DNA of 64,000 nucleotides from Oscillospiraceae bacterium (lineage in GTDB: Bacteria > Bacillota > Clostridia > Oscillospirales > Oscillospiraceae), in contig CACYHB010000003.1 in the NCBI GenBank assembly GCA_902774015.1, forward strand, positions 103,827-167,826. Direction: 5' to 3'. This document shows, piece by piece, positions 1 to 64,000 of this stretch. Numbering within the stretch: position 1 is the first letter of the stretch; each line of letters begins with the position of its first letter. The position numbers were made by a program, and so were the translations under genes. The notes below the pieces were generated by a model that saw nothing but the letters and a program-made list of their open reading frames with translations, ran no database searches and was not told the origin of the DNA.

Positions 1-653
1 CGGTCTTTTCCAGAAACGCGGCACACTCCTCGTCCGTATAGCCCTTGGCAGCGTCGATGAGTTCTCGGGCCTCGATCGCCTCCAGTTCCACGCCGAAAAC
101 GCTCATCAGCTCGCTGTCCAGCGCGCGGCCGAAGCCGAAGCCCTGGGGGGTGTGGCCTACAGCGGACATTTTCAGCGTACGCATCGCGTGCTTCACCCGG
201 GCAGCCGCGGTGCATGCGCGGACGGCGTGAATCACTTCTTCCTCCTCGGGCGAGCCGAAGACGTACGAGAAGGGGCGACAGTCGAAGGCCCTGAGGGCAT
301 TCGCTGCCGAATAAGCACCGGTCAGGGAGTTGAGGCGAAGACGCCCGCCGTCGATGACAGGCTCGCGCAGCGTCCAGAGCAGGATGGGGCAGTCAAAGCG
401 GCGCAGCACCTCGGACATGTAAGCGGCGTTGGCGAAGGTCAGATTCTGAAAAACGATCAGACTGGGCTCCTGGCCATCCAGATAGGCACGGAGCTTGTCC
501 AGCGAGAGCAGCATTTCAGCGGGGCAGACGAAGCGCTCGTCCACACTCTTGAGAAGCTGGATGCTGCGCTCAAACTGATCCTGCGCGCTCTCCAGATGGA
601 AAGTGGGCACGCCGACGGGGATATAAACAGGGGAAAAGGCTTTTGCGGTCATA
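1..653 (-). CDS. L-fucose/L-arabinose isomerase-family sugar isomerase (5' part; candidate sulfoquinovose isomerase)
   Basis: The gene starts at ATG 653-651 behind a GGGAGGT ribosome site and runs off the left edge, so about 217 N-terminal residues are visible. Family hallmarks are a GVPTFHLE stretch near residue 14, FQNLTFAN near 90, LLWTLREP near 112 and GGRLRLNSLTGAY near 122, the arrangement of FucI/AraA-like ketol-isomerases that interconvert aldoses and ketoses. It is transcribed divergently from the split transketolase operon and shares its control region. In known transketolase- and transaldolase-type sulfoglycolysis an isomerase makes 6-deoxy-6-sulfofructose, so this could be that step. 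That role is inferred from context; a plain deoxysugar isomerase remains possible. The C-terminal metal site is outside the window. Confidence 0.75.
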
Positions 654-695
654 GAGCAGACCTCCCGTTGAACTAATTATTAAACACTGGAAACC

Positions 696-724
696 ATCAT
701 AGCCTCCGCCGCTCATTCTGTCAA
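696..724 (-). promoter_or_regulatory. sigma-A-type promoter of the isomerase gene
   Basis: Read on the minus strand, TTGACA (724-719) is followed by a 17-base spacer and TATGAT (701-696). It lies 43 bases ahead of the ATG and back-to-back with the transketolase promoter. Confidence 0.8.
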
Positions 725-728
725 TATT

Positions 729-761
729 ATTGTTGACAATTGCCATGGACGGCGTTACACT
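729..761 (+). promoter_or_regulatory. Promoter and putative operator of the transketolase operon
   Basis: TTGACA (733-738), a 17-base spacer and TACACT (756-761) form a clear promoter. The -35 box sits inside the inverted repeat ATTGT-TG-ACAAT (729-740). The two divergent -35 boxes themselves form TGTCAA-N8-TTGACA (719-738). A repressor bound here would block both transcription units; the ROK regulator at 5136 is the natural candidate (inference). Confidence 0.75.
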
Positions 762-806
762 ACATTTAGTTAGACCCTTGAATTAAACAATGGGAGGAAA
801 TGTAAA

Positions 807-1634
807 TTGGATCACGATATCAGAGAAATCTGCAAGGATATCCGCTGCGACATCATGACCAGCATCGGTCATCTTGGCGTGGGGCATATCGGCGGCTGCC
901 TGTCACTGGTGGAAGTGCTGGCAGTGCTCTATTTTGAAGAGATGAACATCGATCCGGCCAACCCGAAGATGGCCGGAAGGGACCGCCTGGTCTGCTCCAA
1001 GGGGCACGCCGGCCCCGCGGTCTACGCTACGCTTGCCAACCGCGGCTATTTTGACAAGAAGGAGCTGCTGACTCTCAACCAGGGCGGCACGCATCTGCCC
1101 AGCCACTGCGACATGAACCTCACCACCGGCATTGACATGACCACCGGCTCCCTGGGCCAGGGCTTCTCCTGCGCCATGGGCGTTGCGCTGGGCAGCAAGC
1201 TGGAGGGCGACGGCGCCACCATCTACACCATCATCGGCGACGGCGAGAGCCAGGAGGGCCAGATCTGGGAGGCTGCCATGTTCGCCGCCGCAAAGAAGCT
1301 GGATAACCTGATCGCCTTTACCGACTACAACAAGCTCCAGATCGACGGCACCGTGGAACAGGTCAACGACATCGCGCCTCTGGCCGAGAAATGGGCCGCC
1401 TTCGGCTGGAACGTCATTGAGGTGGAGGACGGCAACGATGCGGAGCAGGTGCAGGAGGCCGTGAAGCACGCCAAGCTCGGCCGCGGCAGCGAGAAGCCCA
1501 CCATGGTCATCCTCAATACCAAGAAGGGCTGCGGCGTCAAGTGGATCGAGGACCTGGGACCGGGCAATCACAACTGCAACGTCAACGAGGAGCAGGCCAA
1601 AGCTGCCATCGCAGAGATCAGAGGGGAGGCATAA
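807..1634 (+). CDS. Transketolase, N-terminal (thiamine-diphosphate) subunit
   Basis: 275 residues, the usual size of the N-terminal half of a split transketolase. The ThDP motif GDGESQEG...DYN spans about residues 144-176, and GSLGQGFS near 115 is another conserved loop. It starts at a TTG behind GGGAGG. With the next gene it would form an enzyme moving a two-carbon ketol group between sugars. The neighbouring isomerases and alcohol dehydrogenase, and the absence of a kinase, suggest a donor that already carries a charged terminus, as 6-deoxy-6-sulfofructose does for SqwGH of the sulfo-TK pathway. Apiose and pentose-phosphate transketolases have the same fold, so the substrate is unproven. 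Confidence 0.88.
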   Translation: MDHDIREICKDIRCDIMTSIGHLGVGHIGGCLSLVEVLAVLYFEEMNIDPANPKMAGRDRLVCSKGHAGPAVYATLANRGYFDKKELLTLNQGGTHLPSHCDMNLTTGIDMTTGSLGQGFSCAMGVALGSKLEGDGATIYTIIGDGESQEGQIWEAAMFAAAKKLDNLIAFTDYNKLQIDGTVEQVNDIAPLAEKWAAFGWNVIEVEDGNDAEQVQEAVKHAKLGRGSEKPTMVILNTKKGCGVKWIEDLGPGNHNCNVNEEQAKAAIAEIRGEA

Positions 1635-1637
1635 AAC

Positions 1638-2561
1638 ATGGAAATGAGAGCTGTTTACGCCCAGTGCCTGGCGGAAATGATGGAGAAGGACAAGCACGTG
1701 GTGGTCCTGGACGCGGACCTTTCCAAAGCCAGCGGCACCAGAAACCTTTACGAGCGCTTCCCCGGACAGATGTTTGACTGCGGCGTGGCCGAGGCGAACA
1801 TGGCCTCCATCGCGGCCGGCCTCTCCAGCTACGGCTTCAAGCCCTGGATCGAGAGTTTCACGCCCTTCGCTACCCGCCGCATCTGCGACCAGATCGCGAT
1901 CTCCATCGTTTATGCCAAGCAGAACGTGAAGGTTGTCGGTACCGATCCCGGCATCTCTGCCGAACTCAACGGCGGCACACACATGAGCATGGAGGACATC
2001 GGCGTTCTCCGCTCCATCCCCGGCATGGTGATTTTCGAGCCGGTGGACGAGGTGCAGCTGCGCGCCGCAATGCCCGTTCTGGACGCCTACAAGGGCTGCG
2101 TGTACATGCGCCTGTTCCGCAAGGTCCAGCCGGTCATCTTCCCCGAGGACTACAAGTTTGATCTCTTCAAGGCGGACCTGCTCAAAGAGGGCAGCGATCT
2201 TTCAATCTTCGTCTCCGGCATGATGACGAAGGACGTGCTTGACGCTTCCGAGCTTCTCAAGGAGCAGGGCATCAGCGCCGAGATCATCAACGTCCACACC
2301 ATCAAGCCCATCGACCGGGAGACCGTCATCGCCTCCGCCCGCAAGACCGGCGCCGTGCTGACCGTGGAGAACCACAACGTCATCGGCGGCCTGCACTCCG
2401 CTGTGGTAGAAGCGCTGGCCGAGGAGAAGATCCCCTCCGTCGCCGTGGGCGTGCCCGACCGCTTTGGCGAAGTGGGCAAGATGCCCTATCTGCGCCAGAT
2501 CATGGGCCTCACGGTGGAGAACGTCGTGGAGCAGGCGAAAAAGGCTGTCAGCCTGAAGTAA
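1638..2561 (+). CDS. Transketolase, C-terminal subunit
   Basis: 307 residues holding the Pyr and C-terminal transketolase domains. GVAEANM near residue 54 supplies the glutamate that activates the thiamine ring, and GGTHMSMEDIG near 112 matches the substrate-channel loop. It begins 3 bases after the stop of the N-terminal subunit, so the two are surely co-translated as one enzyme. The C-terminal domain contains TVENHNVIGGLHSAV, typical of transketolase and DXS relatives. Substrate choice cannot be read from the sequence; see the preceding subunit for the sulfosugar argument. Confidence 0.9.
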   Translation: MEMRAVYAQCLAEMMEKDKHVVVLDADLSKASGTRNLYERFPGQMFDCGVAEANMASIAAGLSSYGFKPWIESFTPFATRRICDQIAISIVYAKQNVKVVGTDPGISAELNGGTHMSMEDIGVLRSIPGMVIFEPVDEVQLRAAMPVLDAYKGCVYMRLFRKVQPVIFPEDYKFDLFKADLLKEGSDLSIFVSGMMTKDVLDASELLKEQGISAEIINVHTIKPIDRETVIASARKTGAVLTVENHNVIGGLHSAVVEALAEEKIPSVAVGVPDRFGEVGKMPYLRQIMGLTVENVVEQAKKAVSLK

Positions 2562-2622
2562 GAATAGCAGAATACGAAATCGGGCGGCCGTTCGGCCGCC
2601 CGTCATATGAGAGGAGTTTCCC

Positions 2623-3099
2623 ATGAAAATTGCCATCGGCAGCGATAAATCCGGTTTTTCTGCCAAAGAGGCCATCAAGGCCTGGCTGCAGAACACGGGC
2701 GTGGAGTTTGACGATCTGGGCACCGTGGATCTGGAGCACGTGCACCCCTATTATGAAGTGGCAAACACCGTGGCCCCTCTGGTGCAGAAGGGAGAATATG
2801 ACCGTGCCGTGCTGATCTGCGGCACCGGCGCCGGGATGTGTGTGGTTTCCAACAAGTTCAAAGGCGTGTACGCCGTGGCCTGCGAGGGCGTCTATTCCGC
2901 CAAGATGGCCCGCGCCATCAACAACGCCAACATCCTCTGCATGGGCGGCTGGATCGTCGGTCCTGAGATGGCCGTGGAGATGACCAGGACCTTCCTCGCC
3001 ACCGACTGGTGCCAGGATCTGGAGGACTGGCGCGCTGCCAATATGCACAAGTTCGCCGTTCAGGTCTCCGCCATTGAGGACAGTATCTATGGCAAATGA
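2623..3099 (+). CDS. RpiB/LacAB-family sugar isomerase with altered active site
   Basis: 158 residues with the RpiB fold. The catalytic cysteine is kept in ICGTGAGM (Cys66). Compared from memory with E. coli RpiB, the DH pair near the N-terminus is DK here (Asp8-Lys9), and the ring-opening histidine of the QHND loop aligns with Ile99 in AINN. These changes argue against ribose 5-phosphate and for another C4-C6 substrate. In the sulfo-TK scheme an enzyme of this family turns 4-deoxy-4-sulfoerythrose into 4-deoxy-4-sulfoerythrulose, which has no hemiacetal ring to open. The gene overlaps the next reading frame by 11 bases. Confidence 0.85.
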   Translation: MKIAIGSDKSGFSAKEAIKAWLQNTGVEFDDLGTVDLEHVHPYYEVANTVAPLVQKGEYDRAVLICGTGAGMCVVSNKFKGVYAVACEGVYSAKMARAINNANILCMGGWIVGPEMAVEMTRTFLATDWCQDLEDWRAANMHKFAVQVSAIEDSIYGK

Positions 3100-4189
3100 A
3101 TTCGTCTACGCCCAGCCGGTCAAAATCTGGTTCGGCGAGGGCAAATTCGCGGCGCTCTCTACCATTCTGGAGGAACTGGGCGTAGAACGCGCGGTGCTTG
3201 TCTGCGGGCGTCATTTCGCGCCGCAGGCGCAGGCCATGACGGAGGCGGACAGCCGCTTCGCCGCGGTGTTTTCTCAGGTGGAGCAGAACCCCCAGCTCTC
3301 CGGTATTGAAGAGACCGTGCGCCTCTGCCGCGAGACGGACGCCCAGGCTGTGATCGGCATCGGCGGCGGCAGTTCTCTGGACACCGCCAAGTTTGCCGCC
3401 GCAGTGGCGCCCAACGAGGGGGAGGCCCTCGACTATTATGAAGGCCGCCGGGCCTTTGACGCGAAGAGCAGGCTGCTGATCGTCGCAGTCCCAACCACCG
3501 CCGGTACTGGCAGCGAGGTGACGCAGGTCTCCGTCGTGAGTCACGGCAGGGAGAAGAAGACGATCAACAATCCGGCCTTCATGCCCACCGCCGCTATTGT
3601 GGACCCGCTGATGACCGTCGGCGTTCCGCCCCGCACCACCATGTGCACCGGGCTTGACGCCATGGCCCATGCGCTGGAGGGCTACTGGAGCAAAAACCAC
3701 CAGCCGATCCCTGATCTCACGGCGATCCAGGCTGTGCGGTTGATCCTCGAAAACCTGGAGGCTGCCTACCGTCACGGGGACGACCGGGAGGCCCGCGGCA
3801 ACATGTCGCTGGCCGCGCTGCTCGGCGGGCTCAGCTTTGCTCTGCCCAAGACCGCTGCCAGCCACGCCTGCAGCTATCCTCTCTCGGAGGATTATCACCT
3901 GCCCCACGGGGAGGCCTGCGCCTTCACGCTGGACAGCCTTGTGAAGATCAATGCCGACGAGCGTCTGGGGGCTCTCTGCCGCGCCGTCGGGCTGAAGGAT
4001 ACGGACGAGCTTGCCGCTCGCATCTGCGCCTTCAAGGAGATGGCCGGGCTGAGAAGCAGACTGGGCGATCTGGGTGAAGTCGATCTGGATAAGCTCTGCC
4101 GCGACTGCGCGGCGCACCCGCTGATGAACAATAACCCCGTCAAGCTGGATGAGGCGGCTCTGCGGAGCATGTTTGAAGCTCTGCGATGA
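3089..4189 (+). CDS. Iron-containing (group III) alcohol dehydrogenase; candidate sulfolactaldehyde reductase
   Basis: 366 residues. GIGGGSSLDTAK near residue 93 is the NAD(P)-binding loop, and metal-ligand segments GLDAMAHALEGY and LPHGEACA are present. I chose ATG 3089 (MANEF), behind GAGG at 3076, over an in-frame TTG at 3074. It overlaps the isomerase end by 11 bases, and its own stop overlaps the next start as ATGA, so translation is coupled. The family reduces short aldehydes and includes sulfoacetaldehyde reductases. In this operon reduction of 3-sulfolactaldehyde to dihydroxypropanesulfonate with NADH reoxidation is the best guess; a plain lactaldehyde or glyceraldehyde reductase cannot be excluded. 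Confidence 0.85.
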   Translation: MANEFVYAQPVKIWFGEGKFAALSTILEELGVERAVLVCGRHFAPQAQAMTEADSRFAAVFSQVEQNPQLSGIEETVRLCRETDAQAVIGIGGGSSLDTAKFAAAVAPNEGEALDYYEGRRAFDAKSRLLIVAVPTTAGTGSEVTQVSVVSHGREKKTINNPAFMPTAAIVDPLMTVGVPPRTTMCTGLDAMAHALEGYWSKNHQPIPDLTAIQAVRLILENLEAAYRHGDDREARGNMSLAALLGGLSFALPKTAASHACSYPLSEDYHLPHGEACAFTLDSLVKINADERLGALCRAVGLKDTDELAARICAFKEMAGLRSRLGDLGEVDLDKLCRDCAAHPLMNNNPVKLDEAALRSMFEALR

Positions 4190-5103
4190 AGCATGCCAAT
4201 CGGAACGCCGTGGGAATGATCGGCGGGATGGTGCTGGCCTGGTCCATCTATTACGCCGTGAGCAAGGTGGTGGTTGGCGCCACGGGTTCCGCACTCTTGG
4301 CAGGCTTTCTGCTGCGGCTTTCGGCGCTTCTTTTCCTCACGCTACAGCTTCTGCTGGACGGGAATTTCTCCCGTCTCTTTCATCAGGGGAAAGCGGTCCG
4401 CATCCTGCTGATGATCGGCGTGTTCGGCTTTCTGCTGGATCTGTTTGCCAACCTTGGCTACGCCGGGGGCAGCCTCAGCACAGGCACCGCCCTTTTGAAG
4501 ACCGACGTGCTGATGGTGAACCTGGTGTCGGTGATCCTGTACAAGAAGAAGCTCTACGCGTCCGACTGGCTCGGGACCTTTGTGATGCTCTTCGGCGTGC
4601 TTTTGGTGCTGGGGATAGACTTCGGCAGCATGCGCGTGAGCGTCTACGACCTGTTTTTCATCCTCAGTGCGATGTGCGTCACGGCCAACGCTTTTATCAT
4701 TAAGCGCGCGCAGGACAAATACCACGAGGACGCGGACATGATCTCCTATTACAATAACTTCGTGGTGCTGCTCCTCTTTGGCGGCAGCGCTGCCGTGACG
4801 GGAGACCTGGGCAGCTTTGACTGGGGCGCGCTTGCCAGGCTCTGGTGGCTCGTCCTGCTGGGCGGCCTTGCCCAGACGGGGATCTACTTTTTCTATTACC
4901 GCAATCTGAAGCGCTACGAGGTCTGGGTCGTGAAGCTCTGCCTGCTGCTGATGCCGGTGGTGAGCTGCTTTATCGGCGTGTTCTTCCTCCATGAGGAACT
5001 GACCGTGAAGAAGATGCTGGGGATCCTGGTGGTGCTGGTTGGCGCGGCGATCCTGCTGCTGCGCGGCCGCATCCATCACGAGGGGCCCCCGCTTCGCGGC
5101 TGA
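4186..5103 (+). CDS. EamA/DMT-family transporter
   Basis: 305 residues with about ten hydrophobic helices in two EamA repeats, a polytopic inner-membrane permease of the drug/metabolite superfamily. The start overlaps the dehydrogenase stop (ATGA), placing it firmly in the operon. Possible jobs are uptake of the sugar or export of the fermentation product. Export fits a pathway whose C3 end-product (for example dihydroxypropanesulfonate) is not further used. No substrate signature is recognisable. The last hydrophilic residues are Arg/His rich. Confidence 0.85.
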   Translation: MKHANRNAVGMIGGMVLAWSIYYAVSKVVVGATGSALLAGFLLRLSALLFLTLQLLLDGNFSRLFHQGKAVRILLMIGVFGFLLDLFANLGYAGGSLSTGTALLKTDVLMVNLVSVILYKKKLYASDWLGTFVMLFGVLLVLGIDFGSMRVSVYDLFFILSAMCVTANAFIIKRAQDKYHEDADMISYYNNFVVLLLFGGSAAVTGDLGSFDWGALARLWWLVLLGGLAQTGIYFFYYRNLKRYEVWVVKLCLLLMPVVSCFIGVFFLHEELTVKKMLGILVVLVGAAILLLRGRIHHEGPPLRG

Positions 5104-5135
5104 CCGGTTCAATACAGCGGAAAGGAGAATGTGAA

Positions 5136-6359
5136 ATGCCCTTTGAAGGCGACAATATGATGGGCGTAAAGCGCAATAACCGCAGTGCCGCGCTTCGCAT
5201 CCTCCACAAAAAAGGCGGGATGTCCCGCAAGCGGCTCGCCGAGGCCATCAAACTCACGCCCGCCGCCATCACGAAGATCGTGTCCGAGATGATGAGCGAC
5301 GGCCTGCTGCGGGAGGGCAACGTGCTCCCCAGCGAGGGCGCCGGACGACGGGAGATTCTGGTGGAGTTGGACCCATCCGCGGGCGTCGCTTTGGGCGTGC
5401 TGATCAATCTGCGGCAGACCATTGTCTCCGCCGTCTGGCTGGACGGCTCGGTGATCTTCTCCGAGGAGATCCCGATCGAACCCCACGCCGACGCGGACAG
5501 CACGACGGCCATGCTGGCCGGACGGCTGCTGGCGCTGACGGAAGAGCATCGCATTTCCCGGGAACGGATCGTCGGCCTGGGGCTCGCCGTCCGCGGCATC
5601 ACCTCCTCCGACCGGCGCCGTCTGAACAACAGCTTCGGTTCGCTGCGGCAGGAAAACTATCCGCTTTGTGAGCGCATGGAAGCCCTGACCGGCATCCCCT
5701 GCGTGATGGACAACAATGTGCGCGCTCTTTTCGCGGCCCAGATGTTCCTTTCCGACGACGGCACCAGCGGCTCGCAGTTTTTCCTGCGCTGCGAATACGG
5801 CATCGGCGCGGCTCTCTCCATCGACGACCGCATCTGGCACGGCGTCACGGAGCAGTGCGCCGAGATCGGACACATTCCCGTCATCAAGCGGGGCGGAAAG
5901 CCCTGCTCCTGCGGGAAAAGCGGCTGCCTGGAAACCATTGCCTCGCCCTCTGCGATCCGAGAGGATGCGCTGGCGCTGCTCTCGGAAGAGCGCACGCCGG
6001 TACTCTGGAAGCTCTGTCAGGAACACGGGCGGGACAATCTGACGGTGGACGATATTCTGAACGCTGCGCGCAACGGGGATAACGGTGTGGCTACGGTGGT
6101 GGACAATGCGGTCAACGCGCTGGGCAGCGCGCTCAAATCCGTGATCTATCTCACGGACCCGGGCAAGATCGTGCTCTACGGCGGGATTTTTGAAAACCCC
6201 TACTATCTTTCGCGTCTCCTCAGCGAGATGCGGGAAGGCGTGGACAGCGGCCATGTCACCGTGGTGGAAAAAAGCGTGTTTAACCACCGCCTGGAAAACA
6301 AGGCGGCCGGCCTGTTGGCGGTTCGGCGCTTTTTTGAAAACGGCGGCGTCAGCCTCTGA
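5136..6359 (+). CDS. ROK-family transcriptional regulator
   Basis: 407 residues. An N-terminal winged helix-turn-helix (about residues 12-70, MSRKRLAEAIKLTPAAITKIV) precedes a ROK sugar-kinase-like domain. The zinc motif CSCGKSGCLE near residue 255 is complete, and an ATP-type VMDNNVRA loop lies near 190. ROK repressors such as XylR and NagC bind sugars and release DNA. As last gene of the operon, and with a palindrome spanning the divergent promoters at 719-761, it is the likely local repressor. It follows a strong AAAGGAG site 33 bases after the transporter. Confidence 0.88.
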   Translation: MPFEGDNMMGVKRNNRSAALRILHKKGGMSRKRLAEAIKLTPAAITKIVSEMMSDGLLREGNVLPSEGAGRREILVELDPSAGVALGVLINLRQTIVSAVWLDGSVIFSEEIPIEPHADADSTTAMLAGRLLALTEEHRISRERIVGLGLAVRGITSSDRRRLNNSFGSLRQENYPLCERMEALTGIPCVMDNNVRALFAAQMFLSDDGTSGSQFFLRCEYGIGAALSIDDRIWHGVTEQCAEIGHIPVIKRGGKPCSCGKSGCLETIASPSAIREDALALLSEERTPVLWKLCQEHGRDNLTVDDILNAARNGDNGVATVVDNAVNALGSALKSVIYLTDPGKIVLYGGIFENPYYLSRLLSEMREGVDSGHVTVVEKSVFNHRLENKAAGLLAVRRFFENGGVSL

Positions 6360-6394
6360 CGCATGCGGACACAATAACAAACAACACGACAGGA

Positions 6395-6431
6395 GAAACA
6401 GAGGACGGGAACGGTTTCCGCCCTCTGTTTC
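6395..6431 (+). terminator. Hairpin after the ROK gene
   Basis: GAAACAGAGG (6395-6404) pairs perfectly with CCTCTGTTTC (6422-6431), with extra GG/CC pairing inside. The downstream T-tract is weak, so this may be a terminator or a 3' stabiliser closing the operon. Confidence 0.55.
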
Positions 6432-6603
6432 CCATTAAATTCCGCCGCCTGCCGCGGGGACTCCGAAGATTATTACGAATGGGATCGACAAAGGCGGACA
6501 GGATCCTGTTTGGCCGGAACAGAAGACTGGCATTTGCCGGAGAAGTATGATAGTATTCTGTCGAGCGCAACGCTGCAGAAAAATAGTATGTTGAGGGATT
6601 GCC

Positions 6604-8268
6604 ATGCAGATCAAAAACCCGATTTTGCCCGGCTTTCACGCCGACCCCTGCATTTGCCGCAGGGGAGAGGATTACTACATTGCCGTATCCAGCTTTGAGT
6701 GGTTCCCGGGGATCCCCATCTATCACTCCCGGGACATGAAGCATTGGGAACTCTATACGCATGTTCTGACCGACGCGGAGCAGTGCGACCTGACCCGCCT
6801 GCCTTCCGCCAAGGGGATCTGGGCGCCCTGCCTGACCTACTGCGAGCAGGAGGATCTCTTCTACGTGGTCTACGGCGTGATGAACTCCATGAACGCCCGG
6901 TATTTTGACATCGACAACTATCTCATCACCGCAAAGGACGTCCGCGGGCCGTGGAGCGAGCCGGTATATCTCCATTCCGCCGGCTTTGACGCATCGCTGC
7001 TTCATGACGACAACGGGCGGAAGTGGCTGGTCTCACTGGAATGGGAGACGCGCTCAGGCTACGAGAAGCCCGGCCAGATCTGCATCGTGGAGTATGACCC
7101 GTCGGCAAAGACCATCAAGGGCTATCCGAAGCGGATCTGGCGCGGCGGAACGGATCGGGGCTGCCTGGAGGCGCCGCATCTGACAAAACGCAAAGGGTAT
7201 TATTATCTCATGTGCGCCGAAGGCGGCACTGGCTATTATCATTGCGTCACCATGGCGCGGGCGAAAGACTCCCTCGGCCCTTGGGAGGGAGACCCCACGA
7301 ACCCCATCCTCACGGCGGCGCCGGAGAACCGGAACGAGCGGGCGGACGTGGATCATCTGAAGCCCCGATATTACAATCGGGCGAGCTATCTGCAGAAATG
7401 CGGTCACGGCAGCTATGTGGAAACCACGCTTGGGGAGACCTATCTGGTGCACCTCTGCGCGAGACCCTTCACCCCGGAGCTGCGCTGCACGCTGGGGCGG
7501 GAGACTGCCATCCAGAAGATGCAGTGGACGGAGGACGGCTGGCTGCGCCTCGCCTCCGGCGGCAACATGGCGCAGACCTTCGTTGAGGGGAGCGCGCTTC
7601 CCGACTGGATCCCGGAACCGCTTCCGGAAACAGACAACTTTGACTCGCCCGTGCTGGGTCTGCCTTTCTATGCGCCGCGCATCGACCCGAACAGCTTCTG
7701 CGATCTTCGCGCCCGGCCGGGCTGGCTTCGCATGCGCGGTCAGGAGGCCCAAGCCTCCCTCAACCGTGTCAGCATCCTGGCGCGAAAGCTCCTGAGCCTC
7801 GATGCGGAGATCGTCACCAGGATGGATTTTTATCCGGAGGTCTACCAGCACAGTGCGGGCCTGATCCTTTACTACGATAACATGAATTACGCCTGGCTGC
7901 GCAAATACTGGAGCGACACGCTGGCCGGGCCGGCTATCTCGGTGCTTCGTCTCAATAACGGAGAGAAGACGGAATTTGACAGCGCACGAGCAGCAGTGAG
8001 CGACGGACCCGTCTGGATGAAGCTGCGGGTGCAGGGGAGAGCATCGCAGTTTTCCTGGTCACCGGACGGGGAGACCTGGAATGAGATCGGCCCGGCCTTC
8101 GATACCAGCGAGTTCTCCGATGAATACTCACAGTATGGTGAGTTCACCGGCTGCTTTGTGGGCCTGACCTGCGTTGACAGTCTGCAGCATAAAAAATCCG
8201 CTGACTTTGATTTCTTCACCTACCGTGACCTGGAGGCCAAGGCGCACGAGCAGGACGGGGATTTGTAA
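6604..8268 (+). CDS. Glycoside hydrolase family 43 beta-xylosidase
   Basis: 554 residues. The N-terminal five-bladed propeller starts with NPILPGFHADPCICR, whose Asp near residue 14 is the catalytic base of GH43. It is followed by a C-terminal beta-sandwich (about residues 340-540, DFYPEVYQHSAGLILYYD) typical of GH43 xylosidases acting on xylo-oligosaccharides. There is no signal peptide, so it acts in the cytoplasm on imported oligosaccharides. It stands alone with a GAGGGATT ribosome site; no xylose genes or transporter are next to it. Alpha-L-arabinofuranosidase activity is common in the family and possible. Confidence 0.9.
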   Translation: MQIKNPILPGFHADPCICRRGEDYYIAVSSFEWFPGIPIYHSRDMKHWELYTHVLTDAEQCDLTRLPSAKGIWAPCLTYCEQEDLFYVVYGVMNSMNARYFDIDNYLITAKDVRGPWSEPVYLHSAGFDASLLHDDNGRKWLVSLEWETRSGYEKPGQICIVEYDPSAKTIKGYPKRIWRGGTDRGCLEAPHLTKRKGYYYLMCAEGGTGYYHCVTMARAKDSLGPWEGDPTNPILTAAPENRNERADVDHLKPRYYNRASYLQKCGHGSYVETTLGETYLVHLCARPFTPELRCTLGRETAIQKMQWTEDGWLRLASGGNMAQTFVEGSALPDWIPEPLPETDNFDSPVLGLPFYAPRIDPNSFCDLRARPGWLRMRGQEAQASLNRVSILARKLLSLDAEIVTRMDFYPEVYQHSAGLILYYDNMNYAWLRKYWSDTLAGPAISVLRLNNGEKTEFDSARAAVSDGPVWMKLRVQGRASQFSWSPDGETWNEIGPAFDTSEFSDEYSQYGEFTGCFVGLTCVDSLQHKKSADFDFFTYRDLEAKAHEQDGDL

Positions 8269-8609
8269 TGGGCAGACAGGTATGCAAACTTGTTCATGGA
8301 AAGCACGAATGAAAAGTGTGAAAAGAGTGGAACAGGGAAAGCAGGGGCGATGGGAGACAAGCTTCCGCCTGAAATTGTTACAAATGCAAACAATTATGGA
8401 AGACTCAAAAAACACAGGGACGGAAATCGTTTCTGATTAAACCGCAACCTTATTATGTAAACCATTCTTTCACACTTGTTTTCCTTTTTCGCCAATCCGA
8501 AAAATCTTGCGGCTGGATTGTTGGTAGACAAGGCTGAGCCGTTGTGATACCCTCCTTCTTGAAGAGGATTTGCCAGCTATCAGAATCTGACAGAAAGAGG
8601 GCCGGGAAG
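8269..8609. other. Intergenic region without a supported gene
   Basis: About 340 bases separate the xylosidase from the small gene at 8610. One 46-codon ATG frame (8296-8436) has no ribosome site and no recognisable homology, so I do not call it. The stretch at 8440-8490 is AT-richer than its surroundings. Confidence 0.4.
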
Positions 8610-8783
8610 ATGGCAGAACAGGCAAAGCGTTTGCAGGCCGAGCGGAATTGCCGTCCGTCGCTGGATATTCCGTGGATGCGGCGTTGGGAGAAAGGCGAAC
8701 GCGAGCATTCGGTTGAGGACTTCCAGACCAGATTGGTCAGGATTGACTATGTGAACATGCTTCAAGAGCTGGAATTCCATTAA
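8610..8783 (+). CDS. Small hypothetical protein (57 residues)
   Basis: A 57-residue frame starting at ATG 8610 behind AAAGAGG (8593-8599), with an upstream in-frame GTG at 8544 that lacks a ribosome site. The protein is charged, with no membrane segment and no signal peptide; it holds a central RPSLDIPWMRRWEKGE stretch and an amphipathic C-terminus. A good intrinsic terminator follows 5 bases after the stop, which supports a real transcription unit. I do not recognise the family. Confidence 0.45.
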   Translation: MAEQAKRLQAERNCRPSLDIPWMRRWEKGEREHSVEDFQTRLVRIDYVNMLQELEFH

Positions 8784-8788
8784 AGTAC

Positions 8789-8833
8789 AGCGGTCCGGGA
8801 TCTGCCTGACGAGCGGGTTCCTGACCGCTTTTT
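8789..8833 (+). terminator. Intrinsic terminator after the 57-residue gene
   Basis: AGCGGTC (8789-8795) pairs with GACCGCT (8823-8829), with internal GG/CC pairs and a run of T at 8829-8833. Confidence 0.7.
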
Positions 8834-9141
8834 CCCTCTCCCTTTGCAGGAGAAGACGATTCCGAGCTGCGGCGCTGTCATCGTGTGTGACGGCGCCGCT
8901 GTTTTATGCCGGAAAATCCCGGATACAACTGTACGCAAGCGATGAGGGTTTTATTCAAATATTGAGGAAAAAGAATCAGACGGCAAACAGTCTTTGACTT
9001 CTCGACATCCTGCCTTCTATTCGTTGGGCTGCAGACGCCGGATCAGGCTTCGCGCAGCTCCCCGTATCCCGATTCCCGCAGCGACAGATTTCGCGCATGG
9101 TACAAGGCCGCGGCGGAATATGCTGGGAGAGAGGTGATATC
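8834..9141. other. Leader region of sigK with one strong hairpin
   Basis: GCGGCGC-T-GTCA (8869-8880) can pair with TGAC-G-GCGCCGC (8888-8899), followed by TGTTTTA, possibly a second terminator. A 3' AT-rich stretch at 8940-8990 probably holds the sigK promoter, but I cannot point to convincing sigma-E/K boxes. No gene seen. Confidence 0.4.
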
Positions 9142-9822
9142 ATGCTGGAAAATGCGTTCAGCCTGCTGGCGGGAAGCCTGTTTCTGATGCTCCGCATCGC
9201 GCCTGGCGGCTCTTTTCTGCGTCCTCTGCGCCGGGAAGAGGAGGAGGACTGCCTTCGCCGCTGGGCGGAGGGAGATCTGGAGGCGCGCAACCGTCTCGTG
9301 GAGCACAATATGCGCCTGGTGGCGCACATCGTCAAAAAATACTATTCCCAAAGCGGGGATACGGAGGACCTGCTGTCTATCGGCACGGTGGGCCTGATCA
9401 AAGGCATCAACAGTTATCGCGGCGATAAAGGCGTACGACTAGCAACCTATGTCAGCCGCTGTATTGAAAATGAGATCCTGATGTATTTCCGTGCCCAACG
9501 GAAGACGGCGGGAGACGTGAGCCTCTCGGAAGCGCTGGAGACAGAAGAGGACGACGGGAGCCTTTCCTTTTTGGACGTGGTGGCACAGGAGGACGATCTT
9601 GCGGAGCGGATCGGGAGTATGGAGCAGTGCGAGAAACTTCGGCGCTGCATTGAGTCCGAGCTGGATACACGGGAAGCGCGCATCCTTCGGCTCCGATACG
9701 GCCTCGGCGGGGGAGAACCGCTGACCCAGCGGGAGACGGCCGCCGCCTGCGGCATCAGCCGCTCCTATGTCTCGCGCATCGAAAAGAAAGCACTGGAGAA
9801 GCTGCGCCGGGCTATGTCATGA
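9142..9822 (+). CDS. sigK: RNA polymerase sporulation sigma factor SigK (pro-sigma-K)
   Basis: 226 residues from ATG 9142 behind GAGGTG. Region 2 contains NRLVEHNMRLVAHIVKKY and EDLLSIGTVGLIKGI; region 4 ends with the helix-turn-helix TQRETAAACGISRSYVSRIE. The first ~30 residues (MLENAFSLLAG...) form a hydrophobic pro-sequence like that cleaved from Bacillus pro-sigma-K, implying membrane-linked processing in the mother cell. The frame is continuous: there is no skin-type prophage interruption. It directs late mother-cell transcription (coat and cortex) during sporulation. The upstream in-frame start at 9097 lacks a ribosome site. Confidence 0.93.
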   Translation: MLENAFSLLAGSLFLMLRIAPGGSFLRPLRREEEEDCLRRWAEGDLEARNRLVEHNMRLVAHIVKKYYSQSGDTEDLLSIGTVGLIKGINSYRGDKGVRLATYVSRCIENEILMYFRAQRKTAGDVSLSEALETEEDDGSLSFLDVVAQEDDLAERIGSMEQCEKLRRCIESELDTREARILRLRYGLGGGEPLTQRETAAACGISRSYVSRIEKKALEKLRRAMS

Positions 9823-9838
9823 ATGGAAAAGGACAAAG

Positions 9839-9867
9839 TTGCTTTCTGCGGGAGACAATGGTAAAAT
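9839..9867 (+). promoter_or_regulatory. Promoter of the asparaginase gene
   Basis: TTGCTT (9839-9844), 17-base spacer, TAAAAT (9862-9867), 35 bases ahead of the start codon. Confidence 0.6.
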
Positions 9868-9902
9868 AACATACGATCAAGAAACGAGGGAGAAACCGGA
9901 AA

Positions 9903-10904
9903 ATGAAAAAGGTGCTCATGATCGGAACGGGCGGCACCATTGCCTCGGAAATGACACCGGACGGTCTCGCGCCCGGCCTGAGTCCGGAGCGGCTGCTGCA
10001 GTTTGTGCCGGCCATTTCCGCGCTCTGCGAGGTGGACTGTATCTCAGTGTTCAGCGAGGACAGCACCAACATCACGCCCGCGCACTGGACACGGATCGCG
10101 CAAACGATCCGCGATCATTATGAGCGCTATGACGGCTTTGTGATCAGCCACGGGACCGATACCATGGCCTATACGGCCGCCGCGCTTTCGTATCTGATCC
10201 AGCACAGCCGCAAGCCCATCGTCCTCACCGGTGCGCAGAAGCCTATATATTTTGATTCCACCGACTCCAAAACCAATCTGACAGACGCCTTCGTGTGCGC
10301 CTGCTCGGAAAAGGCGGCCGGCGTGGCCATCGTATTTAACGGGCGCGTTATTCTGGGTACACGCGCCCGAAAGACCTGCTCCAAAAGCTTTGCCGCCTTT
10401 TCCAGCATCAACTACCCGGATCTGGCGACGCTGCAGGACCATCGGCTTCTGTGCTATATCCCGGGGGAGAGAAGCGGAGAACCCTGTTTCTTCGATCGGC
10501 TGAGCACGGACGTGAGCCTCGTCAAGCTGGTGCCCGGCATGGATCCTGCGCTGCTGCGCTTTGCGCTGGAGCATAAGAGCGCACTGATCGTTGAATGCTT
10601 CGGCGTGGGCGGCCTGCCCAGCTACGGAGACAACGCGTTCTTCGACTTGGTCTCCGACTATACAGCCCGGGGCCGCTTCGTGGTTATGACCACGCAGGTA
10701 CAGAACGAGGGCTCCGACCTCTCGGTTTACAGTGTCGGCCACAGGCTCAAGGAGAATCGCCGCGTGCTGGAAGCCTACGATATGACCACGGAGGCCGCTT
10801 ATACCAAAATGATGTGGATCCTGGGGCAGACCCGTGTCCCCGAAGCTGTTCACAGCCTGTTTTACACGCCGGTCGCCCATGATATCCTGCACCCCGACCC
10901 TTGA
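9903..10904 (+). CDS. ansA: Type I (cytoplasmic) L-asparaginase
   Basis: 333 residues. GTGGTIAS at residues 8-15 carries the first catalytic threonine, and SHGTDTMAYTA near residue 81 the second Thr-Asp pair. There is no signal peptide, so the enzyme hydrolyses asparagine to aspartate and ammonia in the cytoplasm. It has its own promoter and is followed after 31 bases by apbE, with no clear terminator between. Asparagine synthetase AsnA is encoded 20 kb away on the same strand. Confidence 0.92.
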   Translation: MKKVLMIGTGGTIASEMTPDGLAPGLSPERLLQFVPAISALCEVDCISVFSEDSTNITPAHWTRIAQTIRDHYERYDGFVISHGTDTMAYTAAALSYLIQHSRKPIVLTGAQKPIYFDSTDSKTNLTDAFVCACSEKAAGVAIVFNGRVILGTRARKTCSKSFAAFSSINYPDLATLQDHRLLCYIPGERSGEPCFFDRLSTDVSLVKLVPGMDPALLRFALEHKSALIVECFGVGGLPSYGDNAFFDLVSDYTARGRFVVMTTQVQNEGSDLSVYSVGHRLKENRRVLEAYDMTTEAAYTKMMWILGQTRVPEAVHSLFYTPVAHDILHPDP

Positions 10905-10935
10905 GGGGGATTCCTTTTTGTAGAGGCTTGAGCCA

Positions 10936-11994
10936 ATGAAACGAACACATCAACGCAGCTGTCTCTCCGTGCTTCTGGCCGTGATGCTTCTGCTCTCCGC
11001 CTGCGGGGCCGCGGCTCCGCCGCAGCGGGATCCGGAGGCGGCCGAGCGGGGCTATCGCTATATCGAGAGCATGGACACGCTCATCGAATTGACCGCCTAC
11101 GGAAGTTCACGCGACGAGGCACTGGACGCCGCGGCAGACGAGGTGGAGCGCCTCAACGCGCTGCTCTCGATCGGCCTGGAGGACAGCGAGGTATCACGCG
11201 TAAATCGGGATGGCGGCGGGAAACTGAGTCGGGACACGGCCGCCCTTGTGGATCGCGCGCTGGAACTGTTTGAATCCACCGGCGGCGCTTTTGACCCCAC
11301 CGTATATCCTCTTATGCTCCTCTGGGGCTTCACCGGCGGGGAGCATCACGTTCCCACGGAAGAGGAACTCGCCGCGACGCTTCGGAAGGTCGGGGCGGAT
11401 CGCGTGCGATTTGACGCGGAAACGGCAACGATCACGCTGGACGCGGGGCAGGCCATCGACCTGGGCGGCATCGCCAAGGGCTATACCTCCGCGCGAATCA
11501 TGGAGATCTATCGGGAGCACGGCGTAAGCTCCGGCCTCGTTAGTCTGGGCGGCAACGTGCAGTGCCTGGGCGCAAAGCCGGACGGCTCCGCGTGGCGTAT
11601 CGGCGTTCGCAATCCGGATACGGAGACGGGCGGCATCGTCGCGGTGGTGAGTGTGAAGGACATGGCGGTCATCTCTTCCGGCGGTTATGAACGCTTTTTT
11701 GTAGACGAGAACACGGGGATCACTTATGAACACATCATGGACCCGAAAACGGGCTCTCCCGTGAAAAACGAACTTGCCCAGGTCACGATCGTGACGCCCG
11801 ACGGGACCCTGGGAGACGGGCTTTCCACCGCGCTCTATATCATGGGCCTGGACGCCGCCGCCGCATATTGGCGTGCGCACAGCGGCCAGTTCGACGCTGT
11901 TTTTGTGACCCGGGACGGAGATGTCTGGATCACCGCAGGCCTGGAAAACTGCGCAGAACCCGTGGGGGACGGCACGCTGCAAATCATCCGCTGA
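10936..11994 (+). CDS. apbE: FAD:protein FMN transferase (ApbE), lipoprotein
   Basis: 352 residues. An N-terminal lipoprotein signal ends in LLSAC (cysteine near residue 23), so it is anchored outside the membrane. Conserved ApbE segments are DLGGIAKGY near residue 175, SLGGNVQ near 201 and the metal/FAD region YEHIMDPKTGSP near 259. The enzyme attaches FMN covalently to threonine in exported or membrane redox proteins such as RnfG, NqrC or FMN-binding-domain proteins. No obvious target lies in this window. Its place before the Tat and NrfA genes suggests service to an extracytoplasmic electron chain. Confidence 0.93.
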   Translation: MKRTHQRSCLSVLLAVMLLLSACGAAAPPQRDPEAAERGYRYIESMDTLIELTAYGSSRDEALDAAADEVERLNALLSIGLEDSEVSRVNRDGGGKLSRDTAALVDRALELFESTGGAFDPTVYPLMLLWGFTGGEHHVPTEEELAATLRKVGADRVRFDAETATITLDAGQAIDLGGIAKGYTSARIMEIYREHGVSSGLVSLGGNVQCLGAKPDGSAWRIGVRNPDTETGGIVAVVSVKDMAVISSGGYERFFVDENTGITYEHIMDPKTGSPVKNELAQVTIVTPDGTLGDGLSTALYIMGLDAAAAYWRAHSGQFDAVFVTRDGDVWITAGLENCAEPVGDGTLQIIR

Positions 11995-12020
11995 GGGCAG
12001 GCTTCAAAGGCTCCGCGGTA

Positions 12021-12049
12021 TTGACTTGAACCCTCGGACCCAGTATAAT
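12021..12049 (+). promoter_or_regulatory. Strong promoter of the tat operon
   Basis: TTGACT (12021-12026), exactly 17 bases, TATAAT (12044-12049). Transcription should start near 12056, immediately before a three-hairpin element. Confidence 0.85.
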
Positions 12050-12060
12050 GATCATCGGAT

Positions 12061-12140
12061 GGCGAAATCAATCGAGAATTCGATTGATTTCGCTGCCAAA
12101 CGACAAGTTTGGCAGCGAATGATTCTCAAAATCATTCGCC
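12061..12140. repeat. Three abutting perfect hairpins in the tat leader
   Basis: Three perfect inverted repeats follow each other with no spacer. The first is 12062-12093 (13-bp arms, loop AGAATT), the second 12094-12114 (8-bp arms, loop GACAA), the third 12115-12139 (10-bp arms, loop CTCAA). The whole block is bounded by GGCGAA and TTCGCC. It would make up nearly the entire 5' untranslated region of the tat mRNA and leaves no recognisable Shine-Dalgarno before the start at 12148. It resembles a palindromic repeat element more than a known riboswitch. Confidence 0.8.
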
Positions 12141-12147
12141 CGGCGTA

Positions 12148-12552
12148 ATGGAGCTGGTAGTCATTTTTGTGGTGGCGCTTCTTGTGATCGGGCCTGATAA
12201 GCTGCCCCTTTATGCCAAAAAGCTGGGCAATGCCCTGCGGGAGTTCCGCAAGGCCTCTGCCGATGTGACGAAGGAGATCCGCGAGAGCGTCGTCGAACCT
12301 CTGGAGGAGGCCCAGAAGCCGCTTCGGGAGGCGATTGAGCCTATTGAAGAGCTCAATCGGGACATCAATAACAACCTTAGATCCGTGGAAAAGGATCTGA
12401 AGAATATAGGAAAAGCGCCGAAGGAAAAGCCAAAGGCAGAGGAAGCGCCGGCGGCAGCGGAAGAGAATCCTCCCGCGGAGGCGGCAGCGGAACAGGCAGC
12501 CCCAGAGGCGGAGACAGAAGAAAAGCACGAAAACGGAGGAGAGAGCACATGA
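12148..12552 (+). CDS. Twin-arginine translocase subunit, TatA/TatB-like
   Basis: 134 residues from ATG 12148. One N-terminal membrane helix (residues 2-15) is followed by GPDKLP, the TatA/TatB hinge motif, an amphipathic helix, and a long charged C-terminal tail rich in Glu, Ala and Pro. The long tail favours a TatB-type role in the substrate receptor with TatC. No ribosome site precedes the start; the leader is occupied by the hairpin element. It is followed by a shorter TatA with a 4-base overlap. Confidence 0.82.
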   Translation: MELVVIFVVALLVIGPDKLPLYAKKLGNALREFRKASADVTKEIRESVVEPLEEAQKPLREAIEPIEELNRDINNNLRSVEKDLKNIGKAPKEKPKAEEAPAAAEENPPAEAAAEQAAPEAETEEKHENGGEST

Positions 12553-12770
12553 AGCTGGGCGTACAGGAACTGGTCATCATTCTGATCGTCGTTATTATCA
12601 TTTTTGGACCCACCCAGATCCCCAAGCTGACCAAAATGTTCGGCAAGAGCGTGAAAGGCTTCAAGGAGGGCATGGCGGAGGAAGAGGAAGAACTCGCCGC
12701 CGAAAAGAAGGCCCGGAAAGCCGAAGACAAAAAGACCGAAGAGAAAGCCTCCGAGGATGAAAAAGAATAA
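12549..12770 (+). CDS. tatA: Twin-arginine translocase pore subunit TatA
   Basis: 73 residues: a single N-terminal membrane helix with ELVIILIVVIIIFGP, then IPKLTKMFGKSVKGFKEGM (amphipathic helix) and a charged tail. This is the standard TatA layout. It oligomerises to let folded proteins cross the membrane. It overlaps the upstream subunit (ATGA) and the downstream tatC by 14 bases, so the three are translated together. Likely cargoes are folded cofactor proteins; none with an obvious twin-arginine signal is encoded in this window. Confidence 0.9.
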   Translation: MKLGVQELVIILIVVIIIFGPTQIPKLTKMFGKSVKGFKEGMAEEEEELAAEKKARKAEDKKTEEKASEDEKE

Positions 12771-13536
12771 AGCTGCCGCCGCTGACGACGGCAGCATGAG
12801 CCTCTCCGGGCATCTGAAGGAGCTTCGCAACCGGATCGTCGTGTGTGTGGCGGTGCTGGTTCTGGGCTTTGCCGCCTGTTTGAGCGTAGCCGGGAAACTG
12901 GTGACCGCGCTGACCGATCTGGGCACCGCCTATCAATATCAGTACGTCTATATCGCCCCGCAGGAGCTGCTGCTGGTGTATTTCAATCTGGCGCTGATCG
13001 GCGCGGTGGTGCTGACCTTCCCCGTGCTCGCTTATGAAGCCTATGCTTTCTGCAGCCCGGGGCTTACGCGAAAAGAGCGCACCGGCATCGCGCTGGCTCT
13101 GCTGGCGGGGACGGTGTTTTTCCTGCTGGGTGTGGCGTTCGCGCGCTTTATCAGCATGCCCTTCATGCTGCGCTTCCTGATCGGCTTTACCACCGAGGTG
13201 GATGTGAGCGCCTCCATCAGCATCCAGGAATATGTGAGCTTCCTGATGACGGTGTTTGTGATTTTCGGCGCTGTTTTTGAGCTGCCGGTGATCTCTGTCC
13301 TGCTCACATCGCTGGGCGTCCTGCGGGCCGACTGGCTCAGAAGAGGCCGGCGCGTTATGATCGTGATGATTTTTCTGCTGGCTGCGATCATTACCCCGCC
13401 GGACATCGTTTCGCAGATCATGGTGGCGCTCCCCATGATTGCGCTGTATGAGCTGAGCATCTTCCTCAGCGCCCTGGTGTCGAAGGCCAAAAAGAATCGC
13501 CCGGCAGACGAAGAGGAAGACGGAGACGAGAAATAA
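12757..13536 (+). CDS. tatC: Twin-arginine translocase subunit TatC
   Basis: 259 residues with six membrane helices. The N-terminal MSLSGHLKELRNRI matches the conserved signal-binding SFxxHLxELRxR of TatC, and ITPPDIVSQIMVALPM near residue 210 is the second hallmark. It recognises twin-arginine signal peptides together with the TatB-type protein. The start lies inside the end of tatA. The C-terminus is acidic (EEEDGDEK). An imperfect hairpin with a T-rich tail follows. Confidence 0.93.
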   Translation: MKKNKAAAADDGSMSLSGHLKELRNRIVVCVAVLVLGFAACLSVAGKLVTALTDLGTAYQYQYVYIAPQELLLVYFNLALIGAVVLTFPVLAYEAYAFCSPGLTRKERTGIALALLAGTVFFLLGVAFARFISMPFMLRFLIGFTTEVDVSASISIQEYVSFLMTVFVIFGAVFELPVISVLLTSLGVLRADWLRRGRRVMIVMIFLLAAIITPPDIVSQIMVALPMIALYELSIFLSALVSKAKKNRPADEEEDGDEK

Positions 13537-13543
13537 AATACTG

Positions 13544-13606
13544 GAACTGTCAGGAAGGAACGAACTTGAAAGGAGTGCGCCGTTCCGGCTTGACAGTTCT
13601 TTCTTT
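13544..13606 (+). terminator. Terminator of the tat operon, overlapping the nrfA promoter
   Basis: GAACTGTCA (13544-13552) pairs with TGACAGTTC (13591-13599); inside, GGAACG pairs with CGTTCC. The right arm is followed by TTTCTTTCT. The right arm includes most of the -35 box of the next promoter. Confidence 0.6.
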
Positions 13607-13618
13607 CTCGGATAAAAT
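13590..13618 (+). promoter_or_regulatory. Promoter of nrfA
   Basis: TTGACA (13590-13595), 17-base spacer, TAAAAT (13613-13618), 52 bases before the chosen start. Confidence 0.8.
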
Positions 13619-13669
13619 GAAACTGTATCAGTGCGCTGTTATCAGCGTGAAACAACAATGGAGGTCGCC

Positions 13670-14953
13670 ATGAAAAAGGAGAATAAGAGACTCCTGCTGG
13701 ACCTGGCAGTCATGGTTTGCTGTGCCGTTCTGTGTCTGGTTCTGCTCACCGGCATTTTCCCCAAGGGCCCTGTGGCAATGGCTGCAGAGCCTGCCAATGA
13801 AAAATCGGCGAGCGGCGTGCGCATCGCCAAGGTTGAAGAGACCGGCTCCGGTATCACGCTCCTGACCGCTAAGGATTGGGAAAGCACTTACCCCGAGATC
13901 TACGCGTCCTATATGAAAAACAGCGAGAACGATTCTGCGGAGGACTATGTGGAGAACTATCCCATGATCTCCACGCTGTTCGAGGGCTACGGCTTTGCCA
14001 AGTTTTACGGCGGCGCCCGCGGCCACACCTATGTCATTGACGATGTGACCAGCACCGGCCGGCCCCACGCCATGGCAAACTGCTTCACCTGCAAGACCCC
14101 CGATTTCACCGTCATGGCCAATGAGCTGGGCGACGCGGCCTACTCCCTGGCCTTTGAGGATGTGCAGCAGCAGGTCAACGAGCCTTTGAGCTGCTACAAC
14201 TGCCATGGCAACACCGGCAGCACCCTGATGGTGACCCATCAGTATCTGGCCAATGCCCTGGGCAGCGATCTCGACAAGGTCGACGCCGCAACCCTGACCT
14301 GCGGCCAGTGCCATGTGGACTACTACTTTGCCCCTGAGACCAAGTCCACGACCCTGCCTTACACGAGTCTTGAGAGCATGAGCCCGGACGCTATCCTCGA
14401 TTACTACAACAATCTGATGGTGGACGGTCAGGTCTTCGCCGACTATGTCCATGCAAGCTCCGGCGTACGCCAGATCATGGTCAACCACCCCGAGCTGGAG
14501 ACCTTCACCGGCAAGGGCAGCGTTCACTTCGGCACCTTCACCTGTGCGGACTGCCATATGGGCACCGTGACGAAGGAAGACGGAACGACCTACCCCAACC
14601 ATTTCCTGCGCAGCCCGCTGGACAATCCCGAACTGCTCGAGAACACCTGTTCTGCCTGCCACGAGGATCTGGCTGCGAAGGTCCACGAGATTCAGGAAAA
14701 GGCGGAGGAGCGCACCTACGACATCGGCTACCAGCTGGAGGATCTGATCAACAAGATCACGGCGGCTGTCGAGAGCGGCGAGTACAGCGACGAGGAGCTG
14801 GACGCCATCCGCATGAGCTACCGCAATGCGCAGTTCTACTGGAACTTCGTGTTCGTGGAAAACAGTGAAGGCGCGCACAATTCCAAGCTGACCCATGACT
14901 GCCTGGATAAGTCCGAGGCTTTGATCGCAGAGACCCTGGCGATGTTCCACTGA
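13670..14953 (+). CDS. nrfA: Pentaheme cytochrome c nitrite reductase (ammonia-forming)
   Basis: 427 residues from ATG 13670 (GGAGGT six bases upstream). An uncleaved-looking N-terminal membrane segment (about residues 6-32) exports the catalytic domain. Five heme sites are present: CFTCK at 138-142, the Lys-ligated active-site heme diagnostic of NrfA, then CYNCH 175, CGQCH 211, CADCH 292 and CSACH 327. The tyrosine in CHVDYYF and histidine in NHPELE fit the NrfA catalytic pocket. It reduces nitrite to ammonium with six electrons outside the membrane. No nrfH quinol dehydrogenase is adjacent; heme attachment needs the ResBC system encoded directly downstream. Confidence 0.94.
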   Translation: MKKENKRLLLDLAVMVCCAVLCLVLLTGIFPKGPVAMAAEPANEKSASGVRIAKVEETGSGITLLTAKDWESTYPEIYASYMKNSENDSAEDYVENYPMISTLFEGYGFAKFYGGARGHTYVIDDVTSTGRPHAMANCFTCKTPDFTVMANELGDAAYSLAFEDVQQQVNEPLSCYNCHGNTGSTLMVTHQYLANALGSDLDKVDAATLTCGQCHVDYYFAPETKSTTLPYTSLESMSPDAILDYYNNLMVDGQVFADYVHASSGVRQIMVNHPELETFTGKGSVHFGTFTCADCHMGTVTKEDGTTYPNHFLRSPLDNPELLENTCSACHEDLAAKVHEIQEKAEERTYDIGYQLEDLINKITAAVESGEYSDEELDAIRMSYRNAQFYWNFVFVENSEGAHNSKLTHDCLDKSEALIAETLAMFH

Positions 14954-14971
14954 TCCTGAGAGCGTAAACAG

Positions 14972-15003
14972 GCCGTCCCGCCCATCGGGCGGGGCGGCTT
15001 TCC
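14972..15003 (+). terminator. Hairpin between nrfA and resB
   Basis: Twelve-base GC arms (14972-14983 with 14987-14998, one G-T pair) and loop ATC, followed by TTTCC. It is a likely partial terminator separating abundant nrfA mRNA from the assembly genes. Confidence 0.65.
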
Positions 15004-15047
15004 TATTTGATCACCACGCAGGAAAAAGAAGAATCAACGGTGAGATC

Positions 15048-16292
15048 ATGATGAAAAAGACTTTTCAATTTCTGCGCTCCATGCGCTTCGGCATCCTGCT
15101 GCTGGCGCTGATTGCGGCCTGCTCCGTGGTGGGCTCCGTGATCCCGCAGGAGAAGGGCGCCGCCTGGTACGCGCAGAACTATACGAACATCCACGCGACG
15201 CTCCTGACGCTTGGACTGGACCATGTGTTCAAGGGATGGTTTTTTATTTTGATCCTTGTGCTTCTGTGCCTGAATCTGAGTCTCTGCTCGATCCTGCGCT
15301 TTCGCAGCAACGTGCGCGCCTGGGATAAGCCTGAACAGGCGGCTGCCGCCCTGCCCACCCTGGAGAAGCTGAACGAGGCGGACCTGGAACGGGTGCGGGG
15401 CTATCTGCGGGAGCGGCACTGCCGGGAGACGGCTGTCGGCGATGCCCTTATCTTCTGCAAAAACAGTTTCGGGCGTTTCGGGACTTTCCTGACCCACCTT
15501 GCCATTCTGCTTACCGTCGTCTTCGGTGCGGCGGCGTTGTATACACCCACGGTGACGGATCAAAGCTGCCTTCCCGGCGAAGCTCTGCGCATGGAGGACG
15601 GTACCCTGATCGAGGTGGAGAGCTTTCATATCGAAAATGAGGAGGGCGATCTGGATTATGAGAGCGTCCTTCGTGTGACGCTGCCGGACGGACTGCAGAG
15701 CGACTGGCGCCCCGTGAGCGTGAATCATCCGCTTGCTTTCGGCCACTATAAAATCTACCAGCAGACCTACGGCACAGCAGGGTCCATTACCGTCCGCAAC
15801 AACGCCACCGGCGGCGAGGACGATTTTACCCTGACCGAAACCTGCTTTCTGACCATGGACGGCACAAACGGCATCTGGTATGAGACGCTCTATCCAGGCT
15901 ATATCCGCGACGAGGAGGGAAACTTTACGCTGATTACCTCCACCTCCGGCAGCTATACGGATCCTGTATACCAGTTATTGCTCGCCGTGGACGGAGAGTA
16001 TACGCCGGTGCTTGCCTTTCCCGGTGAGGATCTGACGGTCGGCGATATGCAGTATCTCTTCAACGATCCTGTGGAATACCCGGGCCTTCGCATCAAACGC
16101 ACGCCGCCGCTGGTCAACGCTTTGCTTGTGGCCTCCTTCTGCCTGATGATCGCCGGCCTGTACATCAGCTTTTTCCTGCAGCCCGTGCTGGTAAAGACGG
16201 ACAGAGAAGGATATACGGTAAGCGGCCCGAAACCGGAGAGCATGCGCATCGAGCTGCGCCTGCTTCTGCAGCAGAAACAGGAAGGAGTCTGA
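15048..16292 (+). CDS. resB: Cytochrome c biogenesis protein ResB/Ccs1
   Basis: 414 residues. It starts MMKKTFQFLRSMRFGILLLALIAACSVVGSVIPQ, the signature opening of ResB; three N-terminal helices, a large external domain (about residues 190-350), and a final membrane helix follow. With ResC it forms the System II heme lyase that carries heme outward and ligates it to CxxCH apocytochromes. The only multiheme target in the window is NrfA just upstream. No resA or ccdA thiol-reduction partner is present here. Confidence 0.9.
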   Translation: MMKKTFQFLRSMRFGILLLALIAACSVVGSVIPQEKGAAWYAQNYTNIHATLLTLGLDHVFKGWFFILILVLLCLNLSLCSILRFRSNVRAWDKPEQAAAALPTLEKLNEADLERVRGYLRERHCRETAVGDALIFCKNSFGRFGTFLTHLAILLTVVFGAAALYTPTVTDQSCLPGEALRMEDGTLIEVESFHIENEEGDLDYESVLRVTLPDGLQSDWRPVSVNHPLAFGHYKIYQQTYGTAGSITVRNNATGGEDDFTLTETCFLTMDGTNGIWYETLYPGYIRDEEGNFTLITSTSGSYTDPVYQLLLAVDGEYTPVLAFPGEDLTVGDMQYLFNDPVEYPGLRIKRTPPLVNALLVASFCLMIAGLYISFFLQPVLVKTDREGYTVSGPKPESMRIELRLLLQQKQEGV

Positions 16293-16297
16293 TCCCT

Positions 16298-17092
16298 TTG
16301 TTAAACATCATTTTCTTCGGCGCCCTGGCGCTGTACTTTGCGGCGTCCGTTCTGGAATTTGCGGGCGTCAGCTTCAAGAAGGACAAGCTGCTCAAGGCCG
16401 CGTGGATCCTGTTTCTTGCCGCCTTTGCGCTGCACACGGTGTATTTTGTCGCCCGCGGCGTCAAGGCGGGGCGTTTCCCGCTTGCCAACCAGTTTGAATT
16501 CTCCATGGCCTTTTCCTGGGGAATTGCGGCCTTGCTCATTGTCTTTCGCGCAAGGCTCCATGCCGAGTGGCTCTCGGTGGCCGCCATGCCTATGGCGTTT
16601 CTCGTCCTGTCCTATGCCGCGCTCAAGCCTATGGAGATCACTGAGCTGATGCCCGCGCTCAAGAGCACCTGGTTCGTTTTTCACATCGGCTCTGCCATGT
16701 TCAGCTATTCAGCCTTCGTGCTTGCCGGCTGTGCCGGACTTCGGTATCTGCTGCTGAACCGGAAGGGGAAGGAAGCGGATGAGCTCAAGCTCCGTCAGAT
16801 GGATTTCATGGCCTATCGCCTGATTGCGCTCGGCTTCCTGCTTCTGACGGTCACGATCCTGACCGGCGCCATCTGGGCCGAGCAGGCCTGGTCCTCCTTT
16901 TGGACCTGGGATCCAAAGGAGGTCTGGGCCCTCATCACCTGGATCATCTATGCCGTTTACCTGCATCTGCACCTGCGGAAGAACGCCAATACGAAGATGC
17001 TGGCCTGGTACGTGGTGATCGCGGTGCCGGTGGTGCTCTTCACCTTTGCCGGCGTCAACACCCTGATGCCCGGCCTTCACAGCTACGGCTGA
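16298..17092 (+). CDS. resC: Cytochrome c biogenesis protein ResC/CcsA
   Basis: 264 residues with about eight membrane helices. The heme-handling tryptophan-rich motif is seen as WSSFWTWDPKEVWALITW near residue 199, followed by the conserved histidines in VYLHLHL. It starts at TTG 16298 behind AAGGAG, 5 bases after resB, so the two are one translation unit. Partner of ResB in System II cytochrome c assembly. A perfect 13-bp hairpin follows at 17106. Confidence 0.92.
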   Translation: MLNIIFFGALALYFAASVLEFAGVSFKKDKLLKAAWILFLAAFALHTVYFVARGVKAGRFPLANQFEFSMAFSWGIAALLIVFRARLHAEWLSVAAMPMAFLVLSYAALKPMEITELMPALKSTWFVFHIGSAMFSYSAFVLAGCAGLRYLLLNRKGKEADELKLRQMDFMAYRLIALGFLLLTVTILTGAIWAEQAWSSFWTWDPKEVWALITWIIYAVYLHLHLRKNANTKMLAWYVVIAVPVVLFTFAGVNTLMPGLHSYG

Positions 17093-17105
17093 GAGAACAT
17101 GAATG

Positions 17106-17135
17106 CAGGGCCGCACGAATGATCGTGCGGCCCTG
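17106..17135. terminator. Bidirectional terminator between resC and the esterase
   Basis: Perfect 13-bp arms (17106-17118 and 17123-17135) with loop ATGA between convergent genes. Confidence 0.8.
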
Positions 17136-17154
17136 ATTTCCGTATATGGAAGTC

Positions 17155-18192
17155 TTATTCGGCTTGTTCCAGCGCGTCCCGAAACCAGACGATCCTGCTG
17201 TCTATCACACGCCGGACGGCCTCGTTGTTCACGTCTCCGTCAAAGCCATGGTAGGCGCCGGGGATCTGAACCAGCGTTACGTCCACGCCCGCCTCTTTCA
17301 TTTTGCCGGCATAGGCGATGTCCTGATCGCAGAGCGTATCCATCTCGGCGGCTTCCACGTAGGTGAGCGGGTAGAACGGGAAGCTCTCGTGCTCCATCGG
17401 CACTGCGTAGTCAGCACCCGTTGGCTCATAGCCGCTGAGATAAAGTTTCCACATTCGTATATTGGCCTCCCGCGGCCAGGTGGCATTTTCGTATTCCGTG
17501 AGGGAGGGGTAGTGCTGCGCCCGGTCGGTTACCGGATAGATCAGCATCTGCGCTGCCGGTGTCAGCAGCCCCTCGTCACAGCAGCGGTGAGTGACCTCCG
17601 CGGCGAGGCAGCCGCCTGCGCTGTCACCGTATATCATGACATGGCTCAGATCGGTGAGCGGGGAAGAGGCGATATACTTGAGCGTGTCGTAACAATCGTT
17701 CAGCGGTATTGGGTATGGCGCGTCCAGTGAAGTGCGGTACTGGGGCAGCACCACGCGGCAGTGGAGTTCGTCTGCGTAAACGGCGCCGGCGTCAAGCTGG
17801 GCGTTCATCATGGTCAGGAAAAAGGCTCCGCCATGGCAGTATAGCATGGTGGGAAGCGTTTCGCTCTCGCATCCGGCCGGTTCAAGGATATAGCCGCCGA
17901 TCACGTAACCGTCCTGCGCCGCCACGCGAAGCTCCTTTTTGACCACGCCTTCCGGCGCTTTCCAGGCGGCGGTCAAGCTGTTGTCCAGCAGATTGCACCA
18001 GCGGATGTAGAGATCGGCGAACACGTCGTCATACTTGAAATCGACGCCAGGCCCGGGCTGGGGGAGTGCGGGATCATAGGAATAATCCCGGACGCGGAAG
18101 TTGATCCTGCAAACGCAGACAATGGCAAAGATCAGGATCGGCAGCAGAACGATCGCAGCGGCGATCCACAGCTTTCTGAGTGTTTTCTTCAT
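17155..18192 (-). CDS. Alpha/beta-hydrolase (HSL-type esterase), membrane anchored
   Basis: 345 residues from ATG 18192, nine bases after AGGAAGG. An N-terminal hydrophobic segment (about residues 6-30) anchors it. The oxyanion motif HGGAFF near residue 133 and nucleophile elbow GDSAGG near 202 place it in the hormone-sensitive-lipase class of carboxylesterases; the catalytic His is in AYHGFDGD near the C-terminus. It probably cleaves short acyl or acetyl esters at the cell surface. Two further ATGs just upstream are in frame but less well spaced. It is a single-gene unit with terminators on both sides. Confidence 0.82.
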   Translation of the reverse strand: MKKTLRKLWIAAAIVLLPILIFAIVCVCRINFRVRDYSYDPALPQPGPGVDFKYDDVFADLYIRWCNLLDNSLTAAWKAPEGVVKKELRVAAQDGYVIGGYILEPAGCESETLPTMLYCHGGAFFLTMMNAQLDAGAVYADELHCRVVLPQYRTSLDAPYPIPLNDCYDTLKYIASSPLTDLSHVMIYGDSAGGCLAAEVTHRCCDEGLLTPAAQMLIYPVTDRAQHYPSLTEYENATWPREANIRMWKLYLSGYEPTGADYAVPMEHESFPFYPLTYVEAAEMDTLCDQDIAYAGKMKEAGVDVTLVQIPGAYHGFDGDVNNEAVRRVIDSRIVWFRDALEQAE

Positions 18193-18245
18193 GGCCTTCA
18201 TCCTTCCTCTTTTTCGATTTCTCTGCATCCATTATAGGAAAAAAG

Positions 18246-18288
18246 AAAAGCGCCGTCCCGTCTGTTTTCACAAACGGTCGGCGCTTTT
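18246..18288 (-). terminator. Terminator after the HAD phosphatase operon
   Basis: AAAAGCGCCG (18246-18255) pairs with CGGCGCTTTT (18279-18288). Read on the minus strand it ends in a T-rich tract beyond 18246. Confidence 0.8.
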
Positions 18289-18314
18289 GCACGAATGGTG
18301 TCACGCGGGAAGAA

Positions 18315-18935
18315 TTACTCCGGTTTTACCGGGATCCCGGCTTCCTTCAGCTCGCGGCGCAGGCGGGACATATCGTTAAAGAATACGGTAGCCTGCATGC
18401 CGCTGAGCCACGCGCCGTCCACGTTCAGAATGCTGTCGTCTATGAAGAAGCACTCGGCGGGGTCGAGATCGTATTGGCGGTAGAGCTCCGCATAGATCTC
18501 CCGCTCCGGCTTGAGCATCTTCACGTCCGCCGAGACGATACGCCCGTCAAAGCACTCCGAACCGGGGATGCGGTGGAAATACTCGGAGAGCCAGCTGGTG
18601 GCGTTGGAGAGAAGATAGACCCCGTATCCGAGGGCTTTTACCTCCCGTACCAGCTCCGCCATGCCGGGGATCGGGACCAGTTCCCCCTTCCACCAGTCAT
18701 AGACGCAGTGCCGCGCTGCCTCGTGCAGGCGCTCCGGGAGTCGGCGGCAAATCCGCTTATAGCCCTCGTCAGAGCTCATCCAGCCGTGGTCCATGGCGGC
18801 CCATTCGCCGCAATGGAAGACCTCCCGCAGCAGGAGCCGGCTGTCCTCTTCGTTCAGCTTTTCTCTGGCGATGATGGTTTCCGGGTCCCAATCGATCAGG
18901 ACCCGGCCCATATCGAAAATTACGTTTTTGATCAT
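18315..18935 (-). CDS. HAD-superfamily hydrolase (YihX-like sugar-phosphate phosphatase type)
   Basis: 206 residues. FDMGRVLIDWDP at residues 6-17 carries the HAD nucleophile Asp; motif II is LLSNAT near 112 and the acidic motif IV is FFIDDS near 165. The DxG rather than DxD arrangement is that of the YihX/epoxide-hydrolase-N branch, which includes glucose-1-phosphatase. The start overlaps the permease stop by 4 bases, so it belongs to the importer operon. This suggests that the imported compound, or its first product, is a phosphomonoester. Cytoplasmic. Confidence 0.82.
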   Translation of the reverse strand: MIKNVIFDMGRVLIDWDPETIIAREKLNEEDSRLLLREVFHCGEWAAMDHGWMSSDEGYKRICRRLPERLHEAARHCVYDWWKGELVPIPGMAELVREVKALGYGVYLLSNATSWLSEYFHRIPGSECFDGRIVSADVKMLKPEREIYAELYRQYDLDPAECFFIDDSILNVDGAWLSGMQATVFFNDMSRLRRELKEAGIPVKPE

Positions 18936-20832
18936 GCCTTACTGTGTTCCTTCTTCCCAAAGAATGCGGAGAGCTTTTCCATGCGCTTGCGGCGTCGGTC
19001 GCGGATCTCCAGCCGCTCGCCCAGATCACGGGAGCCCACGCCGTAGACGAGGTATAGGATCAGGCCGGACACGAGCATGATAAACACCGTGGATGCGCAG
19101 CGCCGGCCCGAGGCGTTGACGTTATAGCCGTACAGGCCTTCTTCACGGCACATGGACTGGATGACCATGGCGTAGCTGGTGCCGTAGGTGCTGGCGAAGG
19201 TGGCGGACATGTCGTATTCGGTGAAGAGCGCATTGAAATTGAGCGCGAAAACAGCCAGAACCGAGGGCAGAATGATGGGGAGCTTCACGCGCAGGAAGGT
19301 GTAGATCCCGCTGGCGCCAAGGTTCTTTGCAGCATCCTCCAGCTCCTCGTCTATGGAATAGAAGCTGGCCTTGATCATGCGCAGGCTGAATGGCAGCTTC
19401 GTCACCGTATAGGCCATGACGATCAGAAATCGCACGTTCTGCGCGTAGTAGAGATTTTGATTGCCCACGTACCAGACGGCGTCGGAGTTGAAGAAGGTTC
19501 GGTAGGAATAGCAGATCAGGATCGTCGGCAGCAGCCAGGGGAAAAGAAGCGCGTATTCCAGCACCACGCCGGTGCCCTTGTTCTTCTTCTTGAAGATGTA
19601 GTTGCAGGCCACCACAACGATCACGCAGGCAAGCGCCGCCGCCAGCGCGGAGAGGATAAAGCTGAGCTTGATGCCGCCCAGCGTCGCTTCATTGGCGAAG
19701 ACGCCGGAGATGGAGCCCTCACGGGTTTTGTATTTGCCGCGGCTGGTCAGATATTCATAGTCCTGCTGGCCGAAGTAGTTGATGAGCGTCCAGTGCCCCA
19801 GATCCAGCTTTTTGAGGCGAATGGCGCTGTAGGTCTGAAAAGAGAAGATGATGATCATGACCACAGGAGTCATGTAAATGATGAACAGAATGTAGGCGTA
19901 GAGATGCGCGAGCACGTTAGCCACGGGATTCGTGATCTTTTGCTTCTGGAGCTTGGCCTTGGTCTTGGAGACGGAGAGGTAGTGCCCCTTGCGCTCGTAG
20001 GCCGAGAGAACCGTCAGCAGAACGATGGTGAACATCGCAAGGATGATGGACAGCAGCGCGGCGCGGGCCTGGGGGAAGGCCTCATCCGCAGTGGACGAGC
20101 CGGCCAGACGCACGATCTCGGGATTGATGGAGTCATAGCCCAGCAGGGTCGGAGCGGACATGGCGCAGAGACCGGTGATGAAGGTCATGACCGTGAGGGA
20201 GAACATGGTGGGGATCAGCGTGGGGAAGACCACCTTCCACAGCACCTTGAAGGGCCTGGCGCCCATGTTGCGGGCGGCTTCCACGGTGTTGTAGTCGATG
20301 CCGCGGATGGCGTTTCGCAGAAAGAGCATGTGGTTGGAGGTACAGGCGAAGGTCATGGTGAAGAGCACCGCGTTGAAGCCGGAAAACCAGCTGGGATTAA
20401 AGTCAGGAAAGGCGTTCTTCATGGCGGTGGTCAAAATGCCGTCGCCCGCGTAGAGAAACATGTAGCCCGTGACAAGCGCCACGCCAGAGTAGATCATCGT
20501 GGTCATGTAACCCATGCGAAGGATGCGGGCGCCCTTGATGTCAAAGTACTCGGTGAGCAGCACGATGGAGACGCCGATCACGTTCACTGTGATCACAAGG
20601 CAGATGGCGAGCTTCAGCGAGTTCCAGACGTATTTGCCCATGGAACCCGCGAGGAAGAAACGGATGACGGCCAGCGGGTCGCGCTCGCCGGCGGCGTTCT
20701 TCGTGTTGAAAATGCTGGTCAGGGTGTTTAGACAGGGCAGGAGCATGAAGCCGAAAAAGAGATAGGCGAAGAAGCACACGCCTACCAGGCGTACGAAGAG
20801 CTCCGGCCGGATCTTGCGGTCGAGCGTCTGAC

Positions 20833-20836
<4 letters not shown>
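18932..20836 (-). CDS. ABC importer permease, two permease domains fused (FbpB type)
   Basis: 634 residues with two binding-protein-dependent permease units. Each carries the ATPase-contact EAA loop: EAARNMGARPFKVLWKVVFP in the first half and DAAKNLGASGIYTFLRVKLP in the second. The double-length layout is that of FbpB/AfuB and PhnU-V-like importers for ferric iron, phosphonates or sugar phosphates. It overlaps the ATPase stop and the phosphatase start by 4 bases on each side. The C-terminus has a basic tail (RRRKRMEKL). Confidence 0.9.
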
Positions 20837-21870
<1,034 letters not shown>

Positions 21871-21973
21871 AAGCAAGCTCTCCTTTGCATCATATCTCAG
21901 TTTGCTCAGCAAAGACCGCCAATGCGGACGGCTTTTGCTCAACGAACTCCGTTTCAAACGATCTTTATAGAAC

Positions 21974-22002
21974 ATGGCGAGCCGGGGATACCGGCTCGCC
22001 AT
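21974..22002 (-). promoter_or_regulatory. Intercistronic hairpin between binding protein and ATPase genes
   Basis: Perfect 12-bp arms (21974-21985 and 21991-22002), 5-base loop, no T-tract on the minus strand. Such hairpins stabilise the upstream message or reduce read-through, giving more binding protein than ATPase. Confidence 0.7.
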
Positions 22003-22022
22003 ATGAGATTGCGGAAAAGGAA

Positions 22023-23231
22023 TTACTCGGCCTTCTGGGTCAGAACGGCCCAGTCAAGGTTATCCCAGTCGGGCTCGGCGGGAGCCTGAGAAGCGTCAGC
22101 CCAGTAGAAGCCCAGATTGGTCATGATGTTGGTCCACTCAGCGCTGTGAGCGGCAACATAAGCGGCATAGGTCATGTCAGTGCCTTCCACGGTGGTCAGC
22201 GCGAAATTCGGGATCAGGTAGATCTCGGGAATGTCGCCTTCGTAGACAATGTCGGCAGCTTCGGTGTTGCAGGGGAAGGAGTCAAACTCCTCAGCCCAGG
22301 CAGCCTGTACCTCGGCGGAGCCGAACCACTCGCAGAACTCCTTGACCTTCTCGGTCTGTTCCTCGGTACGGCCGGCCTTGTCCAGAATACCGATGTACTC
22401 GGCAATGTAATAGGTACCGTCCTTGATGTCGACGAGGGCCCAGTTCTCGGGCTCCAGCGCGCCGATCAGAGGATGCTCGCTGCCCTCGGCGGCGGCGTCG
22501 ATCTTGCCGTAGAGAGCGGAGGAGTAGAATTCGGAGATGGCTACGTCGCCCTTGTTCAGAGGATCAAAGCCGTACTTGTAGTCGTCGCCGCCGAATTTAC
22601 CGTCGGCGCAGAATTTCCACAGGGTCTTCCAACCGTCGATGGAAATGCCGCCGGCAGGGGATTCGGGATCGGTGAAGGCATAGAGCAGAGCGGAGTTGAT
22701 GTTCGCATTGGTGGTGCCGCCGACCTTGTTCTGGCGGTACCAGGTGTAGCCGGAGTCGACCACGTCAGCCCAGTGATCGAAGTGCAGCTCTTCGCCGTTG
22801 GTGCCAAGCTCGTCGTTGCGGTAGAGCATCAGCACGTTCTGAATGACGATGCCGTAAGCCTTGCCTTCATACTGATACTCACCGACCTGCTCCGCCCAGG
22901 AAGGCGTCCAATCGATGATGGACAGGTTCTCGTACTGGCCGTCGATCAGCTGACCCCAGCGGGTCTCGTTCAGACCGAAGATCAGGTCGCCGTCCTTGTT
23001 CTCATTGGCAGCCTGCACAGCGGCAGTGTCGCCGGAGATGACGGAGTTGTCATCAATGGAGATGTTGAAGCCGGCTTTCTTGGCTTCGTTGATGAGCCAG
23101 GTGGTGCGTTCGGTGGAGTTGGAGTTGGAGTAGATGCGGATCGTGTAGTCGTCGTCAGCGGCAAACGCGGTGGGGCAGGCCACGGCGAAGATCATCACGA
23201 GCGCCAGCAGCAGCGCAAGGTACTTTTTCAT
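22023..23231 (-). CDS. Extracellular solute-binding protein (Fe3+/phosphonate/sugar-phosphate class)
   Basis: 402 residues. The Sec signal peptide is MKKYLALLLALVMIFAVACPTAFA, followed by a two-lobe periplasmic-binding fold starting TIRIYSNSNS. A cysteine within the signal region is not in a convincing lipobox, so it may be released or anchored otherwise. It is first in an operon with ATPase, fused permease and HAD phosphatase, and is related to the AfuA/PhnS-like binding proteins. I cannot read the ligand: iron, aminoethylphosphonate and phosphosugars are all handled by this clade. The co-transcribed phosphatase favours a phosphorylated ligand. Confidence 0.85.
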   Translation of the reverse strand: MKKYLALLLALVMIFAVACPTAFAADDDYTIRIYSNSNSTERTTWLINEAKKAGFNISIDDNSVISGDTAAVQAANENKDGDLIFGLNETRWGQLIDGQYENLSIIDWTPSWAEQVGEYQYEGKAYGIVIQNVLMLYRNDELGTNGEELHFDHWADVVDSGYTWYRQNKVGGTTNANINSALLYAFTDPESPAGGISIDGWKTLWKFCADGKFGGDDYKYGFDPLNKGDVAISEFYSSALYGKIDAAAEGSEHPLIGALEPENWALVDIKDGTYYIAEYIGILDKAGRTEEQTEKVKEFCEWFGSAEVQAAWAEEFDSFPCNTEAADIVYEGDIPEIYLIPNFALTTVEGTDMTYAAYVAAHSAEWTNIMTNLGFYWADASQAPAEPDWDNLDWAVLTQKAE

Positions 23232-23302
23232 GATGGTTCCTCCTTATAATTTTTTCAGCGGGCAGCGCCCGTAGAATACCAGATGTTTCAAAACCAGGAA
23301 AT

Positions 23303-23331
23303 AATATACTCCCAACTAAAAAGAATGTCAA
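23303..23331 (-). promoter_or_regulatory. Promoter of the importer operon
   Basis: On the minus strand TTGACA (23331-23326), a 17-base spacer and TATATT (23308-23303). The IS200-type insertion lies immediately upstream. Confidence 0.75.
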
Positions 23332-23522
23332 TAATATACAAAGTGTATTCTGCTATTTATCTCTGAACTTGGCACTAATGGATAATTAAGAATCCACCGG
23401 CGAAGCCGGTGGATTTTCATATGCGGGCGAAGCCCTATGATACTAGCACGCGCGTCACGTCACGCAAGTACGATACGCCAGCCGCGAGAGATTTGCTACT
23501 TGCTACCCGTGAACGGGTTTTC

Positions 23523-23957
23523 TCAGAAATTAGGCATCGTCAGCTGTTCCCCGGCTTTGTCCTCGTCCAACTGATGGCGGATGTATTCTTCTATCTTTTT
23601 TGCATTCTTTCCTGCCGTGTCTACGTAGTACCCTCTACACCAGAATTCCCTGTTTCGGTACTTATACTTCAATTCCGGGTACTTCTCATATATCATTAAG
23701 CTACTCTTCCCCTTTAGGTACCCCATAAAGCTTGACACAGATACCTTCGGCGGTATTTCTACCAGCATATGTACATGGTCTGGACATACTTCTGCTTCTA
23801 TGATCTTGATCTTCTTCCAGTTACATAGTGTCCGCAGGATTTCTCCCACCTCTCGCCTTTTCTCTCCATAGAACACTTTCCGCCGATACTTCGGTGCAAA
23901 CACTATGTGGTATTTGCAATTCCAACTCGTATGCGATAAACTATTGGTGTCGTTCAT
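23523..23957 (-). CDS. tnpA: IS200/IS605-family Y1 transposase TnpA
   Basis: 144 residues. The HUH metal-binding motif is HVH (His61, His63) in CPDHVHMLVEI, and the nucleophile is the tyrosine of EEYIRHQ (Tyr125) with the accompanying Gln129. Length and motifs are intact, so it may be active. It is a single-strand-specific peel-and-paste transposase. Its ribosome site (GGGAGGT) is buried in one arm of a long inverted repeat (23967-24025), a known way in which IS200 limits its own translation. Confidence 0.93.
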   Translation of the reverse strand: MNDTNSLSHTSWNCKYHIVFAPKYRRKVFYGEKRREVGEILRTLCNWKKIKIIEAEVCPDHVHMLVEIPPKVSVSSFMGYLKGKSSLMIYEKYPELKYKYRNREFWCRGYYVDTAGKNAKKIEEYIRHQLDEDKAGEQLTMPNF

Positions 23958-23966
23958 TTGAATGAC

Positions 23967-24025
23967 CTCCCTTTGCTTTTCTTGTGCAGTTGGCGGACCG
24001 CACTCCTATTCTAAAGCAAAGGGAG
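23967..24025 (-). promoter_or_regulatory. SD-sequestering leader hairpin of tnpA
   Basis: Perfect 13-bp arms: CTCCCTTTGCTTT (23967-23979) and AAAGCAAAGGGAG (24013-24025). In the minus-strand RNA the arm nearest the gene contains the Shine-Dalgarno, so folding would hide it. Confidence 0.75.
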
Positions 24026-24095
24026 TTTTTTCGTCTACATCATCGCCATTAGGCTTCTTTTGAACCACTCGCCTAGCGAGTGGTTTTCTCTATAC

Positions 24096-24123
24096 AAAAA
24101 ACCCGGCTGCCGAAGCAGCCGGG
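24096..24123 (-). terminator. Terminator of the flavodoxin operon
   Basis: Nine-base arms (24102-24110 and 24115-24123), loop CGAA, with six U on the minus strand (24101-24096). Confidence 0.85.
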
Positions 24124-24157
24124 AAACAGGGAGAGAAAAGAGAGGATGGAGAGCGAT

Positions 24158-24580
24158 TCAGGCCAGGGCGGCGCCGAGGGCTTTGCAGGCGGCTTCCGCC
24201 TCGTCGTCGGGGGCGTCGTTGCAGATCACGCTGTTTGCCGCGAGCGTGATACCGGAGGCGGCGCAGTCTTCTTCCCAGGTGCTCATCCAGTCGCCGCCGC
24301 CCCAGCCATAGGAGCCGAAGAGCGCGACCTTTTTCCCGGCAAGGGAGCCCTTGACCGCTTCGAACATGGGCGCAAATTCACTGTCTTCCAGCTCCTCATT
24401 GCCCATGGCGGGGCAGCCGAAGGCAAAGGCGTCAAATCCGGCGGCTTTGCCGGCGTCGAAATAGGAGGCGCCGAAAAGCTGTGCGGAAGCGCCGGCGCTC
24501 CGGGCCCCCTTCAGGACGTATTTAGCCATGGCCTCGGTATTGCCGGTGCCGCTCCAGAAAACAACTGCCACTTTGCTCAT
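24158..24580 (-). CDS. Flavodoxin
   Basis: 140 residues from ATG 24580. The FMN phosphate-binding loop is SGTGNTEAMA at residues 10-19, and GSYGWGGGDW near 86 is the isoalloxazine loop. A small cytoplasmic electron carrier that replaces ferredoxin under iron limitation. It is the third gene of an operon with DUF3793 and DUF2325 proteins, controlled by a metal-regulator-like palindrome at 25507; iron control is therefore likely (inference). A terminator follows. Confidence 0.92.
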   Translation of the reverse strand: MSKVAVVFWSGTGNTEAMAKYVLKGARSAGASAQLFGASYFDAGKAAGFDAFAFGCPAMGNEELEDSEFAPMFEAVKGSLAGKKVALFGSYGWGGGDWMSTWEEDCAASGITLAANSVICNDAPDDEAEAACKALGAALA

Positions 24581-24603
24581 ACTACATATTCCTTTCCTAT
24601 TTT

Positions 24604-25158
24604 TTACTGCAGAGAGACCGCGAGTCTGGACAGTGCGAAGCCCGCGTCCAGAGAACGCTGGTATGCCTCTGTACATTTCCGGTATTTTTCGAAGGTCTTT
24701 CGCGCAGCTTTCTCATCTCCATAGACCTTCCAGCAGCCGGTGAGCTTACAGTTCTGCGCCTTGTTCTCGATGAAGCCGCGCACGTCTTCCGGCGGATAGC
24801 TGAGAAAGAGTCCGATCTCATGCGGAAAGCCCTCCTCGGTCAGCAGGCGCTCCCGCAGCCGTGAAAGACAGCGCGCCACGCTCTGATCGCGATATCCTGC
24901 CGCTGTCAAAATCTCCCGGGCGGCGCGCCGGCTCAGATCCTGCCGGAGCACCTTCGGCCGGAATACGTAGAGCAATGCTCTTCCCGCGCGGTATCGGAGC
25001 GGGAGAACGCAGAGACCCTTTGGCGCGAGCTCTCCGTTGAGCCTGCGCAGATCAGCCGTCATTTCTGCCCGGTTGGGATAAGAGAAAGAAAACATGCTTC
25101 CGGTTTTGAGCCCGGCCAGTGTTGGGGCACAACACGCGACAAATACGTCCTCGGACAT
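24604..25158 (-). CDS. DUF3793 family protein
   Basis: 184 residues from ATG 25158 behind GGAGGG. The opening CCAPTLAGLKTGSMF and the central RPKVLRQDL...ILTAAGY and FPHEIGLFLSYPPEDVRGFI blocks are characteristic of DUF3793. The function is unknown. The family is found in Clostridia beside flavodoxin and iron-transport genes, as here, which suggests a role in low-iron physiology. The conserved CxxP start could bind a cofactor, but this is speculation. It sits 23 bases upstream of flavodoxin. Confidence 0.82.
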   Translation of the reverse strand: MSEDVFVACCAPTLAGLKTGSMFSFSYPNRAEMTADLRRLNGELAPKGLCVLPLRYRAGRALLYVFRPKVLRQDLSRRAAREILTAAGYRDQSVARCLSRLRERLLTEEGFPHEIGLFLSYPPEDVRGFIENKAQNCKLTGCWKVYGDEKAARKTFEKYRKCTEAYQRSLDAGFALSRLAVSLQ

Positions 25159-25204
25159 GGCCGCATCCCTCCTTCTGAAGAAGTATGAACCGTTCGCTGC
25201 CGAC

Positions 25205-25486
25205 TTATACTGCGTGCTTTTCCAGCACGCTGCGGAGCGCGGAAAGGGAAGCGGAGCGGCAGTATTCCACTTTCGTGTCACTGCCGCGGATCTCGCAGAG
25301 CGCGCCGATCAACATCTTGTGGGACACGGTGTTGGTAAAGAAAATCATCAGATCGGGGCTGCCGAGCTTGGCTTTCAGACCGCCGCGGGGCTTGGTGAAT
25401 ACGTTTGCCTCACATCGATACTGGCGGCAGAGCTCAATATAACGGCGTTCCATGCATTCATTTCCGCCCACAATGACGACACTCAT
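25205..25486 (-). CDS. DUF2325 family protein
   Basis: 93 residues from ATG 25486 behind GGGGAGGA. MSVVIVGGNECMERRYIELCRQY opens a small Rossmann-like domain, the DUF2325 hallmark. Members are usually encoded with iron-responsive genes in Clostridia; no reaction is known. First gene of the operon, 46 bases before DUF3793. The in-frame upstream extension to 25516 lacks a ribosome site. Confidence 0.78.
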   Translation of the reverse strand: MSVVIVGGNECMERRYIELCRQYRCEANVFTKPRGGLKAKLGSPDLMIFFTNTVSHKMLIGALCEIRGSDTKVEYCRSASLSALRSVLEKHAV

Positions 25487-25506
25487 GCGCAATCTCCTCC
25501 CCTGAT

Positions 25507-25561
25507 AGTTAAACATGTCTAACTAAGCTCGGAGTATAACATGTCAAACACCCATTGTCAA
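25507..25561 (-). promoter_or_regulatory. Promoter and palindromic operator of the DUF2325-DUF3793-flavodoxin operon
   Basis: On the minus strand TTGACA (25561-25556), 17 bases, TATACT (25538-25533). Just downstream, 25507-25524 is an 18-bp palindrome with one mismatched pair (AGTTAAACATGTCTAACT), placed to block transcription at the start site. Its TTA-N-ACATGT-N-TAA form recalls DtxR-type metalloregulator boxes (inference). Confidence 0.7.
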
Positions 25562-25665
25562 GATAGGAATTTAACTTCTTTTTTTGGGTATTCCATAAGG
25601 GACAGAGCGCTTCCGGAGCGACCGGCGATATCCGTGAATGGAGCCGGATTTCCTTCAACTTTATG

Positions 25666-25694
25666 TTGCATTTCTAATAAAAACATAATACAAT
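25666..25694 (+). promoter_or_regulatory. Promoter of the hydroxyacid dehydrogenase-nrdR unit
   Basis: TTGCAT (25666-25671), 17-base spacer, TACAAT (25689-25694), 40 bases before the start codon. Confidence 0.65.
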
Positions 25695-25734
25695 ATATAG
25701 CGAAAAGATTAACATAAAACAGGAGGCTTGCGCG

Positions 25735-26691
25735 ATGAAAACCGTTCTGGTTACGCTGCCTGTGGAAGAGCGGCATAAGAGTGCGCTGGAGAATGCAGGG
25801 CCGGACTGCCGCTTTGTTTACTGCGGTATGAACGGAGCTACGAAAGAGCTTGTACAGCAGGCCGACGTAATCCTCGGCTGCGTACCTGCAGGATTGATTC
25901 AGGCCTCGCCTCGTCTCGGCCTCCTGCAGCTCTATTCCGCAGGCGCCGATCCCTATATCGTCCCCGGCGTTCTCCATGAGAATACGGTCCTTACCAACGC
26001 CACCGGCGCCTACGGCAAGGCCGTGGGGGAGCACGCCTTTGCCATGACCCTTGCCCTGCAGAAAAATCTGCACCGCTACCGGGACGCGCAGCGTGCCCGT
26101 CACTGGACGGATTTCGGCCAGGTCTGCTCTTTGTCGGACTGCACGGTGGTCATTGTCGGCTTGGGTGACATCGGGCTTCATTATGCGCGGCTCTGCAAGG
26201 CTATGGGTGCCCATACCATCGGCGTCAAGCGCCGCCCGGGACCCTGCCCCGAGGGCGTGGACGAGCTCTGCCTGAGCGATGCATTGGATGCGGTTCTGCC
26301 GCGGGCGGATGTACTCGCTTCCTTCCTGCCCGGTACGGGCGATACAAAAGCCCTTTACAACGCGGAGCGTTTCGCTGCCATGAAGGAAAGCGCCGTCTTC
26401 ATCAACTGCGGACGCGGCAGCGCGGTAAAAACCGAGGTTCTGGCGGAGGCTCTGCGCTCCGGTCAGATCGCCGCTGCCGGCGTTGATGTGTGCGAAACGG
26501 AGCCTCTGCCGGAAGACAGTCCGCTCTGGGAGCTGGAGAATCTTCTTATCACGCCCCACGTCTCCGGCAACTTCCATCTGGCGGACATTCTGGAAAAGAT
26601 CGTGGCGCTCTCGGCAGAAAACCTGAGCGCCTATCTTGCGGGCAGACCGCTGCGCAACGTCGTGGATTTCGAGACCGGCTACAAAAAGTGA
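25735..26691 (+). CDS. D-isomer 2-hydroxyacid dehydrogenase
   Basis: 318 residues. The nucleotide fold VGLGDIGLHYARLCKAMGA near residue 142 and the catalytic set Arg (NCGRGS near 225), Glu (CETEP near 253) and His (TPHVSG near 273) are all present. It is short relative to SerA and lacks an ACT domain, so it is more likely a hydroxypyruvate, glyoxylate or phenylpyruvate-type reductase than a dedicated serine-pathway enzyme. It lies 33 bases upstream of nrdR with no terminator between. Confidence 0.87.
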   Translation: MKTVLVTLPVEERHKSALENAGPDCRFVYCGMNGATKELVQQADVILGCVPAGLIQASPRLGLLQLYSAGADPYIVPGVLHENTVLTNATGAYGKAVGEHAFAMTLALQKNLHRYRDAQRARHWTDFGQVCSLSDCTVVIVGLGDIGLHYARLCKAMGAHTIGVKRRPGPCPEGVDELCLSDALDAVLPRADVLASFLPGTGDTKALYNAERFAAMKESAVFINCGRGSAVKTEVLAEALRSGQIAAAGVDVCETEPLPEDSPLWELENLLITPHVSGNFHLADILEKIVALSAENLSAYLAGRPLRNVVDFETGYKK

Positions 26692-26724
26692 TCAGCAATC
26701 TTACAGACAGAGGAGAATTGAGAT

Positions 26725-27183
26725 ATGAAATGCCCGTTTTGCGGATATACTGAGAGCAAAGTGATTGATTCCCGTCCGGCCGAGGAGGGCGCCACCATCC
26801 GCCGGCGCAGAGAGTGCCTTGCCTGCAGCAAGCGCTTTACCACCTATGAGATCATCGAGCGGATGCCGCTGGTGGTCGTCAAACGGGACGGCAGCCGCCA
26901 GAGCTTTGACAAGGTCAAGCTCATCAACGGCATGGTCCGCGCCTGTGAGAAACGGCCCGTCTCCCTGCAGACGCTGGAGCAGATCGCCGATGAGATCGAG
27001 CAGGAGCTGCAGAGCAATCTGGAGCGCGAGATCAGCACGGTCGACGTGGGCGAGATGGTCATGAAGCGCCTGAAGGACATAGATGAAGTCGCTTACGTGC
27101 GTTTTGCCTCCGTCTACCGTAGCTTCAAGGACATCAACACCTTTATGGAAGAATTGTCCAAGCTGCTGCTGGACAAGCAGTAA
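26725..27183 (+). CDS. nrdR: Transcriptional repressor NrdR
   Basis: 152 residues, the normal length. The N-terminal zinc ribbon has CPFC (3-6) and CLAC (31-34), followed by the ATP-cone beginning [17 protein letters not shown]. NrdR senses dATP/ATP and represses ribonucleotide-reductase genes by binding NrdR boxes. No nrd gene is in the window. SD AGAGGAG precedes the ATG. Confidence 0.96.
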
Positions 27184-27208
27184 GCAGGGACTGCTTGACG
27201 AGCGGGCG

Positions 27209-27880
27209 CTATTCCTTGTCACAGAAAAACACGTTTCCGTTCCTGTCCGCCGTCATAAGAAAAACGCGTTTGGGATCGCTGCACCCATGCTCACGAAGCT
27301 TCTGTTCCAGCCACTTGCGGTTATAGCCGAGCTGCCTGAGGTTATCGTCCATCACCCTACCTTCGCTGACGATCACGCTCGGATAAGCCGCCTGCCCGGC
27401 GGAAAGACCCAGTTGTCCGGCAGTCACGGGCTGCGCTTCGGCGATGGGGATGATGTTGAGGGTCCCGTTTGTCTCCAGAATTGCATACAGGACTTCGTTG
27501 ATGTCGAGAATGCCGCGTGTACGCATGGCCTGCATCAGCTCGTCCGCGGTGAAACGGTTTTTGCGCATCTCCGCCTGGTTGACTTTTCCGCGGTCGATGA
27601 TAAGGCTTGGCCTGCCGTACAGAAGCGAACGCAGGCGGATACTGCGCATGCTGAGAAAGGCGGTCAGCAGCTCCAGGGCTGAGAGCACGGCAATCGCCAA
27701 AAGGGGAGGCAGCAAGGGTTGTTCCGTCTCCTCAAGGGGATGGGCGGCAAGATTCGCGATCAGGGCCGCCACCACAAATTCCGACAGTTCCATCTCTCCG
27801 AGCTGGCGCTTGCCCAGCAATCGGAGAAACAGCATGAGGACACAGTAGATGACGCCCGTTCTGATAATGATAATCCACAT
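27209..27880 (-). CDS. DUF421 family membrane protein (YetF/YrbG-like)
   Basis: 223 residues from ATG 27880. Three membrane helices at the N-terminus with LLGKRQLGEMELSEFVV, the DUF421 signature, then a cytoplasmic two-lobe domain containing RPSLIIDRGKV and YPSVIVSEGRV. Bacillus relatives (YetF, YdfS, YkjA) are membrane proteins, some spore-associated. Function is unassigned. It converges with nrdR and is divergent from the NagB-like gene 36 bases away. No clear ribosome site precedes the ATG. Confidence 0.8.
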   Translation of the reverse strand: MWIIIIRTGVIYCVLMLFLRLLGKRQLGEMELSEFVVAALIANLAAHPLEETEQPLLPPLLAIAVLSALELLTAFLSMRSIRLRSLLYGRPSLIIDRGKVNQAEMRKNRFTADELMQAMRTRGILDINEVLYAILETNGTLNIIPIAEAQPVTAGQLGLSAGQAAYPSVIVSEGRVMDDNLRQLGYNRKWLEQKLREHGCSDPKRVFLMTADRNGNVFFCDKE

Positions 27881-27916
27881 AGGGTTAGTTTGACCCCGGG
27901 GAAAGGAGACTATACC

Positions 27917-28615
27917 ATGAAAACGATCATTGCCAGTTATGAAGAGTGCAATGCCAAAGCGGCAGAGCAGATCTGCCGGATTCTGAATGAAAAGCCTGAC
28001 GCAGTGCTGGCCCTCTCCGCCGGACGTACGCCCCGGGGCCTGTATGAGGAGTTGTCCCGCCTCTGTGCGGCAGGCTCGCTGAGCTTCCGGGAGGCAAAGC
28101 TCTTTGCCGTTACCGAGTTCGAGGGCGTGGACGAGGAGCAGAGCTGCCGGCATATGCTGGAGAGCTGCTTTGTGGAGAAAACGGACATCCGGCCGGAAAA
28201 CTGCCGCTTCCTCAGCCCGGAGACGATCGTCGATTACGATGCGCAGATCAAGGCTGCCGGAGGTCTGGATGTGGCGGTGCTGGGCCTCGGCGCCAACGCC
28301 CACATCGGCTACAACGAGCCTGCCGTCCCTTACGACTCCCTGAGTCACCGCCAGAAGCTGACCGACGCCACCAAGCGCCAGAACGCGGAGGTTTTCGGCT
28401 CCGAAGATGCTGTGCCGGAGTACGGCTACACCATGGGGATTTATACCTTGGTCTGGGCAACCGAGATCATCGTGCTCGCTTTCGGCGAGGAGAAGGCGGA
28501 CGCTGTGCATAAGATGCTCTACGGACGGGACGACAGCTCCGTCCCTGCGGCCTTCCTGCAGATCCCGCGGGATGTGACCGTATATCTGGACGAGAAAGCG
28601 GCGAGCAGGCTGTAA
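27917..28615 (+). CDS. Glucosamine-6-phosphate deaminase/isomerase-family protein (NagB-like, altered catalytic residues)
   Basis: 232 residues from ATG 27917 behind AAAGGAG. The NagB fold is clear from ALSAGRTPRGLYEEL near residue 32 and GLGANAHIGYNEP at 123-135. His129 and Glu134 match the catalytic His and Glu of NagB. The enolising Asp of the usual NMDEY motif is Thr66 (FAVTEFEG), and the Asp of GEDGH is Asn127. With both acids lost, normal deamination of GlcN-6-P is doubtful. It may act on another sugar phosphate, like 6-phosphogluconolactonase-type relatives, or be a sensor. No amino-sugar genes are adjacent. Confidence 0.75.
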   Translation: MKTIIASYEECNAKAAEQICRILNEKPDAVLALSAGRTPRGLYEELSRLCAAGSLSFREAKLFAVTEFEGVDEEQSCRHMLESCFVEKTDIRPENCRFLSPETIVDYDAQIKAAGGLDVAVLGLGANAHIGYNEPAVPYDSLSHRQKLTDATKRQNAEVFGSEDAVPEYGYTMGIYTLVWATEIIVLAFGEEKADAVHKMLYGRDDSSVPAAFLQIPRDVTVYLDEKAASRL

Positions 28616-28626
28616 AGATAAAGAAA

Positions 28627-28693
28627 TTAACGACAAACGTTAAAAAGTTATTGACAAACATAACTCCCTGTGTTATCTTGACAGCACAGGGAG
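28627..28693 (+). promoter_or_regulatory. Promoter with two inverted repeats for the DUF2975-XRE pair
   Basis: TTGACA (28651-28656), 17 bases, TATCTT (28674-28679). Upstream lies TTAACG-N5-CGTTAA (28627-28643); across the -10 lies CTCCCTGTG-N12-CACAGGGAG (28664-28672, 28685-28693). Both are candidate operators for the small XRE regulator. Confidence 0.65.
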
Positions 28694-28703
28694 GTGCATT
28701 TTT

Positions 28704-29213
28704 ATGACGCAGAAGGAATTCAAGTCTCGCTTTGAGCGCTACGCTCGCGTTGGAACATTGGCTTTTACGCTGCTTGTGTTGTACTGGCTCATCCAGACGG
28801 CGATTACGGCTTATTTTGTGATTACCGGAGAAGTCCCGCCCGGTGAGGCGGAGCAGAGTTTTTTCAACCTGATCTACAGCTTGCTGTTCAGTGTTTTCGT
28901 GGTGGCAATCATGGTGATGGTCATTCGTCTGCTGCAGAGCATTCAGAAGGGGAGAACGCCCTTTACGATGGCCAATGTACGGCGTCTGCGCCGGATCGGC
29001 TGGATGCTGGTTGCCTTTGAGGTGCTGCAGCATGTGACGACCCGCCTCTTCTGGGCAGCCGCCAGCGGCCGGGTGGAGGATGGCGAGAAGGTCGTTTATT
29101 ATTTCAGCTCTACCGCCGGCATGGTGATGATCGTGGGCTTGGCCGTTCTTGCAATCTCCGTGGTATTCCAGTACGGCGTTGAGCTGCAGAGCCTGTCCGA
29201 TGAGACGCTGTGA
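28704..29213 (+). CDS. DUF2975 family membrane protein
   Basis: 169 residues with four predicted membrane helices (about 20-40, 55-80, 105-125, 135-155), matching DUF2975. Such proteins are nearly always paired with a small Cro/CI-type regulator, as here, and are thought to sense membrane or cell-surface state. The biochemical function is unknown. SD GGGAGG is 10 bases before the ATG and is part of the promoter inverted repeat. Confidence 0.8.
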   Translation: MTQKEFKSRFERYARVGTLAFTLLVLYWLIQTAITAYFVITGEVPPGEAEQSFFNLIYSLLFSVFVVAIMVMVIRLLQSIQKGRTPFTMANVRRLRRIGWMLVAFEVLQHVTTRLFWAAASGRVEDGEKVVYYFSSTAGMVMIVGLAVLAISVVFQYGVELQSLSDETL

Positions 29214-29222
29214 GGTGCCGCC

Positions 29223-29432
29223 ATGCCAATTATTTTACGTCTTGACCGGGTAATGGCCGATCGGAAGATGAGTCTCAAGGAGCTCTCGGAGCGGGTGGGC
29301 GTTGCCAATGTGAACCTCAGCAAGCTGAAAACCGGCAAGGTCAGCGCGATCCGCTTCTCCACACTGGAGGCCATCTGCGACGTGCTGGACTGTCAGCCCG
29401 GGGACATTCTGGAGTATAACAGAGAAGAATAA
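29223..29432 (+). CDS. Small XRE-family DNA-binding regulator (YozG-like)
   Basis: 69 residues, almost entirely a helix-turn-helix: MSLKELSERVGVANVNLSKL then FSTLEAICDVLDCQPGDIL. This is the one-domain Cro/CI type that accompanies DUF2975. It follows the membrane protein by 9 bases and is closed by a strong terminator. It likely represses its own operon through the repeats at 28627-28693 (inference). Confidence 0.88.
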   Translation: MPIILRLDRVMADRKMSLKELSERVGVANVNLSKLKTGKVSAIRFSTLEAICDVLDCQPGDILEYNREE

Positions 29433-29448
29433 TGCGAAAAAACACTTT

Positions 29449-29485
29449 GGCCTGTGGAAAACGCAGTTTTCCACAGGCCCTTTTT
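29449..29485 (+). terminator. Intrinsic terminator after the XRE gene
   Basis: Perfect 14-bp arms (29449-29462 and 29466-29479), loop GCA, followed by CTTTTT. Confidence 0.92.
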
Positions 29486-30276
29486 CATATCATGTTTCTG
29501 TATTCCGCTGCGTTCTGTACACTGTCGGGAGGGAAGAACTCCTCCACCGGGAAACGGATCCGGCCGAAAAGCTCGCAGGGATCGTCCTCGCTGCTGCCTG
29601 GGCACTCCTTCTCGGGCAGACTGTAGTCGTAGGCGGGGATCAGCAGCTGGGTATCCCGCTCCAGGCGGATCAGGCTGAACTGCCCTACCGTCACATACCA
29701 GCGCCGTCCAGCGCTGTTCAAAACCAGCTCTTCCGGGAAAGCGTCGGTGATGTAGGCGGGGATGATGCCCGGTTCCAGGTCAGCCTGCGGATGGGAACCG
29801 GGATCGACCAGCTTCATATGCAGCGCGATCGGGTCTACAGCGTTGACAACGGCAATCGGCAGTTCATCGCCGCCGATGACAGGTGCGGCCGCGTCTGAGG
29901 CAAAGGTCATGGAATTGCTCTCGCTCCCGAAGAGCATGACGCGCTTATCAAAAATGGCAAGACCCAGCGCCGTCTCCCCGGCCGGAAATGTTTCGGCCGT
30001 GACGCGGTAGAAATAGGTACAGTCTACAGTGTAGTGGCCGCGGTTGAAGCTGATGGGTTCCACTTTGACTGCCACATGCAGCAGCTCTGCGGACCGGGGC
30101 CGTATACTCAGCGCACTCTCTATGTAATTCTGCGATGTGACCGTAGGATAGACCCGCAGATCGTCCACGCAGTCTTTGTCTCGGCAGCCGTCGAAGATTT
30201 TTCTCGTACTGACGGATACGGCCTCGCGGATTTGCGGCGTTTCGTCGGGCCGGTTCGGCACAACTCTCTCGGGCAT
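29485..30276 (-). CDS. Conserved hypothetical protein of Clostridia
   Basis: 263 residues from ATG 30276 behind GGAGGTG. No signal peptide or membrane helix. The opening MPERVVPNRP...STRKIFDGCRDKDCVDDLRVYPT includes a CxxKDC motif. The middle is beta-rich (YTVDCTYFYRV) and the C-terminus holds CPGSSEDDPC. I recall proteins with this opening as conserved unknowns in spore-forming Clostridia, but I cannot name a function. Single gene, divergent from the DUF4364 gene. Confidence 0.7.
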   Translation of the reverse strand: MPERVVPNRPDETPQIREAVSVSTRKIFDGCRDKDCVDDLRVYPTVTSQNYIESALSIRPRSAELLHVAVKVEPISFNRGHYTVDCTYFYRVTAETFPAGETALGLAIFDKRVMLFGSESNSMTFASDAAAPVIGGDELPIAVVNAVDPIALHMKLVDPGSHPQADLEPGIIPAYITDAFPEELVLNSAGRRWYVTVGQFSLIRLERDTQLLIPAYDYSLPEKECPGSSEDDPCELFGRIRFPVEEFFPPDSVQNAAEYRNMI

Positions 30277-30335
30277 AACAGCACCTCCATGCAAATGGTT
30301 TCAGTACAGTCTATGCCTGCCGGAAGAAATTGTGC

Positions 30336-30363
30336 TTGAAAAATGGGAGCGATGAAGTATAAT
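30336..30363 (+). promoter_or_regulatory. Promoter of the DUF4364 gene
   Basis: TTGAAA (30336-30341), 16-base spacer, TATAAT (30358-30363), 31 bases before the start codon. Confidence 0.75.
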
Positions 30364-30394
30364 AAATTAATAAAATGTGCCAGGGAGGACGGAA

Positions 30395-30910
30395 ATGGAC
30401 AACTTTGGCTTCATTCATGAAAAACTGGATATCAAGATCCTTATCCTTTTCGTTCTTCGCCGCCTGCCCGGCACGGTGGATCCGGAGACGCTGCTGGAGA
30501 TTTGCCAATGTGACGGGGGCATCGGGTATTTCGATTACTCCGACTGCTTGAGTGAACTGGTGGATACCGGCCATATCGAGGAGAATGAGGACGGCTACCG
30601 CATCACCGAAAAGGGCGCCCGCAATGCCGACACGGTGGAGAGCAGCCTGCCCTACTCGGTGCGTGTCAAGGCGATGCACCTGATCGCCCCGGTGGAGGAG
30701 AGGCTTCGCAGAGAAGCCATGATCGTAGCCCGGCATGAAGACAATGAGCACGGTTGTACGGTTGAACTCGCCATGTCCGACGGAAAAGGGGAGATCGCTC
30801 ATATGCGTCTCCTGTGTACCGGGGAAGAGCAGGCGAAGCAGATTGAAAAGCGCTTTCGCAAGAACGCCGAGGGCTACTATCAGAAAATTATGGAATTACT
30901 GACGGAGTAA
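30395..30910 (+). CDS. DUF4364 family protein
   Basis: 171 residues from ATG 30395 behind AGGGAGG. An N-terminal winged-helix-like region (KLDIKILILFVLRRLP...YSDCLSELVDTGHIEENEDGYRITEKG, residues 9-70) is followed by a mixed alpha/beta domain. The family is restricted to Clostridia and is presumed to be regulatory; no ligand is known. Single gene with its own promoter. Confidence 0.82.
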   Translation: MDNFGFIHEKLDIKILILFVLRRLPGTVDPETLLEICQCDGGIGYFDYSDCLSELVDTGHIEENEDGYRITEKGARNADTVESSLPYSVRVKAMHLIAPVEERLRREAMIVARHEDNEHGCTVELAMSDGKGEIAHMRLLCTGEEQAKQIEKRFRKNAEGYYQKIMELLTE

Positions 30911-31002
30911 TATTTTTATCGTATCATAAACGGCACACGATCGGTATTATCTTCTTTCCGTTTCGCGTGTTATTCTGAACAAAACGGAAGGAGCGATCAA
31001 AC

Positions 31003-32016
31003 ATGCATACAGCAATTCCCGAGGGTTATAAGAGCCTTCTTTCCATCTATGACACGCAGAAGGCCATCAGCCTGCTCAAGCGTCTGTTCGAGGACAGGCT
31101 TGCGGCCCTGCTGAACCTTTACCGTGTCTCCGCCCCGCTCTTCGTGGAGGAGAGCTCCGGCCTGAACGACAATCTGAACGGCTATGAGCGCCCCGTCTCT
31201 TTCGACATCCTGCGCTCCGAACACCGTGCTCAGGTGGTGCAGTCTCTGGCCAAATGGAAACGCGTGGCGCTCAAGCGCTATGGTTTCTTCCCAGGCAAGG
31301 GCCTCTATACGGATATGGACGCCATCCGCCGGGACGAGGACGTGCTGGATAATCTGCACTCGGTCTATGTGGACCAGTGGGACTGGGAGAAGATCATTCT
31401 GCCGGAGAACCGGAATCTCGACTATCTGAAGCTCACGGTCATGGACATCGTCACCGCTATCTGCGATACCCAGGACACCATGCAGGCCATCTATCCCCAG
31501 CTTCAGCAGCTGGGCAAGCTGGATCGCCGCGTCTCGTTCGTGACGAGCCAGGAGCTGGAGGACCGCTGGCCGGAGCTCACGCCGAAGGAGCGTGAGAACG
31601 CCTGGGTCAGGGAGCATAAGACCACCTTCATCATCGGCATCGGCGGCAAGCTCCGCTCCGGGAAGCCCCATGACGGCCGCGCGCCCGACTATGACGACTG
31701 GGACCTGAACGGAGATATTCTGTTTTGGGACGATGTGCTGGACTGCGCCATGGAGATCAGCTCCATGGGCATCCGCGTGGACCCGGAATCCATGGACCGG
31801 CAGCTCACGCTCGCCGGCTGTGACGAGAGAAGGGCGCTGCCCTACCACAGGGCGCTCCTGAAGGGAGAGCTGCCCCTGACGATCGGCGGCGGCATCGGCC
31901 AGTCCCGCGTATCCATGCTGCTGCTGGGCAAGGCCCACATCGGGGAAGTGCAGGCCTCCATCTGGGATGAGGACACGGTAAAAGTCTGTGAGGAAGCCGG
32001 GATCATCCTGCTGTGA
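31003..32016 (+). CDS. asnA: Aspartate-ammonia ligase (asparagine synthetase A)
   Basis: 337 residues, normal for AsnA. It shows the class II synthetase-like core: DNLNGYERPVSFDI near residue 57, AQVVQSLAKWKRVAL near 77, DQWDWEKII near 126, and the C-terminal GGGIGQSRVSMLLL. It makes asparagine from aspartate, ammonium and ATP. Using free ammonium rather than glutamine suits an organism that also makes ammonium through NrfA and asparaginase. It is followed by a bidirectional terminator. Confidence 0.96.
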   Translation: MHTAIPEGYKSLLSIYDTQKAISLLKRLFEDRLAALLNLYRVSAPLFVEESSGLNDNLNGYERPVSFDILRSEHRAQVVQSLAKWKRVALKRYGFFPGKGLYTDMDAIRRDEDVLDNLHSVYVDQWDWEKIILPENRNLDYLKLTVMDIVTAICDTQDTMQAIYPQLQQLGKLDRRVSFVTSQELEDRWPELTPKERENAWVREHKTTFIIGIGGKLRSGKPHDGRAPDYDDWDLNGDILFWDDVLDCAMEISSMGIRVDPESMDRQLTLAGCDERRALPYHRALLKGELPLTIGGGIGQSRVSMLLLGKAHIGEVQASIWDEDTVKVCEEAGIILL

Positions 32017-32033
32017 TACGCCAGGACCACAAA

Positions 32034-32076
32034 AAGCCTGTCATCCCTTGGGCTATGCCCGAGGGATGACAGGCTT
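32034..32076. terminator. Bidirectional terminator between asnA and thiN
   Basis: Fifteen-base arms (32034-32048 and 32062-32076) with internal GGGC/GCCC pairing, preceded by AAAAA on the plus strand, which becomes the U-tract for thiN on the minus strand. Confidence 0.85.
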
Positions 32077-32085
32077 GCGTTTATC

Positions 32086-32700
32086 TTACAGCATGGATTC
32101 GACGATCAGCAGCGTTCCTTCCGATACGGTGATCTCGGCCTCGTGAGCAGTCCACTCGTTGCTCACGCCGATGGGGAAGAAGCTGGTGATCTCCGCCTCC
32201 TTCAGCGGATATTTAACGCCGGAGAGACTGACCCGGCAGCGATCCTCCGCAGCAAAGACGGAGAGGGAAAAACCTTCGCGCCGCGAAAGGCGGAGCCGCC
32301 CTTCTTTCAGCGCGTAGATGCGGCAGTCGGGACTGTCCGCCGCGGCGAGCGCCCCCTGCCGCGCTGCGAAGCAGAGCGTCTGCAGATTCGCCAGCGTGTG
32401 ATCCAGGCGGCCGCCCAAAACGCAGTAAAAGCGCAGGTCCCGATAACCGGATGCGAGCGCATAGCGCACGGCGGACATGGTGTCCGTGTCGTCCTTTACA
32501 CAGGGGAGATGCAGCACGGGGACGTCTTCGGAGATGCTCCCGGAATAAGAATCAAAATCCCCGATCACGAGATCGGGCCGTATGCCCGAGCGGATACAGT
32601 ATTCATAGCCCCGGTCGCAGGCGATGATAAAAGCGTCGGAGTCCGGTGCGGGGATCGGGTGGTATTCTCCTCCGGAGACGATGATGCAGTGTTTGGACAT
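32086..32700 (-). CDS. thiN: Thiamine diphosphokinase
   Basis: 204 residues. IACDRGYEYC near residue 27, DLVIGDFDS near 43, the KDDTDT motif near 69 and LGGRLDHTLANL near 95 are the ThiN signature. It converts thiamine to thiamine diphosphate, the cofactor of the transketolase encoded at 807-2561. A promoter lies directly upstream, bracketed by a 12-bp inverted repeat, and there is no room for a TPP riboswitch. Confidence 0.93.
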   Translation of the reverse strand: MSKHCIIVSGGEYHPIPAPDSDAFIIACDRGYEYCIRSGIRPDLVIGDFDSYSGSISEDVPVLHLPCVKDDTDTMSAVRYALASGYRDLRFYCVLGGRLDHTLANLQTLCFAARQGALAAADSPDCRIYALKEGRLRLSRREGFSLSVFAAEDRCRVSLSGVKYPLKEAEITSFFPIGVSNEWTAHEAEITVSEGTLLIVESML

Positions 32701-32721
32701 GACTCAGGCCCTCCGCAATCA

Positions 32722-32777
32722 GATGCCTGCATCATAAGCTTTTGAAGGCGTCCTTGTCAAGCCGGGATGCAGGCATC
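32722..32777 (-). promoter_or_regulatory. thiN promoter bracketed by a 12-bp inverted repeat
   Basis: On the minus strand TTGACA (32760-32755), an 18-base spacer and TATGAT (32736-32731). The arms GATGCCTGCATC (32722-32733) and GATGCAGGCATC (32766-32777) are perfect inverted copies placed over the -10/start region and upstream of the -35. Confidence 0.7.
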
Positions 32778-32880
32778 GGGAGGACACGCGCGCATCTGCC
32801 CTCCGTCAGCCCGCTGCCGGCAGTATCAGTATACCGGATGTTTCCCGCGCAGAAGCGCGAAGCCCGGCGGAAGATTTTGC

Positions 32881-32909
32881 TTGCACTTTTTTCCCGCCTG
32901 TGGTATACT
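32881..32909 (+). promoter_or_regulatory. Promoter of tRNA-Gly
   Basis: TTGCAC (32881-32886), 17-base spacer, TATACT (32904-32909); the tRNA begins 11 bases later. Confidence 0.85.
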
Positions 32910-32919
32910 GCCAATGCAC

Positions 32920-32993
32920 GCGGATGTAGTTCATCGGTAGAACTCCGGCTTCCCAAGCCGATAAGGTGGGTTCGACTCCCATCATCCGCTCCA
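32920..32993 (+). tRNA. tRNA-Gly (anticodon CCC), CCA encoded
   Basis: The acceptor stem GCGGATG (32920-32926) pairs with CATCCGC (32983-32989), then discriminator T and encoded CCA (32991-32993). The anticodon stem-loop has loop TTCCCAA, giving anticodon CCC, and the T-arm is GTGGGTTCGACTCCCAT. It decodes GGG. A good terminator follows at 32998. Confidence 0.95.
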
Positions 32994-32997
32994 GACA

Positions 32998-33022
32998 AAA
33001 ACCGCCCGTGAGGGCGGTTTTT
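32998..33022 (+). terminator. Terminator of tRNA-Gly
   Basis: AAAACCGCCC (32998-33007) pairs with GGGCGGTTTT (33012-33021), loop GTGA. A second near-identical copy lies at about 33254-33278. Confidence 0.9.
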
Positions 33023-33320
33023 GCTTTGTGAAGGATGGATGGGAGTCGAATCACGTCCGCACATGCCATAGGGCATGTGCATTCGCCAGTTCACAAACTG
33101 GTTTTTGCTTTGTGAAGGATGGATGGGAGTCGAATCACGTCCGCACATGCCATAGGGCATGTGCATTCACCAGTTCACAAACTGGCGAATACTATTGTTT
33201 TCTTTTCAGTACGAAAAGAAAACGCAAGCGACTCCCATCATCCGCTCCAGACAAAAAACCGCCCGTGAGGGCGGTTTTAGCTTTGTGAAGGATGGATGGG
33301 AGTCGAATCACGTCCGCACA
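33023..33320. repeat. tRNA-flanking repeat cluster
   Basis: An 84-bp unit beginning GCTTTGTGAAGG occurs at 33023-33106, again at 33107-33185, and as a 41-bp partial copy at 33280-33320. Each unit carries GATGGGAGTCGA, an exact inverted copy of the T-arm of the tRNA upstream. Full copies add two hairpins, CACATGCC-ATA-GGGCATGTG and CCAGTT-CACA-AACTGG. Between copies 2 and 3 lie a perfect 11-bp-arm hairpin (33197-33223) and a second copy of the tRNA 3' end. No protein gene is supported here. Confidence 0.85.
33229..33278 (+). repeat. Duplicated 3' end of tRNA-Gly plus terminator
   Basis: This segment repeats 32973-33021 (T-arm, acceptor stem, CCA and terminator), differing by one extra A in the A-run. 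The 256-bp offset direct repeat resembles an att-type duplication at a tRNA 3' end, or a tandem duplication. The 5' half of the tRNA is absent, so it is not a second tRNA. Confidence 0.8.
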
Positions 33321-33349
33321 CGTCTAAAGGCATTTTTTACAATTTCATG

Positions 33350-33378
33350 TTGATTTTCCCGGGGGCATAATCTATATT
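33350..33378 (+). promoter_or_regulatory. Promoter of the SPFH/zinc-ribbon operon
   Basis: TTGATT (33350-33355), 17-base spacer, TATATT (33373-33378), 61 bases before the start codon. Confidence 0.6.
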
Positions 33379-33439
33379 TATACCTAGAGCAACGACTGCC
33401 GATTGTTATCCAAAGATAGAGTTTGAAAGGAGTATTCAC

Positions 33440-34750
33440 ATGGGTCTTGTTTATGCCGCACTCGGCGCCGCGACCGGCGTCATCTCCGAACAGTGGAAGG
33501 AATATTTCTACTGTGACGCGCTCCCCAACAATGTGCTCGCCGCCAAGGGCCGGAAGAGAGTATCCGCCCGGTCCTCCAACCGGGGCGACGACAACATCAT
33601 CTCCAACGGCTCCGTGATCGCCGTTGCCGACGGCCAGTGCATGCTGATCGTTGAGCAGGGCAAAATTGTAGACGTCTGCGCCGAGCCGGGCGAATACGTG
33701 TATGATACCTCCACCGAACCCTCCGTTTTTGCCGGGAATCTGGGGGACAGCATTATGGCTGTGTTCAAAAACATCGGCAAGCGCTTCACCTTCGGCGGTC
33801 AGGCGCCCAAGGACCAGCGCGTTTACTACTTCAACACCCGTGAACTCACCGGCTACAAGTACGGCACCCCCAATCCCGTGCCTTTCCGCGTGGTGGACAG
33901 AAACATCGGCCTGGATATGGACATCGCGATCCGCTGCTTCGGTGAGTACAGCATCCGGGTTTCCAACCCGCTGCTGTTCTATTCCAACGTCTGCGGCAAC
34001 GTGAGCGAAAACTACACGATCGATAAGCTGGAAAGCCAGATGAAGAGCGAACTGATGACCGCTCTGCAGCCCGCTTTCGCGCGCATCTCCGATATGGGCA
34101 TCCGCTATTCCTTCCTGCCCGCCCACGCTGCGGAGATGGCCGACGCGCTGAATGACGAGCTCTCCGGGAAATGGCGCGATCTGCGAGGCATCGAGATCGT
34201 CTCCTTCGGCGTCTCCAGCGTCAAGGCCAGTGAAGAGGATGAGGCGATGATCAAGGAGCTGCAGCGCAACGCGGCGCTCCGCGACCCCACGCTGGCTGCC
34301 GCTCACCTCGTGGGTGCGCAGGCTGCTGCCATGCAGACCGCCGCCGCCAACGAAGGGGGCGCCGCCATGGCCTTTATGGGCATGAATATGGCGCAGCAGG
34401 CCGGCGGCGTGAACGCCCAGTCCCTCTATCAGATGGGCGCTCAGCAGCCCGCGCCCGCCGCGGATCCCGACTCCTGGACCTGCCCCAGCTGCGGGAAAAA
34501 GACCGTTGGCAAGTTCTGCTCCGAGTGCGGCGCCAAAAAGCCCGAAGCGATTCCGGTCGGCTGGACCTGCCTGAGCTGCGGCACGGTCAACAAGGGCAAG
34601 TTCTGCACCGAGTGCGGCGCGAAGAAGCCCGAGGGCGCTCCGCTGTTCCGCTGTGACAAATGCGGCTGGGAGCCCGCGGACCCTGCCAACCCGCCTCGCT
34701 TCTGCCCCCAGTGCGGTGACCCCTTCACGGACGTCGACGTTGTTGAATAA
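33440..34750 (+). CDS. SPFH-domain (virion-core-like, YdjI family) protein with C-terminal zinc ribbons
   Basis: 436 residues. Residues 1-300 match the YdjI-type SPFH domain (DIAIRCFGEYSIRV, NPLLFYSNVCG), then an Ala/Met-rich linker, and three zinc ribbons with CPSCGKK...CSECGAKK, CLSCG...CTECGAKK and CDKCG...CPQCG (about residues 350-425). In Bacillus, YdjI works with YdjG and YdjH at the membrane and with PspA in envelope stress. The same neighbours follow here, but no pspA is adjacent. SD AAAGGAG. Confidence 0.85.
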   Translation: MGLVYAALGAATGVISEQWKEYFYCDALPNNVLAAKGRKRVSARSSNRGDDNIISNGSVIAVADGQCMLIVEQGKIVDVCAEPGEYVYDTSTEPSVFAGNLGDSIMAVFKNIGKRFTFGGQAPKDQRVYYFNTRELTGYKYGTPNPVPFRVVDRNIGLDMDIAIRCFGEYSIRVSNPLLFYSNVCGNVSENYTIDKLESQMKSELMTALQPAFARISDMGIRYSFLPAHAAEMADALNDELSGKWRDLRGIEIVSFGVSSVKASEEDEAMIKELQRNAALRDPTLAAAHLVGAQAAAMQTAAANEGGAAMAFMGMNMAQQAGGVNAQSLYQMGAQQPAPAADPDSWTCPSCGKKTVGKFCSECGAKKPEAIPVGWTCLSCGTVNKGKFCTECGAKKPEGAPLFRCDKCGWEPADPANPPRFCPQCGDPFTDVDVVE

Positions 34751-34763
34751 ACTTCTGTCTGCT

Positions 34764-35603
34764 ATGAACAGGGCGGCGGCGCTGCTGCTTGCCGCCCTGC
34801 TTCTCTGTGTGCTTTCGGCCTGCGGCGAGCCTGATCCCAACGAGGGTAAATATCTCTGCACCTCCGTCTCGGTGGGAGAAGATACCGTCACGCCGGGGGA
34901 GATCTATAACGGCGAAGTGAGTCTTGAGCTTCGCCCTTTCCAGCGCGGTATCCTGCGCGTGGGGGAGAACGAGGGCGACGTTCGCTGGACGATGGAGAAC
35001 GGCGTGTTTTCCGTGGAAGTGAACGGCGCGGCCTGCCCCGCAACGCTTGAGGAAGGCACCATACGCCTCGACCTGCTGCGGGAAGGCGTCGTGCTGACGC
35101 TCGTGCGGGAGGATCTGGCAGCCCTGCTGCCGACGCCTACGCCCCAGCCGGAGATGCTTTCTGCCTGCGCCGGCGATTACTACGGCCGCTGGGAGATCGA
35201 AAACTCGCAGGGCAGCATGCCCAACAGCTGGTATGACTGCTGCGCTTCCGCTCAGATGACGAAGGACGGTCTGCTCATCACGCTGTGGGATGAGCGTACT
35301 TCCCGGGGAGAACCCATGGGTGTGATTTCCTGGACGTCTGACAGGGATACGCTTACCTCTTCCGGCGGATGGTTCTGGTATGACAGCGTGGAAGAGGGAG
35401 AGCTCAGCATCTCCCCCGAAGACGGCGCTCTTGCCTTCTCCGGTCACCATGAGAGCCAGGAGGAGAGCTTTGATTACCGTGTGCGTCTGCTGCCCTGGGG
35501 AACTCGCTGGGAGGACGCGGAGAGCAAACCCTATGCCTACAGCATCTGGTATCTGCCGCTTATCGAGGCGGGAGAGTCGATGCCGGATGCCATCAACCGA
35601 TAA
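34764..35603 (+). CDS. Hypothetical lipoprotein
   Basis: 279 residues from ATG 34764. The signal peptide ends with the lipobox LSAC (cysteine near residue 21), so the protein is anchored outside the membrane. The mature part is acidic and beta-rich, with a PTPTPQPE hinge near residue 130 dividing two small domains; the second has many Trp/Ser. An in-frame TTG at 34743 overlapping the previous stop is an alternative start and would add 7 residues. I do not recognise the family. Its place inside the YdjI-YdjG-YdjH-like operon suggests an envelope role. Confidence 0.7.
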   Translation: MNRAAALLLAALLLCVLSACGEPDPNEGKYLCTSVSVGEDTVTPGEIYNGEVSLELRPFQRGILRVGENEGDVRWTMENGVFSVEVNGAACPATLEEGTIRLDLLREGVVLTLVREDLAALLPTPTPQPEMLSACAGDYYGRWEIENSQGSMPNSWYDCCASAQMTKDGLLITLWDERTSRGEPMGVISWTSDRDTLTSSGGWFWYDSVEEGELSISPEDGALAFSGHHESQEESFDYRVRLLPWGTRWEDAESKPYAYSIWYLPLIEAGESMPDAINR

Positions 35604-35619
35604 GAAAGGGGAGATGCCT

Positions 35620-36747
35620 GTGCCAGAACAGATCACCAATATCCAGTGCCCTGCCTGTACCGGACCGCTGCACTTTGATGGCGGCACCGGCAAGCTCCGC
35701 TGTGACTTTTGCGGGAGCACGTTTCCCGTCCAGGAGATCGAGGCGCTGTACGGCGAGAAGATCGAGAGCGCGCAGCAGGCTGCCGCGGCCCAGGCTGCGC
35801 AGACCCAGAGCGCGCCCGAACCGGAATGGGACTGGGGCGCCGTTTCCGACGACTGGGGCGAGGCGGGCGTCGATATGCGCGCCTATACCTGCCCGTCCTG
35901 CGGCGCGGAGCTGATCTGCGACGCTACGACCGTGGCGACCCAGTGCCCTTACTGCGCCAACCCCACGCTGGTGCCCGGTCAGTTTGACGGAAATCTGAAG
36001 CCGGACTATATCCTGCCCTTCAAGCTGGACAAGGAGGCTGCCTTAAAGGCGCTGCGTGAGTTCTATAAAGATAAGAAACTGCTGCCCAGACAGTTTGCCT
36101 CCGAAAACCAGATCGAGAAGATCCAGGGGGTCTACGTGCCCTTCTGGCTTTTCAACGGCACCGCGGAGGTGGACATGAGCTTCCGCGCCAGCCGCAGCAT
36201 GACCCACAGGGAAGGAGACCGCATCGTCACCGAGACCGATCACTTCCAGCTTCGCCGCGCGGGTAGCGTAGATTTCGAGCGCATCCCCGTGGACGGCTCC
36301 CGCCGGATGCCGGACGCACATATGGACGCGATCGAACCTTTCGACTACCGTGAACTCAAGCCCTTTTCGCCCGGATATCTGCCCGGATTCCTTGCCAACA
36401 AGTACGACGTGAGCAAGGAGGAGTGCGCCGCCCGTGCGGATGAGCGCGCTTCCAACACCGCCGAGCAGGTGGTTGCGGCTACGGCCATGAGCGCTGGCTA
36501 TGCGACCTGCTCCCCCATGGGCAAAAGCATCCGTCTGCGCCGGGGAGAGGTAAACTATGCGCTGATGCCCGTGTGGGTGCTCTCCACCCGCTGGAAAGAC
36601 AAGAGCTTCCTCTTTGCCATGAACGGACAGACCGGCAAGCTCATCGGCGATCTGCCCGTGTCAAAGGAGCGCTATTGGAGCTGGTTTGCGCGCATCGCCA
36701 TCCCCGTAGCCGGGGCGCTGGCGGCGCTGCTGTATTTCTTCGTATAA
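35620..36747 (+). CDS. Zinc-ribbon membrane protein (YdjG-like)
   Basis: 375 residues from GTG 35620 (ATG at 35614 sits directly on the ribosome site AAAGGGGAG and is less likely). Two treble-clef/zinc-ribbon units, CPACTG...CDFCGS (residues 9-33) and CPSCGAEL...CPYCAN (90-115), precede a large domain and one C-terminal membrane helix (IAIPVAGALAALLYFFV). This is the layout of Bacillus YdjG, which recruits stress proteins to the membrane. It follows the lipoprotein gene by 16 bases. Confidence 0.78.
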   Translation: MPEQITNIQCPACTGPLHFDGGTGKLRCDFCGSTFPVQEIEALYGEKIESAQQAAAAQAAQTQSAPEPEWDWGAVSDDWGEAGVDMRAYTCPSCGAELICDATTVATQCPYCANPTLVPGQFDGNLKPDYILPFKLDKEAALKALREFYKDKKLLPRQFASENQIEKIQGVYVPFWLFNGTAEVDMSFRASRSMTHREGDRIVTETDHFQLRRAGSVDFERIPVDGSRRMPDAHMDAIEPFDYRELKPFSPGYLPGFLANKYDVSKEECAARADERASNTAEQVVAATAMSAGYATCSPMGKSIRLRRGEVNYALMPVWVLSTRWKDKSFLFAMNGQTGKLIGDLPVSKERYWSWFARIAIPVAGALAALLYFFV

Positions 36748-36760
36748 GGGGGGCGCTGTA

Positions 36761-37600
36761 ATGAAAAGAAAACTCGCCCTTTCGATCCTCTTCGTTCTGG
36801 TCCTGAGCCTTCTGCTTCCGGCGGCCGCGTTTGCTTCCTCCAATGGCGATCTGAGCTACGTGACGGATTCCGCCGGGATCCTTACCGAGGAGCAGGTTCA
36901 GGAGCTGGAGGACATGGCGGCCGGCATTTCGGAGAAGTACCAGTGCGGCGTCTACATCGTCACCACGCCGGATTACACCGCGTTCGGCCGTGGGAGCGTC
37001 TCCCTCTGTGCCGAGGAGATCTATGACCGCTTCCTGCACGGCTTCGGAGAGACCGGAGACGGCCTGCTGTTCCTGGTGAGCATGGCGGACCGGGACTTTG
37101 ACCTGGACGCCCACGGCAGCTTCGGTAACTTTGCTTTCGATTACCGGAACCGTGACCGCCTTGTGGACGCTTTTTTGCCATATTTTCGCAATGACGACTG
37201 GTACGGCGGCTTCAAGGCCTATCTCGTTGCCGCCGAGCAGATGCTGGTTCCGGCAGTGGAGAACTATCCCGCCTACCTGGAGGAGCTGCAGCAAAGTCAG
37301 ATCGAGCAGCAGAAAATGCTTCAGGGCGCCAAAGGCATCGGCTCCGTGCTGGCGGGTATCCTCACCGCGGGCGGCGTCTGCGGCGGCATGAAGCGGAAGA
37401 TGAAGACCGCCAGAGAAAAGGACAGCGCCGAGGAGTACATGACGCCCACAAGTCCCCATATGCAGATCGTGCAGGATCATTTCATCAACCGCACCCGCAC
37501 GGTGCAGGTGATCCAGCATGAAAACCGGGATTCGGGCGGAAGCTCCGGCCATTCGGGCGGCGGCTTCAGCGGTCATTCCCACACCAGCGGAAAATTTTAA
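36761..37600 (+). CDS. TPM-domain membrane protein (YdjH-like)
   Basis: 279 residues. Signal peptide (residues 1-26, ending AFA), external TPM domain from DLSYVTDSAGILTEEQVQELE, one membrane helix near 193-213 (GIGSVLAGILTAGGVCGG), a cytoplasmic basic stretch and a Gly/Ser/His tail ending GGGFSGHSHTSGKF. The TPM domain is a small alpha/beta fold found in YdjH, YgcG and photosystem repair proteins. Last gene of the YdjI/G/H-like operon, 13 bases after the zinc-ribbon gene. Confidence 0.85.
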   Translation: MKRKLALSILFVLVLSLLLPAAAFASSNGDLSYVTDSAGILTEEQVQELEDMAAGISEKYQCGVYIVTTPDYTAFGRGSVSLCAEEIYDRFLHGFGETGDGLLFLVSMADRDFDLDAHGSFGNFAFDYRNRDRLVDAFLPYFRNDDWYGGFKAYLVAAEQMLVPAVENYPAYLEELQQSQIEQQKMLQGAKGIGSVLAGILTAGGVCGGMKRKMKTAREKDSAEEYMTPTSPHMQIVQDHFINRTRTVQVIQHENRDSGGSSGHSGGGFSGHSHTSGKF

Positions 37601-37611
37601 GAAAACAAAAC

Positions 37612-37639
37612 GGAAAACGGCCTGTTCGGGCCGTTTTCC
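37612..37639 (+). terminator. Terminator of the SPFH/TPM operon
   Basis: GGAAAACGGCC (37612-37622) pairs with GGCCGTTTTCC (37629-37639), loop TGTTCG. Confidence 0.8.
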
Positions 37640-37682
37640 TGGTATATCGGCAAAAGTTCAGACTTCTCAATGAGGTGATCCC

Positions 37683-39464
37683 GTGAAGACAAAAAAGACA
37701 GGGGCAGGGTTCCCGGTTTTCTATACCCTGTTTTCACTCCTCGTGCTGGCGATCCTGGAACTCAATAAAAACACGATCCTTGGCTGGGCCTCAGCCTTTG
37801 TCCTTCTTGGCGCGTATGCCTTCTGGCGCGTGAAAAGGCCGATGCGTTCAGCAGTAAGACTGGGGCTGTTTGCGCTGCTTCTGGCGGCGCTCATCGGCGT
37901 CGTCCGGCATACGGAGGGTCCGGTAAAGCTTCATCCGGCTGTGGAAGGGAAAAACGGCGGCATGACGGAGATCGTCACCGTCTCGGACGGGCAGCTCACC
38001 GGCGTGTATACGGCTGACCGGGCTGTGGAGGTCTACGCCGGCATCCCCTATGCGGCGCCTCCTGTGGGCGAGCTGCGCTGGCGGGAGCCGAAGGATCCGG
38101 AACCCTGGGAGGGCGTGCTGGCGGCGGATTCCTTTGCGCCCATGTCCATGCAGCCGCAGAACTCCGCCCTTTACAGCTCCCTGGCGCAGATCATCGGTTA
38201 CCACGACTATGTGATTTCCCTGTCTGACAACTATCGGGACGCCAATTCCGAGGACGCGCTGTATCTGAATATCTGGAAGCCGGCGGGGGAGCGGCAGAAG
38301 CTTCCTGTGCTGGTCTATATCCACGGCGGCTCGCTGCAGACGGGGCAGCCCTGGTATGCCGATTACCGGGGAGAGGGGCTTGCCCGCAAGGGCGTGATCG
38401 TCGTGAACATGGGATATCGTCTGGGCGTTTTCGGCTTTCTTGCCACAGAGGAGCTGCGGGCGGAGTCGGATAACGGGACCACCGGCAACTACGGCCTGCT
38501 GGATCAGATCAAAGCACTCGAATGGGTGCAAAAGAACATCGCCGCTTTCGGCGGCGATCCCGATAACGTGACGCTGGCGGGCGAGAGCGCCGGCTCTGCC
38601 TGCGTGAGCGCCCTGTGCACTTCTCCGCTTGCAAAAGGACTGTTCCGCCGCGCGATCGGGGAGAGCTCCACGGTGACGGCGCCGCAGCCTGCGCACTCCT
38701 TCCGCACAATGGAGAAAGCGCTTGCGACCGGGGAGGAGACGCTGTCCCGCTTCGGCTGTGCGAACATGGAACAGCTGCGCAGGGTCGATGCCGGGACGCT
38801 GGCCGCCGCGGCGGATACGAACCACCACATGACGGTGGACGGCTATGTGCTGCCGCAGACGCCTTATGAGGCCTATCGGCAGGGCATCCACAACGAGGAG
38901 GCCATCCTGCAGGGCTATAACTCCCTGGAGGGCGTACCCTTTATCCTCTTTGCCAACGCCGACATGAAAAATTACGAGAGCAAGGTTCGCGGCTATTTCG
39001 GCGATTATGCGGAGCGGGTGTTGGGCCTGTATCCGGCCTCCACGGACGCGGAAGCAAAGGACATGTGGATCGACATCTATTCGGCAATCTTCTTTACCTA
39101 CGGACACAACTGCTGGACAAGGCAGGCGATCGCGAACGGCGTCCCGGCGTACGAATACTATTTCAGCAAAGATAACGGCCGTCTGGGACCCTGGCACAGC
39201 GGAGAGGAAGTCTACTGCTACGGCAACATCCCGGTGGACTCCGGGCTTTACGACGACTCGGACCGGCAGCTGGCAGAGCTGTTTTCCGCCTATTTTGCAA
39301 ACTTCGCCAGGACGGGCGACCCCAACGGGGAGGGCCTTCCGCGCTGGGAGGCAAGCAACGACGGCAATCAGCTTATGGAGCTGGGTGAAAACGTAGGGAT
39401 GCGTGAGGATCGCTTCCTGGCGCTCTGCCGGATCCTGGATGAGATGCAGGGTTTCGGAGCATGA
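37683..39464 (+). CDS. Type B carboxylesterase, membrane anchored
   Basis: 593 residues from GTG 37683 behind TGAGGTGA. Two or three N-terminal membrane helices (residues 10-75) precede a full carboxylesterase/lipase domain from about residue 95. It shows EDALYLNIW near 192, the oxyanion HGGS near 218 and nucleophile elbow GESAGS near 299; the active-site His is probably in GPWHSGEEVYCYG near 503. Substrate unknown; such enzymes cleave carboxylic esters at the cell surface. The membrane anchor of several helices is unusual for the family. Confidence 0.85.
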   Translation: MKTKKTGAGFPVFYTLFSLLVLAILELNKNTILGWASAFVLLGAYAFWRVKRPMRSAVRLGLFALLLAALIGVVRHTEGPVKLHPAVEGKNGGMTEIVTVSDGQLTGVYTADRAVEVYAGIPYAAPPVGELRWREPKDPEPWEGVLAADSFAPMSMQPQNSALYSSLAQIIGYHDYVISLSDNYRDANSEDALYLNIWKPAGERQKLPVLVYIHGGSLQTGQPWYADYRGEGLARKGVIVVNMGYRLGVFGFLATEELRAESDNGTTGNYGLLDQIKALEWVQKNIAAFGGDPDNVTLAGESAGSACVSALCTSPLAKGLFRRAIGESSTVTAPQPAHSFRTMEKALATGEETLSRFGCANMEQLRRVDAGTLAAAADTNHHMTVDGYVLPQTPYEAYRQGIHNEEAILQGYNSLEGVPFILFANADMKNYESKVRGYFGDYAERVLGLYPASTDAEAKDMWIDIYSAIFFTYGHNCWTRQAIANGVPAYEYYFSKDNGRLGPWHSGEEVYCYGNIPVDSGLYDDSDRQLAELFSAYFANFARTGDPNGEGLPRWEASNDGNQLMELGENVGMREDRFLALCRILDEMQGFGA

Positions 39465-39466
39465 GA

Positions 39467-39492
39467 AAAAGGGCTGCGCAGGCAGCCCTTTT
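39467..39492. terminator. Bidirectional terminator between the esterase and msrA
   Basis: AAAAGGGCTGC (39467-39477) pairs with GCAGCCCTTTT (39482-39492), loop GCAG, between convergent genes. Confidence 0.85.
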
Positions 39493-39493
39493 C

Positions 39494-39985
39494 TTATGCA
39501 AGATGCAGGAGTTTTTGCGGAATGTGGCAGTAGCCGCCGGGGTTTTTGTCCAGATACTTCTGGTGGTATTCTTCCGCGGGATAAAAATTCTCAAGCGGCA
39601 TCAGCTCTACCTCCAGCTTTGCCTTGAATTTTTTCTGTTCGGCTTCGTAGCGTGTCTCCAGCTCCGGAAGGTCGGCCGGATCCGTGTAGTAGATGCCTGT
39701 GCGGTACTGGATGCCCATGTCTCCGCCCTGGCGATGGTAGGAGGTGGGGTCAATGGTCAGAAAGTACCAGTCAAGAAGCTGGTTGAGCGTCAGCTTTTCA
39801 GCGTCGTATACGATGCGCACGGTCTCCGCGTGGCCGGAGCTTGCGCAGACCTGCTGATAGCTGGGCGCGGACGCGGGGCCGTTGGCATAGCCCACTTCGG
39901 TTTCCAGCACGCCGTCAAACTGGTCGAAGAACTTCTGCGTGCCCCAGAAGCAGCCGCCGGCCAGATAAATGCTCTTTTGAATCAT
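39494..39985 (-). CDS. msrA: Peptide-methionine (S)-S-oxide reductase
   Basis: 163 residues. The catalytic cysteine lies in GGCFWG (Cys12), with GYANG, YQQVCASSGHAETVRI and the C-terminal YHQKYLDKNPGGYCHI matching MsrA. The second cysteine near the C-terminus (GGYCHI) probably resolves the disulfide. It repairs oxidised methionine in proteins. Single gene; no msrB fused or adjacent. Confidence 0.95.
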   Translation of the reverse strand: MIQKSIYLAGGCFWGTQKFFDQFDGVLETEVGYANGPASAPSYQQVCASSGHAETVRIVYDAEKLTLNQLLDWYFLTIDPTSYHRQGGDMGIQYRTGIYYTDPADLPELETRYEAEQKKFKAKLEVELMPLENFYPAEEYHQKYLDKNPGGYCHIPQKLLHLA

Positions 39986-40085
39986 ATTCCCGCCTCCCGA
40001 TGATTTTCTCCCATCATATCACAGGCGCGGTCTCTTCGCAAGCGCCGGAAAAGGAGCCGCAGAGATGCTCACCTAAGACCGGATT

Positions 40086-40562
40086 TCAGCGGTTGAGCAT
40101 CCAGACGCCGCAGTTGAGATAGCCGGCGAACGCCACCCAGAGCAGATAGGGGATCAGCAGCACGGAAGCTTTTTTATCAAGCTCCCGAAAACCGAGCGTC
40201 ATCCGAACGATCATCGCCCAAAGCAGCACGAGCCAGAGAAAGGCAGGGCCGAAGGCACGCAGATTGAAGAAGATGAGCGGCCAGATGCAGTTTACTGCAA
40301 GCTGCACCGCGTAGAGCCGCAGTACGCTTTTCCGGGCAGCGGCGTCCTCGCTCAGGGAGATCCTGGCGGCCGCAATCCCCATCAGCAGATAAAGGATCGT
40401 CCATACGACGGGAAAGAGCCAGCCCGGGGGAGACAGGGCCGGCTTTAAAACCTCCGTGCGGTAGATCTCCGTTCCTTCGCGGCTCAATAGTCCCGCGAGG
40501 CCTCCTGCCAGCTCTGTCAGTATGATCCAGAAGGCATAGTTTTTCCATTTTGAATGTTTCAT
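40086..40562 (-). CDS. TspO/MBR family membrane protein
   Basis: 158 residues with five membrane helices. KPALSPPGWLFPVVWTILYLLMG (about residues 39-61) and NCIWPLIFF near 93 are the TspO signature, including tryptophan-rich tetrapyrrole-binding positions. Homologues bind porphyrins and act in stress signalling. In this genome heme handling is plausible given the cytochrome genes, but there is no direct linkage. Divergent from the gene at 40672. Confidence 0.92.
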   Translation of the reverse strand: MKHSKWKNYAFWIILTELAGGLAGLLSREGTEIYRTEVLKPALSPPGWLFPVVWTILYLLMGIAAARISLSEDAAARKSVLRLYAVQLAVNCIWPLIFFNLRAFGPAFLWLVLLWAMIVRMTLGFRELDKKASVLLIPYLLWVAFAGYLNCGVWMLNR

Positions 40563-40671
40563 CGAGCATCACCCGTACAGAGTATGCCCGGGGACGGCCG
40601 CAGTATTCTGCGCTTGACAAGAGCCGACAAATCTCCTATGCTGTTGACAGTCCGGAAAGGAGGGAGCAGCT

Positions 40672-41211
40672 GTGGAAAAACGAAATACTTACCTCGTGGG
40701 AGCGCGTGTGGCGAAAAGCACGCTCACCCGCTATCTCCTGGGCATCCCCGGCGGTTTGCTCTCGGCGTTCTTCCTGTTCGGGCTGATCCTGTGCTTTACG
40801 GATGAAAGCATGCGGGAAGACTGGTGGGTTGCGGTGCTCATGCTCCTGCCGTCTGCCTGGCTGCTTTGGAAGGGCGTGAGCGCAGGGCGGGATCTGGAGC
40901 TTGCCCGCCGTTATGAGGCGGCGTTTTCCGCAGATCCGGACGGACGTCTGTCGCTGGAGAAGCTGATCGCGCAGAGCGGCAAATCGGGGGCGCAGCTTGG
41001 AGCGGAACTGGAACGGCTCTTTCGCAAGGGCTATTTCCGGGGCTGTACACTGCAGAAAAAACCTCTTGCCGTGATCCTCACCGGGACGCAAAAGGGCGGA
41101 GAGCGCTATGTGACGGTGACGTGCCCGCACTGCGGAGGGCCGACCAGACTTGGCGCGGGCCGCAGCGGAAAGTGCGATTACTGCGGCAGCGCGATCCGGG
41201 CAGAAGAATAA
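40672..41211 (+). CDS. Hypothetical membrane protein with C-terminal zinc ribbon
   Basis: 179 residues from GTG 40672 behind AAGGAGGGAG. Two membrane helices (about residues 22-44 and 53-68), a helical central region resembling a small winged helix (SLEKLIAQSGKSGAQLGAELERLFRKGYF), and a C-terminal ribbon CPHCGG...CDYCGS (residues 149-173). I do not recognise the family. Its architecture, membrane helices plus ribbon, echoes the proteins of the 33440-37600 operon. Confidence 0.65.
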   Translation: MEKRNTYLVGARVAKSTLTRYLLGIPGGLLSAFFLFGLILCFTDESMREDWWVAVLMLLPSAWLLWKGVSAGRDLELARRYEAAFSADPDGRLSLEKLIAQSGKSGAQLGAELERLFRKGYFRGCTLQKKPLAVILTGTQKGGERYVTVTCPHCGGPTRLGAGRSGKCDYCGSAIRAEE

Positions 41212-41218
41212 GAAGCAC

Positions 41219-41243
41219 AAAAGCAGGGGAAGCCCTGCTTTTT
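41219..41243 (+). terminator. Intrinsic terminator
   Basis: AAAAGCAGGG (41219-41228) pairs with CCCTGCTTTT (41233-41242), loop GAAG, followed by a further T. Confidence 0.88.
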
Positions 41244-41324
41244 GTCATATCCCTATGGAAGCATGGAGAAGAAAGTGATATAATCAGAATCAACGTTTGA
41301 CAGAAGATACGGGAGGCAAACCAT

Positions 41325-42251
41325 ATGATCGAGTTTTTGCGAGGCGAGGGGATCGACGAGAGCATCCTCAATAGGATCGAGGAGTTTCGGCGGAGCTATC
41401 CGGCCGGGGAGGCGCAGGACCATCGGATTCCGAGACCCAGGTTTCGGTACTACGGGAAAGAAGTCTGGCTCAAGGCCCTCACGGCGCTGCTTGCCGGGGA
41501 AAACCTGCTGCTGGTCGGCCCGAAGGCTACGGGCAAGAACGTGCTGGCGGAAAATCTGGCTGCCGTGTTCGGACGCCCGGAGTGGGACATCTCCTTTTAT
41601 CTGAATACGGACGCCGCTTCTCTGATCGGGACCGACACCTTTAAGAACGGGCAGGTATCGCTGCGAAAAGGCCCCATTTACCAGTGCGCGGAAAACGGCG
41701 GCTTCGGCATCCTCGATGAGATCAACATGGCCAAAAACGAGTCCCTTGCGGTACTCCACGCCACGCTGGACTTTCGCCGCATCATTGACGTGCCGGGTTA
41801 TGACCGCATCACCTTATCCCCGGCCACGCGCTTTATCGCCACGATGAACTATGGCTACGCGGGAACGCGCGAACTCAATGAGGCGCTGGCCTCCCGATTC
41901 ATGGTCATCAATATGCCCATTATCGGAGCTGAGGACGTGGCGCGCCTGCTGCTCAGCCAGCACCCGCAGCTGAAGCGGCAGTACGCCGAGCAGTTTTCCG
42001 GTCTGTTTCAGGATATCCGCAAGAAATGCGAGAGTTCGGAGATCTCCACCAAGGCGCTGGATCTGCGCGGTCTGCTGGCAGCCATCTCCCTGGTGGAAAA
42101 CGGCCTCACCGTCGGCGAAGCGCTGGAACTGGGCATCGTGAACAAATCCTTTGACGACTTTGAGCGGCAGCTGGTGTCCGACATGATCGCAGCGCGCATT
42201 TCTTCCCGGCTGGACGCTTCGGAGATTTTTGACGGGACATGGACGAAATAA
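41325..42251 (+). CDS. MoxR-type AAA+ ATPase
   Basis: 308 residues. Walker A is GPKATGKN near residue 66, Walker B is GILDEINMA near 126 with sensor and arginine-finger segments FIATMNYGYAGTRELNEALASRF near 166. This is the MoxR/CobS/NorQ class, which remodels protein partners together with a von Willebrand A protein. That partner is encoded next, with a 13-base overlap. Targets are unknown. A TATAAT box lies at 41279 but with a poor -35. Confidence 0.88.
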   Translation: MIEFLRGEGIDESILNRIEEFRRSYPAGEAQDHRIPRPRFRYYGKEVWLKALTALLAGENLLLVGPKATGKNVLAENLAAVFGRPEWDISFYLNTDAASLIGTDTFKNGQVSLRKGPIYQCAENGGFGILDEINMAKNESLAVLHATLDFRRIIDVPGYDRITLSPATRFIATMNYGYAGTRELNEALASRFMVINMPIIGAEDVARLLLSQHPQLKRQYAEQFSGLFQDIRKKCESSEISTKALDLRGLLAAISLVENGLTVGEALELGIVNKSFDDFERQLVSDMIAARISSRLDASEIFDGTWTK

Positions 42252-43957
42252 GCGAGCTGCAGAAGCGCCGGGCGATCAACATGATCTGGAACGCCGCCCG
42301 GGATTACAGTTTCAGCCCCGACTTCAAGGCCTTTGACAAGGAAGGCCGGGCGGAGCTCTACTGGAACTGCATCATCGGCGCGCTTCGGCGGCATTACGAA
42401 TACCCCAAGCTCGCAAGAGTCTTTGCTTCCTTTGAGGTTTACGAGGAAGGGGACGAGTACGAGGGCCTGCTGTGGCTGGGGCTTGAAAACTGTGTTTATC
42501 TTCGCGAAGTACCCGACCGGCCTGCGCTTTCCGGGCTGCGGCGGGAATACGCGGAGCGCTTCGTCTCCGTCTGCGGAAGCCTCGCACCGGAGGATTTCCA
42601 CCTGTATGAGCACCTGGCTTACGGCCACTTCTGTCGGGTGCTTGGCAGGGAAGATCCGGAAAACCCCTACGATAAGGCCCTTTTGGACGAGATGGAGTTT
42701 TCTCCGGAACTCACGACGGATGAGATCGTGGAGCGGGCAAAGCGGCTTTTTGCGCGCTGGTTTCAAATCAACACCGAGGCGAAAAAGCGAGAATTCCGCC
42801 TGCCCGGGATTTCTCTCAAGCGGAAGCTGCGCGGCCGTGTCAGAAAGCGTTACCGCAAGTTCGGCATCGGCCTGGCGGACCATCCGGATCAGCTGTACAG
42901 CGATGCCGACGGCAACAGCGGCGCTGAGATCGTGGATACACGCACGCGAATGACGGCAGAGGAGCTTCGCGGATTCATGGCGGAGAAATACGGCAAGTCA
43001 CTTTATGATCGGCGCCAGACGGAGGAGATCGAGCGCCGCCTCTGCACGGGCAATCACCTGAACTGCCACCTGCATTTCACCCGGGGCGAGCCGGTGCCGG
43101 GGCATATCCGAAACGGCTTTGAGGCCCTGCAGAAGGAGCGGGAGGCGGCGCAGATCGAGCGGAACCGCCGCTATTATCAGGAGCACCTGGCACAGAACTA
43201 TACCGCCGTGCGAAAGCTCACCGAGAAGATCCAGAATTCCGTGCTGCTGCATCTGCAGCCATCGCCTGTAAAGGCAAACGCCGGCGCGCTGAACGGAGGA
43301 AAGGTCTGGCGGGCGGTGGCGCTTGGGGACGAAAAGGTCTTCATCCGCGACGAGCAGGGGAATATGGGCGATCTGAGCGTGGACATTCTGCTGGACGCCT
43401 CCACTTCCCAGAAACGGCGTCAGGAGATCGTCTCCAATCAGGGCTACATCCTGGCCGAGGCGCTGTTAAACTGCGGCATACCCTGCCGGGTATCTGCTTT
43501 CTGCTCCATGACGGGGTATACCATCCTGCGCATTTACCGGGATTACCATCAACAACGAAAGGAAAACAGACGTATTTTTGATTACGTCTCCAACGGCTGC
43601 AACCGGGACGGGCTTGCGATCCGCGCCATGCACGATCTGATGAACCGGACGGGTTATGAGCACAAGATCCTTATTATCCTCTCGGATGTGAAGCCCAATG
43701 ACATCCGCCGCATCCAGAGCCGCGACGGCTCGGAACCCATACCCTATGAGGAGGGGGCCGGCGTCACGGATACGGCCTATGAAGTGCGCCGCGCGCGCTC
43801 TGACGGGATTTCTGTTATCTGCGCCTTTACGGGCGACGACGAGGACCTTCCCTCGGCCAAGCTTGTTTACGGACGGGATTTTGCCACGATCCGCTCTCTG
43901 GACCGGCTGGCTGACAGCATCGGCCTGCTGCTGCAGAACCAGATCAGAAATCTGTAA
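42239..43957 (+). CDS. VWA-domain partner of the MoxR ATPase (NorD/CobT-like)
   Basis: 572 residues. A helical N-terminal half (to about residue 370) is followed by a C-terminal von Willebrand A domain whose metal site begins DILLDASTS (DxSxS), with GCNRDGLAIRAMHDLM and LIILSDVKPND typical of CobT/NorD-type chaperones. It should bind the AAA+ partner and present a substrate for insertion of a metal or for remodelling. No cobaltochelatase, nitric oxide reductase or RuBisCO gene is near, so the client is unknown. Confidence 0.85.
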   Translation: MDEISELQKRRAINMIWNAARDYSFSPDFKAFDKEGRAELYWNCIIGALRRHYEYPKLARVFASFEVYEEGDEYEGLLWLGLENCVYLREVPDRPALSGLRREYAERFVSVCGSLAPEDFHLYEHLAYGHFCRVLGREDPENPYDKALLDEMEFSPELTTDEIVERAKRLFARWFQINTEAKKREFRLPGISLKRKLRGRVRKRYRKFGIGLADHPDQLYSDADGNSGAEIVDTRTRMTAEELRGFMAEKYGKSLYDRRQTEEIERRLCTGNHLNCHLHFTRGEPVPGHIRNGFEALQKEREAAQIERNRRYYQEHLAQNYTAVRKLTEKIQNSVLLHLQPSPVKANAGALNGGKVWRAVALGDEKVFIRDEQGNMGDLSVDILLDASTSQKRRQEIVSNQGYILAEALLNCGIPCRVSAFCSMTGYTILRIYRDYHQQRKENRRIFDYVSNGCNRDGLAIRAMHDLMNRTGYEHKILIILSDVKPNDIRRIQSRDGSEPIPYEEGAGVTDTAYEVRRARSDGISVICAFTGDDEDLPSAKLVYGRDFATIRSLDRLADSIGLLLQNQIRNL

Positions 43958-43983
43958 GGACTGTCCGCTCCGTCAAATCATGG

Positions 43984-44012
43984 TTGCGAATACGGAAAGA
44001 ATCAGCTACAAT
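43984..44012 (+). promoter_or_regulatory. Promoter of the secreted hypothetical gene
   Basis: TTGCGA (43984-43989), 17-base spacer, TACAAT (44007-44012). Confidence 0.6.
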
Positions 44013-44076
44013 ACAAATGTGAAGGATTGCCCCGAAAGTTTTTCCCTGTATGTCGTTCATAAAGAAGGAGGAAAAC

Positions 44077-44757
44077 ATGAAAAAAACCGTCGCATTCATT
44101 CTCGTTGTTTTGATCCTTGCAGCACTGAGCGGAGCCGCATTTGCCGAAAGCGGACTCACGGTTCAGAACGAGACTCTGATTGAGATCGAAGAAGATGATT
44201 CCGCGTATTTCTTTGCTAAAATTGAAAACACAGGAGATCAGGCGGTCGGAATCGGCACCGGCAAGCTGGTCGGTTTTTCCGAAGACGACGATATTCTGAT
44301 CACGGAGGAGTATCTCAGCACCTTGCCCTCGGACCTTTTGCTTGAACCGGGCGAATACGCCTATCTTTCCGAGTACGTTTGGGAAAGCGAATTGGAAGAC
44401 GCTGATATAGCCGAGTACAGATTCTCTGTGAAAGAAGACCCGAACGCCGACCGTTTCGAGAGCATCCCGTGCGAAGCACGCTACGAAGATGAAGGAAAGT
44501 ACGATCATTATATCTATGTAACGTTCAAAAACGAGACGGAAGAGGTTTTGTTTGATACGTACATCACGGTCGCAATGTATGATACGGATGGGAATCTCAT
44601 CTACGTTGACGGTTCCCTGGAGGACGATATCGGCGTTCATCCGGACAGTACCGTTACGATCCGACTGTATGTGGACAGCGAGCTTACCGATTACTACAGC
44701 AGTCAGGGCATCGAAATCGGAGAAGTTGACGCGATCGTGTACTATACCGGAGAGTAA
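44077..44757 (+). CDS. Secreted hypothetical protein
   Basis: 226 residues from ATG 44077 behind GAAGGAGG. The Sec signal is MKKTVAFILVVLILAALSGAAFAES; the mature protein is strongly acidic with two beta-sandwich-like repeats (YFFAKIENTGDQAVGI near residue 44 and YIYVTFKNETEEVLFD near 147), resembling FxLYD-type exported domains. No catalytic motif. Its codons are more AT-rich than those of neighbouring genes, possibly hinting at later acquisition. Confidence 0.7.
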   Translation: MKKTVAFILVVLILAALSGAAFAESGLTVQNETLIEIEEDDSAYFFAKIENTGDQAVGIGTGKLVGFSEDDDILITEEYLSTLPSDLLLEPGEYAYLSEYVWESELEDADIAEYRFSVKEDPNADRFESIPCEARYEDEGKYDHYIYVTFKNETEEVLFDTYITVAMYDTDGNLIYVDGSLEDDIGVHPDSTVTIRLYVDSELTDYYSSQGIEIGEVDAIVYYTGE

Positions 44758-44796
44758 AGCCCTCTGAAACAGAGCACGGGTTTTGATGCTTGTATA

Positions 44797-44845
44797 AAAA
44801 ATGCCATGGACGGCGCGGAAAAGCGGCGCTGTCCATGGCATTTGC
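44797..44845. terminator. Bidirectional terminator
   Basis: AAATGCCATGGAC (44799-44811) pairs with GTCCATGGCATTT (44831-44843), with further GC pairing inside; an A-run precedes it and serves the converging minus-strand gene. Confidence 0.82.
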
Positions 44846-44857
44846 CCGTTTGAAAGA

Positions 44858-45547
44858 TCATTCTTTTGCCGGCGGGTATTCGTTGCAGAGCAGGCGATAG
44901 GGCGGCTCGTCCTCCTCAATGGCGGGGAAGCGGCCAACGGGAGGATTGAAGCGGTTGTCGGTCTTGTCGTCGTTGCACTGGCTCACCTCACCCAGCAGCA
45001 CCGGGCCGGTACCCGGCTCCACGGAGAAATCGTGGTAGAGGAGCTGCTGAATGTGGATGCTCTCGCCCGGCGTCAGGCGGATCTGTGTGCCGGCGGCAAC
45101 GGTGTACTTTCTGCCGTCAGTGTGGACCGTGACAGGGGATTCGTAGTCGATCTCTTCGTCCGGCAGGCTGTTATAGACCCGGATCAGCACGTTTCCACCG
45201 CCGCGGTTGATGATATCCTCCGTCTTGTACCAGTGAAAATGGTTCGGCGCATACTGACCTTCTTTCAGGTACAGCAGCTTTTCCGCGTAAACCTTGGGGT
45301 ACTTGTCTGTCATGGCGCGGTTCCCGTTGCGGATGGTGATGAGAGAAAAGCCGAAGCGGTCAAAATCACCCATGCCGTAATCGGTGACGTCCCAGCCCAG
45401 CATGCAGTCGCGCACTTCGTCATATTCATGGCCGATCTGCTGCCATTGCTCCGGAGTAAATGCGCAGAAAGGAGGGAGAGAGCAGCGGTACTCTCTGCAT
45501 ATGGCCTCCATCTCGCGCAGAGCACGGTTGATTTCGGAACGCTTCAT
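44858..45547 (-). CDS. D-lyxose ketol-isomerase
   Basis: 229 residues, a single cupin. The metal-binding HFHWYKTEDIINRGGG near residue 104 supplies His-x-His and Glu ligands, and GEVSQCNDDKTDNRF near 188 closes the site, as in D-lyxose isomerases. It interconverts D-lyxose and D-xylulose (often also D-mannose and D-fructose) using manganese. Cytoplasmic. It is not next to other pentose genes. Confidence 0.88.
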   Translation of the reverse strand: MKRSEINRALREMEAICREYRCSLPPFCAFTPEQWQQIGHEYDEVRDCMLGWDVTDYGMGDFDRFGFSLITIRNGNRAMTDKYPKVYAEKLLYLKEGQYAPNHFHWYKTEDIINRGGGNVLIRVYNSLPDEEIDYESPVTVHTDGRKYTVAAGTQIRLTPGESIHIQQLLYHDFSVEPGTGPVLLGEVSQCNDDKTDNRFNPPVGRFPAIEEDEPPYRLLCNEYPPAKE

Positions 45548-45645
45548 ACGGTGGGCTCCTTTATTCGTTTCTTGCCAATAGTATATGCATCCGGGCTTGC
45601 CATGTCAATCGGCGGACAGCGATGCACCGGGAAGATTCTTTCCTC

Positions 45646-45674
45646 TTGCCTCCCGATTAAATACCCTATATAAT
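45646..45674 (+). promoter_or_regulatory. Promoter of the aldo/keto reductase gene
   Basis: TTGCCT (45646-45651), 17-base spacer, TATAAT (45669-45674), 28 bases before the start. Confidence 0.75.
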
Positions 45675-45702
45675 ACAGAAAGAAACATATGGGGGCGAGC
45701 TT

Positions 45703-46818
45703 ATGAACAATCCTTTCTTTGAAACAATCCACGGGAAATTCGGCTTCGGCTGCATGCGGCTTCCGATGATCGGAGAAGAGGTAGATCTCCCGCAGTTTGA
45801 AAAGATGGTGGATGCCTTCCTGGCTTCCGGCCTGAACTATTTCGACACGGCGCATGTCTACATCGGCGGCCAGAGCGAGACTGCGCTGCGGCAGTGTCTC
45901 ACTTCCCGCTATCCCCGGGAGTCCTATGTCCTGACGGACAAGCTCAGCGGCAGCTGCTTTGAGACGGAGGCGGACATTCGGCCCTTTTTCCAGAGCCAGC
46001 TGGACGCCTGCGGCGTAGACTTCTTCGATTTCTACCTGATGCACGCCCAGAATGCGAAAAACTTCCTCAAATACAAGGCATGTCGGGCCTATGAGACGGC
46101 TTTTGAACTGAAAAGAGAGGGAAAGATCCGCCACGTGGGCATCTCCTTCCACGATTCCGCCGAGGCGCTGGATCAGATCTTGACGGAGTATCCTGAGATC
46201 GAGGCGGTACAGATCCAGTTCAATTACGTGGACTATGAGGACGCCGTGGTGCAGAGCCGCAGGGTCTATGAGACGGCGGTAAAACACGGAAAGCCTGTGA
46301 TCGTGATGGAGCCTGTCAAGGGAGGGAAGCTGGTGGACCTGCCTGAGGAGGCACAGCGGATCTTCGATGCTCTGCAGGGCGGCAGCAACGCCAGTTACGC
46401 GATCCGCTTTGCCGCAGGCTTTGAGAACATGATGATGGTACTCTCCGGTATGTCCACGATCGAGCAGCTGGAAGAGAACGTGAGCTATATGGCGGATTTC
46501 CGGCCGCTCAGCGAAGAAGAGAGAACGGCTGTGGAGCAGGTGCAGAGGATCTTCCGCAGTCAGGGCCTGATTCCCTGCACAGCCTGCCGCTACTGTGTGG
46601 ACGGCTGCCCGAAGCAGATCCCCATTCCGGATCTCTTCTCTGTGATGAACGATAGAAAGAAATTCCCCAAGTCCGACTACAGCGGGATCTATCAGTATCG
46701 GACCAACGGTAAAGGAAAAGCCTCCGACTGCATCCGCTGCGGCGCCTGCGAGCGGATCTGTCCCCAGCATCTGCCGGTCCGCAGTCTGCTCGAGGAAGTT
46801 GCGTCGTGTTTTGAATAA
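45703..46818 (+). CDS. Aldo/keto reductase with C-terminal 4Fe-4S ferredoxin domain
   Basis: 371 residues. The TIM-barrel part carries FDTAHVY near residue 46 (Asp and Tyr of the catalytic tetrad), LTDKLSG near 77 (Lys) and YLMHAQN near 111 (His). The C-terminal domain has CTACRYCVDGCP (about 288-299) and CIRCGACERICPQ (about 346-358), enough for two iron-sulfur clusters, though each CxxCxxC set is split by a long insertion. This combination is common in Clostridia; substrates are unknown. Confidence 0.9.
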   Translation: MNNPFFETIHGKFGFGCMRLPMIGEEVDLPQFEKMVDAFLASGLNYFDTAHVYIGGQSETALRQCLTSRYPRESYVLTDKLSGSCFETEADIRPFFQSQLDACGVDFFDFYLMHAQNAKNFLKYKACRAYETAFELKREGKIRHVGISFHDSAEALDQILTEYPEIEAVQIQFNYVDYEDAVVQSRRVYETAVKHGKPVIVMEPVKGGKLVDLPEEAQRIFDALQGGSNASYAIRFAAGFENMMMVLSGMSTIEQLEENVSYMADFRPLSEEERTAVEQVQRIFRSQGLIPCTACRYCVDGCPKQIPIPDLFSVMNDRKKFPKSDYSGIYQYRTNGKGKASDCIRCGACERICPQHLPVRSLLEEVASCFE

Positions 46819-46837
46819 GGCAGAAACATATACAAAT

Positions 46838-46869
46838 AACGGGAACACCGGAATATCGGTGCTCCCGTT
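46838..46869. terminator. Bidirectional terminator between the reductase and PIG-L genes
   Basis: AACGGGA-A-CACCG (46838-46850) pairs with CGGTG-C-TCCCGTT (46857-46869), one mismatch, loop GAATAT. Confidence 0.75.
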
Positions 46870-46877
46870 TCCATGTT

Positions 46878-48155
46878 TCAGCCTGCGGCGGTAAGGTTTT
46901 CAAAGAGATCGCTGCGCAGAACATCCTCGCCGACGGTGCTGCGATAGAGTCCGAATTTGGAGCCGTCATGGGGACTGTCATGCCGGTAGACTGCGTATTT
47001 GCCCGCCTGATACTGGGAGACGCAGAGGGAGAAGGCGTGGTCCGCAGCATCGAAGGCGCTCAAACCGCCAAAGCTTGAAAGCGGAGCGTCAAAGTCCATG
47101 GACACCATATTCTCCTCGGCTCCGTACCGATGCAGATAGGTCTTCGGAACGTCCCAGACGCCGTACTTTTCGCAGGATTCCGCATACCAGCCTTCGTCGC
47201 CGGATCTCTCCACCGCGTCCTTGAGGCACATGACCCCGAAGACGTGGACTATGTGGCCGGAATCCCCGTCCTCGGCCTGACCGACGACGACCTGCGGGCG
47301 GAAACGTCGGATCTGTTCGACCATGTAGGAGGTCATATAGTCCTGGTTGTAGTATTCAATGGCGCCGCCCAGTGTGTTCTGGTATACGTCCATCTTCCTG
47401 CTGGTGACCGGATAGTGCGTCATTCCGGCCGCCCACTGGCTGTCGAGCATTTCATGATAACGACCGGCGTTGTGCTGCACGACGAAACAGGTCTGTACGC
47501 GCTTGCCCTGATCCACGTAGTAGGGGATCACGCCGCCGAGAAAAATGAATTCGTCGTCGCTGTGGGTGGGAAAGACAAGAAGATCCGCCTGATCCCAGGG
47601 TTCCTCCCAATCCTGCACCCAGTCGGGCCTCGCTCCTGCCGTAAAACCGTAGATTTCTGCGATCCATGGCTCGTCTCCGCCGGGGAGCGTTATTGTGAGC
47701 TCTGTACGGGCTTCGGGAAGCGGAACGTACTCGTGGCGAAAGCCATGCTCGCCCAGATTCAGTATTTGTTCCCCGCAGCTGAGCGTCCAGGGTGCGGGCG
47801 TATAGCCCCACTGGATATAGAGGGCGCTGATAGGCTGTTCTGCTTTGATGAGCATGGGTTCTCCGGGCATGAAGTTTTTGCTGCTGTTGTAATCCCCGTC
47901 TGTCAGCACCGCCACGGGCGTACCGCGATAGGAGACAGCGAGAGAGACAGTCTGTGCTTCCGGCTCCGGTGTGGGCTCGGGTGTCGGTTCCGGTGTGGGT
48001 TCTGGCGTCGGTTCCGGTGTGGACGTGGGCACGGTGGTAAGCTCCGGCGCAGGCGGGACAGCGGGGGATGCAAGCCTTGCCCGGACTGTCAGCCCGAGGC
48101 CGAGCAGGCAGAGCACCAGCAGAGTACAGGTCAAAAGGGTTCTTGTCGCTTTCAT
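46878..48155 (-). CDS. Surface PIG-L family deacetylase with TPEP-repeat linker
   Basis: 425 residues from ATG 48155. An N-terminal signal/anchor (residues 3-24) is followed by a TPEP tetrapeptide repeat linker (about 46-66), a beta domain, and a PIG-L domain. The zinc-site motif is PTHSDDE near residue 200, with HVF near 300. PIG-L enzymes remove acetyl from N-acetylglucosamine derivatives. The rigid linker suggests display outside the cell, perhaps acting on wall or glycan acetyl groups. The ATG at 48173 lacks a ribosome site. Confidence 0.82.
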   Translation of the reverse strand: MKATRTLLTCTLLVLCLLGLGLTVRARLASPAVPPAPELTTVPTSTPEPTPEPTPEPTPEPTPEPEAQTVSLAVSYRGTPVAVLTDGDYNSSKNFMPGEPMLIKAEQPISALYIQWGYTPAPWTLSCGEQILNLGEHGFRHEYVPLPEARTELTITLPGGDEPWIAEIYGFTAGARPDWVQDWEEPWDQADLLVFPTHSDDEFIFLGGVIPYYVDQGKRVQTCFVVQHNAGRYHEMLDSQWAAGMTHYPVTSRKMDVYQNTLGGAIEYYNQDYMTSYMVEQIRRFRPQVVVGQAEDGDSGHIVHVFGVMCLKDAVERSGDEGWYAESCEKYGVWDVPKTYLHRYGAEENMVSMDFDAPLSSFGGLSAFDAADHAFSLCVSQYQAGKYAVYRHDSPHDGSKFGLYRSTVGEDVLRSDLFENLTAAG

Positions 48156-48299
48156 AGGAACTCCCGGAAGCAACGGCAGGCGGCGAACGCCTCCGTCCGC
48201 TCAAAAGTAGTAAAATGCATTATACTATCAGGAGCGCTAAAAAACAACGATAAAAATATAAACTGTCGAATGCCATCGATCCCGACGGGAAAAAGGGAC

Positions 48300-48327
48300 T
48301 TGAAAAACTGAAAAAAGTGTGTATGAT
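48300..48327 (+). promoter_or_regulatory. Promoter of the housekeeping run starting with trmH
   Basis: TTGAAA (48300-48305), 16-base spacer, TATGAT (48322-48327), in an AT-rich stretch. Confidence 0.75.
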
Positions 48328-48364
48328 ACTATATTATATAAACATAAAATGGGAGTTTATGGCC

Positions 48365-49114
48365 ATGGAACGGATCACATCCCGGAAAAATCCGTATATC
48401 CGACATGTGCGGCAACTCGCCCATGACGGCGCTTACCGCCGGGAGAAGGGCGAATACCTGTGCGACGGGATCAAAACGCTGCGCGAGGCGCTGCACTTTG
48501 GCGCAAGGGTCACTTCTGTCCTCTGGAAGGAAAGGTCGGGAGAGAAGATTTTCGTTGACTGTGAGCAGTATGAATGCCCGGAAGATCTTTTCGATTTTGC
48601 CTCTCCTATGGTCAACAGCCCCGGCCCGCTGTTCACCGTGGCCATCCGGGGCTGCTCGAAGCCCGGTAAGCTCAATAACGCACTGGTCCTGGAGGGCGTA
48701 CAGGACCCCGGCAACGTGGGTTCGGTGATCCGAACGGCCAATGCTTTCGGCATCGGCGCCGTGATCCTGACGGGGGACTGCGCGGATCTTTATCATCCCA
48801 GGACTGTGCGCAGCACGATGGGCGCCATTTTTCGGCAGACGGTGCTGGAAATGGAGCTCTCCGTACTGAAGGATTTCCTGAGTGAGCAGGGGCTGCCGCT
48901 CTACGGCGCGGCTCTCGCCGAAGACGCTCTCAGCATATGCGGACTCCCGCTGCAGCATACGGCCGTCGCCGTCGGGAGCGAGGGGCGCGGACTGAGCACG
49001 CAGCTTCTTTCGCTCTGCGAGAGAAAAATCATCATCCCCATGGCGCCTGACAGCGAATCCCTCAATGCGGCGGTGGCTGCCTCGGTACTCATGTGGGAAA
49101 TGGCAAAGACATGA
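48365..49114 (+). CDS. TrmH-family (SpoU) RNA 2'-O-methyltransferase
   Basis: 249 residues from ATG 48365, nine bases after GGGAG; an ATG at 48359 is also possible. Motif I LEGVQDPGNVGSVIRTANAFG near residue 109, motif II RSTMGAIFR near 154 and motif III VGSEGRGLS near 205 form the SPOUT knot. The N-terminal substrate-binding domain starts RKNPYIRHVRQLAHD. It methylates ribose in rRNA (RlmB-like) or tRNA; the exact site cannot be read. Confidence 0.9.
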   Translation: MERITSRKNPYIRHVRQLAHDGAYRREKGEYLCDGIKTLREALHFGARVTSVLWKERSGEKIFVDCEQYECPEDLFDFASPMVNSPGPLFTVAIRGCSKPGKLNNALVLEGVQDPGNVGSVIRTANAFGIGAVILTGDCADLYHPRTVRSTMGAIFRQTVLEMELSVLKDFLSEQGLPLYGAALAEDALSICGLPLQHTAVAVGSEGRGLSTQLLSLCERKIIIPMAPDSESLNAAVAASVLMWEMAKT

Positions 49115-49144
49115 TCAGAAAGAAACAGGGAGAAGGCGAACGAG

Positions 49145-50332
49145 ATGGCGGCTCTGGAATACTGGCTCTGGTTATCCTCGGCGGCAGTCGGCCCGCGGGC
49201 AAAGTGGGCGCTGCTTGAACGCTTCGGCGACCCGGAGGCAGCTTTCTTTTCTCCGTCCGGTGCGTTTTCCGGCCTGGAGGGCGTCTCCTCACAGGAAGCT
49301 CGTACGCTGGAAACGCGGGATTTGAGCCGTGTACAGGAGATCGCCTTCGCCTGCCGCCAACAGGAGCTGCGCATCCTGACCCTTCAGGACGCAGCCTATC
49401 CGGCAAGGCTTCGGAATATTTATGCTCCGCCTGTGGTATTGTATGTAAAAGGCGAGCTTCCTCCGATGGATACAAGCGTTGCGATCGCCGTTATCGGTAC
49501 TCGGAGGGCCAGCGTATACGGCTGCAGAATGGCCAGAGATCTTGCCTATCAGATGGCCTCCTCCGGCGCGGTGATCCTTTCCGGCCTGACCGCCGGGATC
49601 GACGCGGAGGCAGCCATCGGCGCGCTCAGCGCGGGCGGGAGCTGCGTCGGCGTTTTGGGAACAGCCCATGAGACCGAGCGCGGGCGCCTGGCAGCTTCCG
49701 TAGCGGCCCGCGGGGCGCTGATCAGCGAATACGCACCGGGTACCATCCATCAGCGCAGCTTCTTCCGTGACCGAAACCGCATCACCGCCGGATTGTCGCT
49801 GGGCGTCGTTGCGGTGGAGGCGCCCGTGAAAAGCGGCACGCGTCTCTTCGTGGAGGAGGCGGCGAATCAGGGCAAGGAGATTTTCGCGGTTCCGGGCAAT
49901 GCGGATGCGGAGAGCAGCGCCGGGACGCTTGCCATGCTCAAGGACGGAGCAAAGCTCGTCACCTGCGGCAGGGACGTGCTGTGTGAATTTGAGGATCTGT
50001 ATCCCGGCGTCCTGCATCCCAGCGATGCGCTGCATGCGCCGGAAGATCCCCCTGCTTCGCCCGTCCCGGTGGAGAAAAAGCCGGAGTCTGCGCTTGACAA
50101 TGCGGAGACCGCGGACTATATTGACCTAAAACAGCAGCTCAGCCAGCTCTCGGAGGATCAGCTTCGAATCATCGCAGCCATGGACGCAGGTCCCGTGCAC
50201 GTGGATGACATTGTGGAACGAAGCCAGCTGCCCGTGGCCAAGGTACTCGGTCAGCTGACCATGCTGGAGCTGAAAGGCTATGTCGGGCGTTTGCCGGGCA
50301 GACGTTTTGAACGCAGAATCACGAAAAAGTAA
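49145..50332 (+). CDS. dprA: DNA-processing protein DprA
   Basis: 395 residues. A short N-terminal helical domain, the Rossmann core with VIGTRRASVYG near residue 117, ILSGLTAGIDAEA near 142 and FRDRNRITAGLS near 205, and a C-terminal winged helix (VDDIVERSQLPVAKVLGQLTMLELKGYV). It loads RecA onto incoming single-stranded DNA in transformation. It sits 30 bases after the methyltransferase and directly before topA, the usual Bacillota order. No other competence genes are in the window. Confidence 0.94.
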   Translation: MAALEYWLWLSSAAVGPRAKWALLERFGDPEAAFFSPSGAFSGLEGVSSQEARTLETRDLSRVQEIAFACRQQELRILTLQDAAYPARLRNIYAPPVVLYVKGELPPMDTSVAIAVIGTRRASVYGCRMARDLAYQMASSGAVILSGLTAGIDAEAAIGALSAGGSCVGVLGTAHETERGRLAASVAARGALISEYAPGTIHQRSFFRDRNRITAGLSLGVVAVEAPVKSGTRLFVEEAANQGKEIFAVPGNADAESSAGTLAMLKDGAKLVTCGRDVLCEFEDLYPGVLHPSDALHAPEDPPASPVPVEKKPESALDNAETADYIDLKQQLSQLSEDQLRIIAAMDAGPVHVDDIVERSQLPVAKVLGQLTMLELKGYVGRLPGRRFERRITKK

Positions 50333-50345
50333 GGTAGGAAATACA

Positions 50346-52562
50346 ATGGCAAAAGCAAAGGATCTTGTGATCGTGGAGTCGCCCGCCAAGGCGAAGACGA
50401 TTGAAAAGTATCTGGGCGGAAACTACAAGGTTACCGCGTCCATGGGGCATCTGCGGGATCTCCCGAAGAGCAGGATGGGCGTAGATATAGAAAACGGTTT
50501 TGAGCCGCAGTATATCGCTGTACGCGATAAAACCGAGCTGATCAATCAGCTCAAAAAGGACGCCAAAAGCGCAGGGACCGTTTATCTCGCAACGGACCCG
50601 GACCGCGAGGGCGAAGCGATCTCCTGGCATCTGAAGGAGCTGCTGGACCTCCCCGACGAGAAGGCGCAGCGCGTCACCTTCAACGAGATCACCAAAAAGG
50701 TCGTGTCGGAGAGCATCCGGCATCCCCGGGCCATCGACCAGGACCTGGTGGACGCTCAGCAGGCCCGCCGCATCCTCGACCGTATCGTGGGCTACAAGCT
50801 CTCTCCGCTTCTCTGGCGCAAGGTAAGAACGGGTCTCTCCGCAGGCCGCGTCCAGTCCGTTGCCACCCGCATGGTGGTGGACCGCGAGGAAGAGATCAAG
50901 GCCTTCGTCAGCGAGGAGTACTGGCTGCTGGATGCGCTGCTCTCCCGCGCCGACAGCGGCAGCTTTACCGCCCGCTACTACGGAGAGGGCGACAAGAAGC
51001 GCGAACTGAAATGCCGCGAGGACGTTGACGCGGTGATCGCAGACACCCGGAACGCTCCCTTCACGGTGCAGACGGTGAAACGCGGGGAGAAGCAGCGCAC
51101 ACCTGCGCCTCCCTTTATCACCTCTACCCTTCAGCAGGAGGCCAGCCGCCGGCTCTCCATGACGCCGCGGCGGACCATGTCCATCGCCCAGCAGCTTTAC
51201 GAAGGCGTGGAGATCTCCGGGCAGGGGAGCGTCGGCCTGATCACATATATGCGTACCGACTCTCTGCGTTTGTCCGAGGATGCGCTCGCGGCTGCAAAAG
51301 ACTTTATTGTGGATCATTACGGTCCCGCGTATTACCCCGGGAAGCCCCGGCATTTCAAAACCAAGGCCGGTGCGCAGGACGCCCACGAGGCCATCCGACC
51401 GACAGACGTGAATCTGACGCCCGAATCGGTACGGAAAGACCTGAGCCAGGAGCAGTACAGGCTCTACCGGCTGATTTGGGGCCGCTTTACCGCCTGTCAG
51501 ATGGCAAACGCCGTATATGATAATGTGTCCGTTGATGTTGTTTCCGCCGGGCACACCTTCCGCGCCAACTATTCCGAGCTGAAATTTCCCGGTTATACCG
51601 CCGTATACGAGGAGGCCAGGGACGAGGAGAGCGACGAACTGAAAAACCCGCTGCCCTCCCTGAGCGAGGGAGAGACCCTCAAGCTGGAAAAGATGACGCC
51701 GGACCAGCAGTTCACCCAACCTCCCGCCCGCTATACAGAGGCTACGCTTATCCGGGCCATGGAAGAAAAGGGCATCGGCCGGCCCTCTACCTACGCGCCC
51801 ACCATTTCCACCATTACCGCGCATGACTACGTGATCAAAGAGGGCAAATATCTGCGCCCCACGCCGCTGGGCGAGGTGGTGACCGGGCTCATGAAAGAGC
51901 ATTTCTCCGATATTGTGGATCTGAAGTTCACGAACCACATGGAGGAGGAGCTGGACGGCATCGAATCCGGCAAAGCAAAATGGCGCGACGTACTCTCGGA
52001 ATTCTACGGCGGTTTTGAGAAGGAGTTCAATAAGGCCGAGGAGAGTCTGGATGGGGTACGCATCAAGGTTCCTGACGTGCTCAGCGACGAATATTGCGAC
52101 GTGTGCGGCCGCCAGATGGTGGTAAAGAAGGGCAAGTTCGGCTATTTCCTGGCCTGCCCCGGTTTCCCCGAATGCACCTTCACCAAGCCCATCGTGGTGG
52201 AGATGCCCGGCAAGTGCCCCAAATGCGGCGGCAAGATCCTCAAACGCACCAGCAAGAAGGGCTACGTTTTTTACGCCTGCGAGCGCGGGACCGAATGCGG
52301 CTTCATCACCTGGGACGTGCCCACGAAGGATTATTGCCCCGCCTGCGGAAAGACGATGTTCAAAAAGTCCGGCCGCGGTCCGCTGAAGAGCTTCTGCATC
52401 AACGAGTCCTGCCCGAACTTCGTTCCCGAGGAAAAACGGAGCTATAAGAAGAAATCGCCAGAGGAAAAAGCGGCTGCCGCGGAGAAAAAGAGCGCGGCGA
52501 AAAAGCCGGCCGCAAAGAAAACTGCGGCCAGGAGCAAGGCCGCAAAAACGGCAAAGAAATAA
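50346..52562 (+). CDS. topA: DNA topoisomerase I (type IA)
   Basis: 738 residues from ATG 50346. TOPRIM domain with VIVESPAKAKTIEKYL at the start and ATDPDREGEAISWHL near 78, and catalytic Tyr301 in ITYMRTDS. Three C-terminal four-cysteine zinc modules follow (CDVCG...CPGFPEC, CPKCGG...CERGTEC, CPACG...CINESC, about residues 585-690), then a Lys/Ala-rich tail like that of histone H1. It relaxes negative supercoils behind RNA polymerase. The basic tail probably adds DNA binding. Confidence 0.97.
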   Translation: MAKAKDLVIVESPAKAKTIEKYLGGNYKVTASMGHLRDLPKSRMGVDIENGFEPQYIAVRDKTELINQLKKDAKSAGTVYLATDPDREGEAISWHLKELLDLPDEKAQRVTFNEITKKVVSESIRHPRAIDQDLVDAQQARRILDRIVGYKLSPLLWRKVRTGLSAGRVQSVATRMVVDREEEIKAFVSEEYWLLDALLSRADSGSFTARYYGEGDKKRELKCREDVDAVIADTRNAPFTVQTVKRGEKQRTPAPPFITSTLQQEASRRLSMTPRRTMSIAQQLYEGVEISGQGSVGLITYMRTDSLRLSEDALAAAKDFIVDHYGPAYYPGKPRHFKTKAGAQDAHEAIRPTDVNLTPESVRKDLSQEQYRLYRLIWGRFTACQMANAVYDNVSVDVVSAGHTFRANYSELKFPGYTAVYEEARDEESDELKNPLPSLSEGETLKLEKMTPDQQFTQPPARYTEATLIRAMEEKGIGRPSTYAPTISTITAHDYVIKEGKYLRPTPLGEVVTGLMKEHFSDIVDLKFTNHMEEELDGIESGKAKWRDVLSEFYGGFEKEFNKAEESLDGVRIKVPDVLSDEYCDVCGRQMVVKKGKFGYFLACPGFPECTFTKPIVVEMPGKCPKCGGKILKRTSKKGYVFYACERGTECGFITWDVPTKDYCPACGKTMFKKSGRGPLKSFCINESCPNFVPEEKRSYKKKSPEEKAAAAEKKSAAKKPAAKKTAARSKAAKTAKK

Positions 52563-52567
52563 AAAAC

Positions 52568-53893
52568 ATGGAACAAGTGACGGTACTGGGTGCGGGCCTC
52601 GCCGGGAGCGAGGCTGCCTGGCAGCTCTCGAAACGCGGCGTGCCCGTGCGCCTGGTGGAGATGAAGCCGGAGAAAATGACCCCGGCCCACAAATCTGAAT
52701 ACTTCGCGGAGCTTGTATGCTCGAATTCCCTTCGGAGCGATGAGCTTTCAAACGCCGTGGGTCTTTTGAAAGCGGAGATGCGCCGCATGGGCTCGCTCAT
52801 CATGGAGGCGGCGGACGCAAACCGCGTGGCCGCCGGCGGCGCCCTCGCCGTGGACCGGGAGGGCTTTTCCCGCACGGTGACAGAAAGACTGCAGGCGCGT
52901 GAGAATATCGAGATCGTCCGTGCCGAGGCGAAAGAGATCCCGGGGGGAGAAGTGATCGTTGCCACAGGGCCGCTCTCCTCCGATGCCATCGCCGCTAAGA
53001 TCGCGGAACTCTGCCCGAACTCCGATCTGCACTTTTACGATGCGGTGGCCCCCATCGTCACGCTGGAGAGCGTGGACATGTCCAGCGCCTTTTTCGCCTC
53101 CCGCTACGACAAGGGGACGGCGGACTATGTGAACTGCCCCATGGACAAGGACGAGTATCTGGCTTTCGTGCGGGAACTCTGCTCCGCCAGAGAGGCCGAG
53201 GTACACGGCTTTGACGACGGCGGTGTTTTTGAAGGCTGCATGCCGGTGGAGGTCATGGCCCGCCGCGGTGTGGACACGCTGCGTTACGGGCCGCTTAAGC
53301 CCGTCGGCCTGAAGGATCCCCGTACGGGCAGGGAAAACTACGCCGTAGTGCAGCTGCGGCGCGACAATGTCGACGGCACCCTCTATAATCTCGTGGGTTT
53401 TCAGACCCATCTGACCTGGGGGGAACAGCGGAGAGTATTTTCCATGATCCCCGCCCTCAAAGAAGCGGAATTCGTCCGCTACGGCGTGATGCACCGCAAT
53501 ACCTATCTCAACAGTCCCACGCTGCTTGACCGCTATTACCGGCTCAGATCCGAGCCGCGCATCTCTTTTGCCGGGCAGATGACCGGTGTGGAGGGCTATG
53601 TGGAGTCCGCGGCCTCGGGGATGTTGGTGGGGATTGAAACAGCGGCCCGCGTCCTCGGCCTTCCTCCCGTTGATTTTCCGCAGGAGACTGCCATCGGCGC
53701 GCTGGGGCTGTACATATCCGGCGGCAGCGTGGGTGATTTCCAGCCGATGAACATCAATTTCGGCATCATCACGCCCCTGGGCTTCCGGGTCAAGGGAAAG
53801 AGAAACAAAAACGCGGAGATTTCAAAGCGTTCTCTGGATATCATAGAGAGCTTGATGAACAGGGAGGTTTTCGCATATGAAGATCATCGTTGA
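52568..53893 (+). CDS. trmFO: Methylenetetrahydrofolate-tRNA (uracil-5-)-methyltransferase TrmFO
   Basis: 441 residues. FAD-binding VLGAGLAGSEAAWQL at the N-terminus, the conserved EMKPEKMTPAH, AELVCSNSLRS, and a C-terminal ALGLYISGG...FQPMNINFG block. It makes m5U54 in the tRNA T-loop using methylene-THF and FADH2, the Bacillota alternative to TrmA. It follows topA by 5 bases and overlaps plsX by 17 bases. The folate- and flavin-dependent enzyme is expected in anaerobic Firmicutes. Confidence 0.97.
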   Translation: MEQVTVLGAGLAGSEAAWQLSKRGVPVRLVEMKPEKMTPAHKSEYFAELVCSNSLRSDELSNAVGLLKAEMRRMGSLIMEAADANRVAAGGALAVDREGFSRTVTERLQARENIEIVRAEAKEIPGGEVIVATGPLSSDAIAAKIAELCPNSDLHFYDAVAPIVTLESVDMSSAFFASRYDKGTADYVNCPMDKDEYLAFVRELCSAREAEVHGFDDGGVFEGCMPVEVMARRGVDTLRYGPLKPVGLKDPRTGRENYAVVQLRRDNVDGTLYNLVGFQTHLTWGEQRRVFSMIPALKEAEFVRYGVMHRNTYLNSPTLLDRYYRLRSEPRISFAGQMTGVEGYVESAASGMLVGIETAARVLGLPPVDFPQETAIGALGLYISGGSVGDFQPMNINFGIITPLGFRVKGKRNKNAEISKRSLDIIESLMNREVFAYEDHR

Positions 53894-54902
53894 CGCTATG
53901 GGCGGCGACAACGCGCCTGAGGAGATCGTCAAGGGCGCGGTGCGCGCCAAACGCGAATTGGGCGTGGACATTGAGCTGGTCGGACGGAAGGAAGAGGTGG
54001 AGCGCTGCCTCGCCGCAGAGGGCTGCACAGACATCCCCGTGGTGGACGCCCGCGAGGTCGTCACCATGGAGGACGATCCCAGCACTGCCACCCGCCGGAA
54101 AAAAGATTCCTCCATGACCGTGGCGCTCAACCGACTGCGCGACGGGGAGGGGGATGCTGTGGTTTCCGCAGGCTCCACCGGCGCGCTGCTCACAGGTGCG
54201 ACGCTGATCGTCAAACGCATCCGCGGCATTCGCCGTGCCGCCATGGCCCCTGTATTGCCCGCGGGCGAGCACGGCGTCATGCTCATAGACTGCGGCGCAA
54301 ACGTCGAATGCACCGCCGAATATCTGCTCCAGTTCGCTTACATGGGCAGCTTTTACGCGAAAAAGATCATGGGCTGCGAGAAGCCCCGCGTGGGTCTCGT
54401 AAATGTGGGCACCGAAGATACCAAAGGCGGCGAGCTGCAGCATCAGGCCTTCGCGCTGCTGCAAAAGGCGGACGAGGAGGGACGGATCTGCTTCATCGGC
54501 AATGTGGAGGGTACGGGCGTCTTCTCCGGTGAAGCGGATGTGGTCGTCTGTGACGGCTTTACCGGCAACGTCCTGCTCAAGAGCACTGAGGGCGTGATCA
54601 AGTACATGATGAAGGCGCTCAAGGGCGTTTTCTATGCCAGTACCGCGAACAAACTGGCTGCGGCCGTGCTGAAAAAGGACTTGGCCGCCATGAAGAAGTC
54701 CATGGACGTGAACGAAGTGGGCGGGACGGCGCTTGTGGGCATCTCCAAGCCTGTCATCAAGGCCCACGGATCGTCCAACGCGGCGAGCTTCTTCGCAGCG
54801 ATCCGCCAGGCCAAGGCCTTTGCGGAGTCCGGCATCATTGCCGACATCGGCGAGAACATTGAATTCATGAGATTGAAGAGCGAAAACCATGCAGAAGCTT
54901 GA
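53877..54902 (+). CDS. plsX: Phosphate acyltransferase PlsX
   Basis: 341 residues. It opens MKIIVDAMGGDNAPEEIVKG, the PlsX hallmark, with SAGSTGALL near residue 99 and DGFTGNVLLKSTEG near 223. It makes acyl-phosphate from acyl-ACP for phospholipid synthesis with PlsY. The start lies inside the trmFO end and its own end overlaps rnc by 14 bases. In many relatives acpP lies between plsX and rnc; here it does not. Confidence 0.96.
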   Translation: MKIIVDAMGGDNAPEEIVKGAVRAKRELGVDIELVGRKEEVERCLAAEGCTDIPVVDAREVVTMEDDPSTATRRKKDSSMTVALNRLRDGEGDAVVSAGSTGALLTGATLIVKRIRGIRRAAMAPVLPAGEHGVMLIDCGANVECTAEYLLQFAYMGSFYAKKIMGCEKPRVGLVNVGTEDTKGGELQHQAFALLQKADEEGRICFIGNVEGTGVFSGEADVVVCDGFTGNVLLKSTEGVIKYMMKALKGVFYASTANKLAAAVLKKDLAAMKKSMDVNEVGGTALVGISKPVIKAHGSSNAASFFAAIRQAKAFAESGIIADIGENIEFMRLKSENHAEA

Positions 54903-55569
54903 GGAAAAAATCGGATACTGCTTTCATAACGCAGAGCTGCTTCGCACTGCGCTGACACACAGCTCCTACGCAAACGAGCGCCGCAGCGAAGACTGCCAGA
55001 GTTATGAGCGCCTGGAATTTCTTGGGGATTCTATCCTGGGTTACGTGACGGCGGAGTTCCTGTATCGGCACGAACCGCGCCTGCCCGAAGGGCGCATGAC
55101 CCGCCTGCGCGCGGAGCTTGTCTGCGAGCAGAGCCTGCATCAGGTGGCACAGCGTCTTGACCTCGGCGCTTATATGCGCCTTGGACGGGGCGAGGAGCAC
55201 ACCGGCGGACGGGAGCGACCCTCCATCCTGGCGGATATGGTGGAATCCGTTATTGCCGCCATGTACCTGGACTCCGGAAGTCTGGAGGAGCCGCGCCGCT
55301 TCATCATGGCGCAGATCCTGAAGGACGCGGAGATCGGGGAAACCCACCATTCGGCGGATTACAAGACGGAGCTGCAGGAGCTTGTGCAGCGCAAGGCCAA
55401 TCAGGTCATCTCCTATGAGCTGATCGGCGAGAGCGGGCCGGATCACCGCAAGGTCTTCTCCTTCCGCGTCAGCATCAACGGTGCAAACGCCGGAGAGGGC
55501 AGCGGCCGCACCAAGAAGGAAGCCGAACAGATGGCCGCCTGCGAGGCTCTGCGCAAGCTCAGGGCATGA
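54889..55569 (+). CDS. rnc: Ribonuclease III
   Basis: 226 residues. Signature YERLEFLGDSILGYVTAEFLY near residue 42 carries the metal-binding acids; DMVESVIAAMYLD near 117 supplies the second set. The double-stranded RNA-binding domain occupies the C-terminus (DYKTELQELVQRK to residue 225). It processes rRNA and structured mRNAs. Start overlaps plsX; stop overlaps the radical SAM gene by ATGA. Confidence 0.97.
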   Translation: MQKLEEKIGYCFHNAELLRTALTHSSYANERRSEDCQSYERLEFLGDSILGYVTAEFLYRHEPRLPEGRMTRLRAELVCEQSLHQVAQRLDLGAYMRLGRGEEHTGGRERPSILADMVESVIAAMYLDSGSLEEPRRFIMAQILKDAEIGETHHSADYKTELQELVQRKANQVISYELIGESGPDHRKVFSFRVSINGANAGEGSGRTKKEAEQMAACEALRKLRA

Positions 55570-56591
55570 GTGCGAGAGCCTCCATCATCCCCGTCTTCGT
55601 GCCGCATCTTGGCTGCCCGCACGCATGCGTGTTCTGCAACCAGCGGCGCATCACCGGGCAGGCACGGCCCGCTGATGCAGAAACAGTGCGAGAGGCGATC
55701 CGGAGGGCGCAGCAGATACCGTGTTCCGCCAAACGCGAGCTGGCCTTCTACGGCGGCAGCTTTACTGCCATTGAAGAAGAGCGGCAGATCGAGCTGCTCT
55801 CGGCGGCAAAGGAAGCGATGGAGGCGGGAAAAATCGACGCGATCCGCCTTTCCACCCGGCCCGATGCCATAGACGCGTCCGTGCTTGCCCGTCTCCGCGC
55901 ATATGATGTGGAGACCGTGGAGCTGGGTGCTCAGTCCATGGATGAAGCTGTTCTTGCCGCCTGCAGACGGGGACATACGGTCGGGGATGTGCGCAGGGCA
56001 TCGGCTATGATCAAGGCTTCCGGTATGCGTCTTGTTCTGCAGATGATGACGGGGCTTCCCGGCGATACGCCGGAGAAAAGCTTGAAAACGGCAGAAGAGC
56101 TCATTGCCTGTATGCCGGATGGCGTGCGTATCTATCCCACGGTTGTCGTAATGGACACGGAGCTCTGCGGCCTGTGGCTGGCAGGCATGTACAGGGAGCA
56201 TTCGGTAGAGGACGCTGTCAGCGTCTGCGCTCAAATCGTGCCGCTCTTTGAAGAGGCAGGGATTCCCGTGATCCGACTGGGACTCAATCCCACGGAGGAT
56301 CTTTCGGGCGGTGACGCCGTCGCCGGCGCCTATCATCCGGCACTTGGCGAGCTGGTCAAGAGCCGAATCTTCTATAACAGGGCTTCCGCGCAGCTTTCCG
56401 GGATCGCACCTGGCAGCCGCGTCGTTCTGGAGGTTCATCCATCGCAGCTCTCCCAGATGATCGGCCAGCACAGAGAAAACATCACCCGGCTTCGGGAAGC
56501 GTTTGCGCTCGCGGATGTGAGAGTTCGCCCGGCCGACGTTCCCTGCGGTGAAATCCGCGTGCTGGCGTGCGAAAACACAGAAAATTTGTAA
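55566..56591 (+). CDS. Radical SAM protein, Elp3-like
   Basis: 341 residues. The cluster motif CPHACVFC at residues 16-23 (CxxxCxxC) is followed by FYGGSFTAI (near residue 60), the Elp3-style GGT/S loop, and LQMMTGLPGDT near 157. There is no acetyltransferase domain, so it is one of the truncated Elp3-like radical SAM proteins that are commonly placed between rnc and smc in Clostridia. It is presumably an RNA-modifying enzyme, but its substrate is unknown. It overlaps rnc by 4 bases. Confidence 0.87.
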   Translation: MSARASIIPVFVPHLGCPHACVFCNQRRITGQARPADAETVREAIRRAQQIPCSAKRELAFYGGSFTAIEEERQIELLSAAKEAMEAGKIDAIRLSTRPDAIDASVLARLRAYDVETVELGAQSMDEAVLAACRRGHTVGDVRRASAMIKASGMRLVLQMMTGLPGDTPEKSLKTAEELIACMPDGVRIYPTVVVMDTELCGLWLAGMYREHSVEDAVSVCAQIVPLFEEAGIPVIRLGLNPTEDLSGGDAVAGAYHPALGELVKSRIFYNRASAQLSGIAPGSRVVLEVHPSQLSQMIGQHRENITRLREAFALADVRVRPADVPCGEIRVLACENTENL

Positions 56592-56616
56592 CTTATCTTT
56601 TGGTTGAGGTAATCCC

Positions 56617-59600
56617 TTGTACTTAAAAGCTTTGGAAATTCAGGGCTTCAAGTCCTTTGCGGACAAGACCCGACTGACATTTGAAAAGGATATCACGGCC
56701 ATTGTCGGGCCTAACGGCTCCGGCAAATCCAACATCTCCGACGCGATCCTCTGGGTCATGGGCGAGCAGCGCTCCAAGGCCCTGCGCGGCGCGAAGATGG
56801 AGGACGTGGTTTTCGGCGGGACGGAGAAGCGCGGCGCCCTGGGCTTTGCTCAGGTCTCGCTGATCATCGACAACTCCGCCCATATCTTCGACAACGACTC
56901 TTCGGAGATCATGCTGACCCGCCGTTATTACCGCAGCGGAGAGAGCGAATATTTCATCAACCGTGAGTCCGTGCGACTCAAGGACATTCACAGTCTGCTG
57001 ATGGACACAGGCCTCGGCCGGGACGGGTATTCCATCATCGGCCAGGGCCGCATCGCCGAGATCGTTTCCAACAAATCCACCGACCGGCGCGAGGTTTTTG
57101 AAGAGGCCGCCGGCATCTCCCGATTCCGCTACCGGAAGGAGGAAGCCGAGCGCAAGCTGGAAAAGACCGAGGAAAATCTGCTGCGTATCAATGACAAGAT
57201 CGACGAGCTGGAGCTGCAGGTCGAACCGCTCAGGAAGCAGAGCGAGGTGGCAAAGCGCTACCTTGTGCTGCGGGACGAGCTGCGCGTGAAGGAGATCTCC
57301 GCCTGGATGAGCACACTGGATAAGCTGCACGCACAGGCGGCCGACATCCAGAGTGAATACGAGCAGGCAAGCCTTGCGCTGGAAAAGGCGAAGGCCGAAC
57401 TGGAAGCTCTCTATGCCTCCTCCGGCAGCATTACCGAACGGATGCATCAGAAGGACGTGGAGAGCGAGCAGGCGCGGGAGCGGCTGAGCGCCGTTGAGAG
57501 CGCTGCGGCCGCATGCGAATCCGAAGCGGCTGTCCTGCAGGCAAACGTCCACAGCAGCACGGAAGCGAAAGAACGCATGCTGCGCGACATTGCGGAGCAG
57601 GAAAGCCGCGTGGGCGAGATCCGCCAGAGCATCGAGGAAAACCGTGCGCGAATGACGCAGATCGATGCTGACCTTACGGAGCTTGCGGAGAAAACAAAAG
57701 CCAACGGAAACGTGCTTGACGGCTGCCGGATGAAGCTTAAAAACCGGGAAGACATGGTCCAGCAGCTCTCCGAAAAGCTGAACGGCCTTTCCGTTGAGGG
57801 GCGCAGTATGGATTCGCGCATCCATATGCTCTCGGAAATGGAAAAGGACTACGAGGGCTATTCCCGCGCTGTCAAGACGGTTATGCGTGAGTCCCAGCGG
57901 GGCAATCTGCGGGGCGTGCACGGGCCGGTGGCGAACCTTCTGCGGGCGGATGAGGAATGCGCCCTTGCCATAGAAACTGCTCTCGGCGCCGCGGCGCAGA
58001 ACATTGTCATCGACAGTCAGAACGACGGCCGCTATGCCATCGAGATGCTCAAGCGCATGGACGCGGGAAGGGCAACCTTCCTGCCTGTGGATACCATTCG
58101 CGGCAGCCTTATGAAAGACGCGCCGGAGCGGGACCCCGGCTTCGTGGGGATCGCCTTCGAACTCGTGAAGTTTGATCCGCAGTACGAGCAGATCTTTTTG
58201 AATCTGCTGGGCCGTACCGTGGTGGCGGAGACGCTGCAGGACGCGGTGCGTATGTCCAGAAATAACGGCAACCGCCTGCGCATCGTGACGCTGGACGGAC
58301 AGATGATCAACGCCGGCGGTTCCATGACCGGCGGCAGCAGCGCAAAGAATACCGGCATCCTCTCCCGGGCAAACGAGCTGGAAAAGCTCAAAAAGCAGCG
58401 GGCCAAAGCCGCTGAGAATGAAAAAATCTGCCAGCTGGAGCTGGATCGGGCCAAGAACAGCCTGGCCGCCGTCCGCTATCAGCTGGATATGGCCCTGGAG
58501 GATCAGGCGGAGCTGAGAAGCTCTGCGGCCTCGCTGGAGGCGGAACGGAAGAGTACCGGCAGCGCCGTTCATCAGCTGGAACTCCTGCTGGAGAGCCTGA
58601 CGGGGGACAGCGAGACCCGGCGTCTGGCCGTGGAGGCCTCCGACCGTCAGATCGAAGACTTTAAGAGCAGACTGTCCGGGAAAGAAAAGGAACTGGACGG
58701 CATTCGGCGGAAGGCAGCCGGGATCCGCGAGGAGATCGCCCGCATCAGCAGCCAGAAGCTCGAGCTGGAGGGAAAGCGGACCCGGACCGAGAAGGAATCC
58801 CAGAGCCGCAATGCCGACATTCTGGATCTGGAACGCCAGACCGCGCGTATTGAACAGAAAAAGCTCAGCGCCGAGCTGGAAGAAAAACAGATCCTGGACA
58901 AGCTCTGGGAGAACTATGAGCTCAGTCACACCGCGGCTTCCGCTCTGCGGCAGCCTGTGGAGAATCTGCAGAAGGCAAATCGGGAGATCGGTGAGCTGCG
59001 TCGCCAGATCAACGCCCTCGGGACGCCGAATCTGGGTGCGATTGAGGAGTATGAGCGCGTCAATTCCCGCTATACCTTCCTTGCCGAGCAGCGCGACGAT
59101 GTGGAAAAAGCAAAAAATGAGCTGACTGGCATCATCAGGGACATCACCGGGGAGATGAAGGAGGTATTCATCGCCCGTTTTCAGGAGATCGACACGTGCT
59201 TCCGGCAGACCTTCCTGGAGCTTTTCGGCGGGGGCAAGGCAGCACTGGTGCTGGAGGATGCGGAGAACGTGCTGGAATGCGGCATCGAGATCAAGGTTCA
59301 GCCGCCAGGCAAGGCCGTAAGCAACATCAGTCTCCTCTCCGGCGGCGAGAAGGCTTTTGTGGCCATCGCGCTGTATTTTGCAATCCTGAAGGTTCGTCCC
59401 ACGCCATTTTGCGTGATGGACGAGATCGAGGCTGCGCTGGATGAGGCCAATGTGGACCGCTTTGCCGATTATCTGCGCCGCATGTCGGACAAGACCCAGT
59501 TCCTTGTCATCACGCACCGCCGCGGCACCATGGAAGAGGCGGACATGCTCTACGGCGTGACCATGCAGGAGAGAGGCATTTCCACTGTGCTGGAGCTGAA

Positions 59601-59634
59601 CCTGGCCGAGGCGCAGAAAACCATAGAGGAGTAA
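56617..59634 (+). CDS. smc: Chromosome segregation protein SMC (condensin ATPase), short-armed
   Basis: 1005 residues from TTG 56617 behind GAGGTAA. Walker A GPNGSGKSN near residue 32, first coiled coil to about 425, hinge from GVHGPVANLL (about 432) to GGSMTGG (about 568), second coiled coil, ABC signature LLSGGEKAF near 905 and Walker B CVMDEIEAALDEAN near 932. Typical bacterial Smc has about 1190 residues. Head and hinge are complete here and both arms are shorter by a similar amount. With ScpA/ScpB it compacts and separates chromosomes; those genes are elsewhere. Confidence 0.96.
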   Translation: MYLKALEIQGFKSFADKTRLTFEKDITAIVGPNGSGKSNISDAILWVMGEQRSKALRGAKMEDVVFGGTEKRGALGFAQVSLIIDNSAHIFDNDSSEIMLTRRYYRSGESEYFINRESVRLKDIHSLLMDTGLGRDGYSIIGQGRIAEIVSNKSTDRREVFEEAAGISRFRYRKEEAERKLEKTEENLLRINDKIDELELQVEPLRKQSEVAKRYLVLRDELRVKEISAWMSTLDKLHAQAADIQSEYEQASLALEKAKAELEALYASSGSITERMHQKDVESEQARERLSAVESAAAACESEAAVLQANVHSSTEAKERMLRDIAEQESRVGEIRQSIEENRARMTQIDADLTELAEKTKANGNVLDGCRMKLKNREDMVQQLSEKLNGLSVEGRSMDSRIHMLSEMEKDYEGYSRAVKTVMRESQRGNLRGVHGPVANLLRADEECALAIETALGAAAQNIVIDSQNDGRYAIEMLKRMDAGRATFLPVDTIRGSLMKDAPERDPGFVGIAFELVKFDPQYEQIFLNLLGRTVVAETLQDAVRMSRNNGNRLRIVTLDGQMINAGGSMTGGSSAKNTGILSRANELEKLKKQRAKAAENEKICQLELDRAKNSLAAVRYQLDMALEDQAELRSSAASLEAERKSTGSAVHQLELLLESLTGDSETRRLAVEASDRQIEDFKSRLSGKEKELDGIRRKAAGIREEIARISSQKLELEGKRTRTEKESQSRNADILDLERQTARIEQKKLSAELEEKQILDKLWENYELSHTAASALRQPVENLQKANREIGELRRQINALGTPNLGAIEEYERVNSRYTFLAEQRDDVEKAKNELTGIIRDITGEMKEVFIARFQEIDTCFRQTFLELFGGGKAALVLEDAENVLECGIEIKVQPPGKAVSNISLLSGGEKAFVAIALYFAILKVRPTPFCVMDEIEAALDEANVDRFADYLRRMSDKTQFLVITHRRGTMEEADMLYGVTMQERGISTVLELNLAEAQKTIEE

Positions 59635-59637
59635 ACG

Positions 59638-60546
59638 ATGGGCTTTTTTGACAAGATTTTCGGCGGGCTCTCCAAAACCCGCAAAAATATGGCGGAGCTG
59701 GAAGAACTCTTCCAGGGCTATCAGCCGGACAGCGAAGATTTCTACGAGGAGCTGGAAGAACTGCTCGTGCTCGCGGACGTGGGCGCCTCCACGGCCCAGC
59801 GGGTTGACTATCTGATGCGCAAGGCTACCTGGGAAAAGCGCTTCCGCAAGGGAGATGAGGCGCGCGAGGGTCTCATTGAGGTGCTCTCCGGCCTCCTGAA
59901 CGTGGGAGAGACCGAGCTCAAGCTGAACACGCGGCCCTCCGTCGTTCTTATGGTCGGCGTCAATGGGGTCGGCAAGACCACCACCATCGGAAAACTTGCC
60001 CGGCAGCTCAAGACGCAGGGCAAAAAAGTGCTCCTCTGCGCGGGTGACACCTTCCGCGCCGCCGCTGCCGAGCAGCTCGCTGTCTGGGCGGAGCGTGCCG
60101 GAGCCGATCTGGTGCGGCATGAAGAAGGGAGCGACCCGGCCGCGGTTGTATATGACGGCATCTGCGCCGCCAAGGCAAGAGGGTCCGACGTGATTATCAT
60201 CGACACCGCCGGCAGGCTTCACAACAAACAAAACCTGATGAACGAGCTGGCCAAGATCCGCCGGATCATCGACCGGGAGCTGCCGGAGGCGGATGTAGAG
60301 ACTCTGATGGTGCTGGACGCCACCACCGGTCAGAACGGACTGATTCAGGCAAAGCAGTTTCTGGAGACCTCCGGCCTCACCGGGATCGTGCTTACCAAGC
60401 TGGACGGTACGGCCAAGGGCGGCATCGTCTTTGCCATAGCCAACGAGCTGAAGCTGCCAGTTAAATATGTCGGCGTGGGCGAGGGAATCGACGATTTGAT
60501 TCCTTTCGATGCCGAGACCTTTGTCCAGGCGCTGTTTAAGCGATAA
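59638..60546 (+). CDS. ftsY: Signal recognition particle receptor FtsY
   Basis: 302 residues, starting 3 bases after smc. A short N helical domain (MGFFDKIFGGLSKTRKNM) precedes the G domain with GVNGVGKTTTIGKLA near residue 104, DTFRAAAAEQL near 136, DTAGRLHNKQNLM near 190 and TKLDGTAKGG near 253. The acidic A domain of E. coli FtsY is missing, as usual in Gram-positive bacteria. It docks SRP-ribosome complexes at the membrane. Confidence 0.97.
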   Translation: MGFFDKIFGGLSKTRKNMAELEELFQGYQPDSEDFYEELEELLVLADVGASTAQRVDYLMRKATWEKRFRKGDEAREGLIEVLSGLLNVGETELKLNTRPSVVLMVGVNGVGKTTTIGKLARQLKTQGKKVLLCAGDTFRAAAAEQLAVWAERAGADLVRHEEGSDPAAVVYDGICAAKARGSDVIIIDTAGRLHNKQNLMNELAKIRRIIDRELPEADVETLMVLDATTGQNGLIQAKQFLETSGLTGIVLTKLDGTAKGGIVFAIANELKLPVKYVGVGEGIDDLIPFDAETFVQALFKR

Positions 60547-60560
60547 GAAAGGATTTGTCT

Positions 60561-60872
60561 ATGATTACAAGCAAACAGAGATCCTTCCTCCGCGGGCTTG
60601 CCGCGGCGGAAGACACCATTATCCAGGTCGGCAAGGGCGGGATCAATGACAACCTGATCGCCTCCGTGGACGCTGCGCTGAAGGCCCGTGAACTCGTGAA
60701 GGGCCGGGTGCTTGAAAACTCCATGCTCACAGCCCGCGAGGCCTGCGATGCGCTGAGCGAAGCCTGCCTGGCCGAAGCCGTTCAAGTGATCGGCACCAAG
60801 TTTGTGCTCTACAAGCGCAACGAAAAGGAGCCGAAAATCGAGCTTCCCAAGGATAAAAAGAAGAAAGCATGA
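60561..60872 (+). CDS. yhbY: Ribosome-assembly RNA-binding protein YhbY (CRM domain)
   Basis: 103 residues from ATG 60561 behind AAAGGA. The CRM domain carries GKGGINDNLIASVDAALKARELVKGRVLEN, including the GxxG RNA-contact loop; the tail is lysine rich. YhbY binds pre-50S particles. It overlaps nadD-yqeK by 4 bases, the standard yhbY-nadD-yqeK-rsfS order of Bacillota. Confidence 0.93.
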   Translation: MITSKQRSFLRGLAAAEDTIIQVGKGGINDNLIASVDAALKARELVKGRVLENSMLTAREACDALSEACLAEAVQVIGTKFVLYKRNEKEPKIELPKDKKKKA

Positions 60873-62035
60873 GAATCATTCTTTACGGCGGCAGCTTTAA
60901 TCCGCCCCATCTGGGCCACGTCGCCGCCGCGCAGACTGTGAGCGATCTGCTGCACCCCGATCTTTTTCTTGTCGTGCCGGATGCATTGCCGCCACACAAG
61001 GAACTGGAGGAGGGGAGCCCTTCCATCGAAGAGCGGCTCACTCTTTGCCGCCTCGCTTTCCGCGAATTGCCGAACGTACAGATTTCAGACGCGACGCTCG
61101 GCCGCAAGGGGCGCTGCTACAGTGCGGACACCGTTGCGGCGCTGCGGGAAAAATACCCGGAGGATCAGTTCGTATTCCTGCTGGGAACAGATATGTTCCT
61201 CTGTTTTGAGGACTGGTACCGATTTGAATATCTGCTCTCTCAGTGCGCGCTGGCCGTGCTGCCGCGTGAGGATGACGAACGAAGCGCACTGGAGCAGCAG
61301 GCGGAGAAGCTGCGCAGGAAGTATGGCGCCACGGTGGCGCTGCTGCCGCACGAGCCTTTGCCTATGCACTCGCATGTGATCCGTGATCGGCTTCGCCGCC
61401 GCCTGGGTTCGGACATGCTGGACGATGCGGTCTACAGCGAAATTATCCGCCGCCGTCTGTACGACGCACAGCCTGAACTGAGCTGGCTGCGGGAAAAGGC
61501 GTATTCCTATCTCAAGCCCAAACGCATCGGCCATGTTGCGGGCTGCGAGAATGAAGCGGTGATGCTGGCCGTCTACTGGGGGGAAGACCCTGAGACGGCG
61601 GCCGAGGCTGCGATCCTGCACGACATCACGAAAAAATTTAAGCCGGAAGAACAGTTGCAGATCTGCGAAAAGTATGGTATTATCAACGATCATGACGAGC
61701 TGGAAAACCCGCAGATCCTCCACGCGAAAACGGGCGCAGCCCTGGCAAGGGCGCTTTTTGGCGTGAGCGACGCGATAGCGGAGGCCATCCGATGGCACTG
61801 CACCGGCAAGCCGGACATGACGCTGTTGGAAAAGATCATCTGGCTGGCAGACTACATCGAGCCAAACCGTGATTTCCCGGGCGTGGAAAAGATCCGCAAG
61901 CTCGCGTATGAAGATATCGACACGGCTCTCGGCACCGCGCTCGGCATGTGCCTTGCGCATATCCGCGAAAGCGGGGCGGAGCCGTATTCCGATACCGTCG
62001 AGGCGTACCGCTGGTACAGCCGGAACGAGGACTGA
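60869..62035 (+). CDS. NadD-YqeK fusion: nicotinate-nucleotide adenylyltransferase plus HD-domain Ap4A hydrolase
   Basis: 388 residues combining two enzymes. Residues 1-195 are NadD: nucleotide-binding GGSFNPPHLGHV (8-19) and the later SHVIRDRL in place of the usual SSTxIR motif. Residues about 210-388 are YqeK: H(V)AGCENEAV, AAILHDITKKF with the HD pair near 250, and RWHCTGKP...WLADYIEPNR. The first half makes deamido-NAD; YqeK cleaves diadenosine tetraphosphate symmetrically. The two are usually separate adjacent genes; here one continuous frame joins them. It overlaps yhbY by ATGA. Confidence 0.92.
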   Translation: MRIILYGGSFNPPHLGHVAAAQTVSDLLHPDLFLVVPDALPPHKELEEGSPSIEERLTLCRLAFRELPNVQISDATLGRKGRCYSADTVAALREKYPEDQFVFLLGTDMFLCFEDWYRFEYLLSQCALAVLPREDDERSALEQQAEKLRRKYGATVALLPHEPLPMHSHVIRDRLRRRLGSDMLDDAVYSEIIRRRLYDAQPELSWLREKAYSYLKPKRIGHVAGCENEAVMLAVYWGEDPETAAEAAILHDITKKFKPEEQLQICEKYGIINDHDELENPQILHAKTGAALARALFGVSDAIAEAIRWHCTGKPDMTLLEKIIWLADYIEPNRDFPGVEKIRKLAYEDIDTALGTALGMCLAHIRESGAEPYSDTVEAYRWYSRNED

Positions 62036-62049
62036 ATGGAGGAAAAAAT

Positions 62050-62409
62050 ATGCTTACTCCCGAACAAATCGCCGCCATCGCCGCCCACGCGCTGGAAGAA
62101 AAAAAGGCAAAGGACGTCAAGATCCTGAAGACCGCTGAGCAGACGGTTCTTGCGGATTACTTCGTGATCTGCAACGGCACCTCTTCCACCCATATCAAGG
62201 CGCTGGTGGACGAGGTGGACAAGGAACTCTCCGAGGCCGGTGAGCCGCCCATTCGCCGCGAAGGTCTGCGCTCTGACATCTGGGTGCTGATGGACTTCGG
62301 CTGCGTGATCGTCCATGTATTTACCGATGAGGCACGTAAGTTCTACAATCTGGAGCGCCTCTGGTCCGATTCCGAGGAGGTGGCCCTCTCATCCCTTCCC
62401 CGCCCCTGA
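62050..62409 (+). CDS. rsfS: Ribosomal silencing factor RsfS
   Basis: 119 residues from ATG 62050 behind GGAGGAAAA. LADYFVICNGTSSTHIKALVDEV near residue 34 and SDIWVLMDFGCVIVHVF near 76 with YNLERLW at the end are the RsfS signature. It binds uL14 on the large subunit and blocks subunit joining when nutrients are short. It follows nadD-yqeK by 14 bases and ends at a hairpin before leuS. Confidence 0.95.
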   Translation: MLTPEQIAAIAAHALEEKKAKDVKILKTAEQTVLADYFVICNGTSSTHIKALVDEVDKELSEAGEPPIRREGLRSDIWVLMDFGCVIVHVFTDEARKFYNLERLWSDSEEVALSSLPRP

Positions 62410-62422
62410 TTACAGGGGCTTT
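62402..62422 (+). terminator. Hairpin between rsfS and leuS
   Basis: GCCCCTG (62402-62408) pairs with CAGGGGC (62413-62419), loop ATTA, followed by TTT. It overlaps the rsfS stop codon; a leaky terminator at most. Confidence 0.5.
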
Positions 62423-62457
62423 CCGGAAATTTTTTAGATGAGAGGAATTGATATTTT

Positions 62458-64000
62458 ATGAAATACGATTTTGCTGCCATTGAAAAGAAATGGCAAGACA
62501 GATGGGAAGAGAGCAAGCCTTATGCCGCCGTCACCGGCAGCCCCAAGCCCAAGTTCTACGGGCTGATCGAGTTCCCGTACCCCAGCGCCGCCGGCTTGCA
62601 TGTGGGCCATCCCCGTCCCTTCACCGCCATCGACATTGTCTCCCGCAAGAAGAGGATGGACGGCTTCAACGTGCTTTTCCCCATCGGTTATGACGCTTTC
62701 GGTCTGCCGACGGAGAACTTTGCCATCAAAAACCATATCCACCCGTCCATCGTGACGAAGGAGAACATCGCAAACTTTACCCGTCAGCTCAAGATGCTGG
62801 GCTACGGTTTCGACTGGGACCGCTGCGTGGACACCACCGACCCCAAGTATTACAAGTGGACCCAGTGGATCTTCCTGCAGATGTTCAAGAAGGGTCTGGC
62901 TTACAAGACCACCATGCCCATCAACTGGTGCACCAGCTGCAAGTGCGGCCTTGCCAACGAGGAAGTGGTCGAGGGCGTGTGCGAGCGCTGCGGCAGCCCT
63001 GTTATCCGCAAGGAGAAGAGCCAGTGGATGCTGCGCATCACCAAGTACGCCGACCGCCTGATCGACGATCTGGACGATCTGGATTTTATCGAGCGCGTCA
63101 AGGTTCAGCAGAAGAACTGGATCGGGCGCTCCTACGGCTGCGAGGTCACTTTCAAGACCAACACCCCCGATGAGATCACCGTCTACACGACCCGCGCCGA
63201 TACGCTCTTCGGCACCACCTATATGGTCATTTCCCCGGAGCACCCGCTGCTGGAGCAGTGGAAGGAGCGCATCACCAACTGGGACGAGGTGCAGGCTTAT
63301 CAGGAGGCCGCCTCCCGCAAGTCCGACTTTGAGCGCGGTGAACTCAACAAGGAGAAGACCGGCGTGCGGCTGGAAGGGATCGAGGTCATGAACCCCGTGA
63401 CCCACAAGGCTCTGCCGATGTTCGTTTCCGACTACGTCCTCATGGGCTATGGCACCGGCATCGTCATGGGCGTTCCCGGCCATGACCAGCGCGACTGGGA
63501 CTTTGCCACCAAATTCGGTCTTCCCATCGTTGAGGTCGTCGCCGGCGGCGACGTGACCAAGGAAGCCTTTGTCGCCAAGGATGATAAGGCCATCATGGTA
63601 AACTCCGGTTTTCTCAACGGCATGACCGTGGCCGAGGCCATCCCCGCCATGAAGAAATACGTTATGGAGCAGGGTTTCGGTAAGGAGAAGGTCAACTTCA
63701 AGCTGCGCGACTGGGTCTTCACCCGTCAGCGCTACTGGGGCGAGCCGATCCCCCTTGTCAACTGCCCCAAGTGCGGTTGGGTGCCTCTGGACGAGAAAGA
63801 GCTTCCTCTGCTGCTGCCCAACGTGGAGAGCTATGAACCCACCGACGACGGCGAGAGCCCGCTTTCCAAGATGACCGACTGGGTCAACACCACCTGCCCC
63901 AACTGCGGCGGCCCTGCCAAGCGCGAGACCGATACCATGCCCAACTGGGCCGGCTCCTGCTGGTACTATCTGCGTTATATGGATCCGCACAACGACAAGG
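62458..64000 (+). CDS. leuS: Leucyl-tRNA synthetase (5' part)
   Basis: 514 codons are visible from ATG 62458 behind AGAGGAA; the window edge cuts the gene. The class I HIGH motif appears as [14 protein letters not shown] near residue 41, the zinc module as CTSCKCG...CERCG near 160-182, and the editing domain spans about 220-410 ([25 protein letters not shown]). A second ribbon CPKCG...CPNCGG follows. It charges tRNA-Leu. KMSKS lies beyond the edge. Only 48 bases separate it from rsfS, so no T-box leader is present. Confidence 0.97.

Follow-up and report, generated by a model that had tools for sequence, protein, structure and literature searches.

Sulfoquinovose (SQ) is the sulfur sugar of plant leaves. 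Its fermentation through a sulfo-transketolase (sulfo-TK) pathway is known from Clostridium sp. MSTE9, which uses SqvD, SqwGH, SqwI, SqwF and SqwE (Liu et al. 2021, as related in sections of PMC9594981 and PMC11659671); according to the same sections, SqwF converts sulfoacetaldehyde to isethionate after two C2 removals. A passage of a 2022 review states that SqwI needs further characterization. Reductive, isethionate-forming sulfo-TK clusters have also been described in Candidatus Limivicinus from the rumen, where sections of PMC13219744 place the pathway in 35.5% of 313 genomes and report two yihQ copies in some species.

The window analysed here is a stretch of 64,000 nucleotides from the draft assembly (94% complete, 5.9% contaminated) of a gut-type bacterium whose genus is probably Candidatus Limivicinus. 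The cluster at its left edge very probably serves reductive sulfo-TK fermentation of SQ to isethionate; the pathway being already published, it is a further example of the described route. The assignment draws on which genes are present and in what order, on the families they belong to, on their residue signatures, and on co-occurrence and linkage with YihQ-family GH31 genes, and the reactions given below are extrapolated from the described enzymes. A sequence-only reading had proposed a sulfo-TK locus made up of an SQ isomerase, a split transketolase, a C4 isomerase, a reductase, an EamA transporter and a ROK regulator. Each component was borne out, and all seven genes lie where that reading had placed them, within positions 1-6431:

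1-652, minus strand: most likely an SQ isomerase (SqvD/SftI type; NF048012 SftI), first 217 of 448 codons
653-806, no strand: divergent control region, the 154-base gap between isomerase and transketolase
696-724 (L004 12551-12523), minus strand: promoter-like site for the isomerase, TTGACA-17-TATGAT, 11/12 sigma-70-like, leftward
733-761 (L004 12560-12588), plus strand: promoter-like site for the transketolase operon, TTGACA-17-TACACT, 10/12 sigma-70-like
807-1634, plus strand: predicted SqwG, N-terminal half of the split SF transketolase (PF00456, 161 bits)
1638-2561, plus strand: predicted SqwH, C-terminal half of the split SF transketolase (PF02779, PF02780)
2623-3099, plus strand: predicted SqwI-type C4 isomerase, RpiB-like (PF02502; SDKSG / RAIN / LExWR; quick tree)
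3092-4189, plus strand: predicted SqwF, metal-dependent sulfoacetaldehyde reductase (closest solved chain 6jko, BkTauF)
4186-5103, plus strand: EamA-family membrane protein, candidate isethionate exporter (PF00892)
5136-6359, plus strand: ROK-family regulator with an N-terminal winged helix, NagC-like (PF00480 and HTH)

The isomerase gene crosses the window edge, and its remainder continues leftward on the same contig to L004:11133 (L004 denotes the window's own locus, including the sequence left of base 1). The six genes at 807-6359 are closely spaced, with 3 bases between the transketolase halves and overlaps of the RpiB-like gene with the ADH gene and of the ADH gene with the EamA gene; SqwG starts with TTG, preceded by GGAGG. 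The earlier view that the genes are organised around one divergent control region is confirmed by the gap and its two divergent promoter-like sites. Sigma-70-like sites numbered 2 in the stretch scanned, where shuffles gave an expectation of 0.8, and an alignment of the same gap from 20 relatives shows the two facing -35 boxes again. The arrangement goes beyond chance: the order isomerase, TKN, TKC, RpiB, ADH, EamA is found in 15 further genomes, 11 of which also have the ROK gene.

Faecalispora jeddahensis (L110) was used as a proxy for MSTE9, its gene order fitting the MSTE9 gene numbers in the relevant section of PMC11659671. Both loci have the same enzymes, the G-H-I order divergent from the isomerase, and Asp in place of the transketolase head-group His. 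Identity is 51-61% in isomerase, transketolase and SqwI (SqwG is 56% identical to TKN), whereas it falls to only 34% in the ADH, whose gene follows SqwI in the window but precedes SqwG in L110. An EamA gene is part of the window operon, whereas none was found in L110. Unlike the MSTE9 system, the window cluster carries neither YihQ nor DUF4867.

The 448-residue isomerase aligns with the SftI model NF048012 over residues 9-446 at 379.5 bits, below the model cut-off of 700. The predicted model of a 91% identical relative shows an L-arabinose/L-fucose isomerase fold, and an SQ isomerase of the SqvD/SftI type is the most likely identity. Among 91 genus genomes, SQ isomerase and SqwI-type isomerase occur together in 56, the isomerase alone in 4, SqwI alone in 1 and neither in 30; these genomes are related, and the Fisher p for this pairing cannot be read as a probability. 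Similarly, 55 have both the isomerase and a YihQ-family GH31, 5 the isomerase only, 1 the GH31 only and 30 neither. Within the stretch available for each of 92 SQ-isomerase loci, a transketolase match was present in 34 and a ROK match in 66. Nine of the 34 gave no ADH match; seven of these are short or cut stretches, while L039 and L078 are not obviously so.

In the proposed pathway, the SftI-type isomerase would convert SQ to 6-deoxy-6-sulfofructose, and SqwGH would transfer C1-C2 of this ketose to glyceraldehyde 3-phosphate, yielding xylulose 5-phosphate and 4-deoxy-4-sulfoerythrose. SqwI would turn the latter into the ketose, a second C2 unit would be removed by SqwGH to leave sulfoacetaldehyde, and the ADH would reduce this to isethionate with regeneration of NAD+. 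Since a C6 sulfosugar less two C2 units is C2 sulfoacetaldehyde, isethionate is expected as the end product instead of dihydroxypropanesulfonate. The sequence-only reading had ended the route with reduction of sulfolactaldehyde to dihydroxypropanesulfonate, a version that can hardly be upheld: nothing was found in its support, and it is opposed by the carbon count of the two transketolase cuts, by the published product and by an ADH that lies nearest to a sulfoacetaldehyde reductase. Pfam/NCBIfam scans of the window and upstream genes detected no aldolase, and no SF transaldolase, the marker of the sulfo-TAL route, was seen among the genes scanned there.

The closest solved chain to the ADH is indeed 6jko, BkTauF of Bifidobacterium kashiwanohense (263 bits; next chain, 169), which sections of PMC6616044 place in taurine clusters. 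Of the tested substrate residues of BkTauF, F252 and T257 are kept and F265 is replaced by Tyr, so that an aromatic residue stands at 265 in both; at metal position 196, BkTauF has Gln whereas the window ADH has His. The closeness to BkTauF and the kept residues argue for a sulfoacetaldehyde reductase, SqwF. The EamA protein has counterparts of about 40-44% identity in the SQ loci of other lineages; it may export isethionate, as a candidate for the sulfonate exporter SqwE. The ROK protein is probably the sensor of the sulfosugar, acting at the divergent promoters; both roles are pure inference. The isethionate released would feed sulfide-forming bacteria nearby, and the analysis adds well-supported members of this isethionate-forming SQ fermentation from a genus whose Clostridia live mostly in herbivore guts.

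The predicted SqwI belongs, like ribose-5-phosphate isomerase B (RpiB), to the fold family PF02502 and has the same CGTG motif with the catalytic Cys, but it lacks the ring-opening His (replaced by Ile), His10 (replaced by Lys) and the phosphate-binding Args. The three motifs SDKSG, RAIN and LExWR occur together in 28 of 30 SQ-linked loci versus 0 of 27 ordinary RpiB proteins, and an ordinary RpiB is encoded separately in the same genome, on contig C22. Signature and quick tree both set SqwI apart from RpiB, although the tree also contains four RpiB-like proteins outside SQ loci that have lost the ring-opening His. Its loss is chemically sensible: 4-deoxy-4-sulfoerythrose has no 4-hydroxyl, so the furanose ring cannot close and the His would not be needed. 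A SqwI-type C4 isomerase distinct from RpiB is therefore indicated by sequence, and the signature offers a usable test to separate the two.

The transketolase is less diagnostic. SqwH has Asp where the head-group His would stand, a change reported for SF transketolases and present in every one of the 30 SQ-linked loci aligned, the window's own included; the same change was found in 17 of the 29 best-scoring background transketolase genes from 147 order genomes, and as a marker of sulfo-TK it is non-specific, being shared by split transketolases outside SQ loci. At E 1e-6, none of 14 background transketolase regions (13 Asp-type, 1 His-type; several on short contigs) gave an SQ isomerase or SqwI-like match, and three had an Fe-ADH at 30-31%. 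The proposed tree makes a weak test: a 100/99 branch parts SqwGH from the enzymes of His type, but those of Asp type from outside SQ loci fall on the SqwGH side, in a tree computed without a reference apiose transketolase. With all 31 rows included, a single origin of the SQ-linked transketolases was rejected (p-AU 2.5e-05); in a second set, picked after the tree had been seen and lacking the L035/L042/L043 group, it was not (p 0.47). That the SQ-linked transketolases do not form one clade is possibly new. A joint reading, one part of which is that the pathway recruited its transketolase more than once, is doubtful as a whole.

Asp-type enzymes outside SQ loci are one reason to consider that the split transketolase and RpiB-like isomerase serve an ordinary or branched sugar such as apiose or a pentose; another is that the cluster is flanked by an ABC transporter on one side and by GH43 on the other. 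This alternative is nevertheless most improbable, given the missing kinase, the absence from SqwI of the phosphate-binding Args and ring-opening His, the BkTauF-like ADH, and an ABC transporter unassociated with the isomerase. The cluster had been predicted to be kinase-free, and Pfam/NCBIfam scans of the genes to its left (in L004) and right showed no sugar kinase. Extension leftward, proposed as a search for a GH31 sulfoquinovosidase, a sugar kinase or a transporter, yielded the rest of the isomerase and the ABC transporter. As an SQ importer it was rejected, since 38 of the 91 genomes have both it and the isomerase, 22 the isomerase only, 16 the transporter only and 15 neither. Genomes of the genus and of the order carry its binding protein with 64-88% identity; no match to that protein was kept in the other 91 loci searched, where matches to the permease were 21-32% alike and to the ATPase up to 41%. 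The downstream GH43 gene (6604-8268), likewise rejected as part of the system, had no match in those loci under limits of E 1e-8 and 40% coverage, many stretches being short. Both neighbours look unrelated to the sulfo-TK cluster.

The pathway's sulfoquinovosidase may be of the YihQ or the SqgA type. In relatives, YihQ-family genes with an intact QRWY adjoin the isomerase. We take QRWY to be the four sulfonate-pocket residues of YihQ and presume roles in the pocket for R301 and Y508; work by Speciale from 2016 reportedly concerns these roles. No QRWY-type YihQ was found in this genome, and its only YihQ-family GH31 found lies on contig C9, unlinked to the cluster, with R301Q and Y508F (QQWF). 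Loss of two of the four presumed pocket residues in the only such enzyme found may be new: an open-access search, with subscription papers outside its scope, returned nothing on this GH31 change, and one paper, PMC11465081, reportedly concerns an altered residue in GH188. The genome resembles Candidatus Limivicinus, as portrayed in parts of PMC13219744, in its reductive isethionate-forming variant, but differs in having an altered, unlinked gene as the only YihQ-family member found. Neither GH31 membership nor transketolase similarity alone identifies a sulfoquinovosidase or a sulfo-TK locus.

Of the 60 genus genomes with the isomerase, 16, among them this one, yielded no YihQ-family gene other than the QQWF type, which shares a contig with the isomerase in 7 of 29. 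Such figures would suit a sulfo-TK core acting on another 6-sulfosugar, or on SQ held in another glycoside, matched by the QQWF glycosidase and a GPH transporter. We consider this improbable: 12 genus genomes have both GH31 types, the cluster enzymes of one of them (L117) resemble those of the rest, and the parts played by R301 and Y508 are presumed. Sulfo-TK fermentation of SQ itself remains the preferred reading. To look for an operator shared by the C9 glycosidase and the cluster's regulator, a 19-base motif was built from 11 control regions; of the 25 regions upstream of QQWF-type genes, three scored high (p 0.018, 0.023 and 0.051), in a test in which the sequence scanned for C9 did not take in the glycosidase promoter site. 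That site is the best in the C9 stretch, with a score of 7.5 that falls within background (median 2.3, 95% 15.3). The altered glycosidase is accompanied by a GPH transporter.

The cluster at the left end of the window very probably encodes a reductive sulfo-TK pathway for sulfoquinovose (SQ). Loci of this kind have already been published, and isethionate is the predicted product. The window spans positions 103827-167826 on contig C3 of a draft assembly that totals 2.78 Mb in 88 contigs (completeness 94.27, contamination 5.91); its re-examination bore out the gene calls of the sequence-only reading. The isomerase gene is cut by the left window edge and continues to L004:11133 (L004 being the window's own locus extended leftwards), giving a whole protein of 448 residues. 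A CUT1-type ABC transporter (ATPase, two permeases, binding protein) lies 527 bases beyond it on the same strand, followed in order by genes for a small lipoprotein-like product, a protein with an FRG domain (L004:4232-5038, + strand), an acetyltransferase and an NTPase. None of the genes scanned left of the isomerase is a kinase, aldolase or transaldolase. The ROK gene is followed on its right by genes for a GH43 enzyme, a SigK-like sigma factor and an asparaginase. The GH43 gene (window 6604-8268), beta-xylosidase-like, has no match in the other SQ loci searched.

The sole NCBIfam match of the isomerase is NF048012 (sulfoquinovose isomerase SftI; residues 9-446). As its 379.5 bits fall below the cut-off of 700, the protein is a relative that lies beyond the model's strict limit. 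Sequence search found no related solved chain, the single match being serum albumin (E 0.27). A structure model of the L095 protein, 91% identical to the window's, was built with 22 sequences (mean pLDDT 85.8); its matches are L-arabinose isomerases (best E 8.9e-26) and L-fucose isomerases, 1fui among the latter. Glu285, Asp309 and His420, unchanged across all 22 aligned sequences, are the probable metal ligands, judged from what we take to be those of FucI. The isomerase alone is not proof of a sulfo-TK pathway, because just 34 of 92 SQ-isomerase loci surveyed (L004 plus 91 others, with five genomes represented twice) match a transketolase half; 67 match a YihQ-family enzyme, 53 DUF4867 and 66 ROK.

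An RpiB-like match was aligned from 31 loci; L080 carries an ordinary RpiB, leaving 30 SQ-linked proteins, window included (same genome twice: L032/L095, L034/L085, L035/L042). The motif SDKSG occurs in 29/30 (Gly replaces Lys in L078), RAIN in 30/30 and an LExWR tail in 29/30 (L033 shifts frame ahead of it); 28 have all three. The background comprised the best 30 RpiB loci from 59 order genomes, 27 with an alignable start: His occupies the SQ-type Ile position in all 27, and the His of SDH is present in 25. In RpiB, His11, Arg137 and Arg141 are phosphate anchors, and H99N lowers kcat of the E. coli enzyme 26-fold (PMC4783025). The same His has been described as ring-opening, with shorter substrates suspected where it is lost (PMC3212906). 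Its loss in SqwI fits, we infer, 4-deoxy-4-sulfoerythrose as substrate, since this sugar cannot close a furanose ring. The exclusiveness of the signature is weakened by L200-L203, four RpiB-like proteins from other families that also read RAI; their N-terminal motif and tail differ. These proteins have likewise lost the ring-opening His, and their tails are long. A quick tree sets the 28 ordinary RpiB proteins (L080 included) apart by a branch with full support; it does not show the SQ-linked proteins to be a single clade, and it places L200-L203 near L110, the Faecalispora jeddahensis SQ locus, with weak support.

Ordinary transketolases read RSFHR, whereas those acting on 6-deoxy-6-sulfofructose read RAFDR (PMC11659671). 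Asp stands at the His position in all 30 SQ-linked transketolase loci aligned; in the solved chains 6yaj and 4kxu this residue is His. The Ser position, Lys in the window's alignment column, was left out of the argument because that column may be misplaced. Among background transketolases (the 29 best-scoring genes after the window's own, from 147 order genomes), 17 carry Asp and the other 12 His. In the tree, a branch separates the Asp-type from the His-type enzymes (support 100/99), and the window groups with L111 and the genus (100/96); a second SQ group holds Faecalispora, Massiliimalia and L078, and a third L035/L042/L043. One clade for all SQ-linked transketolases was rejected (p 2.5e-05); a single clade minus the third group was not (0.47). 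L035/L042 and L043 represent a second sulfo-TK cluster type with a different gene order, their transketolase grouping with genes from outside SQ loci.

The solved chain nearest the window's alcohol dehydrogenase is 6jko (263 bits; next 169), which is apo BkTauF, a sulfoacetaldehyde reductase in which T257A and F265A are almost inactive, F252A retains ~28%, and Tyr is noted at position 265 in some homologues (PMC6616044). At positions 252/257/265 the window's enzyme has Phe, Thr and Tyr. Thr257 is present in 24/24 transketolase-linked loci aligned, window included (a 25th, L096, fell below the coverage limit); nine transketolase loci have no ADH match within the stretch examined. The genome's own FucO-like ADH and those of L053, L064 and L083, SQ loci without a transketolase match, have Leu and His instead. 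The window's enzyme is 34% identical to the Faecalispora ADH (209 bits) versus 31% to FucO (144 bits). In L039 and L078, both SQ loci of the transketolase type, the stretch examined gave no ADH match; they are possibly an oxidative, sulfoacetate-forming variant.

The genome has two GH31 genes, on contigs C9 and C1. The C9 gene passes NCBIfam PRK10426 (609.3 bits, cut-off 553), and the C1 gene fails (119.2). PRK10426 is named alpha-glucosidase there; we take it to be the YihQ model. The C9 features are:

L030:7471-9525, - strand, YihQ-family GH31 with R301Q and Y508F
L030:6028-7449, - strand, adjoining GPH symporter

Compared with E. coli YihQ (5aed), the C9 enzyme retains Gln288, Trp304, Asp405 and Asp472, but Arg301 is replaced by Gln and Tyr508 by Phe; Arg301 and Tyr508 presumably hold the sulfonate. 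Pocket types (positions 288/301/304/508) in 100 aligned rows, with E. coli included and some genomes present twice, are QRWY 51, QQWF 29 and QQWY 17, with nothing at 508 in 3. At 55% identity or more, the C9 type occurs in 29 genus genomes, some of the genes being in pieces and some copies containing in-frame stops; in seven of these genomes (G004, G019, G049, G054, G063, G072, G073) it lies on the isomerase contig, ~10 kb or less away. By draft assemblies, which may miss genes, isomerase-bearing genus genomes have the C9 type only in 16 (window's included), both types in 12, the other only in 27 and none in 5; G061 has the C9 type without the isomerase. YihQ-family enzymes with a QQWY pocket also stand in SQ-isomerase loci of other Clostridia (L059, L066, L068, L071, L074, L076, L081, L086, L087, L088, L089, L100, L103, L109, L112, L118, L121), L087 having a QRWY enzyme besides. 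On C1 (L028:14970-18367), a carboxylesterase-like gene directly precedes the non-YihQ GH31 gene. A DUF4867 gene lies on C8 (L029:6300-9918), away from the SQ cluster, with a xylulokinase gene on one side and a fucose-isomerase-like gene on the other.

Of the 149 related genomes searched at E 1e-20, 64 have the isomerase. Leaving out three same-order genomes and G008 (24% match), it occurs in 60/91 genus genomes, as fragments only in G003 and G050 and in two pieces in G007, G011, G032 and G043. An SqwI-type isomerase (54% or more identity; partial in G050) is present in 57, 56 of them also with the SQ isomerase; G003, G005, G025 and G026 have only the latter and G002 only the former. A YihQ-family GH31 is present in 56, 55 with the isomerase. 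A scan of named genomes gave at least 393 relatives, of which 80 were retained; among those listed are Faecalispora, Massiliimalia, Faecalicatena, Faecalibacterium, Butyrivibrio and other Lachnospiraceae. The order isomerase-TKN-TKC-RpiB-ADH-EamA recurs in 15 genomes besides the window's, 11 with ROK; L035/L042, L043, L082 and L111 have the same gene set in other orders. A rumen study describes Candidatus Limivicinus with a sulfo-TK pathway and, in some species, two yihQ copies (PMC13219744), a description that would fit the window's genus.
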